Assembly (NCBI GenBank): GCA_024277855.1
Contig: JAJRUJ010000056.1
Location: forward strand, 1 to 34,549
Source: Candidatus Zixiibacteriota bacterium
GTDB taxonomy: Bacteria; Zixibacteria; MSB-5A5; WJJR01; JAJRUJ01
Direction: 5' to 3'
DNA: 34,549 nucleotides
Under the pieces are notes generated by a model that did no database searches, was not told where the DNA came from, and saw only the letters and a list, made by a program, of their open reading frames with translations. This document shows positions 1-34,549 of the stretch, piece by piece (the stretch's first letter is position 1; every line of letters begins with the position of its first letter). A program made the position numbers and the translations under genes.

Positions 1-147
1 CACCCATCACGATACGTCGTTCCAACGGTGCGCCGGAGGCGCACTGGAGCGGGAATCCATTTTTTGTGACTGGTGTAATGTCCTCACCTGTGCCCGCGGG
101 GGTCTGCGGCCACGGGACGGCGCATTTTGGTTCTTCTTAAGAACTCA

Positions 148-170
148 CCCCAGACAAGTTTGAGGTGGCC
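148..170. repeat. Degenerate intergenic repeat, CAAGTTTG core, copy 1
   Basis: A short near-palindrome centred on ACAAGTTTG and ending in GGCC. It resembles stretches at 3841-3865 and 26701-26724, where the centre is AAACAAGTTTGGG followed by a CGGCC or CGGGCC tail. A GC-rich stretch containing GGGGTCTG just upstream (about 95-115) also has a relative near 3885-3905. All copies are intergenic. No function is known to me. Confidence 0.45.
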
Positions 171-198
171 ACTCATGAAAAATAAGAATGATCAGAGA

Positions 199-1194
199 TC
201 AACTTGCGTTTTTGTAGCCCCAGCGAAGGGCCTTGTCGGCATCGTAAAAGCGCTGATTGTTCGTCGGGGCGCCGAGGATGATCGCGGTAATGTCGCGGCC
301 GTTTTTGTCGATCGCGCGCGTGGCCAGACAATAACCCGAGCGCAGGATATATCCGGTCTTGCCGCCGGAAATTTTATGCCGGGAGAAAATCAGCCGGTTG
401 GAGTTGGTCGCCCGGTGACGGCGGCCTTTATTCAACGAGCGATATGAGTACCGCTGCATCGTGGTGATTTCACGGATCAAATCATATTCCAGCGCAGCGT
501 TCAACAATAGCGCACATTCATAGGCGTTGGAAACGTTCTCCTGCGAAAGACCGGTAACCTCCACAAAACGGGTATTCTCCAGCCCGAGGTCTTTGGCCTT
601 TTTGTTCATCAGCCGGACAAATTCCAACTTGGATTTGCCCGAGGCGCGAACCAACGCCCGGGCCGCACGGTTATCCGAGGACATCAAGGCGGCGTGTAAC
701 AAATCGATTGCGACAAATGTCTCGCCGCGCCGCAGGCCGGATTTAGCCGAGTTTTTGGCGTCCTCTTTGGTAATCATGACCAACCGGGTCAGGTCGGGGT
801 CGCAATCGAGATAGACCATCGCGGTCATTAGTTTGCTCAGCGAGGCAATCGCGCGGATTTCGCGTTCGCGCTTGGCGTAGAGAATTGTTCCGTCGGCGTT
901 GTCGACCACCAGCGCGGCGCGGCAACGCAGTGACGGCCGCGTGCGTTTTTTCTGGGAGACTTCCTCATAAACCGACGAATAAATCAACGGCGGCGGTTCG
1001 GGCCGGGGATCGGGAGCATCGCCCATCGCGGTGAGTGTGTCCGCTATCGACCAGAATGCCGGTTCACCCTCGGCATAGTCCACCTTGGGTGTCTGCACCA
1101 ACACGGCAACGAACAGGGCAAACAAGACGGTGAGCAACCCAAGTTTTATTATTTCTCCCTTTTTCATCCTATTAGTGTATATCGGCTCGCGCAC
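199..1194 (-). CDS. D-alanyl-D-alanine carboxypeptidase / endopeptidase (PBP5/PBP7-type, peptidase S11)
   Basis: A penicillin-binding-type serine peptidase that trims or cleaves peptidoglycan stem peptides outside the cytoplasmic membrane. All three active-site motifs of the family are visible: S118-L-S-K121 (nucleophile serine and general base), S173-D-N175, and K279-T-G281. Residues about 17-34 are a hydrophobic segment acting as signal peptide or N-terminal anchor, followed by a proline-rich linker (61-70). At 331 residues without a long C-terminal beta domain it is closer to the short PBP7/PbpG type than to full-length DacA. The GTG at 1194 has a weak AGG 8 bases upstream; an ATG at 1167 (giving MKKGE...) is the alternative and keeps the signal. 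It is last in an apparent operon, 20 bases after the DUF72 gene. The exact substrate bond is not determined by the sequence. Confidence 0.9.
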   Translation of the reverse strand: MREPIYTNRMKKGEIIKLGLLTVLFALFVAVLVQTPKVDYAEGEPAFWSIADTLTAMGDAPDPRPEPPPLIYSSVYEEVSQKKRTRPSLRCRAALVVDNADGTILYAKREREIRAIASLSKLMTAMVYLDCDPDLTRLVMITKEDAKNSAKSGLRRGETFVAIDLLHAALMSSDNRAARALVRASGKSKLEFVRLMNKKAKDLGLENTRFVEVTGLSQENVSNAYECALLLNAALEYDLIREITTMQRYSYRSLNKGRRHRATNSNRLIFSRHKISGGKTGYILRSGYCLATRAIDKNGRDITAIILGAPTNNQRFYDADKALRWGYKNAS

Positions 1195-1214
1195 TGGTTC
1201 AACCTAAATTTATC

Positions 1215-2006
1215 TCAAAGCGACAGGAGTTCAACCAGCCGCTTGGCATCCCTAACCGCTTGTCCCTGATGACAATTGTTAAAAAATACGAAGACTTTCT
1301 GTGCCCGCTGCCGAATTTTGTCGATCCGCCCGACCCATTCGGTAAGCTGTTGATCGGGATAGGTATAGTCATAACGTTCTCCGCCACCGCCCCACCATTT
1401 TTCGCCATTACGGCCGTGAAGCCGAACATAGCCGATATCGGTGGTGGTTTGCGTGCCCGGCGCGAGCATCCCGCGCAATTGCGGCTCATCGACACACGCA
1501 TAGCCGATTCCCTCGTCAGCCAACGCGGCAAAGACCTCATCACGCACCCAGGAGTTGTGCCGAAACTCGACAAAGAGCGGGACATCGCCAAACAGCCGCT
1601 TGCCGGTCTTGACATACTCCAGCCCCGACGGGGTGCATTTGAACGACCAGGGAAACTGTGCAAGGATGCCTTTGAGTTTCCCGGCGCGGGCCAGTGGTTC
1701 GAGCGAATCATTGAGTTGTCTGGCGACGTCGACATGCCCCTGCCGGTCGTGGGTGAAACTGCGGTGTGCTTTGACGATAAATTCAAATCCCGGCGGGGTT
1801 TTCTTTTCGATCTGGTGGAAGACCGCGGCGTGCATGATTCGATAGTAGGTGGAATTAATCTCGACGGTGTTGAAATGCCCGACATAATAATCGAGCATTT
1901 TGCCTTTCTGGATTGATTCCGGATAGAATGGTCCGACCCAGTCAGCGAATGAATATCCCGATGTCCCGACCCGCACTTCACCGGGCTTACCCATTGTCTC
2001 GGTCAT
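1215..2006 (-). CDS. DUF72 (YecE-like) family protein
   Basis: A 263-residue TIM-barrel-type DUF72 protein. The family signature is visible near the N-terminus (VGTSGYSFADWVGPFYP, then EINSTYYR), followed by the FxxKAHRSFTH segment and, late in the protein, YVRLHGRNGEKWW. The length matches the family. The biochemical role is not established; members are found across bacteria and archaea. The ATG at 2006 is preceded by AAGAG at good spacing and overlaps the end of the zinc-ribbon gene by 20 bases, suggesting translational coupling. The peptidoglycan peptidase gene follows after about 20 bases, so the three are likely co-transcribed, although no functional link is evident. Confidence 0.88.
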   Translation of the reverse strand: MTETMGKPGEVRVGTSGYSFADWVGPFYPESIQKGKMLDYYVGHFNTVEINSTYYRIMHAAVFHQIEKKTPPGFEFIVKAHRSFTHDRQGHVDVARQLNDSLEPLARAGKLKGILAQFPWSFKCTPSGLEYVKTGKRLFGDVPLFVEFRHNSWVRDEVFAALADEGIGYACVDEPQLRGMLAPGTQTTTDIGYVRLHGRNGEKWWGGGGERYDYTYPDQQLTEWVGRIDKIRQRAQKVFVFFNNCHQGQAVRDAKRLVELLSL

Positions 2007-2127
2007 TGCGTCTCTTGCCGGTTGGCTGCATCCGCACCAGTTTGCAGCGCGGACAAATCCATTTGCGCTGTTTGTGGAACGAACGCTTCTGCTCGATCAT
2101 GTTAATGCGGCATTTCGGACAAACCAT
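1987..2127 (-). CDS. Small zinc-ribbon protein (46 aa)
   Basis: A 46-residue basic protein with two CPxC knuckles, MVCPKC at the N-terminus and WICPRCKL about 20 residues later, giving a four-cysteine zinc-ribbon. The frame is open further upstream, but the ATG at 2127 is preceded by a G-rich Shine-Dalgarno-like run (GGGGGTGG). Its stop codon lies inside the first codons of the DUF72 gene. The C-terminus is Arg/Lys-rich, so nucleic-acid or protein binding is possible. I do not recognise a named family; the paired cysteines and the overlap with the next gene argue that it is real. Confidence 0.6.
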   Translation of the reverse strand: MVCPKCRINMIEQKRSFHKQRKWICPRCKLVRMQPTGKRRNDRDNG

Positions 2128-2287
2128 GCCACCCCCGCAACCAAGAAAACCCGTACCCGGCGCGCCGCAATACTTTTTTTGCCGAAGATTGAGACAAAAT
2201 CCCCATAATTTGGCCGGAAATGCCCTTTTCTTTCGGTGATAGGGATTGTACTTTCCACCCCGGAAAACAACGGTAAAGAGAGGAACG

Positions 2288-3553
2288 ATGAGCAAGCTTA
2301 CTTATGGCACAACCGACTCCGCTGAGGCGATGCGCCTGGAACACGAATACGGCGCGCACAACTACCATCCGCTGCCGGTGGTCCTCGCGAAAGGCCGGGG
2401 TATCTACCTTTGGGATCCTGAGGGCAACCGGTACCTCGACTTTCTCTCTGCATACGGCGCAGTCAACCAGGGGCATTGTCACCCGAAAATTGTACAGGCC
2501 TGTCTCGATCAGGCCAAAATTCTCACGCTGACTTCGCGGGCGTTTTTTGCGAACAATCTCGGCGTATGGGAAAAATTTATCACCGAGTTTTTCGGGTTCG
2601 AGATGGTGCTGCCAATGAACACCGGCGCCGAGGCGGTGGAAACTGCGATCAAGCTGGCCCGCCGCTGGGGATATGTGAAAAAGAATATCCCCGATAACCA
2701 GGCGCAGATTGTCACCTGCGCGGGGAATTTCCACGGCCGGACAACGACAATTATCGGTTTTTCGACCGATCCCGATTGCAAAGCCGGATTCGGACCGTTC
2801 ACACCCGGATTTTTGTCTATCCCCTATAACGATCCCGCCGCGCTGGAGACGTTACTTAAAGAAAAAGGTAAAACGATTGCCGGATTCCTTGTCGAGCCGC
2901 TTCAGGGCGAGGCCGGGGTCGCTGTTCCCGATGACGGATACATGAAAAAAGTCAGCGAGATTTGCGAAAAGTATAACGTGTTGCTGATCGCCGATGAAAT
3001 CCAGTCCGGGTTGGCGCGCACCGGGCGGATGCTCTGTTGCGAGTGGGACGATGTTCAGCCCGATGTATTAATCCTCGGCAAGGCACTCACCGGCGGGATT
3101 ATCCCGATGTCTGCGGTGCTGGCGTCCAAAGATATTATGCTGACGATTAAACCGGGTGAGCATGGCAGCACCTATGGCGGAAATCCGCTGGCCTGCGAAA
3201 TCGCGATTGCCGCACTCAGGGTTTTGCGGGATGAGAAACTCGCGGAAAACGCCGACAAGATGGGTGAGATTTTCCGCACCGGTTTGGGAAAAATCGAATC
3301 GCCGCTGATCGAGCTGATTCGCGGACGGGGTTTGATGAACGCAATGATAATCAAACCGCAGGGCGGAATCGAGGCGTGGGATGTCTGCCTTGCGCTGAAA
3401 GACCAGGGGCTGTTGGCCAAACCGACGCACCGGCATATTATCCGGTTCACGCCGCCGTGCATTATCAACGAGAAACAGATCAACGAATCGTTGGGGATGA
3501 TCAAAGCGGCATTCGCGACGCTAAACGAAAAGATTCAACAACCGGTTACTTGA
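2288..3553 (+). CDS. rocD: Ornithine aminotransferase (class III PLP aminotransferase)
   Basis: Transfers the delta-amino group of ornithine to 2-oxoglutarate, giving glutamate semialdehyde (arginine/ornithine catabolism or proline synthesis). The 421 residues match the family. The fold-type I landmarks are in order: GxY-LWDPEGNRYLDF near residue 40, the phosphate-binding NTGAEAVETAIK at 111-122, the cofactor aspartate in ADEIQSGLARTGRM (D236), and the Schiff-base lysine K265 in LILGKALTGG. GSTYGGNPLAC is typical of ornithine aminotransferases rather than of acetylornithine or GABA enzymes. The ATG at 2288 is chosen over an upstream in-frame codon at 2246 because AGAGAGG lies directly before it. 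It is transcribed divergently from the zinc-ribbon/DUF72/carboxypeptidase set and is followed by a good terminator. Confidence 0.93.
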   Translation: MSKLTYGTTDSAEAMRLEHEYGAHNYHPLPVVLAKGRGIYLWDPEGNRYLDFLSAYGAVNQGHCHPKIVQACLDQAKILTLTSRAFFANNLGVWEKFITEFFGFEMVLPMNTGAEAVETAIKLARRWGYVKKNIPDNQAQIVTCAGNFHGRTTTIIGFSTDPDCKAGFGPFTPGFLSIPYNDPAALETLLKEKGKTIAGFLVEPLQGEAGVAVPDDGYMKKVSEICEKYNVLLIADEIQSGLARTGRMLCCEWDDVQPDVLILGKALTGGIIPMSAVLASKDIMLTIKPGEHGSTYGGNPLACEIAIAALRVLRDEKLAENADKMGEIFRTGLGKIESPLIELIRGRGLMNAMIIKPQGGIEAWDVCLALKDQGLLAKPTHRHIIRFTPPCIINEKQINESLGMIKAAFATLNEKIQQPVT

Positions 3554-3581
3554 TTGAGTTTTCTTGAAATTGGAATTACAA

Positions 3582-3615
3582 ACCCGTGTCTCTTGTGAGG
3601 CGCGGGTATTTATTT
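3582..3615 (+). terminator. Rho-independent terminator of rocD
   Basis: An 11-pair stem, ACCCGTGTCTC with GAGGCGCGGGT (two G-U pairs), around the loop TTGT, followed by a T-rich ATTTATTTG tail 29 bases after the rocD stop. Confidence 0.75.
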
Positions 3616-3621
3616 GTGTGG

Positions 3622-3663
3622 CCCTGACCAAAGTGACTTTCGCAGAAAGTCGCACGGTCAGGG
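3622..3663. repeat. Hairpin repeat (CCCTGACC...GGTCAGGG), copy 1
   Basis: Outer arms CCCTGACC and GGTCAGGG enclose inner arms GACTTTC and GAAAGTC. A decayed relative sits at about 26529-26571 (CTTGACCAAAGAGACTTTTG...). Both copies are intergenic and lie a few hundred bases from a copy of the CAAGTTTG repeat, suggesting a composite repeat unit. Confidence 0.55.
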
Positions 3664-3700
3664 TTTATGGGCGCGGTGCTCATGATATGACAAGTCGAAC

Positions 3701-3724
3701 AATCACTGACCTTGGGCAGTGATT
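3701..3724. repeat. Perfect 8-bp inverted repeat
   Basis: AATCACTG and CAGTGATT are separated by 8 bases within the repeat-rich gap after rocD. It may be a hairpin or the remnant of a mobile element; nothing nearby explains it. Confidence 0.4.
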
Positions 3725-3780
3725 GTAGGGAACTGAATTACAGACGAGTGGGCTTCTTCACTCTGATGATTTCAACTCTC

Positions 3781-3828
3781 CCATCCACCACGGCGGACCT
3801 GCGCCATTTGAGGTGTGGGACACCGGCA
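3781..3828 (-). repeat. Interspersed repeat, copy inverted relative to 7141-7190
   Basis: Read on the minus strand, this stretch contains CCCACACCTCAAATGGC, which is found again on the plus strand at 7152-7168. Similarity continues on both sides (GCCGG before it, CAGG and a GGTGG-type run after it). The two copies face each other across the dead transposase and the 4345-7199 cassette. A more distant relative, on the plus strand, is at 9062-9104. Confidence 0.65.
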
Positions 3829-3840
3829 GATTCTTCCTGC

Positions 3841-3865
3841 CCCCCCAAACAAGTTTGGGCGGGCC
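3841..3865. repeat. CAAGTTTG-core repeat, copy 2
   Basis: CCCCAAACAAGTTTGGGCGG within a longer near-palindrome, followed by GGCC. It matches the copies at 148-170 and 26701-26724. GC-rich CCGGGGTCTGTGACCCCGG follows at about 3886-3905. Confidence 0.55.
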
Positions 3866-3962
3866 ATACATACCTCGCACTGTGTGGCCGGGGTCTGTGA
3901 CCCCGGTTCGCATAGCGAATATTTCGATCCCTACATTAAAATAAACCCCGACCAAGGTCAGC

Positions 3963-4330
3963 CACCCGGCGTTGTATCAAGCGCTGGGCCGACGTATTGT
4001 GCGCCCGGGATTGTTGTGCCACTCGGATCGGAGGAGCCAATATGCCGCAGAAGCCTATCAACGGCTGCTCAGGCGTCACGTATCACTGTCATCAAGAGTC
4101 GGGAAGGCAACCGCTGGCACAACGCGGTGGTGGGGAGCTTTTTTGCGACGCTGAAAACCGAACTGGTGCGCGAGGAAACGTTCCTGATCCGACAGGAGGT
4201 GCGAATGAAGGTTCTCGATTAGATTGAGGTGTATTATGACCGGGAACACCGTTACTCAACGCTGGGCTATAAAAGCCTCGTTGAATTCGAAAACGCAGTG
4301 AGTCATCTTAATACCGCGTCCATTATTTGA
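3963..4330 (+). pseudogene. Remnant of an IS3-family transposase (orfB, rve integrase C-terminal part)
   Basis: Only the C-terminal third of an IS3-type DDE integrase remains, in two frames. The first frame (about 3963-4080) reads ALYQALGRR... then CHSDRRSQYAAEAYQRLLRR, the region around the second catalytic aspartate. A frameshift near 4080 leads into GNRWHNAVVGSFFATLKTEL, where the catalytic glutamate of the usual VVESFF motif is replaced by glycine. An in-frame TAG at 4220-4222 interrupts this frame before IEVYYDREHRYSTLGYKS, the usual C-terminal motif, and the final stop is at 4328. The upstream orfA, the first aspartate and recognisable terminal inverted repeats are missing. It is inactive and marks past insertion next to the cassette at 4345. 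Confidence 0.85.
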
Positions 4331-4344
4331 GGAAAGATCAATCC

Positions 4345-5427
4345 ATGATAGCAAGAGCATTGGTATATTGCGAAAATGAATTTGGAAAGATAGACGGTAA
4401 GGTTGCAAACGGACTTGCCCGGCACTCCGAGAAGTATGATATCCTCGGTGTGATAGATAGCACGAAGGCTGGTCTTGATACGGGAGAATATCTTGATGGA
4501 ATAAAAAAAGGGATCCCGGTATTCTCAAGTACAAGTGATGCCATCGAAAAACTGGGCTTTGTTCCGGAATATTTCATCTATGGTATTGCGTCACAGGCAG
4601 CATATCTTGACCCGGAACAGAGACAGGTAATCTTAGCGGCTATGAAAACGGGGATGAACTTCGTCAATGGCCTACCGGAATTTTTCACCGAAGATGAAGA
4701 ATTTATCCGAAAGGCGATCCAATACAGGGTCCATATCTATGATATGAGAAAAGCTCCTCTGAGAAAGTATCTGCATAATTTCTCAGGACGCATCCATGAA
4801 GTCACAATTCCGGTAATAGCAGTGCTTGGTACAGACTGCGCCGTTGGCAAAAGGACAACTGCGATAAGTATAGTTGAGGCCTTGAAACAGGTGGGACTGA
4901 ACCCGGCATTTATAACAACGGGGCAAACCGGTCTACTTCAGGGAGGGAAGTATGGTATTGCTGTGGATGTTTTATCTTCCGGTTTTGCGACAGGAGCAGT
5001 TGAAAATGCGATTATAAATGCCTATGAAAAAGAGCACGCGGATATTATTGTTGTTGAGGGACAGGGCGCCCTGAGCCATCCTGCATATACATCTTCAAGC
5101 GCTATCGTAAGAGGATCAGCGCCCGATGCAATTATTCTTCAGCACCCACCAAAAAGAAAGAACCATTGCGATTATCCCGATATACCCATGCCCACACTTG
5201 AAAGCGAAATCGAATTGATAGAAATATTCTCCCAATCGAAGGTAATTGCCATCACAATTAACCATGAAGACATGACTGACGCTGAAGTAAGAAACACAAT
5301 AGTTGAGTATGAATCCAAAAAGGGACTACCAACTACAGATGTCTTAAAGTTTGGATGTGATAAACTTGTTAACACGCTATTCACGCTTTTTCCGGAACTG
5401 CAAAAGAAAGCCTCCACAATATGCTAA
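4345..5427 (+). CDS. DUF1611 family protein (DgcN-like, putative D-amino acid N-acyltransferase)
   Basis: A 360-residue DUF1611/COG3367 protein. Visible features are a Rossmann-like N-terminal part (residues 30-80, with the IYGIA segment), a nucleotide-binding-like loop GTDCAVGKRTT at 162-172 beginning the C-terminal domain, then TTGQTGLLQGG (191-201) and VVEGQGALSHPAY (236-248), all typical of the family. One member, DgcN, has been described as a D-glutamate N-acetyltransferase; whether this protein shares that substrate is unknown. The ATG at 4345 is preceded by GAGGAAAG at suitable spacing, and upstream in-frame codons lie in the transposase remnant. Its stop overlaps the next start by 7 bases (ATGCTAA). 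Codon use and base composition are clearly more AT-rich than the surrounding genes, suggesting transfer. With the racemase/dipeptidase fusion it likely acts on D-amino acids released from cell-wall peptides. Confidence 0.82.
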   Translation: MIARALVYCENEFGKIDGKVANGLARHSEKYDILGVIDSTKAGLDTGEYLDGIKKGIPVFSSTSDAIEKLGFVPEYFIYGIASQAAYLDPEQRQVILAAMKTGMNFVNGLPEFFTEDEEFIRKAIQYRVHIYDMRKAPLRKYLHNFSGRIHEVTIPVIAVLGTDCAVGKRTTAISIVEALKQVGLNPAFITTGQTGLLQGGKYGIAVDVLSSGFATGAVENAIINAYEKEHADIIVVEGQGALSHPAYTSSSAIVRGSAPDAIILQHPPKRKNHCDYPDIPMPTLESEIELIEIFSQSKVIAITINHEDMTDAEVRNTIVEYESKKGLPTTDVLKFGCDKLVNTLFTLFPELQKKASTIC

Positions 5428-7199
5428 CCCCGAGAATAGAGATAGACCTTGAGAAAATTGCCCATAATGCCAAAGTGTTAAAAGACCTATATGGTTCAAG
5501 GGGCATTGATGTTATCGGCGTGACAAAAGTGGTTTGCGGAAACCCTGATGTCGCGAAAGCTTTGGTGAAAAGCGGGATAAGCATTCTTGCAGATTCCAGG
5601 ATAGAGAATATCAGAAAGATGCGTAATGCCGGCGTGCAAGCCCAATTTCTCTTACTGAGAACACCCTGTCTTAGTCAAGCCAAAGCCGTTGTAAAATATG
5701 CTGATATTAGCCTCAACACCGAACTTTCAGTCATCGAAAGACTCTCAGAGTATGCCATTGATTACGATAGCCCCCATAAAATTATATTAATGGTGGAACT
5801 GGGAGATTTAAGAGAAGGGCTGATGCCATCAGATTTAGATAACACCATCAAACACGTATTAGACCTTGAGTACATTGAGCTTATCGGCATTGGAACAAAC
5901 CTGGCCTGTTTTGGCGGGGTCAAACCCGATGATGAAAAAATGGGATATTTGTCTGCAACCGCCAACGATGTTGAAAATAAATATGGGTTGACATTAGAGT
6001 TTGTTTCCGGTGGTAACTCTGCCAACTATAATTGGTTTATGTCTACAAAAGATGTTGGGAGAATCAATAACCTGCGACTGGGTGAATCAATCTATTTGGG
6101 CTGTGAAACCCTTTATCGTCAACCCATCCCCGGGCTGTACACCGATGCGATGACACTCGTTTCGGAAGTTATCGAATCAAAAATGAAGCCATCTGTGCCA
6201 TATGGAGAAGTCTGTCAGGATGCATTTGGAAATATTCCAGAGTTTAAAGACCAGGGCCAAATAAGAAGAGCTATCCTGGGTGTTGGATTACAGGATGTTC
6301 TGGTTTCCGGATTGACTCCCCGATTAGATATTGAAATCATCGGGGCAAGCAGTGACCACATCATTGTTGATGCGAAGAATATAGACGTAAACGTAGGAAA
6401 CGAAGTAGAATTTGATCTGAATTACGGAGCCTTACTCTCAGCTATGACTTCTCTATATGTAAACAAAGTATCCAGTGATCAACTGAATGCCCAAGAGTAT
6501 TGCGAAATGGTTGAACAAAAATATCGCAAGCATATGCAAGATCTGCCAACTATTTCAATTAAAGAAGATCATTCTCCATTAATTAGTCTGAACGAGTCTG
6601 GGTTTAATTTAATATTTGAACCGTCGATTATAAAAGATTACAAGTATATGGTCAGGGAAGCTGTTTTTGATAAAATCGGACGGATAAGCAAACGTTTGGA
6701 AAATGAAGACAAAACATTAATAATTCGTTCGGCATGGCGGTCTTTCGAACATCAACGGCTTTTATGGGAAGAAAGGGTAGATTCTTTGAAGAAAGAATAC
6801 CCTAAAAAACAAATAGAAGAAATTGAAGAGCTCGTTTCATATTTTATTGCCCCGCCGAGTAAATCCATGCATTCAACAGGTGGGGCTGTGGACGCTCTTA
6901 TTTATGATTTGAAGAATGATTGCGTTATGCGTTTTGGAACGAATGATGGACTAAAAATGAACCTTAATGACAAATGTTACCCGTATCATCCTTATATCAC
7001 ACCCGAAGCGAAAAACAATCGGAAGTTACTGATCGGTCTCTTCGAAGAAGAGGATTTTGCAGTGGACATAAAAGAGTACTGGCATTTTGATTATGGAAAT
7101 GTGAGTTGGGCTATCGAAACAGGAAAAGAACATGCGATATATGGCCGGGTAGCCCACACCTCAAATGGCACAGGCCTTCCAGGTGGGTTTCTTTATTGA
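5421..7199 (+). CDS. Fusion: ornithine/alanine-racemase-type PLP domain + VanX-like D-Ala-D-Ala dipeptidase (M15D) domain
   Basis: This 592-residue protein has two enzymes in one chain. Residues 1 to about 355 are a fold-type III PLP enzyme like ornithine/alanine racemases (YhfX/Orr branch): IEIDLEKIAHNAK at the start, the cofactor lysine in GVTKVVCG (K36), ELGDLREG at 126-133, GIGTNLACFGG, SGGNSANY and RLGESIYLG. Residues about 385-575 match D-Ala-D-Ala dipeptidases: IRSAWR (435-440), the zinc motif S482-M-H484-S-T-G-G-A-V-D491, and E552-Y-W-H555, supplying the zinc ligands and catalytic glutamate. Presumed chemistry is zinc-dependent cleavage of D,D-dipeptides plus racemisation of the product; this is inference. 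No signal peptide is seen, so it is cytoplasmic. The last roughly 15 residues (HTSNGTGLPGGF) are encoded by an intergenic repeat, so the native C-terminus was probably replaced. Confidence 0.85.
   Translation: MLTPRIEIDLEKIAHNAKVLKDLYGSRGIDVIGVTKVVCGNPDVAKALVKSGISILADSRIENIRKMRNAGVQAQFLLLRTPCLSQAKAVVKYADISLNTELSVIERLSEYAIDYDSPHKIILMVELGDLREGLMPSDLDNTIKHVLDLEYIELIGIGTNLACFGGVKPDDEKMGYLSATANDVENKYGLTLEFVSGGNSANYNWFMSTKDVGRINNLRLGESIYLGCETLYRQPIPGLYTDAMTLVSEVIESKMKPSVPYGEVCQDAFGNIPEFKDQGQIRRAILGVGLQDVLVSGLTPRLDIEIIGASSDHIIVDAKNIDVNVGNEVEFDLNYGALLSAMTSLYVNKVSSDQLNAQEYCEMVEQKYRKHMQDLPTISIKEDHSPLISLNESGFNLIFEPSIIKDYKYMVREAVFDKIGRISKRLENEDKTLIIRSAWRSFEHQRLLWEERVDSLKKEYPKKQIEEIEELVSYFIAPPSKSMHSTGGAVDALIYDLKNDCVMRFGTNDGLKMNLNDKCYPYHPYITPEAKNNRKLLIGLFEEEDFAVDIKEYWHFDYGNVSWAIETGKEHAIYGRVAHTSNGTGLPGGFLY
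7141..7190 (+). repeat. Interspersed repeat forming the 3' end of the fusion gene
   Basis: Contains CCCACACCTCAAATGGC at 7152-7168, matching the minus strand of 3805-3821, followed by CAGGCC and a GGTGGG run as in the other copy. It is read through in frame as the C-terminus of the upstream gene. Confidence 0.65.
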
Positions 7200-7402
7200 T
7201 ATAAACCGGGGAAATGGGTAACACTCTGGACCGGGCAGATAGATAACAGGTAGCTTACGGCACGAGAAAAGGAAATGTGATCGTGCCGCGAAAAGAGACC
7301 CGCCCAATGAATGAGCGGATGGATCGCGGATCGCCGGACGGGTGCGCGGTATCACTCCGGAATAACACATACCCCCCAACAAAAACACCCGCCAACGACC
7401 GG

Positions 7403-8995
7403 TCAGCGAATGCGGTCGAGTCGTACCGGTGTGCGATGTTTGGCACGTTTGAATTTCAAGACCGGGGTCAGATCATACGGTTCGGTGATGGTCGAATAGT
7501 AATGCGCGGCCGGGAGATAGTCGTAGTCGGTGCCAAAGTATGAATTGAACACCAGTCGGAAAGTGTTCACCGGCGTGAAATGGTGATCGACCGGAACCCC
7601 GGAGACGCCGGGCAGGTAGATCGCGCTCAAGATAGAAAAACGCTCGTTGACCTCAGTCCGTTCCAGACTGTACCAGTCCAGCCCCAGGCCCGGACCGTGA
7701 TCGGCCTGCAGGATGATGACTGGCGGGTTTTCGACATTTTTGCCCAATAGTTTGTCGATGATTAGGCGCAGGCGGCCGTTGAGATAGTCGACCTGGTTGA
7801 TATATCCGTTGCGGTATTCCTCCGGTTTCCCTCCCTCCAGGAAATAGGAGGACCCGTCGGTGAAGTTGAAACGCCGCGTTCGGGCCACCGGTGCGCCGCC
7901 CGCGCCGAAGACAAACGGCGGATGCGGGGCGATCAGGTGGGCGAAGACAAAACGCGGCGCAGAACCCTCGTCGATTTCCGGAAGTTTATCGAGGATATAA
8001 TTCAGCCGGTCACGGTGCAGGTCATATTGTGTTTTGCCCAGTTTTAATAATTGGGGGATCGGTGTCGAACTCAGGTGAATATTCTCGAACTCGCTTAAAC
8101 TCATCCAGCCGGTTAGTCGGATGTCGACGTTCTCCAGTTCAGTATAACTCAGGCCGGAAGAAAAGGCGATCGAGGTGTAACCCAGTTTTCGTAAAAATTC
8201 CACAACCCGGCTGTGTTTAATCAAATTTGCGAGGGGCTTGCGATTTTTGGACCGCACGTTCAATTTGAGCAGACTGTCGAGGTAGTTGAGGTTCAACGTC
8301 GACGAGAGCGAGAGCAGCGTGCCGCAATAATTCGATCGGCTGGAGTCCGCAACCCGAAAACCCCGCGCCCGGAGGAAATCAAGAAACTCGCTGTTGTCGT
8401 ACCGATAGACTTTGTTAAGGATCTCCTCCCCGGCGTACGCGTCCAGCATGATATAGTAGATGTCCGGCAAGTCGCCGTCCGGGCGTTGTTCAGGGACAGT
8501 GATCTCGGTGCGTCGGGAGGAATCCGAGGACGACAGCAGCAGGCCCGCCCCGCTGATGATCTGAGTAACAATCAGCACCAGTGCGGTGACATTAATCACC
8601 ATGGTCAACCGGAGCAGTTCACTTTTTGCCCGCACAATCAACCAGCCGAACCCGATCAGCAAAAGAACCCAAACCAGCGAGACCAGCGTATTCGGACCAA
8701 GCGACAGTGACAGAGCGGTCAGGCCGAAATCGCGCAGGAGATAAACGACATGGCCGTAGGAAAAGAACAGGACAACCGCCAGCGACAAAATCAGTCCACG
8801 TTTGAATCGATCCTTGAGAAACAACCGCGCAAGCAGTAAACCACAGCCGACCCCGCCGAGGGTGACCAACGCGGGGATGAGTATCTCGGAGAACGGGGTT
8901 TCGGCGGCATTGTGGAAATGAAGAAACAACAGGGGGAAAACCGCGAAGAGAAAGGGGTGCAGCAGCGGACTTTTCACTAACTTCTGAAATCCCAT
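7403..8995 (-). CDS. Membrane-anchored sulfatase-like (alkaline phosphatase superfamily) protein
   Basis: A 530-residue protein with about four or five hydrophobic N-terminal segments (about 12-28, 37-59, 66-87, 102-121 and 131-154) and a sulfatase/phosphotransferase-like domain from about residue 178. Metal-site landmarks are DIYYIMLDAYA (D185), the conserved NYCGTLLSLSSTLN region where the nucleophile Thr/Ser lies, HLIAPHPPFVF (353-363) and LQADHGPG (D432, H433). This layout resembles LtaS/OpgB-like membrane phosphotransferases, so a role in modifying cell-surface glycans or lipids is plausible but the substrate is unknown. The ATG at 8995 has GGAG 7 bases upstream. It is separated from the VWA gene by 213 bases that include a repeat, so it may be its own transcription unit. 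Confidence 0.8.
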   Translation of the reverse strand: MGFQKLVKSPLLHPFLFAVFPLLFLHFHNAAETPFSEILIPALVTLGGVGCGLLLARLFLKDRFKRGLILSLAVVLFFSYGHVVYLLRDFGLTALSLSLGPNTLVSLVWVLLLIGFGWLIVRAKSELLRLTMVINVTALVLIVTQIISGAGLLLSSSDSSRRTEITVPEQRPDGDLPDIYYIMLDAYAGEEILNKVYRYDNSEFLDFLRARGFRVADSSRSNYCGTLLSLSSTLNLNYLDSLLKLNVRSKNRKPLANLIKHSRVVEFLRKLGYTSIAFSSGLSYTELENVDIRLTGWMSLSEFENIHLSSTPIPQLLKLGKTQYDLHRDRLNYILDKLPEIDEGSAPRFVFAHLIAPHPPFVFGAGGAPVARTRRFNFTDGSSYFLEGGKPEEYRNGYINQVDYLNGRLRLIIDKLLGKNVENPPVIILQADHGPGLGLDWYSLERTEVNERFSILSAIYLPGVSGVPVDHHFTPVNTFRLVFNSYFGTDYDYLPAAHYYSTITEPYDLTPVLKFKRAKHRTPVRLDRIR

Positions 8996-9061
8996 GTTGT
9001 CGCTCCAGGGCCTGCTGTAAAGATAGCAATTGATCAGTCACGCGGACAGGCAATTATTGGT

Positions 9062-9104
9062 CGGGTGGCCCATCCGCCCTGTACCCACATGGGCACAGGC
9101 CACC
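9062..9104 (+). repeat. Nested inverted repeat, distant member of the 7141-7190 family
   Basis: GGTGGCC (9064-9070) pairs with GGCCACC (9098-9104) and encloses CCCACATGGG. The shared blocks CGGGTxGCCCA and ATGG(G)CACAGGCC match the repeat at 7146-7180. It lies in the 213-base gap between the sulfatase-like and VWA genes; nothing else is seen in that gap. Confidence 0.45.
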
Positions 9105-9208
9105 GGATTGGCCAGTAAATTCCATGAGATGGGCGTGATTATGGTAGGTGTACGTCCTTGTGCACCAACATTGATCCGCTGGCGCACGGGAGATACACCA
9201 GCCACGAA

Positions 9209-11359
9209 TTACAGCAGTTGTTTGCGTTTGCGGAAAAACCATTCGCCGGAGAGAAACGCCAAAAACAAAAACAGGAGCCAGGGGCGGTTCCAGATTTCGA
9301 TCTCGCGGCGGGTTTCGTAGGAACGTGAGACATAGGTCAGCGAATCCAGAAAGACCACCGGTTCGCCTTCGTGATAATACCGCCCCCCGGAGGCGACGGC
9401 AATGGCCCGCATCACCGATTCATTCAACCCGTGCGATGATTTTTCCAACCCGGCCGGTTCGACTTTAATTTTCCCGCCGGCCAGCGTGAGTGTATCGCCG
9501 TCGATGACTGCCCGGCCCGAGATATTATAAACCCCCGGCCGCAAACCGGTAAGCGCGGCCTCATAGAAATCCCCCGCTCCCGGCGGGAGGAAAACTGTCG
9601 CCGAATCGACAGAAGCCGTCGCCGAGTCGGGGCGCACCTCCGCAACCACCGAGGCGCGCGGCAAAAATCGATAGCCCTCGTCGTAGAGATAACCCCGCAG
9701 GTCGATCGGTTCGCCGGCGGCGTAGACTTGCTTGCCGGTCTCTATCCGCTGTTTTTCGAGGTCTTCGGCAACGGTCAGCCAACGCAGGGAAAACGAGAGG
9801 AACCGGCGATAATAGTCGGTTTCGTCAGGATTGACAGTGCTGTTGAACCGCCAGCGCCAGAGCGGCCCGCCGTTGACCACCAGCACCCTGTCTCCCCCGT
9901 CGTGAAGCGTCCAGATCAGGGGAATCGGCCGCGCCGCCGGGGAACCGGCCAGGGCCACCGGACGGTGTGTCAGCAATGTCGCGGAGTTTTGCGGGAGAGT
10001 TCGGATATCCCAGATACCGGTAAACGGCGGGAAGGATTCGAAAATCTGCCGCGACTCGTCGGGAGTGTCGGCCAGCCGCAGGAGCGGATGGCGCAGGTGT
10101 TGGGTATCGACCGACTGGAGAAACTCGCCGCGTTTCCAGACCGGTGTGCGTTTGACGAAATCGAGGGGATAAGGCAGCGCCCCGCCCGAGCGGGAAAAAG
10201 TGCTCTCCCCCATCAAAAGCATGATGCCGGTGCCATTCCGCTTTAGCTGTTGGGCGATTGCCGGCCAGGTCGAACGCAGCCAGTGCGCATCCGGACCGAC
10301 GAGAATAACCGCGTCATAGCCGTTCCAGTCGGCGGCGCTGCGCGGCGGGGGCGCCAAAAGGTCCCCTCCTGCCCCACCGGCAAGCACCGAGGTGATTTCA
10401 TAGTCGGGCAATTTGTCGAGCGTCCGGCGCAGAAAGGTGAATTCCCAGTCGGGACGAAAACCATAAAGCAGGACGCGGGTCTTTTCTTTAAGCGCCTTGA
10501 CGAAAAATGAGCGGCCGGCCTCGGCCAGCCCGGCGGGAACGATCCGGAAATCATGCAGTCCCTCGGTGGGGACCGATGTTTCAAACGTCAGGTCGACACG
10601 TTGGCCGCCGGCGCCGATTTTGACCGTTTTTTCATCGATTTTTTTATTCCCGCGCCACAACTCCAACGGCAAAGTACCCGCATGCTGTGCGCCGGCTTGA
10701 ACGCTGATCGTAAACGGGTGGTTGGCAAGAACTACCTCATCGACGGTGATATCAAAAATCTGCGGAACCAGACCGGTGTCGGGACGGCCCATCCCGACAG
10801 TCACCACCGGCACACCCAGGGCCTCGGCGGCGGCAACGGGGTCGGCACCCAGATTGTTATTCCCGTCGGAGTACAGAACCACGGCGGTAAGATTTTTCCC
10901 CTCGTAACGACGTTGCAATGATTCGAGCGCCTCGCCAAGGGCGGTGGCCTGACCGCCCGAATCGGGAAATTCGCCGGTGACCAATAATGACTCGGCAGCT
11001 TGATATTCAACCGCTTCGACGGTTTTCGGCAGACGCCGGGCAAGAGCCGCCCAGGCGTCGGTGGCGCGCTGGTAGGGGTCAGGGTCACGGTCGAGATCGG
11101 CAGCGATCATGCTGGCGGAAACATCGACAACACCCGCAACGACCGGCGGGTCGGCATTTTTGTCGGTCAATTGCAGGAGGGTCTCGGCCAGCGCCCAAAA
11201 AAGCAGGAACAGAGCGATTGCCCGGGTCAACCCAAGCCCGATACGCCAGGCCTTGCTCAGCGGCGGCACCGTGCGCCGGTAGTAGAACCACGTGAATACA
11301 ATCAGTCCGGCAATAGCCAGACCGCCGAGATACCAGTATGCGTCGGTGAATTCAATCAT
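9209..11359 (-). CDS. Membrane protein with von Willebrand factor A (VWA) domain
   Basis: A 716-residue membrane protein. Two N-terminal membrane segments (about 9-26 and 45-62) precede a VWA domain starting near residue 73, with an intact MIDAS motif D79-V-S-A-S83 and a later VVLYSDGNNN strand. An Ig-like stretch follows (about 205-290), then a domain resembling glutamine amidotransferase-like regions of such proteins (LLYGFRPDWEFTFLRRTLD... DAVILVGPD... GTGIMLLMGE). A second beta-rich part follows, and the protein ends in one membrane helix and a basic tail. The arrangement is known in planctomycete and FCB genomes, usually without a defined function; the bulk should lie outside the cytoplasmic membrane. 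No clear ribosome binding site precedes the ATG at 11359. It could be a metal-dependent adhesion or surface assembly factor. Confidence 0.75.
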   Translation of the reverse strand: MIEFTDAYWYLGGLAIAGLIVFTWFYYRRTVPPLSKAWRIGLGLTRAIALFLLFWALAETLLQLTDKNADPPVVAGVVDVSASMIAADLDRDPDPYQRATDAWAALARRLPKTVEAVEYQAAESLLVTGEFPDSGGQATALGEALESLQRRYEGKNLTAVVLYSDGNNNLGADPVAAAEALGVPVVTVGMGRPDTGLVPQIFDITVDEVVLANHPFTISVQAGAQHAGTLPLELWRGNKKIDEKTVKIGAGGQRVDLTFETSVPTEGLHDFRIVPAGLAEAGRSFFVKALKEKTRVLLYGFRPDWEFTFLRRTLDKLPDYEITSVLAGGAGGDLLAPPPRSAADWNGYDAVILVGPDAHWLRSTWPAIAQQLKRNGTGIMLLMGESTFSRSGGALPYPLDFVKRTPVWKRGEFLQSVDTQHLRHPLLRLADTPDESRQIFESFPPFTGIWDIRTLPQNSATLLTHRPVALAGSPAARPIPLIWTLHDGGDRVLVVNGGPLWRWRFNSTVNPDETDYYRRFLSFSLRWLTVAEDLEKQRIETGKQVYAAGEPIDLRGYLYDEGYRFLPRASVVAEVRPDSATASVDSATVFLPPGAGDFYEAALTGLRPGVYNISGRAVIDGDTLTLAGGKIKVEPAGLEKSSHGLNESVMRAIAVASGGRYYHEGEPVVFLDSLTYVSRSYETRREIEIWNRPWLLFLFLAFLSGEWFFRKRKQLL

Positions 11360-11476
11360 CTATCGGTCACATCGTTTATTTATCACTGCTATCATACACT
11401 CCAAATGCGCCGGAGTTTGCCTGAAATATACGTAAGTGCGCCGGGAAAGTACTGAGAAAATCATCGCGGCGTCATT

Positions 11477-12454
11477 TCAGACATTGCGGTTGATCGAATA
11501 GTCGACCAGCAGTTCGAGCGACCGGCGATAGGGCGAGTCGGGGACACCGTCGAGCGATTCGAGGGCGCGGGCGCGGAGTTGGTCGGCTTTTTGATGCGAA
11601 TAATCAAATCCGCCCTGTTCGGCAATCAATTCGCATAATGGGGCGAAATTTTCCGGCTGGTACGATTCGACCAACCGCATGATCTCGGCGCGCGGTGTTT
11701 TGTCGGCACTGCGCAGGGCGTGGATCAGGGGGAGGGTAATCTTGCCTTCCATGATGTCGTTCCCGGTAGACTTGCCGGTTTTTTCCGTGTCACCGGTATA
11801 ATCGAGCAGATCGTCGGCAATCTGGAAACTCATCCCAAGCGTTTCGCCGAATTGCTGGAAGTTTTTCGCTTCGACAGGATTGCCACCGCCATTGAGTCGA
11901 CCGGCCTGGCAGGATGCGCCAAACAGCGAGGCGGTCTTGTCGGCAATAATCGAAAGGTATTCACTCTCCCGCAGGTCATAATTGCGCGTGTGCTGGAGTT
12001 GTAATAACTCGCCGATAGCAACCCGGCGGGTCGCCGCGGCAACCGTCGCCATAACCTCATCGTTGTGCAACTCGACCAGGACGCAAAAGGCGCGGGCGAA
12101 CAAGTTGTCGCCCATCAATACCGCGGCAAGGTTATTCCAGCGGGCATTAACCGAGAGCCGTCCCCGCCGTTTTTCAGAAACATCGATGACGTCATCATGC
12201 AGCAACGTCGCGGTATGGATCAGTTCGATGGCAACGGCGGCCTTGATTGCCGGTGCGCCGTTGGGTGAGACAGAGCGGTGCGACAACAGCACCAGTGCGG
12301 GCCGCATGCGTTTGCCTTTGCCCGCGGCGATATGGTCGGCGATGGCTTCTTCCAGACCGGAAGCGCCGCCAATGGTTTCGCGGAAGGCGGCCTCAAATTC
12401 GACCAGCGAATCGGCCACCGGGGCCAGGCATTGTTTCAGTCGTTCGTCCATCAT
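11477..12454 (-). CDS. Long-chain polyprenyl diphosphate synthase
   Basis: Elongates an allylic diphosphate with isopentenyl diphosphate units to give the long chain used for menaquinone/ubiquinone side chains. Both aspartate-rich motifs are intact: D87-D-V-I-D91 followed by EKRRGR, and D214-D-L-L-D218. GKGKRMRP (45-52) and GDNLFARAF (115-123) are also characteristic. Five positions before the first motif lies a small residue (A82, in ATLLHDD), as in octaprenyl-type enzymes, so a long product is expected; exact chain length cannot be read from sequence. 325 residues is normal. Tandem ATG codons at 12454 and 12451 follow a weak GGGTGG. It stands between the VWA gene and the histidine kinase and is probably expressed alone. 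Confidence 0.92.
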   Translation of the reverse strand: MMDERLKQCLAPVADSLVEFEAAFRETIGGASGLEEAIADHIAAGKGKRMRPALVLLSHRSVSPNGAPAIKAAVAIELIHTATLLHDDVIDVSEKRRGRLSVNARWNNLAAVLMGDNLFARAFCVLVELHNDEVMATVAAATRRVAIGELLQLQHTRNYDLRESEYLSIIADKTASLFGASCQAGRLNGGGNPVEAKNFQQFGETLGMSFQIADDLLDYTGDTEKTGKSTGNDIMEGKITLPLIHALRSADKTPRAEIMRLVESYQPENFAPLCELIAEQGGFDYSHQKADQLRARALESLDGVPDSPYRRSLELLVDYSINRNV

Positions 12455-12583
12455 CCACCCAGGATTGCACCATACCTGCCCTCGCTCGGAGAGTCAACTC
12501 AAAATCGTCAAATTGACACCAGGAGGAGAAAGCATCTACCAACGAGTATGTTCCGACCAGTCTGGGCGAGGATCTTGACCCGT

Positions 12584-12624
12584 GTCATTCCCGCCGTCCG
12601 CCGAAGGCGTACCGCGGGAATGAC
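12584..12624. repeat. Inverted repeat GTCATTCCCGC...GCGGGAATGAC
   Basis: Perfect 11-bp arms separated by 19 bases, between the kinase stop and the polyprenyl synthase start. The arms match a dispersed CATTCCCGC-type repeat common in many bacterial genomes. It may also act as a hairpin after the kinase gene, but has no T-tract. Confidence 0.55.
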
Positions 12625-12639
12625 GACTTTATGAAACGT

Positions 12640-14409
12640 TTAGTGGATGGCGGGTTCGCGACGGAGAAGAATCCGCTTGGTTTCGGCGTCGTATTTTTTC
12701 ATGAAGATATGAATCGCGGTGCCTTCGCCGGGCTTGGAGTCAATTTCAATCTGGCCACCGATGTTTTCGACCAGTCGCTGGACAATCGAAAGGCCCAGAC
12801 CGGTACCGGAGGTCTTGGTCGAATAAAACGGCTGCCAAATTTTTTCGAGGACTTCGGGATCGATCCCCGGGCCGTTATCGAGCACAGTCAACCGCAGCCA
12901 GTGTTCGACGCCGGTGAATGAGCCGTCGGCATTTTTGCCGGGTTCGACCGGTTCTGGCAGTTCGGCGAAGTCAACATCGCGCGCCGTCACCGAGACCATC
13001 CCCGGCCGGTCACCAATGGCTTCGACTGCGTTGATCACCAGGTTCAACAAAAGCTGCTTGAGGTGGTCTTCATCGGATTTGACCAGCGGGCCGTCCTGGG
13101 GCAGAGAATTTTGCAAACGGATCCTGCCGTCGAACTCCGCCCGGTGGCGCACGATTTTGAATACATCTTCCAACACTGAACCGACTCGTACACGGCCCAA
13201 AACAGTCGGACGCGTCCGGGCATAATGCAGAAACTCGGTGATGATGTCGTTGAGCCGCGCCGATTCGGTGACAATCAAATCAAGCAGGTTGCGGTTTTCG
13301 TTCTGGACGTCGAGTTCGTTGATCAACACCTCGACCGAACCGGAAATTGCGGCCAGTGGGTTGCGAATTTCATGCGCAATACCCGCCGCGAGTTCGCCGA
13401 TCGCCGCCAGACGGTCTTTGAGCCGCATGCGTTCTTCGAGGTTCTTGGCGTCGGTGATATCCTGGAACACCGCGATCACCCCGCGCCGATTGTCTTCAGA
13501 ACCCATAATCGAAGTCGAGATGCCCAGCGGGACGGCCCGGCCACCCTCGACGATGACCTTGATTTCCGCGCGGTTCTTGCCCTGCTGCGAGTGGAGAGCC
13601 GCGCTGAGGCGGTTGGCCAGCTCCGGATGGCGGCCGCCAAAGGCCTCGGTTACCGAACGGCCCTGGACTGAACGGGCGGGAATTTTGAGGATATCTTCGG
13701 CCGCCTGATTAAAATAGGCCACATACCCGTCGGCATCGAGTGTCAGCAATCCCGAACGGAGATGTTTGAGAATATCGCCGGTTTCCATCCGGGCGGCCTG
13801 CAGCGCACGTGACGTCGAGGCGAGCACATTGTCTTTGTCCTTGAGTTTCTGCGCCAGATACCCGCCGACAAAAGCCAGAATATAGAGGATGCAAATACGC
13901 ATGAAGACAGCGAAAAACTGTTTGTCGTTACTTTGCTCCCAGAGATGCCAGGATCGCTGGAGCAGGACGCTGAACGGCCCGGTCTCGGGCGATTGGACCA
14001 CCGAGACATAGGTGATCGCCGCCATCGTCGCAATTAACAACGTGCCGATCAGACCATAGCTGAGCGCCGCCGAGATAATCGTCAGGAGATAAAGCGCGAA
14101 AAACGGACTGGACAAGCCGCCGGAAGCGGCAACGATCCCGGCGACAATCATCAACTCGAGTACCAGTTGGATACTCAAAGTGAGATAAAAGACACGCGTA
14201 TGGCCGTAGCGCAGATTAAGCCAATAGGCGCCGAACACCATCGCGGCGAAGATCAGGTAGAGGGTGTGCAACGGGTCGTATTCGACGGGACGGTGCAGGA
14301 TTCCCCACTCGGTGGAGAGCACTACAAAACACACCAACGCACGCACACCGAGGCCCCAGACGGCCCGGCCGTCGTTGTCGCGGGTATGTGTACGGTAGAC
14401 AAACATCAC
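12640..14409 (-). CDS. PAS-containing sensor histidine kinase, PilS/NtrB-like
   Basis: A 589-residue membrane sensor kinase. The N-terminal part (about 20-190) holds roughly six hydrophobic segments with little periplasmic loop, as in PilS. A PAS domain follows (about 210-325), then a HisKA domain with the phosphorylated histidine in GIAHEIRNPLAAISGS (H346), and an HATPase domain with N460 in LVINAVEAIGD, DNGPGIDPEV (511-520) and GTGLGLSIVQ (535-544). The HEIRNPL form is typical of NtrB/PilS kinases that control sigma-54 activators. Its position after pilB-pilT-pilC and the sigma-54 promoters before two pilins support a PilS-like role; no PilR-type regulator is in the window. The first codon is GTG at 14409 with ATG next; no Shine-Dalgarno is seen and the start directly abuts the terminator of pilC. 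Confidence 0.85.
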   Translation of the reverse strand: MMFVYRTHTRDNDGRAVWGLGVRALVCFVVLSTEWGILHRPVEYDPLHTLYLIFAAMVFGAYWLNLRYGHTRVFYLTLSIQLVLELMIVAGIVAASGGLSSPFFALYLLTIISAALSYGLIGTLLIATMAAITYVSVVQSPETGPFSVLLQRSWHLWEQSNDKQFFAVFMRICILYILAFVGGYLAQKLKDKDNVLASTSRALQAARMETGDILKHLRSGLLTLDADGYVAYFNQAAEDILKIPARSVQGRSVTEAFGGRHPELANRLSAALHSQQGKNRAEIKVIVEGGRAVPLGISTSIMGSEDNRRGVIAVFQDITDAKNLEERMRLKDRLAAIGELAAGIAHEIRNPLAAISGSVEVLINELDVQNENRNLLDLIVTESARLNDIITEFLHYARTRPTVLGRVRVGSVLEDVFKIVRHRAEFDGRIRLQNSLPQDGPLVKSDEDHLKQLLLNLVINAVEAIGDRPGMVSVTARDVDFAELPEPVEPGKNADGSFTGVEHWLRLTVLDNGPGIDPEVLEKIWQPFYSTKTSGTGLGLSIVQRLVENIGGQIEIDSKPGEGTAIHIFMKKYDAETKRILLRREPAIH

Positions 14410-14410
14410 A

Positions 14411-14441
14411 TAAAAACGGCCCGCCGGAATCGGCGGGCCGT
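14411..14441 (-). terminator. Strong rho-independent terminator after pilC
   Basis: A perfect 11-bp stem (ACGGCCCGCCG and CGGCGGGCCGT, loop GAAT), followed in the minus direction by TTTTTA. It sits between the pilC stop and the kinase start, and the T-tract runs into the kinase start region. Confidence 0.88.
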
Positions 14442-14455
14442 CCGAAAAACAGCGA

Positions 14456-15655
14456 TTAATGAATCTGGCCGATGATGTCGAACATCGGCAGGTACATGGC
14501 GATTAAGATGCCGCCAATAACCACACCCATAAAGACGATAATCACCGGTTCGATAATCGAGGTCAACGCCGATACCGCCGCATCGACTTCTTCATCATAA
14601 AAATCAGCAATCTTGGAGAGCATATCGTCCAGGCCACCGGTCTTCTCACCGACTGAAATCATCTGGGTGACCATCGGCGGAAACACCCCGGTCTCTTTGA
14701 GCGGGGCGGTGATTGTATCACCCTCGGCAATCGAGATCACCGACTTGCGGATCGCATCCTGCAAGACGCGGTTACCGGCAGTCTTGGCCGTGATTTCCAG
14801 CGCGTCGAGAATGGAAACGCCGGAGGACAGCAGTGTGCCGAGTGTCCGGGTAAACCGTGCAACCGCGCTCTTACGGACCAGTGTCCCCAACATCGGCATG
14901 CGCAATTTCGCCGCGTCGATTTTGAGCGCCCCCAGGTCGGTTTTCTTCACCAATTTGTAAGCCACAATCGCCGTTATCAACCCGCCGACCATCAAGAGGA
15001 TATTCTGTTGCAAAAAGCCGGAAATCCGCAGGACGACTTGAGTCGGCATGGGCAGCTCGGCTCCCAAACCGGAAAACATCTTGGCAAACACCGGGACGAT
15101 CCAGGTGAGCATGGCGATGGTGATGCCGGTCGCGACCACGACGATCACAATGGGATACATCATTGCCCCGCGCACTTTGCGCACAAGGGCATCGGCTTTT
15201 TCGCGGTAACCCGCCAACCGAACCAGAATAGTATCCAGTGCACCGCCGACCTCACCGGCCTCGACCATGTTGACATATAATTCGTCGAAGACTTTCAGGT
15301 GTTTGCGCATCGCCTCGGCCAGGGTCGAACCACCGGAAACCGATTCTTTAATATCAGTGATGATCTTGCGCATTTCGGCGGAGTCGGACTGGGCGGCCAG
15401 AATCTCGAGACACTGGATCATGGGCAATCCGGCCCCGATCATCGTGGCAAACTGGCGGGTGAAGCGCGAGATGTGGACCTTCTTGATCCCGCTGCCGAAT
15501 TTGATGTTGATCTCCGAGGGCTTGCGTGAAATTTTGTTGGCCAGGATCCGCTTGCGGCGGAGTATCCGTTCAAGGTCGGCGCGACTTTTGGCCTTCAACT
15601 CCCCCGAGACCATCGTCCCGCCAATCGTCTTCCCTTTGTATTCAAAAACCGGCAC
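14456..15655 (-). CDS. pilC: Type IV pilus inner-membrane platform protein PilC
   Basis: The 399-residue polytopic platform on which the PilB and PilT motors act. The N-terminal beta-rich FEYKGKT...GELKAKSRADLERIL segment is typical of PilC/GspF, followed by two T2SSF repeats: HISRFTRQFATMIGAGLPMIQCLEIL (about 61-86) and SAVARFTRTLGTLLSSGVSILDALEI (about 263-288). Each is followed by hydrophobic membrane helices, and the protein ends in the conserved IIEPVIIVFMGVVIGGILIAMYLPMF stretch. The start is GTG at 15655, with GGGAGGAAA about 7 bases upstream. It follows pilT closely and ends 15 bases before a strong terminator, closing the long pilus/MglA transcription unit. Confidence 0.95.
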   Translation of the reverse strand: MPVFEYKGKTIGGTMVSGELKAKSRADLERILRRKRILANKISRKPSEINIKFGSGIKKVHISRFTRQFATMIGAGLPMIQCLEILAAQSDSAEMRKIITDIKESVSGGSTLAEAMRKHLKVFDELYVNMVEAGEVGGALDTILVRLAGYREKADALVRKVRGAMMYPIVIVVVATGITIAMLTWIVPVFAKMFSGLGAELPMPTQVVLRISGFLQQNILLMVGGLITAIVAYKLVKKTDLGALKIDAAKLRMPMLGTLVRKSAVARFTRTLGTLLSSGVSILDALEITAKTAGNRVLQDAIRKSVISIAEGDTITAPLKETGVFPPMVTQMISVGEKTGGLDDMLSKIADFYDEEVDAAVSALTSIIEPVIIVFMGVVIGGILIAMYLPMFDIIGQIH

Positions 15656-15686
15656 GATATTTTCCTCCCGTGATCACCCGGCGGCT

Positions 15687-16781
15687 TTAGATTGCCGTCG
15701 CAGCGGCCTGCTTCCTGCCGATGATCTCGTTAATCTCTTGTGGGTTCGTCGAACGGCCGATTGCATCGCCAACAGTTATCTTGCGCGCGAAATACAAGTC
15801 CGCCAGGGACTGATTCATCGTGCGCATCCCAAACTTTTGACCGGCCTGCATCAAAGAATATATCTGGTGGATCTTATCGTCGCGAATAACCGCCCGCACC
15901 GCCGGCGTACAGATGAGGACCTCGGTGGCCAAAACCCGTCCCCCGCCGATCCGGGGAATCAACTGTTGCGAAACCACTGCCTGCAAGACCAGCGACAAGG
16001 TAACACGTACCTGCTCTTGCTGGTTGGTCGGAAAGACATCGACGATCCGGTTGATCGAATCGGCACAGGAGTTGGTGTGCAGAGTGGCAAAACCCAGGTG
16101 GCCGGTTTCGGAGATACTTAACGCGGCCGAGACGGTTTCCAGATCGCGCATCTCGCCGATCATCACGACATCGGGGTCTTCACGCAGGGCGTATTTAAGC
16201 GCCGCGGGAAACGACTTGGTGTCGGTATAGACCTCGCGCTGGTTGACAATAGCGGCATTATGGCGATGGAGATATTCGATCGGGTCTTCAACTGTCAGAA
16301 TATGACAATGTTGCTCGCGATTGATCTTGTCCAGCAGCGCGGCCAGGGTGGTCGATTTGCCCGAACCGGTAGGGCCGGTCACCAGCACCATCCCGCGCGG
16401 GAGGTTGGCCAAATCGGCGATAGTTTTGTTCAGCCCAAGGTCCTCAAACGACGGGATGGAAAACGGAATCTGGCGAATAGCCGCTGAGACGTTGCCGCGC
16501 TGGAGAAACACATTGCAACGGAACCGGCTGAGGTTTTCGATACCGAACGAAAGATCAAGTTCATTGTGTTCCTCGAAATTCTTCCGCTGCTTTTCGTTCA
16601 TAATCGAATAAGCCAGTTTTTTGGTCATCTCCGGAGTCAATGGATCAATATCAGTCTTGACCAACTTTCCGTCGATACGCAACTGCGGCGGCGAACCGAC
16701 AGCCAAGTGCAAATCGGAGGCGTTTTTCTCGGCCATCAATTCCAGCAATTCACGGAGAGAGACCATTCCTGTGCTCGGCAT
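15687..16781 (-). CDS. pilT: Type IV pilus retraction ATPase PilT
   Basis: A hexameric ATPase that powers pilus depolymerisation. In the 364-residue form it has the N-terminal PAS-like part (ASDLHLAVGSPPQLRIDGKL), AIRQIP (101-106), Walker A GPTGSGKSTT (136-145), the Asp box TVEDPIEY (163-170), the Walker B region VMIGEMRDLET (206-216) and the His box TLHTNS (233-238). The GEMRDLET form and the absence of a cysteine zinc-finger separate it from PilB. The ATG at 16781 (MPSTG) is preferred over an upstream in-frame codon at 16829 because AGGAA lies 8 bases before it. It lies between pilB and pilC in the same orientation, with short gaps. Confidence 0.95.
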   Translation of the reverse strand: MPSTGMVSLRELLELMAEKNASDLHLAVGSPPQLRIDGKLVKTDIDPLTPEMTKKLAYSIMNEKQRKNFEEHNELDLSFGIENLSRFRCNVFLQRGNVSAAIRQIPFSIPSFEDLGLNKTIADLANLPRGMVLVTGPTGSGKSTTLAALLDKINREQHCHILTVEDPIEYLHRHNAAIVNQREVYTDTKSFPAALKYALREDPDVVMIGEMRDLETVSAALSISETGHLGFATLHTNSCADSINRIVDVFPTNQQEQVRVTLSLVLQAVVSQQLIPRIGGGRVLATEVLICTPAVRAVIRDDKIHQIYSLMQAGQKFGMRTMNQSLADLYFARKITVGDAIGRSTNPQEINEIIGRKQAAATAI

Positions 16782-16876
16782 ATCACATTTCCTGTCTGCA
16801 AAGGTTTCGGAGACCCCGTCGGGCCTCATATATTATTATCGACCCCGTACCCGATGATGCTTATCTCTTTTGTCGA

Positions 16877-18571
16877 TCAGGAGGATTGCGCCAGGACCTG
16901 TTCAAACGGAATCTCACCGGCGATCATCTTATCCAATGCCGCAGAGCGCAGCGTACACATTCCTTCCTTAACCGCAACGCGCGAAATATCTTCAGTGGAA
17001 CCGTCCTGCAAAATCAACCGCTCGATTTCCGGGCTGATTGACATAACCTCGAAAATACCGGTCCGCCCAGCCATTCCGGTCTGGTTGCATTCGGCGCACC
17101 CTTTACCGGAAAATGCCTTGAGGTTCGAATAGTCGGCCGGATCAACATCGAGCATATTAATCATTTCGGGCGTGACTTTTATCTCTTCTTTGCAAAAGGG
17201 GCAAATGGTCCGCACCATTCGCTGGGCCATAATCAATTTTGTCGCCGAGGCAACCAGGTAATTCGGCACCCCCATATCGACCAGTCGATTGATCGTCGAG
17301 GGCGCGTCGTTGGTATGCAGTGTCGAAAATACCAGGTGACCGGTCAGTGCGGCACGGATGGCAATTTCGGCCGTTTCACCGTCACGAATCTCCCCGACCA
17401 TGATCACATCGGGATCCTGCCGCAAAAAGGAACGCAACGCCTTGGCAAAAGTCAGTCCAATCGCCGATTTGACCGCGACCTGGTTGATCCCGTCGAAATT
17501 GAATTCGACCGGGTCTTCGGCGGTCATAATATTAGTATCTTTTGTATTGAGTGTCTGTAATGCCGAATACAGCGTGGTTGTCTTACCTGAACCAGTCGGC
17601 CCCGTAACCAGAATCATTCCGAACGGCAAATGAATAGTCTTATTAAAACGCTCATAGGCGGACTGGGGGAACCCCAGTTTTGTCAGGTCGGTACGCAGGG
17701 CGGTCGGGTCGAGAATTCGCATCACGACCTTCTCGCCGAAAATGGTCGGAAGTACCGAAACGCGGAGATCGATCGTGCGCTTGGCAACCTTGACCTTGAT
17801 GCGGCCGTCCTGCGGCAGCCGGCGCTCGGAGATATCGAGGTCGGCCATGATCTTCACGCGGGAGATGATCGCCGCGCGCAGTTTGAACGGCAACGGGGCC
17901 ATCTCCTGCAATTCACCGTCGAGACGGTAGCGCAGGCGGATGCGCTTTTCATAGGTCTCAAGGTGGATATCCGAGGCGCCCTTACGGATGGCCTCGGCAA
18001 TCATCCCGTCGACCAACCGGACCAGCGGCTTGTCCTGCACCGCCGATTGTAAGTCAAGTTCAGCATCGGCATCGCCGCCGGTTTCCACCAACTCCAGCTC
18101 GTCGGCGTCTTCCATTCCCTTGAGTATCTCGGAGATGCCGCCGGTGTCGGTATAGTATTGGTCGATTGCTTTGGCAATTGCCTTTTCCGGCGAGATGACC
18201 GGTTGAATGTTACAGCCGGTGATAAATTTAATCGCATCGATAACATAAATGTTATGCGGATCGGCGATTGCCACCACCAGGGTCTTGCCCAGCTTGGAAA
18301 CACCGATGACATTAAAGCGGCGGGCGATATCCAGCGGGATAAGCTTGACAATTTCGGGGTTTAACTCGATGTCGGAAAGACGCAGTGCGCCGATGTTGAG
18401 CTGTTTACCAATAAAGCCGATCAGGGTATCCTCATCGGCCACCGCCCCGGTTTTGACCAGGGCCTCGGTCAACTTGGCCTTACCCTGTTTTTGGATATCG
18501 AGGGCTTCGGTCAATTGCTCGGGCGTAATCTTGCCCGCCTTGACCAACATTTGTCCGAGTTCTTCTGACAT
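16877..18571 (-). CDS. pilB: Type IV pilus extension ATPase PilB
   Basis: A 564-residue GspE/PilB ATPase that powers pilus assembly. The N-terminus carries an MshEN-type module (LGQMLVKAGKITPEQLTEAL, then a repeat of similar style), which in related proteins can bind cyclic di-GMP; binding here is not proven. The ATPase core has Walker A GPTGSGKTTT (324-333), the Asp box TAEDPVEF (350-357), VMVGEIRDGETAEIA (390-404) and TLHTND (417-422). The zinc-binding tetracysteine is intact: C457-x2-C460 and C492-x2-C495. The Shine-Dalgarno before the ATG at 18571 is weak. It follows the second roadblock gene after 81 bases, tying the pilus motor genes to the MglA module. Confidence 0.96.
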   Translation of the reverse strand: MSEELGQMLVKAGKITPEQLTEALDIQKQGKAKLTEALVKTGAVADEDTLIGFIGKQLNIGALRLSDIELNPEIVKLIPLDIARRFNVIGVSKLGKTLVVAIADPHNIYVIDAIKFITGCNIQPVISPEKAIAKAIDQYYTDTGGISEILKGMEDADELELVETGGDADAELDLQSAVQDKPLVRLVDGMIAEAIRKGASDIHLETYEKRIRLRYRLDGELQEMAPLPFKLRAAIISRVKIMADLDISERRLPQDGRIKVKVAKRTIDLRVSVLPTIFGEKVVMRILDPTALRTDLTKLGFPQSAYERFNKTIHLPFGMILVTGPTGSGKTTTLYSALQTLNTKDTNIMTAEDPVEFNFDGINQVAVKSAIGLTFAKALRSFLRQDPDVIMVGEIRDGETAEIAIRAALTGHLVFSTLHTNDAPSTINRLVDMGVPNYLVASATKLIMAQRMVRTICPFCKEEIKVTPEMINMLDVDPADYSNLKAFSGKGCAECNQTGMAGRTGIFEVMSISPEIERLILQDGSTEDISRVAVKEGMCTLRSAALDKMIAGEIPFEQVLAQSS

Positions 18572-18652
18572 GCAGGTTCAACCACCACGCCGAATTACTT
18601 GCTGCACCATACGCCGGGACTGAAGCCGAGGGAGCCCCGGCCGACCCGGCAA

Positions 18653-19135
18653 TTATCCACCGAAGATGTCTTCGAGACGCGATTCCGCCGTCTGCGAAAA
18701 ATCCGCATCGAGTCCTCCGGCATCCTCTTCTCCCGACTGGTCGGCGAAGATGTCCCGGAGCTGGTCGGCAGTCTCACGGCAGTACAAGCGGACCATTCCG
18801 ATCGTCGTGCGGTCATCGAAGATCACCGCAAGAATGAACTGATCGGCAACCAGGGAAATATGGATGTGTTCTTTTTTGCCCTGGTGAAACAAGACCGAGA
18901 ACTCCGGTTCACCGACGAGTTTGGCGATTTCGCGGGTGGAGGCAAAGCTGCCGGCCAGCAAAGCGGCCAGGGCGGTCGTATCCAGGGACTGGGTGAATCC
19001 CTGACGGCCGATGAGATGCCCGTTGCGATCGACCAGCAGGGCGCATTTGGCTTCGGCGCGTTTGATCAGCCAGAGGATCGCGTTATCGATCTTCTCCATC
19101 TGTTCTTCGTAAATGACCAGGGAGTCATCACTCAC
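18653..19135 (-). CDS. Roadblock/LC7 domain protein (MglB-like candidate)
   Basis: A 160-residue protein with one roadblock/LC7 domain (about 10-125): an N-terminal helix, AKCALLVDRNGHLIGRQGF, the TTALAALLAGSFASTREIAKLV helix, and the FSVLFHQGKKEHIHISLVADQFILAVIFDD sheet. An acidic C-terminal tail (about 130-160) is likely disordered. In Myxococcus and Thermus the roadblock protein MglB binds MglA and stimulates GTP hydrolysis; this gene begins 12 bases after the MglA-like gene stop, so it is the best MglB candidate here. The start is GTG at 19135 after TAAGGGGGTGA, a strong ribosome site that overlaps the mglA stop. Which of the nearby roadblock proteins acts as the GTPase partner cannot be told from sequence. 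Confidence 0.85.
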   Translation of the reverse strand: MSDDSLVIYEEQMEKIDNAILWLIKRAEAKCALLVDRNGHLIGRQGFTQSLDTTALAALLAGSFASTREIAKLVGEPEFSVLFHQGKKEHIHISLVADQFILAVIFDDRTTIGMVRLYCRETADQLRDIFADQSGEEDAGGLDADFSQTAESRLEDIFGG

Positions 19136-19147
19136 AACTTCACCCCC

Positions 19148-20047
19148 TTACCTTCCGATTATCCACCCGAATATGCGGGCGAAAAGTGATTTTCGTTTTG
19201 GGCGGGACCGCAGGCTTTCTGGCGCCCGACGGACCGGGGACGGTCGCGTTTTTGCGGAACCGCCTCTTACACGCAGTGATGGTTCTCGATGTATTGTTGA
19301 CGGCATGGGAACCGCAGTTGTTTCGGCTGGGGCGGTCTGGGTTGCTGTCGCGGAACCGCCGGACGAGGCCGACCATTGCGGCGACGAGTTCGACGGAGCG
19401 CCGGCGCTGACTGGTTCGGGGGCGGGTTGCCGCACCGGTGGAGCCGCCGGGGCGCGGGCAACGGCGCGGGATTTGGCGTTCTCCAGAACCAGCTTGGTGA
19501 TCATTTTGAGGGTATCGAAGACACCGATCCCGGTCGTGGCCACCCCTTCAAATGACGGCATACCTTTCGGGTTAAGCTGTCCCTCAAGTTCGGCAACCGG
19601 CAATACATCGGGCAAGTCACGCTTGTTCCACTGGAACACCAGGGGAATCGATTCGGCGTCGATCCCGCAGGTTTTCAGGTTGTCGAACATATTACTCAAA
19701 CTCTCGATATTTTCGTCCATCTTCTCGGGCTGCGAATCGGCGACAAAAACCAGCCCGTCCACGCCGCGCAACACCAGGCGGCGGGTGGCGTCATAAAACA
19801 CCTGTCCCGGCACGGTGTAGAGCTGGAACTTGGTGTTGAACCCCGCAATCTGCCCGACATCGACCGGGAGAAAATCGAAATAGAGTGTCCGGTCGGCTTC
19901 GGTGGCCAAACTGATCAGGTCACCGCGAGATTTTGACGGAACTTTCCCGTGGACGAATTGCAGGTTGGTCGTCTTGCCCGATAGGCCCGGTCCATAGTAG
20001 ACAATCTTACAGTTGATCTCACGCGAAGCATAGTTAATTGAAACCAT
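19148..20047 (-). CDS. mglA: MglA-like small Ras-type GTPase with long C-terminal tail
   Basis: Residues 1-195 are an MglA GTPase: P-loop G19-PGLSGKTT (19-27), the switch region (TEADRTLYFDFLP), TVPGQ (78-82, in place of the Ras DxAGQ), and NKRD (141-144) for guanine recognition. MglA sets cell polarity and directs type IV pili or gliding motors in Myxococcus. Here a tail of about 104 residues follows: a low-complexity stretch rich in Ala, Pro, Ser and Thr (196-260), a basic stretch, and a terminal KRKSLFARIFGWIIGR (284-299), which looks like an amphipathic membrane-binding helix. Typical MglA proteins end near residue 195. The roadblock genes on both sides support a GTPase/regulator module. 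The Shine-Dalgarno before the ATG at 20047 is weak. Confidence 0.9.
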   Translation of the reverse strand: MVSINYASREINCKIVYYGPGLSGKTTNLQFVHGKVPSKSRGDLISLATEADRTLYFDFLPVDVGQIAGFNTKFQLYTVPGQVFYDATRRLVLRGVDGLVFVADSQPEKMDENIESLSNMFDNLKTCGIDAESIPLVFQWNKRDLPDVLPVAELEGQLNPKGMPSFEGVATTGIGVFDTLKMITKLVLENAKSRAVARAPAAPPVRQPAPEPVSAGAPSNSSPQWSASSGGSATATQTAPAETTAVPMPSTIHREPSLRVRGGSAKTRPSPVRRAPESLRSRPKRKSLFARIFGWIIGR

Positions 20048-20106
20048 GGGCGATGTCTTTCTGCCTTGGTCCGGTCGCCGCCGTTGCGGCCGCCAACCGG
20101 AACGCC

Positions 20107-20448
20107 TTAGTGATTTTCTTGCAGCCGACCGACGGCGTTTTTAATTTCGAGACGAACCAGCCCGATGTTGACCTGGCGTTCGGCGGTAACCACCAGCATC
20201 CCAACACCGGCATCAGCCAGAAACATTTGGTTGTGATCGGCCTCGATGGTAACCTGTTCAAACGGGTCCCGACCCAGTTTAGCCATCGAGTTGCGGACAC
20301 TGGCCGCAATCGAGGAGGCCAGCGCACCGACGGTCTCATCGTCGTGGGTCGAATCGAGATCGGCGGCAATGACCATTCCGTCTTCGGCTACCAGCATACT
20401 GCCGGTGATGCCGGATGTCTTGTTCAACTCCTGCAATACCTCATACAT
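20107..20448 (-). CDS. Roadblock/LC7 domain protein (compact)
   Basis: A 113-residue single-domain roadblock protein. It runs MYEVLQELNKTSGITGSMLVAEDGMVIAADLD, then DDETVGALASSIAASVRNSMAKLG, then the EQVTIEADHNQMFLADAGVGMLVVTAE sheet and a final helix, almost exactly the classical MglB/RLC7 length. The ATG at 20448 is chosen because GGGAGGTT lies 5 bases before it; longer in-frame starts lie within the upstream gene. Its start overlaps the end of the membrane-roadblock gene by 8 bases, so the two are likely translationally coupled, and the MglA-like gene follows 59 bases later. It is an alternative candidate for the MglA-regulating partner. Confidence 0.88.
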   Translation of the reverse strand: MYEVLQELNKTSGITGSMLVAEDGMVIAADLDSTHDDETVGALASSIAASVRNSMAKLGRDPFEQVTIEADHNQMFLADAGVGMLVVTAERQVNIGLVRLEIKNAVGRLQENH

Positions 20449-21355
20449 GGGCAACCTCCCGCCCGGCCGGCTGGACCGAACCGTACCGGTCGTGGTAATA
20501 TTTTTCAACCATCTCCACAGCTTGGGTAATGCGCACAGACACCAGCCCGGCGGTTTCCGCCTCGGTCAGGACAACCAGCCAGAATGGTCCCGCACGCCGA
20601 ATATTCAATCTGCCTGAACCTGTTTCCAAATCGACCCGCCGTAAGTCGGTTGCCTCAGCCGGTCCCGGCCACTGCTGATGAAAGCGGGCGATCTCCCGGG
20701 CTACCGCACCCCAGTATTCGGCATCCTGCGTATAGGTCTGTCGCGTCCAGTGTGAAACCAGCAGCCCGCGGTCGTCAATTACCGCGGCAAGGCGCACCCC
20801 GGAAAAGTCTCCCACCCAGGCGGTGGCGGCATCGAAGGATACCTCTCCGGCCGTTTCTTCTTTCGGCGACACCGAGGTCGGCTCTCCCCCGTAGATGAAT
20901 CCCGCAGACGACTCCTGCCTGCTCACCGGTTGGCGGCCGGAATCGATAGCAAAGCGAACCACGCGCGCCCACGGACGGCAAAACAGCGACCGGAGGAAAA
21001 ACGGCGCAAAGGCCACCTGCAGAAGTACCGCCGGGGTATAGACCCACAGACAATGGGGCAACGTCTGCGTCAGGGCTTTATTGGTAATCGCCGTCACCAG
21101 GACGGCCAACAAAGCGCCGAGGAGATGGCGATAGGCCAGCGTGATGAAAGCCGAGGTGATCTTTTTTCGGATACTCTCGGTTCGCAGCAAGGCGAGGAAA
21201 ACGACAAAGTAGAAGACCCATTCAACGGCCAGCCACAACGGATGAAAGTGAAGCTGCGGCAAGCCGAGCGTCGCGGGGTATAACAACAACGGGATCACAC
21301 AAATCGACGCCGACAATAAGATCAACTGACGAACAATGGCCGCTTTCGTTACCAT
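20441..21355 (-). CDS. Membrane protein with C-terminal roadblock-like domain
   Basis: A 304-residue protein. The N-terminal half has four hydrophobic segments (starting near residues 9, 36, 68 and 98), a basic linker follows, and residues about 175-290 have a roadblock-like pattern: FSGVRLAAVIDDRGLLVSHW, a helix with AVAREIARFHQQW, RRVDLETGSGRLNIRRAGPFWLVVLTEAE, and a final helix. The assignment of this domain is from pattern, not from a strong signature. I see it as a membrane-bound partner that could recruit the MglA-like GTPase to the membrane. The ATG at 21355 follows GGGGAG; in-frame codons further upstream are inside the preceding gene region. It overlaps the compact roadblock gene by 8 bases. 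Confidence 0.75.
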   Translation of the reverse strand: MVTKAAIVRQLILLSASICVIPLLLYPATLGLPQLHFHPLWLAVEWVFYFVVFLALLRTESIRKKITSAFITLAYRHLLGALLAVLVTAITNKALTQTLPHCLWVYTPAVLLQVAFAPFFLRSLFCRPWARVVRFAIDSGRQPVSRQESSAGFIYGGEPTSVSPKEETAGEVSFDAATAWVGDFSGVRLAAVIDDRGLLVSHWTRQTYTQDAEYWGAVAREIARFHQQWPGPAEATDLRRVDLETGSGRLNIRRAGPFWLVVLTEAETAGLVSVRITQAVEMVEKYYHDRYGSVQPAGREVAHV

Positions 21356-21371
21356 CTGCACTCTCCCCGTC

Positions 21372-22289
21372 TTACTCCGCTGTCTGGTCGGTGGAGACCG
21401 ATCGCGACGGCGATTCTGAAATCCCAAAGTTATCACTCTCGACGAGTTGTTCGAGACAGGCGGCCGTCCGGCGCAGGGCCGCGGCGTAGCCGAGCCGCGG
21501 CAATCCCATCAACATTGCGACAACGTCGCCACCGCCAATCATACACCATTGGTTTTGAGTGTTTTCCACCCGTAACACGGCCAACGGCCCCCAGCCCTTC
21601 TCGGTCAGGGCCTGATTGATTTCGCGGTGAAGCGTGTAAAATTCCTCGGCAATCACGCGGGTTTCTTCCGGCGGACTGCACGTCGTAATCGCTGACTCGT
21701 CTGTCCCCTGTCGCACGGCGCACGCAATGAGGCGAGGGATTTTTTTTAGTTCACTGATAAAATCATCGGCCGTAGCACAATAGACCGACTGTGGTTTGAC
21801 CACCGCGATAGCCGGTTCCGGTTTTGTTACCGGTGTCGGCGAGCCCGACGGAGGAGGAGGCGTACTGCGCCGGTTATATTCACCCAAACGCTCGTGTAAG
21901 CTCTTCCACGCCGCGTCTTTCCCACCATCGGCGGCAAGTCGCTTAAGGATTTCCCGCGCTTTTTGCAATTCACCGGTTTCGAGATGTATCTCCGCCAGGA
22001 GGAAATCGGTGGCCCGAGATTGTCCCTCGGCTTCGATGGCCTTGTTGACCGACTCGCGCGCCTGTTCGATCATGCGCTGATGCAGGTACAACCGGGCCAT
22101 AACAATGTGGGCGGCGCCGTACTTAGGATGGATGCGCAGGCCGTTTTTACAAATCGAAAACGCGCGGCCGACCTCACCGCGCCGACGGTAGGCATCAGCC
22201 AATGCCGCAAAAATCCGTGATCGCGGATTGTCGTGCAGGATAGATAAACACTTCTCAATCCGTTCGTCGAGTTCGACGACATTGATCAT
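21372..22289 (-). CDS. TPR protein with C-terminal roadblock-like domain
   Basis: A 305-residue protein. The first 140 residues consist of about three or four tetratricopeptide-type helical repeats (RSRIFAALADAYRRRGEVGRAF, AAHIVMARLYLHQRMIEQA, ATDFLLAEIHLETGELQKA). A Pro/Thr-rich linker (about 141-165) leads to a domain with roadblock-like layout: ADDFISELKKIPRLIACAVRQG, a helix with EEFYTLHREINQAL, LAVLRVENTQNQWCMIGGGDVVAML, and a final helix. TPRs bind protein partners, so it could link the GTPase module to another complex. The ATG at 22289 follows TTAGGGGTTG, a good ribosome site. It precedes the membrane-roadblock gene by 16 bases after re-assigning that start. Confidence 0.75.
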   Translation of the reverse strand: MINVVELDERIEKCLSILHDNPRSRIFAALADAYRRRGEVGRAFSICKNGLRIHPKYGAAHIVMARLYLHQRMIEQARESVNKAIEAEGQSRATDFLLAEIHLETGELQKAREILKRLAADGGKDAAWKSLHERLGEYNRRSTPPPPSGSPTPVTKPEPAIAVVKPQSVYCATADDFISELKKIPRLIACAVRQGTDESAITTCSPPEETRVIAEEFYTLHREINQALTEKGWGPLAVLRVENTQNQWCMIGGGDVVAMLMGLPRLGYAAALRRTAACLEQLVESDNFGISESPSRSVSTDQTAE

Positions 22290-22329
22290 GACAACCCCTA
22301 AGTAAAGACCAGGAACGCGCGATTTCGGA

Positions 22330-22351
22330 GATCCCCGGCCAATCGGGGCAT
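22330..22351 (-). other. Possible hairpin in the leader of the TPR-roadblock gene
   Basis: GATGCCCCG and CGGGGATC (minus strand) can pair around a 6-base loop, about 40-60 bases before the TPR-roadblock start. There is no T-tract, so it is not a clear terminator. Confidence 0.3.
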
Positions 22352-22360
22352 CCCCTTGCG

Positions 22361-22456
22361 TTAATAGTCCTTATCGACCAATAAAACCAGCCGCTTAACC
22401 GCTGAGAAATATTCGCACAAGCTGTTCATATTTTCAGCATTTGCGACCGATTTCAT
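22361..22456 (-). CDS. Possible very small ORF (31 aa)
   Basis: A 31-codon frame, MKSVANAENMN...VLLVDKDY, in the 227-base gap between the small membrane protein and the TPR-roadblock gene. CGGAG lies 3 bases before the ATG at 22456, closer than usual; a further in-frame ATG at 22471 would give 36 residues. The hydrophobic/charged pattern of the C-terminal half could form an amphipathic helix. I cannot tell it from a chance ORF. Confidence 0.25.
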   Translation of the reverse strand: MKSVANAENMNSLCEYFSAVKRLVLLVDKDY

Positions 22457-22516
22457 AAACTCCGTTATCATCCGGCCGCCAACGCGAAGCACTCGCGTGG
22501 ACCGGTGGAAGCCCGC

Positions 22517-22879
22517 TCAGGCAAGGGCCTTGCGCATCTTGAGCATCCCAAACAACAACAAGAACAAACCGCTCGCCCGAAGGAAGATAACAATCTCTCC
22601 AGCCACGGGTAGAAACGACAACTCGACCAGCAACGAAAGCGCCTGCGCCGCGGCGAAAGCGAAAAATGCCGAAGTCAGCCATTGCCAAGCCGCCGCCAGC
22701 CGTCCCCCGCGAACGAAGGAGAGCACTTTCCAGGACACGACAAAACAGGCAAAGGCCAAAAGCAGGCCGACAAACTCGAGGAATACGCCGCCAACCCCGG
22801 TCCCGGTCGATGCTTCAGCCACACTGGTGGGAACCACCATTGCGCAACCAAGCAGCAATATTCTCAGGAAGTATCTCAT
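22517..22879 (-). CDS. Small membrane protein (120 aa), unrecognised
   Basis: A 120-residue hydrophobic protein. An N-terminal signal-like segment (RYFLRILLLGCAMVVPTSVAEA) is followed by about three membrane helices near 33-54, 65-87 and 92-112, then a short basic tail. I do not recognise the family. Its ATG overlaps the stop of the DUF4388 gene by 4 bases (ATGA), so the two are translationally coupled and probably functionally linked. It could be the membrane anchor or sensor for the DUF4388 protein, which is inference from the coupling alone. Confidence 0.75.
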   Translation of the reverse strand: MRYFLRILLLGCAMVVPTSVAEASTGTGVGGVFLEFVGLLLAFACFVVSWKVLSFVRGGRLAAAWQWLTSAFFAFAAAQALSLLVELSFLPVAGEIVIFLRASGLFLLLFGMLKMRKALA

Positions 22880-24042
22880 CGTACTCTCAGCGAATTGGAA
22901 AAATCGCTCCCTATGTCATATCTATCGGCTAAGTCCCGTTTCTGGGCCAGCAGGAACGCTACATCTTTCTGGATCGATTCGGCCAATCGTCCAACGGTCC
23001 GTTTGCCGAGACATTCGTAAACGAGGCGGAGACGGTCGTGTAACAAATCGCCGGCCTGGCTGAGAACCTTGTGCAACCGAATCGAATCGGGCATGCCCGC
23101 AACAAGTTTGTTGAATTGCTCGAGCGCGGCGGGTGAATCACCCTGAGTCAGCGCCTCAAACAGGCCGGGTGTCATCTTGCGCTCCACCGCACGGCGGAAA
23201 ACCTGTTCGCCACCTTCCCCCAGCAGGTCGGTCAACTGGCGATAGACCCGGGTAAGTGAGTGCGAATAGAGCTTGAAGACCAGTTCGTAAACCCGGGCCA
23301 TTTCTTCGGGGCTGCCCGATTCACCGTCATGGACCGGCAACGCTTCGACCAATTCACTTTCGAGCAGGTTATACAAGGCGCGGGCGGCGCTATATTCGCC
23401 GCGCGGGTGCAATTGCAACACTTCCTCAACCTGCCGCCGACCGTCCACGAGGGCCAGGATTTCCAAATCTTCCGGTGAGAGTGTCACGTCCTCGGCGGTC
23501 ATGATCGGCCGGGTGCGCATCCGCAGGAAATAGTCGGGTGGGGGCAATTCCTCGCGAAGGCGGCCCCATTCATCGAAACGCCGCGCGCCCTCCATCATCA
23601 CATTCATCGTGTCGAGGTCGATCTCCGGCATGTTTTCCGGCGGCGTGCGGTTCTCGACAAAATTAAATTCGCCGTCGCCCCAGGCAAAAAGACTGTAGAT
23701 AATTTCTTCGGCTTGCAGGCGCAGGGCATCGATTAGTTCGTGGCGTTCGAGATAATTGCGCTCGATTACGATTTCGCCAAGCAGCTTGCCCCGACTTTTT
23801 TGCACTTTGAGCACTTCGGCCAACTGTTCGGGAGTCAGGCGGCCGTGACGCACCAGCAACTGCCCGAGCCGGTCCTCCTCCGCCGATTCGGATGTCGCAT
23901 AGATTATCCGACCGTCACGAAAGAATATCTGTTTCTTCTGTCGACCGCGCACGGTGACCAGGGCGCCGCTCCGCCGCCCGGTCGAAACCAGTTGCAGAAT
24001 ATCGCCCAACGAAACAGTTGCGAGATTCCCGGCAAAGCTCAT
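22876..24042 (-). CDS. DUF4388 (PATAN) domain protein with GspE-N-like segment
   Basis: A 388-residue protein. Residues 1-60 form a PATAN/DUF4388 domain (FAGNLATVSLGDILQLVSTGRRSGALVT, then IFFRDGRIIYATS), found in gliding-motility and signalling proteins such as PatA and Frz/MglA-associated factors. Residues 60-95 (LGQLLVRHGRLTPEQLAEVL...GKLLGEIVIE) resemble the first module of PilB in this cluster. The middle and C-terminal parts are helical and unassigned; a winged-helix-like stretch (LSPEDLEILALVDGRRQVEEVL) is present. It is the first gene of the apparent operon that ends in pilC and is coupled to the small membrane protein. A regulatory role on the pilus/MglA system is likely from context, not shown by any catalytic motif. 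Confidence 0.82.
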   Translation of the reverse strand: MSFAGNLATVSLGDILQLVSTGRRSGALVTVRGRQKKQIFFRDGRIIYATSESAEEDRLGQLLVRHGRLTPEQLAEVLKVQKSRGKLLGEIVIERNYLERHELIDALRLQAEEIIYSLFAWGDGEFNFVENRTPPENMPEIDLDTMNVMMEGARRFDEWGRLREELPPPDYFLRMRTRPIMTAEDVTLSPEDLEILALVDGRRQVEEVLQLHPRGEYSAARALYNLLESELVEALPVHDGESGSPEEMARVYELVFKLYSHSLTRVYRQLTDLLGEGGEQVFRRAVERKMTPGLFEALTQGDSPAALEQFNKLVAGMPDSIRLHKVLSQAGDLLHDRLRLVYECLGKRTVGRLAESIQKDVAFLLAQKRDLADRYDIGSDFSNSLRVR

Positions 24043-24134
24043 CTATCGGTCCATTCTCCCGAAGAGAAAGTACTCTCCAGTATTCTTTTATCGGGAGTTC
24101 TGCGTTGGGGCTTGAGGAACCAGACCGGGATCAA

Positions 24135-26423
24135 TCAGCGGACGGTACTGACGGCCTGGAGTGAATTGTCGAGTCGGAGAAGAATACCCCCGTCAACAGC
24201 CGTAGCCCGGACCGCCATCGCCGGAAACCAGCGCAGCCAGGCAGTGCGGGCCGCCGCCGAGGAGAGGCGTCCGGCGCCTCCATAAAGGACCAACTCAGTG
24301 CAGGGGAAGGAGGTAAGGGTTTCGCGCCAGTCGGCGGAGGGTAGTCCGTAAGGCAGAGCCAGGATAATTCGGCGGCTGGTTTCGCCACCGGAAACGAGTC
24401 GGCGGTATAAGGCAGGACTATTATTGTAGAGTATTACCAGTCGGCCGCCGCCCGGGACATCAAAACAGTCAGCCAGGATCGTTCCGGCCCCGGCACTGTC
24501 GGTGGAAACGAGATAACGCTGCCAGCGAAGGTGGTCGTCAGTAAGTTGTCGGGATATCGGCACCTCTCCCCTTTCGAAAAAAACTGCGCGGGCTGCTGTC
24601 AGGGTATCGTGGACGATTGGGCGTGTCGGCCAATCACCGGAGTTGAGAAATGGTTCGATAATCCATTCTCGGTTATCCGAAGAGAAAGCGCCCCGGCCGC
24701 CGATAAATCGAACCGGTTGTCCGGGGAGGTGCAAACCAACCAGTCGAGAATACCCGGCGTCAAAAAACATCACTTCACCTGTAGTCGGCCGGGCAAATAA
24801 TTTTCCCCCGACGACGATCAATGCGACGAGTAAGGCATAGAAAACCACCGGCCGCAGCCAGCGATACCAGGTGCGCGCGGAGGCAAAAGCGGCCAGCACG
24901 AGAAAATAATTACCCACGGCGAACACACCGGGCTCCGCCCAACGCAGCTGTCCGATCGGGAGGTGTTCAAAAAAGTGGGCTGCCCCGATCGACCAGGCCG
25001 CGGGGAATTTGACGAGCAGGGCCACGAACCGGGCCCCCGCCGGCCAGAAATCGCCGATCAATACCAGCAATACCGCACCATAGGTGACCAGACCGGCAAG
25101 CGGGACCATGACCAAGTTGGCCAGAACCGAGACGACCGGTATCATGGCGAAATGCAGCGCCAATATCGGTGCGGTCGCCGCCGTGGCCGCGACTGAGGAG
25201 GCACAGATACCCACCACCCAACGGACAATGACCGAACGTTTCCAGCGAGCGGGAACCAGACGATACAGTGGCGGCGTGAGAACCAAAATTCCCAACACGG
25301 CGGCGTAAGAGAGCTGGAACCCGGGCAAAAACAGGTGATGCGGTGAAAACAAGAGAATGACTACTGCCGAGGCACCGGCAATATTCAATAAATCCAGCCG
25401 GCGGTGGAACAGTTGTCCCAAAAGCACCAGGGCGGCCATCAACCCGGCGCGCACGACCGACGGGTCGTTACGGGTGACAAAACAAAACACCACAAGACTA
25501 AGCAGTAACAATCCAGTCTGCAATAACCGCGGCAATCGCAGGGCGCGAAAAACCAGCCAGAACAGTCCGAGGACCAGCCAGACATTTGAACCGGAGACGG
25601 CCAGCAAATGGAGGGTGCCCGAACGGCGATACGCGTTGTAGACATCGTCGGGCATCTCGCGCGTTTCACCGATGATATAGCCCGCCAGCAGCGTTCCGGT
25701 CGGTCCGGGAAGGTATTTGCGGAAGGTGTGGAGGATATACTCGCGGAGCGGAATGATCAGCCGGTTATAAAACAGCGCACCGCCGGGATCGGGATAGACC
25801 CGTAAGCCGGACTTGCGCCCGACACTAACTGTGCCGGAAATCCCCCGATCACGCAGGTAGCGATGATAATCGAATCCGCCAGGATTGCGCGCGAGGTGTG
25901 GCCGTTCAAACCACCCGGAAAATTGCAGATAATCACCATAGGAAAAATGCCGTGAGGTGTCGGCAACGCGCACCAGGATTCTGCCCGAAACGGAATACTG
26001 TTGCGATTCGGTGGTCAGGCGACGGACATCCAGCACTAGGTTGGTCGACTTGTCGCGCCGGTCGGGCAGATCGACAACCCGGCCGAAAATTTCGGCCTCA
26101 ATTGGTTCCTGCAGATACTGTGAAATATGATCTGACGGCAATAACTGGGTGTCGGCGGCATAGCGAAACGCCCCCAGCGCCACCCACAAGATCAATGTGG
26201 AGGCGAACCCAAGCCACGGGCGAAGGCGTGAGAAAAAATATATACCCAGCAAGGCGGCCACTACACAAAATCCAGCGGCGAATGCCGAAAGCGGAGTAAG
26301 GCGGGCAAGGATTATCCCGCCGGCAAGCAAGATTGCCGCCCAGAGAGCCGGGCGGCGACGGCCGGGTGTGGGAAGCCAATGAGTGATCGGTATGCCGTTG
26401 GGCGCGCGGGAGGATGACGACAC
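24135..26423 (-). CDS. comEC: ComEC/Rec2 DNA uptake channel with degenerate metallo-beta-lactamase domain
   Basis: The inner-membrane channel that takes up single-stranded DNA during transformation. After two or three N-terminal membrane segments comes the DUF4131/OB-like part (EAEIFGRVVDLPDRRDKSTNLVLDV...RILVRVADTS), then the competence domain with the hallmark GTLHLLAVSGSNVWLVLGL and about ten membrane helices. The C-terminal beta-lactamase-like domain begins MFFDAGYSRLVGLHLPG, but the usual HxHxDH metal motif is absent. With the GTG at 26423 the protein is 762 residues, a normal length. GGGGA lies 6 bases before that GTG; a TTG at 26441 is a less likely start. The pilus genes next to it fit the known use of type IV pili in DNA capture. 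Confidence 0.92.
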   Translation of the reverse strand: MSSSSRAPNGIPITHWLPTPGRRRPALWAAILLAGGIILARLTPLSAFAAGFCVVAALLGIYFFSRLRPWLGFASTLILWVALGAFRYAADTQLLPSDHISQYLQEPIEAEIFGRVVDLPDRRDKSTNLVLDVRRLTTESQQYSVSGRILVRVADTSRHFSYGDYLQFSGWFERPHLARNPGGFDYHRYLRDRGISGTVSVGRKSGLRVYPDPGGALFYNRLIIPLREYILHTFRKYLPGPTGTLLAGYIIGETREMPDDVYNAYRRSGTLHLLAVSGSNVWLVLGLFWLVFRALRLPRLLQTGLLLLSLVVFCFVTRNDPSVVRAGLMAALVLLGQLFHRRLDLLNIAGASAVVILLFSPHHLFLPGFQLSYAAVLGILVLTPPLYRLVPARWKRSVIVRWVVGICASSVAATAATAPILALHFAMIPVVSVLANLVMVPLAGLVTYGAVLLVLIGDFWPAGARFVALLVKFPAAWSIGAAHFFEHLPIGQLRWAEPGVFAVGNYFLVLAAFASARTWYRWLRPVVFYALLVALIVVGGKLFARPTTGEVMFFDAGYSRLVGLHLPGQPVRFIGGRGAFSSDNREWIIEPFLNSGDWPTRPIVHDTLTAARAVFFERGEVPISRQLTDDHLRWQRYLVSTDSAGAGTILADCFDVPGGGRLVILYNNSPALYRRLVSGGETSRRIILALPYGLPSADWRETLTSFPCTELVLYGGAGRLSSAAARTAWLRWFPAMAVRATAVDGGILLRLDNSLQAVSTVR

Positions 26424-26700
26424 GTTTGGTCCCCGATGCAAGAATGGTCATGCTATCGGGTAGAGTATAGTACGGGGGGCGGGGCAATTCAAGAGTAAAC
26501 AGCCGGCGTACCCCTCGGCTGGCGTGACCTTGACCAAAGAGACTTTTGCAAAAAACCGGTAGTCATGGTTTGTCGGTCAGAACCCCTGTGATCCTTACTC
26601 GCACCGTAGATGCAACATTTCAAAAACGGTTGCACCCGTTGAGCATAAGGTCCTAAAGCACGCCGGAGGCGTACAATAAAATGACGATCGCTTGATTTCC

Positions 26701-26724
26701 GCCCTAAACAAGTTTGGGACGGCC
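26701..26724. repeat. CAAGTTTG-core repeat, copy 3
   Basis: GCCCTAAACAAGTTTGGGAC followed by GGCC, closely matching the copy at 3841-3865 and more loosely that at 148-170. Confidence 0.55.
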
Positions 26725-26766
26725 GCACATCCGGTTTTTCGACTCCACAAATTGTGCGACAGGTAC

Positions 26767-26801
26767 AAAAAAATCCCCGGTCAGAAAACCGACCGGGGAT
26801 T
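26767..26801 (-). terminator. Rho-independent terminator of csp
   Basis: An 11-bp stem (AATCCCCGGTC and GACCGGGGATT, 8-base loop) followed in the minus direction by a T-tract, 22 bases after the csp stop. Confidence 0.85.
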
Positions 26802-26822
26802 GAGACAGTTTATGCGTCAAGT

Positions 26823-27023
26823 TCAGACTTTACGCACATTGGCCGCCTGCGGGCCCTTGGGACCGTCGACGATTTCGAATTCCACAGATTCACCTTCGGC
26901 CAGAGATTTGAAACCCTCGCCAAGAATCGCGGTGTGATGGACAAAAACATCCTGTCCGCCAGATTGTTCGATGAAACCAAAACCCTTACTGTCGTTGAAC
27001 CACTTGACGGTACCTTCCGCCAT
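26823..27023 (-). CDS. Cold-shock domain protein (CspA family)
   Basis: A 66-residue CSD protein that binds single-stranded RNA/DNA and melts RNA structure. Both RNA-binding motifs are present: KGFGFIEQ (RNP1) and VFVHHTAI (RNP2), in the standard order after [11 protein letters not shown]. The length is normal. The ATG at 27023 has AAGGAAGTGG directly upstream; longer readings into the leader are not credible. The leader is about 150-160 bases if the TATACT at 27182-27187 is its -10 box, as is usual for cold-shock mRNAs, and a strong terminator follows. It is a single-gene unit. Confidence 0.95.
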
Positions 27024-27181
27024 GATCCACTTCCTTTGAAACTGGGACGAAAACGGCGTCCCGCGTCCGTTGTGGCCACTATGGCCGGTGAAACAAGTCA
27101 GACTTTTTTTGGAATCCCCGAACAAGCTGAAGCGCAGTGCGGCCGTTCCGCAAAAATCTTTCTGTTCCGTTGTACATCGAC

Positions 27182-27187
27182 AGTATA
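27182..27187 (-). promoter_or_regulatory. Candidate -10 box for csp
   Basis: TATACT on the minus strand, about 159 bases before the csp ATG. The -35 match is poor (TAAACT), so this rests mainly on the -10 box and on the expectation of a long leader. Confidence 0.3.
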
Positions 27188-27282
27188 CGGTATTTCACTC
27201 AAATAGTTTAGAGAAAAAACAAAAATATTTGGCGATATTGGCCAAAATGGCGGTTTTTTGGCAATAACGCGGGTATTAGGAT

Positions 27283-27314
27283 AAAAAAAGGCCCGGACCT
27301 CTCTGGTCCGGGCC
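27283..27314 (-). terminator. Rho-independent terminator of the pilin cluster
   Basis: A 10-bp GC-rich stem (GGCCCGGACC and GGTCCGGGCC, loop TCTCT) followed in the minus direction by seven T's, 25 bases after the last pilin stop. Confidence 0.9.
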
Positions 27315-27338
27315 GGGCGTTTCGGCATGAAACGTCGA

Positions 27339-27782
27339 TTAACTCTCGGTTGCGTCGTCGTGAACCATCGTCAATGTCCCATTGTGGTCAATGGTCCATT
27401 CGTCGGTCGCGGCATCATCGTCAAGGCCCGGATCCGGGGCAAGTGCCTGGATCGTGAAGGTCGTGGCGTCAGCAGTGATCGTATAGGTGTAGCGCGAAGA
27501 CGGCATGATTTCGACACCGATGCGGGCAAAGTTGGTTGGGTTGTCGGCGTCGGCGGCGATGCCGTTGCCCCAATACGTATCATATTCCTGGCGATACGCG
27601 CGTTCCATAGTGTAAATTTGTTTCAGGATTTCCTTGGCTTCCGACTGCTTTGCGCGGGTGGTTGATGCCATGAACCGCGGAATAGCGAGAGCGGCAAGGA
27701 TCCCGATGATGACCACAACGATCATCAGTTCGATCAGCGTGAAGCCCTTCTGGTTGCGGGTCGCGTGGATTTTGGAAAACAT
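27339..27782 (-). CDS. Type IV pilin 1 (prepilin, 147 aa)
   Basis: A class IVa prepilin. A 13-residue basic leader ends in KG before the cleavage site, followed by FTLIELMIVVVIIGILAALA with the conserved glutamate at mature position 5. The mature protein is about 134 residues, with a variable domain containing YTYTITADATTFTIQALA and a PGLDDDA...DEWTIDHNGTL block near the end. No cysteines are present, so the D-region is not closed by a disulfide. The ATG at 27782 is preceded by AAGGAGG. It has its own sigma-54 promoter and is followed by a strong terminator. It is the last of three tandem paralogues and the most divergent in the leader. Confidence 0.93.
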   Translation of the reverse strand: MFSKIHATRNQKGFTLIELMIVVVIIGILAALAIPRFMASTTRAKQSEAKEILKQIYTMERAYRQEYDTYWGNGIAADADNPTNFARIGVEIMPSSRYTYTITADATTFTIQALAPDPGLDDDAATDEWTIDHNGTLTMVHDDATES

Positions 27783-27840
27783 CCTGCCTCCTTGGGTTGT
27801 GATGCTTGTTAGCATTCGCTTTTGTCTTTGTGTAGTGTGG

Positions 27841-27858
27841 TTGCAAAGACCGTGCCTT
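27841..27858 (-). promoter_or_regulatory. Sigma-54 (-24/-12) promoter of pilin 1
   Basis: On the minus strand, AAGGCACGGTCTTTGCAA: GG and GC are exactly 10 bases apart, with the CACG and TTTGCA context of the consensus. The predicted start is about 12 bases downstream, giving a leader of roughly 50 bases before the ATG. Confidence 0.75.
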
Positions 27859-28030
27859 GATTTGACCATCGAGCAAAAGAATTTCTACGCATATTGCAAG
27901 AGCTGTTCAGTCAACACATTACAGCTACTCTTGACGACTCTCTGGTCTTTTGTTTCCCCCTTTGAATTGGTCGTTTTCGCAATGTGCCTTCCGGATTCTG
28001 CGATTGGATTTGCATTTTGCAATAACCCGC

Positions 28031-28474
28031 TCATTCAAAAATCACATCATCAGAAATCGATTGAAGTATGCCGTCATCGTCAATTTGCCAACTATCAGGC
28101 GCGGCGTCGTCATCAAGACCCGGCCCGGGAATAATGGCGCGGGCGATGAAGTTTGCTGCACCGTTGTCGGTCGAGGTAATGATATAGGTGTAGCGTGCAC
28201 TACTCATGATCTCCACCATCAACGGCATAAACGCCTGGGGATTGTCTTTGTCGGCCGGCCCTGCAGGGATAAAATACTTGTCGTAGAGTTGCCGGTAAGA
28301 CCGCTGTTCGGTATAGATTTGTTTGAGGACACCTTTGGCCTCAGACTGTTTAGCGCGGACACCGGCGGCGAGCATGCGGGGGATGGCCAACGAGGCCAGA
28401 ATCCCGATGATCACGACAACCAGCATCAACTCGATCAGGGTAAATCCGTGCTGCCTTCTTACCCAGGTTTTCAT
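28031..28474 (-). CDS. Type IV pilin 2 (prepilin, 147 aa)
   Basis: Paralogue of pilins 1 and 3. The leader MKTWVRRQHG (10 residues) is followed by FTLIELMLVVVIIGILASLA. The mature protein of about 137 residues has the same layout: KQSEAKGVLKQIYTEQRSYR, a tyrosine-rich helix end (YDKYF), MPLMVEIMSSARYTYIIT, and the PGLDDDAAPDSWQIDDDG block. No cysteines. The ATG at 28474 has AGGACA just upstream. It lies 91 bases after pilin 3 and may be expressed from that promoter or from its own, since a -24/-12-like element with a 9-base spacer lies in the gap. Confidence 0.92.
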   Translation of the reverse strand: MKTWVRRQHGFTLIELMLVVVIIGILASLAIPRMLAAGVRAKQSEAKGVLKQIYTEQRSYRQLYDKYFIPAGPADKDNPQAFMPLMVEIMSSARYTYIITSTDNGAANFIARAIIPGPGLDDDAAPDSWQIDDDGILQSISDDVIFE

Positions 28475-28565
28475 TGTCCTGCCCCATTTCCATCCCGGCA
28501 CTCAAATTTCGACCGCGAACAGCCCGGGATTGCAGATCAGACCCAGAGATTATATTTCCACAATA

Positions 28566-29009
28566 CTATTCGAGCATCACGTCATCAGAGACAGCAACGA
28601 GATTGCCGTGCTGGTCTATCGTCCAGATATCCGGCGCGGCATCGGCATCCAGACCGGGATCGGCCACGGTCGCCGTCGCCAGAAAATCCGCCAGTCCTCC
28701 GTCAGTCGAGGTGATGGTATAACTATATCGCGCGGACGGCATGATTTCAACTTTCAACGGCATAAAGGTATTCGGATTGTCTTTATCGGCGACGCCTGCC
28801 GGTAAAGCGTACCGATCATGGAGTTGGCGATATGCGCGTTCCTCGGTATAGATCTGCTTAAGAATACCTTTTGCTTCTGATTGTTTGGATCGCACGCCGA
28901 CGGCCATCATTCGCGGGATGGCCAGCGCGGCGAGGATGCCGATGATGACCACCACGATCATCAATTCGATGAGAGTAAATCCAAAGTTATTTTTGTGCAT
29001 ATTTTGCAT
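28566..29009 (-). CDS. Type IV pilin 3 (prepilin, 147 aa)
   Basis: First of the tandem pilins in transcription order. The leader MQNMHKNNFG (10 residues) is followed by FTLIELMIVVVIIGILAALA. The mature protein is about 137 residues and very close to pilin 2 in layout (KGILKQIYTEERAYRQLHDRY; MPLKVEIMPSARYSYTIT; PGLDADAAPDIWTIDQHG). No cysteines. The ATG at 29009 lies a few bases after CAGGTG; a second in-frame ATG three codons later is possible. A sigma-54 type promoter precedes it. Either it or pilin 2 could be the major subunit. Confidence 0.93.
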   Translation of the reverse strand: MQNMHKNNFGFTLIELMIVVVIIGILAALAIPRMMAVGVRSKQSEAKGILKQIYTEERAYRQLHDRYALPAGVADKDNPNTFMPLKVEIMPSARYSYTITSTDGGLADFLATATVADPGLDADAAPDIWTIDQHGNLVAVSDDVMLE

Positions 29010-29059
29010 AGAACACCTGTTTCCCAAAGGCCCGTTGTTTATTCTCTCCGCCCCGGGAT

Positions 29060-29077
29060 ATGCAAACGGGAGGCCAA
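29060..29077 (-). promoter_or_regulatory. Sigma-54 (-24/-12) promoter of pilin 3
   Basis: On the minus strand, TTGGCCTCCCGTTTGCAT: TGGC and TTTGCA with exactly 10 bases between GG and GC. The predicted leader is about 40 bases to the ATG at 29009. Confidence 0.65.
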
Positions 29078-29312
29078 GGCGCCCGAGGTCGACTCAAGCT
29101 ATGATGTGACATTATGTTATAGGCAATCTGCGGCACAAGGTAGACCATTTGGCCAACCGGAGATTATAGGATTCCGCCCGAAGGCATTGCAAAATGCCAC
29201 TATCCGATGGTATATACCGGCAAGTGAACGAACCTTATATGACGTATTTGGTACAAAAAGGAGTGCTGTCGGGAAAACAGGACGATATCAGGAAGATATG
29301 AAGCGGTGAAGG

Positions 29313-29340
29313 TTGTTTCCAGGTTCTCTTGTGCAATAAT
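29313..29340 (+). promoter_or_regulatory. Candidate sigma-70 promoter for the beta-propeller gene
   Basis: TTGTTT and AATAAT separated by 16 bases, about 70 bases before the TTG start at 29413. The -35 match is weak. Confidence 0.3.
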
Positions 29341-29412
29341 TCCCAGGCGCCGATATAAAAAAGTAATGCGAAACCATCCATGATCGACAACGATTAAGAA
29401 CGGGAGGATCTT

Positions 29413-30402
29413 TTGTCCAAGACATTGACGGTATTGATTCTGACAATTTGTTTTCTGTCCCTGGCGATACCGGCGGCGGCCGAGTATACCCCTGACCCCG
29501 ATTGGAAAATCGCTTTCATCCGCGGCGGCAATCTCTGGATGATGGCTGCCGACGGCAGCGGAGCGCGTGAACTGTATAGTTGGGGAAATGTCGGCGGCAG
29601 ATTGTCGTGGTCAACCGACGGCAAACGGATCTGTTATTCCCGGCAGGGACAGGTAACCGTGGAGTATCCCGATGGGACCGGGGGCGGCCATAAATGCTAT
29701 AATATCCAGGTCGCCCATATCGATTCTGCCGGGAAAAATTTCTGGTGGTATATCACCAACGACCTGGGCTCGATGTTTCCAGAGTGGTCTGATGATGATC
29801 AACTTTTTGTCTATGTCTATGACGTCGGTGCAAACCAAGTCAACTCTCTGTTTCCGGAATACCGGATTCGCGTTCGTAACTGGAATGGCTCCCTGGTCGA
29901 ATCGGTGACTCCGGAAGACAAAGGCCCCGGCTCATTTCTGGGTATTCAACCGACAATATCACCGGACAAAAAGCTGGTGGCCTATATCCACATGGAGCGC
30001 AAAAAGGATAAAGCGACGGCGTTACGCGAATATGGAATGGTGATCGTACCCCGGTCAGGGGTCACCCGCACCGAAGAAGAACTCCGCCAGGAAGCGGCCA
30101 AATTCGCCAAAGCCGGTTGTCCGACATTCTCCCCTGACGGCGCCTCGATCGCCTATATCAGTAAAGATACCAGGAACCCGGGGATTTACCTGGTTAACGT
30201 CGCCACACGAACCAAGATGAAAGTATTCACACCGCCGGCGGGATTGGAAATCCGTCCCAACGCGGTCTCCTGGTCGCCGGATGGCCGCTGGTTGACTTTT
30301 TCAAGTTATGACGGGAATATTTATGTCGTGGGAGTTGACGGGAAAGACCTTAAACAACTCTCGTTTGGCGGCAACGATTATCATCCGGCATTTTCGAAAT
30401 AG
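29413..30402 (+). CDS. Secreted TolB-like beta-propeller (WD40/PD40 repeat) protein
   Basis: A 329-residue protein with a signal peptide (TLTVLILTICFLSLAIPAAAE, cleavage after AAA or nearby) and about five or six PD40-type blades, recognisable as FSPDGASIAYISKDT, WSPDGRWLTFSSYDG, WSTDGKRICYSR, ISPDKKLVAYI and WSDDDQLFVYVY. Such propellers, as in TolB, act as protein-binding or periplasmic scaffold domains; no enzymatic residues are evident and no Tol genes surround it. The start is TTG at 29413, with GGGAGGAT correctly spaced upstream; no ATG gives the signal peptide. A strong terminator follows, so it is a single-gene unit. Confidence 0.85.
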   Translation: MSKTLTVLILTICFLSLAIPAAAEYTPDPDWKIAFIRGGNLWMMAADGSGARELYSWGNVGGRLSWSTDGKRICYSRQGQVTVEYPDGTGGGHKCYNIQVAHIDSAGKNFWWYITNDLGSMFPEWSDDDQLFVYVYDVGANQVNSLFPEYRIRVRNWNGSLVESVTPEDKGPGSFLGIQPTISPDKKLVAYIHMERKKDKATALREYGMVIVPRSGVTRTEEELRQEAAKFAKAGCPTFSPDGASIAYISKDTRNPGIYLVNVATRTKMKVFTPPAGLEIRPNAVSWSPDGRWLTFSSYDGNIYVVGVDGKDLKQLSFGGNDYHPAFSK

Positions 30403-30421
30403 CAACGGTGAAATAGTAAAG

Positions 30422-30452
30422 AAAAAGCCCCGCAACCAGCGGGGCTTTTTTA
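30422..30452 (+). terminator. Rho-independent terminator of the beta-propeller gene
   Basis: Stem AAAGCCCCGC with GCGGGGCTTT around AACCA, followed by a T-tract, about 20 bases after the stop. Confidence 0.88.
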
Positions 30453-30510
30453 TTTGCCAAAAACAGTGATCTTCAGAGACGGGCGCAAGGCAGGATAAAT
30501 CGGATCGGCC

Positions 30511-30888
30511 TCAGACGGCGGTTTGACAGATACCCCGTTCGAGCGCATCGTTGAGGTCTTCCATGGTAAATGGTTTGGCCAAGAATTCAACTGCGCCTTC
30601 GGCGAGCGCGCGTTTCCGCATTTTCGGATTGCTGTACGACGAGACCATGACTACCGGGATTCCCCGCTGGCTATCGCGACAATGTTGCGGAAGGTCAAAT
30701 CCCGTCCGCGGGTACATTTCGACATCGGTAACGACCGCGGAAACATCCAATTCCTCAATAAGCCGAATTGCTTCGCCGACTCCGTCGGCCCGCCGCGTAT
30801 CGAAACTTAATGCTTCCAGGACACCGGAAAGAACTTCTCTGATTTCCGGATTATTATCAACAACCACGACAATCGGTTTCCTGTCCAT
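30511..30888 (-). CDS. Stand-alone receiver-domain response regulator
   Basis: A 125-residue single REC domain, CheY-like, without an output domain. The phosphoacceptor is D55 in VVTDVEM, the conserved lysine is K105 in LAKPF, and the switch Thr/Ser position is in VMVSSYS (81-86). The acidic pair at the end of the first strand is D11-N12 rather than two acids, as in some other REC domains, which may slow phosphorylation. The ATG at 30888 follows GGGGGA. No kinase is adjacent; the PilS-like kinase about 16 kb away and unseen kinases are possible partners. It could control motility or polarity, but that is conjecture. Confidence 0.9.
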   Translation of the reverse strand: MDRKPIVVVVDNNPEIREVLSGVLEALSFDTRRADGVGEAIRLIEELDVSAVVTDVEMYPRTGFDLPQHCRDSQRGIPVVMVSSYSNPKMRKRALAEGAVEFLAKPFTMEDLNDALERGICQTAV

Positions 30889-30964
30889 CAATTTCCCCCA
30901 TTCGCCTCTACTACTTTAATCGACAAACGGGAACGAATCCTGACCCAATCTGTGGCTGGGGGAG

Positions 30965-31002
30965 AAAAAAAGCGGCGCCCCGACTCGGGGGATCGGGACG
31001 CC
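30965..31002 (-). terminator. Rho-independent terminator after the 46-aa membrane protein
   Basis: GGCGTCCCGA and TCGGGGCGCC (minus strand) form a stem of about 10 pairs with one G-T pair, loop of about 9 bases, followed within two bases by TTTTTTT. Confidence 0.75.
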
Positions 31003-31067
31003 AGGCCAGGGAGGAAGGAAACTCAAGCACTCAAATCAAAGATGGGATTCAACCTAACCTTTTATTT

Positions 31068-31208
31068 TCAGAATAGATGAATCATTCCTTCGGCTTCGCC
31101 GAAGGTCAAAGCCAGGAAAACTGCGACAATCACGAGTGTCAACAACCCCATATTCGTGAAACTCGCGCCCGACGTATCTCTATCCGGTATTCTGCGTGGC
31201 CTGTACAT
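31068..31208 (-). CDS. Small single-pass membrane protein (46 aa)
   Basis: A 46-residue ORF beginning MYRPRRIPDRDTSG, with a basic, polar N-terminus, one hydrophobic helix (MGLLTLVIVAVFLALTF, about 20-36) and a short acidic end (GEAEGMIHLF). AAAGGAG lies 7 bases before the ATG at 31208, a TATAAT box is about 76 bases upstream, and a terminator follows about 65 bases after the stop, so it has all parts of an independent gene. I know no family for it. A perfect CCTTCGGC/GCCGAAGG hairpin lies inside its last codons (about 31087-31105). Confidence 0.6.
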   Translation of the reverse strand: MYRPRRIPDRDTSGASFTNMGLLTLVIVAVFLALTFGEAEGMIHLF

Positions 31209-31283
31209 TGTCAGCTCCTTTTGCAATAGTTGACTGCAAATGACTTGCCGATCTCAACGCCCGGACACTCGCCGACCTATCGT

Positions 31284-31289
31284 ATTATA
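31284..31289 (-). promoter_or_regulatory. -10 box for the 46-aa membrane protein
   Basis: A perfect TATAAT on the minus strand in CTATATAATACG, about 76 bases upstream of the start at 31208. No good -35 element is seen 16-18 bases further upstream. Confidence 0.4.
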
Positions 31290-31721
31290 TAGCAATAAAT
31301 TAGATCACTCTCCCCGGCGTAACATCACACCAGGTCAAACATGACGACTGCAATTGTTTGCAGGGATGGGCAATTCGGTGACCGGAGTTGGGGCCGCCCC
31401 AACCGGCTTCGACTCGGACAAGTTGCCGAGTAGGGGGTTTTGGGAGAATCCTCGACCGATTGCAGCGGACATATTCAGACAAAAATCGGCTGCGTGAACA
31501 GTTGACACTTGTGGTCAACCGTATACATTGAAAGAGAGACGTATTGCCCCACTGTTACCGCCGGGGTTTATGATGGTTTAAGCGAACGGGTCTGGTCACA
31601 GCCCGATAACCACCGGTAACTGTCCGGATGGAGAAACCTGCCCGGGATGAGCGCGAAGTGTGAATGTCGTCGTTGTTAAGGTCGACAATAGCATTGTAAA
31701 CCGGGAGCAAACGGAGCAACG
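31290..31721. other. Intergenic region with tandem hairpins upstream of the subtilase gene
   Basis: No gene seen in about 430 bases. Two adjacent hairpins occur: TTGGGG/CCCCAA flanked by CCGG arms (31382-31406) and ACTCGG/CCGAGT (31412-31431). A TTGACA/TACATT promoter candidate follows at 31502-31529, then a roughly 190-base GC-rich leader to the subtilase ATG. No known riboswitch class is convincingly matched. Confidence 0.5.
31502..31529 (+). promoter_or_regulatory. Candidate promoter of the subtilase gene
   Basis: TTGACA (perfect -35) and TACATT separated by 16 bases. This would give a long leader of about 185 bases before the ATG at 31722. Confidence 0.4.
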
Positions 31722-33500
31722 ATGAATTTAACTTATCGAAGTGGACGTGGTCGAATTAGCTTTGTTTTCGTCGGTATATTATTGACGATTGCGCTGACGG
31801 GAGAGGCCGGGTATGGATTCTCGAGTGCGCAGGAATTAGTCGTCCCGCGCAACGAACAGATTATCAGCCCCATCACGAATCAGATCCTGGACCGGATGGA
31901 AAAGGATGGCTTGGTCAAAGTATGGGTTCATTTCACCGACAAAGGTGTTTTTACCAAAGACCAACTGGTATCGGCCCGGCAGGCAACCGGTCGGCAAATC
32001 ACTGCCCGTGCCGCAAAACGCCGACTAAAAATGGGAATTGAGGGGGCGACATTTTATGACCTGCCGGTGCCCGCAGAATATCTCGAGGGCCTGGAAACGG
32101 CCGGGGCATCACTCAGGCGGGTTTCCCGCTGGTTGAATGCGGCCAGTATTCAAATCAACCGCTCCGGTCTCGCGGCCATCGGGGATTTGCCGTATGTCCG
32201 GGAGATTACGCCGGTACTCGCATATCGATCCTCCCCGGTTGAGATCACCGCCGAGCCGTTGCAGCGACCAACGGCCCCGACGCAGGTCGACGCGCTGAAT
32301 TATGGCGCCTCGCTGGCCCAGTTGGAACAGATCAACGTCGTTGCCGCTCACAATGCCGGGTATACCGGCGCGGGAGTGCTGGTCTGCATGATTGACACCG
32401 GTTACCGCAAAGATCATGACGCATTTGCGAGCGCCTTTGCCGAGGGACGGGTGCTGGCCGAATATGATTTTGTCTTTGATGACGGTGACACGCAAAACGA
32501 ACCGGAAGATACGCCTTCACAACATTATCATGGCACGTATACCTGGTCCACACTGGGCGGGGCCGCCGACGGTTTTGTTTATGGCCCGGCCTACGGTGCC
32601 GATTTTTTGCTGGCCAAAACCGAAGACATGCGATCGGAAACGCCGATCGAGGAAGATAATATGGTCGCCGCCCTGGAGTGGGCTGAGACATACGGCACGG
32701 ATGTAGTCTCTACCTCGCTGGGATATATTGATTGGTACACCCAGGCCGATCTTGACGGGAACACGGCGGTGACAACTGTTGCCGCCGACATCGCCGCCGG
32801 CCTGGGCATCGTATTTGTCACTTCTGCCGGGAATGACGGCCCGGTCTCTCCCTCGTTGACTGCCCCGACGGATGCCGACTCGGTATTGTCGGTTGGGTGG
32901 GTCAGCCTGACCGGCGAGATTTCACCTTCATCTTCAAGGGGTCCGACGGCGGACGGACGGATCAAACCGGAAGTCTGCGCGCTTGGCTCAAATGCACGTT
33001 GTGCGACAGCGAGCAGTACATCGGGGTATACCTACGTAAGCGGCACATCGCTGGCCTGTCCGCTCGTTGGCGGGGCAGCCGCCCTGGTGTTGGAAGCACA
33101 TCCCGACTGGACACCGATGATGGTGCGCGAAGCGTTGATGCAAACCGCCGATAATGCGGCCGCACCGAATAACGATTATGGCTGGGGCGTCATCGACGTG
33201 ATGGCGGCGATTAATTATTCGTTCACTTGTGACTGCACAAATATCGGGGATGTCAACCTCGACAATCAGGTTGATCCGGTCGATGTCACCCTGCTGGTGA
33301 ACAAAGTCTATAAGAATACCGGCGAGTTGTTCGGCCTGCCCGAATGCGGCGGTTCATTTACCGTTCCGGCGGCTGACGTGAATTGCGACGGCGGCCTCAA
33401 CCCGGTGGATGTTGTTTTCATGGTCAATTACGTCTACAAAAATATCGATTTGCGCTGCGATCCCTGCGCCTGTGCGTCATATCCGGATGATTGCCCGTAA
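31722..33500 (+). CDS. Secreted subtilisin-like serine protease with C-terminal dockerin-type repeats
   Basis: A 592-residue secreted protease. A signal segment (about 12-30) is followed by a propeptide-like region (about 40-175), then a peptidase S8 domain. The catalytic triad is D225 (VLVCMIDTG), H270 (HYHGT) and S443 (SGTSLACP), with the oxyanion asparagine N371 in SAGNDGP. After residue 505 come two dockerin-like calcium-binding segments, GDVNLDNQVDPVDVTLLVNKVYKN and, about 40 residues later, ADVNCDGGLNPVDVVFMVNYVYKN, and a cysteine-rich end. The ATG at 31722 is preceded by a GGAG-containing stretch (ACGGAGCAACG). Dockerin-like tails of this kind are common in FCB-group secreted proteins and may act in cell-surface retention or sorting rather than in cellulosomes. 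Confidence 0.93.
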   Translation: MNLTYRSGRGRISFVFVGILLTIALTGEAGYGFSSAQELVVPRNEQIISPITNQILDRMEKDGLVKVWVHFTDKGVFTKDQLVSARQATGRQITARAAKRRLKMGIEGATFYDLPVPAEYLEGLETAGASLRRVSRWLNAASIQINRSGLAAIGDLPYVREITPVLAYRSSPVEITAEPLQRPTAPTQVDALNYGASLAQLEQINVVAAHNAGYTGAGVLVCMIDTGYRKDHDAFASAFAEGRVLAEYDFVFDDGDTQNEPEDTPSQHYHGTYTWSTLGGAADGFVYGPAYGADFLLAKTEDMRSETPIEEDNMVAALEWAETYGTDVVSTSLGYIDWYTQADLDGNTAVTTVAADIAAGLGIVFVTSAGNDGPVSPSLTAPTDADSVLSVGWVSLTGEISPSSSRGPTADGRIKPEVCALGSNARCATASSTSGYTYVSGTSLACPLVGGAAALVLEAHPDWTPMMVREALMQTADNAAAPNNDYGWGVIDVMAAINYSFTCDCTNIGDVNLDNQVDPVDVTLLVNKVYKNTGELFGLPECGGSFTVPAADVNCDGGLNPVDVVFMVNYVYKNIDLRCDPCACASYPDDCP

Positions 33501-33535
33501 GCTTTGAACGCGTCGGATCGTTTACCTGATGGCCT

Positions 33536-33561
33536 GATCGCGGTGCACGACCTCCGCGATC
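33536..33561. repeat. Perfect 8-bp inverted repeat after the subtilase gene
   Basis: GATCGCGG and CCGCGATC separated by 10 bases. It lacks a T-tract, so a terminator role is uncertain. Confidence 0.35.
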
Positions 33562-33617
33562 TTCCAAGAGTCACGGCGATGTTCGGGAATGAGGTATTAC
33601 CGAAAATTCCGAAGAAA

Positions 33618-33699
33618 TGGAGGGGGGAGGATTCGAACCTCCGAAGGCTTCGCCGACAGATTTACAGTCTGTTCCCTTTGGCCACTCGGGAACCCCTCC
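33618..33699 (-). tRNA. tRNA-Tyr (GUA)
   Basis: On the minus strand a complete class II cloverleaf: acceptor GGAGGGG with CCCCTCC, D-arm CCCGAGTGGCC...GGG, anticodon arm CAGACTGTAAATCTG (anticodon GTA), long variable arm with GCGAAGC, and T-arm GGAGGTTCGAATCCTCC. The discriminator base is A and the CCA end is not encoded. 82 bases. Confidence 0.97.
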
Positions 33700-33837
33700 A
33701 ATGAGGCGGGCATTCACGGATACCCGAAACAGACAAAAAATAGCCATTATTCGTGAAGTCAATCAAAATTCGCCCGTTCCACACACATATTGACTCTCCA
33801 CCCAAAAACCAGGCGTCAAAAGGCATAAAAGATAGGT

Positions 33838-34549
33838 CTACTCGCGGGCATCACTGTCCGGAGCAGCTTCCGTCGTGGCGGGCGCGGGGGGTTGGGCACA
33901 GGCATCACAGGGCGGCTGGTTGCCGCCTTTGTAGACATAATTAACCGCAAAGACGACATCGACAGGATTGACTGAGCCGTCACAGGTCCAATCACCATTC
34001 TCCATTGGACAATCGGGCAACGGTTCCCGCTGGTCGATGCCTTTGTAGACATACATAACGATGTAGACGACATCGATCGGATTGATCGCTCCGTCAAGAT
34101 TCAGATCTCCGTTTTGGGCACAGTCGCAAGCGTCACAGACATCGCCAATTTGATCACCGTCGGAATCGGCCTGGTCAGGGTTGTAATCATCCGGGCAGTT
34201 ATCGCAATAATTCCCCACCCCATCGCTGTCGTTGTCGTCCTGACCGCTGTTGGCAATTGTCGGGCAGTTGTCCAGAGCGCAGGTGTTGGCCGGGTAGCCG
34301 GGATCACCATACCCGTCGTTGTCGATATCGGTACAGTCATCGCAGAGATCACCGACATGGTCGCCGTCGCCGTCGGCTTGGTCGGTATTTGCGATTAGCG
34401 GGCAATTATCCGTGTAGTCCGGGACAGTGTCGCCGTCATCATCAATATCGCAGACATAACCGTCACCGTCGCCGTCGGTGTCAAGTTGATCGGCATTTGC
34501 CGCATACGGACAGTTATCAGCTTCGTTGAGATACCCGTCGCCGTCGATG
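33838..34549 (-). CDS. Thrombospondin type 3 repeat / dockerin protein, C-terminal part (5' end outside the window)
   Basis: Only the last roughly 236 codons are inside the window; the frame stays open to the window edge. The visible part starts with about five or six calcium-binding thrombospondin type 3 repeats of the form DxDGDxxxDxxDNCPxxxNxxQxD (for example DSDGVGNYCDNCP and DSDGDQIGDVCDAC). It then has two dockerin-type segments, GDLNLDGAINPIDVVYIVMYVYKG and CDGSVNPVDVVFAVNYVYKG, and a short Pro/Ala/Thr-rich end. It is most likely a large secreted or surface protein whose N-terminal domain is unknown. The two dockerin segments closely resemble those of the subtilase nearby. Confidence 0.88.
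   Translation of the reverse strand, partial: IDGDGYLNEADNCPYAANADQLDTDGDGDGYVCDIDDDGDTVPDYTDNCPLIANTDQADGDGDHVGDLCDDCTDIDNDGYGDPGYPANTCALDNCPTIANSGQDDNDSDGVGNYCDNCPDDYNPDQADSDGDQIGDVCDACDCAQNGDLNLDGAINPIDVVYIVMYVYKGIDQREPLPDCPMENGDWTCDGSVNPVDVVFAVNYVYKGGNQPPCDACAQPPAPATTEAAPDSDARE

Follow-up and report, generated by a model that had tools for sequence, protein, structure and literature searches.

The stretch of DNA analysed here (the window, 34,549 nucleotides of a Candidatus Zixiibacteriota contig) contains a short two-gene cassette, in which a gene for a DUF1611 protein is followed by one that joins a racemase to a peptidase of the M15 family (Table 1). The open reading frames confirm what a first-pass annotation had read from the letters, namely that the DUF1611 gene overlaps the racemase-M15 fusion by 7 bases; the ORF listing also allows a TTG start for DUF1611 at 4327. 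ORF analysis of related loci gave DUF1611/racemase overlaps mostly of 1–25 bp, 4 bp being the commonest, and the linker between the two halves of the fusion falls where most relatives have the stop codon of the racemase and the start codon of a separate M15 gene. The same annotation had assigned the three domains to DUF1611, a PLP racemase and a VanX-like peptidase. Pfam, alignments and fold search agree with these calls, which we consider correct because the lysine K36, the P-loop and the M15 zinc site are conserved and the predicted fold finds VanX. The structure prediction of the whole fusion was modest (pLDDT 71, pTM 0.55), and thus its domain arrangement was left uninterpreted.

Table 1. 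Features of the cassette and its immediate surroundings, in window positions.
Feature	Positions	Strand	Remarks
Inverted repeat, left arm	3798–3824	+	27 nt; the pair brackets remnant and cassette
Degenerate IS3-like transposase remnant	3815–4330	+	Integrase-core fragment with in-frame stop; abuts the cassette
DUF1611 gene	4345–5427	+	360 aa; ATG at 4345; stop codon ends at 5427
P-loop GTDCAVGKRTT of DUF1611	4828–4860 (residues 162–172)	+	Intact
Overlap of DUF1611 stop region and fusion start	5421–5427	+	7 bp; translational coupling
Racemase-M15 fusion gene	5421–7199	+	592 codons; ATG at 5421
Racemase half	5421–6470 (residues 1–350)	+	PLP fold-III, ornithine racemase (Orr) family
PLP lysine K36	5526–5528	+	Invariant, including in Orr
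Linker between the halves	6471–6542	+	From comparison of fused and split loci
M15 half, VanX-like	6543–7196 (residues ~375–592)	+	Pfam, fold search, VanX alignment
Inverted repeat, right arm	7148–7174	-	Within the last codons of the fusion

The DUF1611 protein is formed by an N-terminal Rossmann-like domain and a C-terminal P-loop domain, both above the Pfam gathering score (DUF1611_N, PF17396, 63.5 bits; DUF1611, PF07755, 226 bits), and its relatives in the PDB are 2g0t, 2obn and 7xrj. Alignment with DgcN and plasmid homologues shows that the P-loop and an EGQG-LSHPA motif are kept. The identity with DgcN is 29%, and the score of 160.6 bits against the DgcN equivalog (NCBIfam NF041892) is far below the cutoff of 480. 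For both reasons, N-acetylation of the DgcN type is only suggested for this protein; of the trio of racemase, peptidase and N-acylating enzyme proposed earlier, it is the domain families that stand. Close relatives of this DUF1611 protein are rare in Flavobacteriales, where one of 296 genomes has a protein near the window type.

The racemase half was detected by Pfam as Ala_racemase_N (87 bits, fusion residues 8–226), but the best NCBIfam model for residues 4–350 is racem_Orr, with 406 bits versus 37 bits for alanine racemase. The alignment with the Orr of the Acetoanaerobium ornithine operon (locus L102) is collinear over the full length, with 42% identity and common C-terminal motifs, and K36 is invariant across 13 racemases that include this Orr. 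By these comparisons the half groups with ornithine racemase and not with alanine racemase, which refines the earlier call: the PLP family and the catalytic lysine hold, and the type is Orr-like. The score of 405.9 bits lies below the cutoff of 480 of the Orr equivalog (NCBIfam NF040742), and the best PDB matches of the predicted racemase structure are alanine racemases. Other Orr-like relatives, in Shinella and Roseateles, have the racemase fused to an arginase-family domain within an arginine-degradation operon that also encodes a D-amino-acid dehydrogenase and a 5-guanidino-2-oxopentanoate decarboxylase; this operon and that of the Acetoanaerobium Orr are plainly catabolic. The ord, ort and ora genes are absent from the window, and PF16552 (ornithine aminomutase OraS/OraE) had no match in the genome, nor in the control genomes.

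The M15 half is weakly recognized by sequence (Pfam VanY, 33 bits, and Peptidase_M15, 29.5 bits, residues ~411–560). Single-sequence phmmer also matched VanX, a profile built from the M15 alignment found no match at E<0.01 among PDB sequences, and the score against the VanX equivalog (NCBIfam NF033115) was 29.3 bits for a cutoff of 320. The predicted domain (pLDDT 85) has VanX (1r44) as its top PDB match in Foldseek, with E=1.4e-9 and TM 0.61/0.67. The zinc ligands (H484, D491 and H555) and the base (E552) align with those of VanX, i.e., SMHSTGGAVD and EYWH versus SSHSRGSAID and EWWH, and R436/R440 would bind the substrate. Among 44 M15 relatives, D491, E552, H555, R436 and R440 never vary, and H484 hardly does. 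As judged from these alignments, neither half of the fusion has lost its catalytic residues, and these are kept in the relatives.

The cassette is far from unique. A scan with the fusion as query, with one genome per species, gave 80 loci, and ORF analysis located DUF1611 directly upstream of the racemase in 71 of them and M15 in 63, the remaining loci being mostly cut by a contig end, archaeal, or of a type without M15. The combination was found in at least ten phyla, mostly as three coupled genes. Since the same collinear order is repeated in dozens of genomes, it is not due to chance; both the pair and the fusion recur, and the three domains do belong together as had been noticed, but in a widespread arrangement rather than one special to this genome. 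Of the 80 loci, 28 have racemase and M15 as a single ORF (29 including the window) and 35 as two ORFs, usually a few bases apart or overlapping. A maximum-likelihood tree built from the racemase domains requires four changes for the fused state, and at least two are imposed by branches with strong support, so the fusion is recurrent. The fused clade of the window includes Cloacimonadota, Electryoneota, Bacteroidota, Planctomycetota and Fidelibacterota. DUF1611 and racemase are found without M15 in Bacillaceae and on plasmids of Vibrio, Phaeobacter, Ruegeria and Aliiroseovarius, and thus M15 is not always needed. In three Heimdallarchaeota bins the racemase is preceded by a Ddl-like ATP-grasp protein that replaces DUF1611, so that a bond-forming enzyme occupies its place.

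In the genome under study the cassette is foreign and was laterally acquired, recently and from another phylum. Its GC3 values (0.40 for DUF1611, 0.41 for the racemase and 0.34 for M15) are well apart from the 0.62–0.70 of seven surrounding genes. The fusion is absent from 98 relatives, two of which have DUF1611 and racemase alone, about 50% identical, and its M15 type was found in one of 132 genomes of the phylum, that of the window itself. The transposase remnant matches Pfam rve_3 with E=5e-4, below the cutoff of that model, and its frame continues past the stop into IEVYYDREHRYSTLGYKSLVEFE. The arms of the inverted repeat are 89% complementary, with 0.01 occurrences of the core expected by chance in the window, and they belong to a dispersed repeat with 5 copies in the genome versus 0 for a reversed-pattern control. 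The homology of the fusion to its relatives stops near residue 575, and part of the non-conserved C-terminal tail is supplied by the right repeat arm. Bin contamination was considered and rejected: within a single contig, the low-GC cassette is flanked on either side by DNA of ~55% GC, which makes insertion the simpler explanation. A phage origin was likewise discarded, as there were only two weak matches to unannotated phage records, both to the racemase half, and so was anti-phage defence, as PADLOC gave no match for either protein.

An ornithine aminotransferase gene is located upstream of the cassette, at 2246–3553. A functional link to it is tempting in view of the Orr-like racemase but was rejected: the gap of ~790 bp holds the transposase remnant and none of the inspected relatives shows this gene, so we take the proximity as coincidence.

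The neighbourhoods of the related loci were studied by comparing 20 Bacteroidota regions of 20 kb with 40 control regions of the same contigs. A small AraC regulator was present in 20 regions versus 1 control, a cupin in 18 versus 0, CspA in 12 versus 1, SPFH in 10 versus 0, a fatty-acid desaturase in 8 versus 0, a sigma factor in 7 versus 0 and GroES in 5 versus 0, for markers picked after part of the neighbourhoods had been seen and in cases many of which are related. On plasmids, the DUF1611-racemase pair lies near GroESL and Hsp20 in V. europaeus, near GroESL and Crp/Fnr in Phaeobacter, near HflKC and a desaturase in Ruegeria, and near NhaA and HflKC in V. parahaemolyticus. A DUF1611 gene without racemase precedes HflKC in V. 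coralliilyticus, and in Roseibium HflKC, CspA and a universal stress protein are found near a racemase fragment. In the window and its closest relatives (loci L012–L019 and L044) the cassette travels alone, with no stress gene next to it; the plasmid copies L108, L109 and L117 have no stress neighbour, and Bacillaceae lack a consistent link to stress genes in their neighbourhoods. The linkage may have a functional meaning, as we infer below, or may just reflect genomic islands gathering stress genes.

To our knowledge, no function has been described for the DUF1611-racemase-M15 set, and our literature search found no paper linking DUF1611 to racemase and M15 partners, DUF1611 appearing only in two unrelated papers. 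The class of chemistry appears fairly secure from the conserved active sites; the substrates, the reaction of DUF1611, the direction of flux and the physiological role are what we infer. We think that the three enzymes probably produce an unusual D-amino acid, tag it and cleave it. The Orr-type racemase would convert an amino acid between its L and D forms, and the family context suggests that this substrate is most likely basic (ornithine, lysine or arginine). The DUF1611 protein might conjugate the D-amino acid, either by N-acyl transfer, like the distantly related DgcN, or through a dipeptide-like or amide bond, an option hinted at by the Ddl-like replacement in Heimdallarchaeota. The VanX-like half would act in the cytoplasm on a small dipeptide or conjugate of the D-amino acid, hydrolysing it and returning the D-amino acid to the racemase, with release and racemisation placed by the fusion on one polypeptide. 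The conjugated compound could serve as a protective metabolite in free form or as a precursor of the wall.

We tentatively favour, at a little under an even chance, a mobile D-amino-acid module whose role is likelier stress adaptation than nutrient or peptidoglycan salvage. A more ambitious version, possible but on balance doubtful, is a previously undescribed stress module, borne on plasmids or islands, for making and recycling a conjugated D-amino acid, either a new metabolite with a protective role or a modification of the wall. Such a module would be common to Bacteroidota, Proteobacteria, Bacillota, several candidate phyla and, with the Ddl-like protein instead of DUF1611, Asgard archaea. 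Salvage of peptidoglycan fragments or of D-Ala-D-Ala, which had been offered as a candidate role, did not hold up as the main one. For it the M15 half would split imported peptidoglycan D-dipeptides, the racemase would convert D to L for catabolism and DUF1611 would N-acetylate the residual D-amino acid. The VanX-like fold and the catabolic operons of other racemase-family members agree with this, as does the use of DgcN-DgcA as a catabolic pair for D-glutamate (PMC12363236), a pair that was also seen here as an operon. Nevertheless, genes for transporters, deacylases or catabolic enzymes do not recur next to the DUF1611-racemase(-M15) loci, unlike in the DgcN, Orr and Shinella operons, there is no epimerase partner, and the recurring neighbours are stress genes, which makes salvage rather unlikely.

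Another explanation is that the cassette is a passenger, a mobile pair for generic D-amino-acid housekeeping or detoxification whose stress neighbours are a by-product of the islands. The mobility of the cassette, its variable flanks and the lack of stress neighbours in the window clade are in line with this, but HflKC/SPFH and GroESL recur independently in Bacteroidota, Vibrio and Rhodobacterales and are almost missing from the 40 controls, so we regard it as quite unlikely. Decidedly unlikely, in our opinion, is wall remodelling under envelope stress in the manner of vanC/vanG, with the racemase supplying an alternative D-amino acid, the VanX-like domain removing D-Ala-D-Ala, and the part of the ligase falling to DUF1611 or the archaeal ATP-grasp protein, so as to give modified peptidoglycan ends. 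The weak similarity of the two halves to VanT and VanX/VanXY models, VanX as the closest fold to the M15 half and the Ddl-like partner of Heimdallarchaeota speak for it; however, DUF1611 does not belong to the ATP-grasp ligases, murein is thought to be missing from Heimdallarchaeota, a single clear Ddl (202 bits) is encoded in the genome besides matches of 36–47 bits, M15 is absent from many versions, and there are no resistance regulators.

DUF1611 proteins are common, and in the papers found only the DgcN branch is cited with a characterised role. A second branch tied in many phyla to fixed partners (an Orr-type racemase and a VanX-like peptidase) and to stress genes offers a pathway that can be tested. 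Moreover, VanX-like dipeptidases and Orr-like racemases are used beyond antibiotic resistance and clostridial fermentation, which matters for annotation. The interest of the cassette lies in its wide distribution, its mobility and the repeated fusion of its genes.

Several known systems resemble parts of the cassette. Mobile islands with stress genes, as in the neighbourhoods of the relatives, are also known from tLST, which carry small heat-shock, membrane-proteostasis and antiporter genes (PMC8290217); the review is silent on racemase, DUF1611, GroEL and HflK (PMC8290217), and the tLST core dna-hsp20-clpG was not found among the annotated ORFs of the window. The M15 half matches VanX/VanXY in fold and in zinc and catalytic residues, but is fused to a racemase and lacks a VanH/VanA-type ligase and VanRS. 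The vanC/vanG sets (VanT, VanXY and a ligase) also combine a racemase and a D,D-dipeptidase in one operon; in the cassette, by contrast, the racemase is soluble and of Orr type, DUF1611 replaces the ATP-grasp ligase, and order and fusion differ. No D-Ala-D-X ATP-grasp ligase was found in the window, the matches of the genome being on other contigs. Unlike the Orr of the clostridial ornithine pathway, the racemase half has DUF1611 and M15 as partners. The Shinella/Roseateles protein likewise joins an Orr-like racemase to a hydrolase that acts on amino-acid derivatives, as a second racemase-hydrolase fusion for basic amino acids, although its hydrolase is of the arginase family and its operon is catabolic. 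In dgcR-dgcN-dgcA of Pseudoalteromonas sp. CF6-2, whose DgcN is named as the key gene of a D-glutamate pathway (PMC12363236), a DUF1611 P-loop gene also overlaps or adjoins a racemase/epimerase gene, with the P-loop and EGQG-LSHPA motifs in common; there the partner DgcA is an enolase-superfamily epimerase, whereas the cassette has a PLP racemase, adds the M15 peptidase and lacks dgcR. By the equivalog cutoffs the cassette is thus neither DgcN, nor a certified Orr, nor VanX, and it appears to work like parts of each.

Orr-like (ornithine-racemase-like) racemases also occur with other partners. The heimdallarchaeotal enzymes share 76-78% identity with the window racemase (L047, L048 and L053), and at these loci a Ddl-like ATP-grasp gene lies directly 5' of the racemase gene, an apparent transfer between bacteria and archaea with a swap of the partner gene. 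In Shinella and Roseateles, the racemase-arginase-family fusion is located within an arginine-degradation operon.

Features considered around the cassette and at compared loci (L-numbers)
Feature	Position	Strand	Setting
D-Ala-D-Ala carboxypeptidase gene (Peptidase_S11)	window 199-1194	-	3 kb upstream of cassette
Inverted repeat pair, 27 nt	window 3798-3824 and 7148-7174		flanks IS3-like remnant and cassette
M15 relative	L024:1239-1916		
Three recurring uncharacterised genes	L101:6226-7719, L103:6191-7700, L109:6185-7759		immediately 5' of DUF1611, Roseobacter plasmids
Stress-gene neighbourhood	L126-L132, L136-L138		surrounds the trio; flavobacterial, conserved
Ddl-like ATP-grasp gene, directly 5' of Orr-like racemase gene	L047:4989-5990, L048:4983-5990, L053:4974-5990		Heimdallarchaeota
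Orr-like racemase fused to arginase-family domain	L110:9001-10788, L111:6001-7788		Shinella and Roseateles
Operon of Orr-like racemase, GNAT acetyltransferase and M20 peptidase	L005:953-3785		window's own class

In the window, the Peptidase_S11 gene has a GC content resembling that of the host and is probably unrelated to the cassette. The 17-nt core of the inverted repeat occurs in five copies in the genome (≤1 mismatch), the reversed-pattern control giving none.

The flavobacterial neighbourhoods comprise a sigma factor, a small AraC, a cupin, SPFH, an 85-aa membrane protein, CspA and a fatty-acid desaturase, in varying order. On the Roseobacter plasmids, the third recurring gene matches the Pfam domain EGF_MSP1_1, and the first and second gave no family match where tested. 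In one M15 relative (L024), the histidine that serves as first zinc ligand is replaced by Q (SMQSTGG); this copy may be inactive, or the change may be an assembly error.

The L005 racemase is a more distant Orr-like member (~35% identity), and its operon is a further acyltransferase-racemase-peptidase combination, made of different families.
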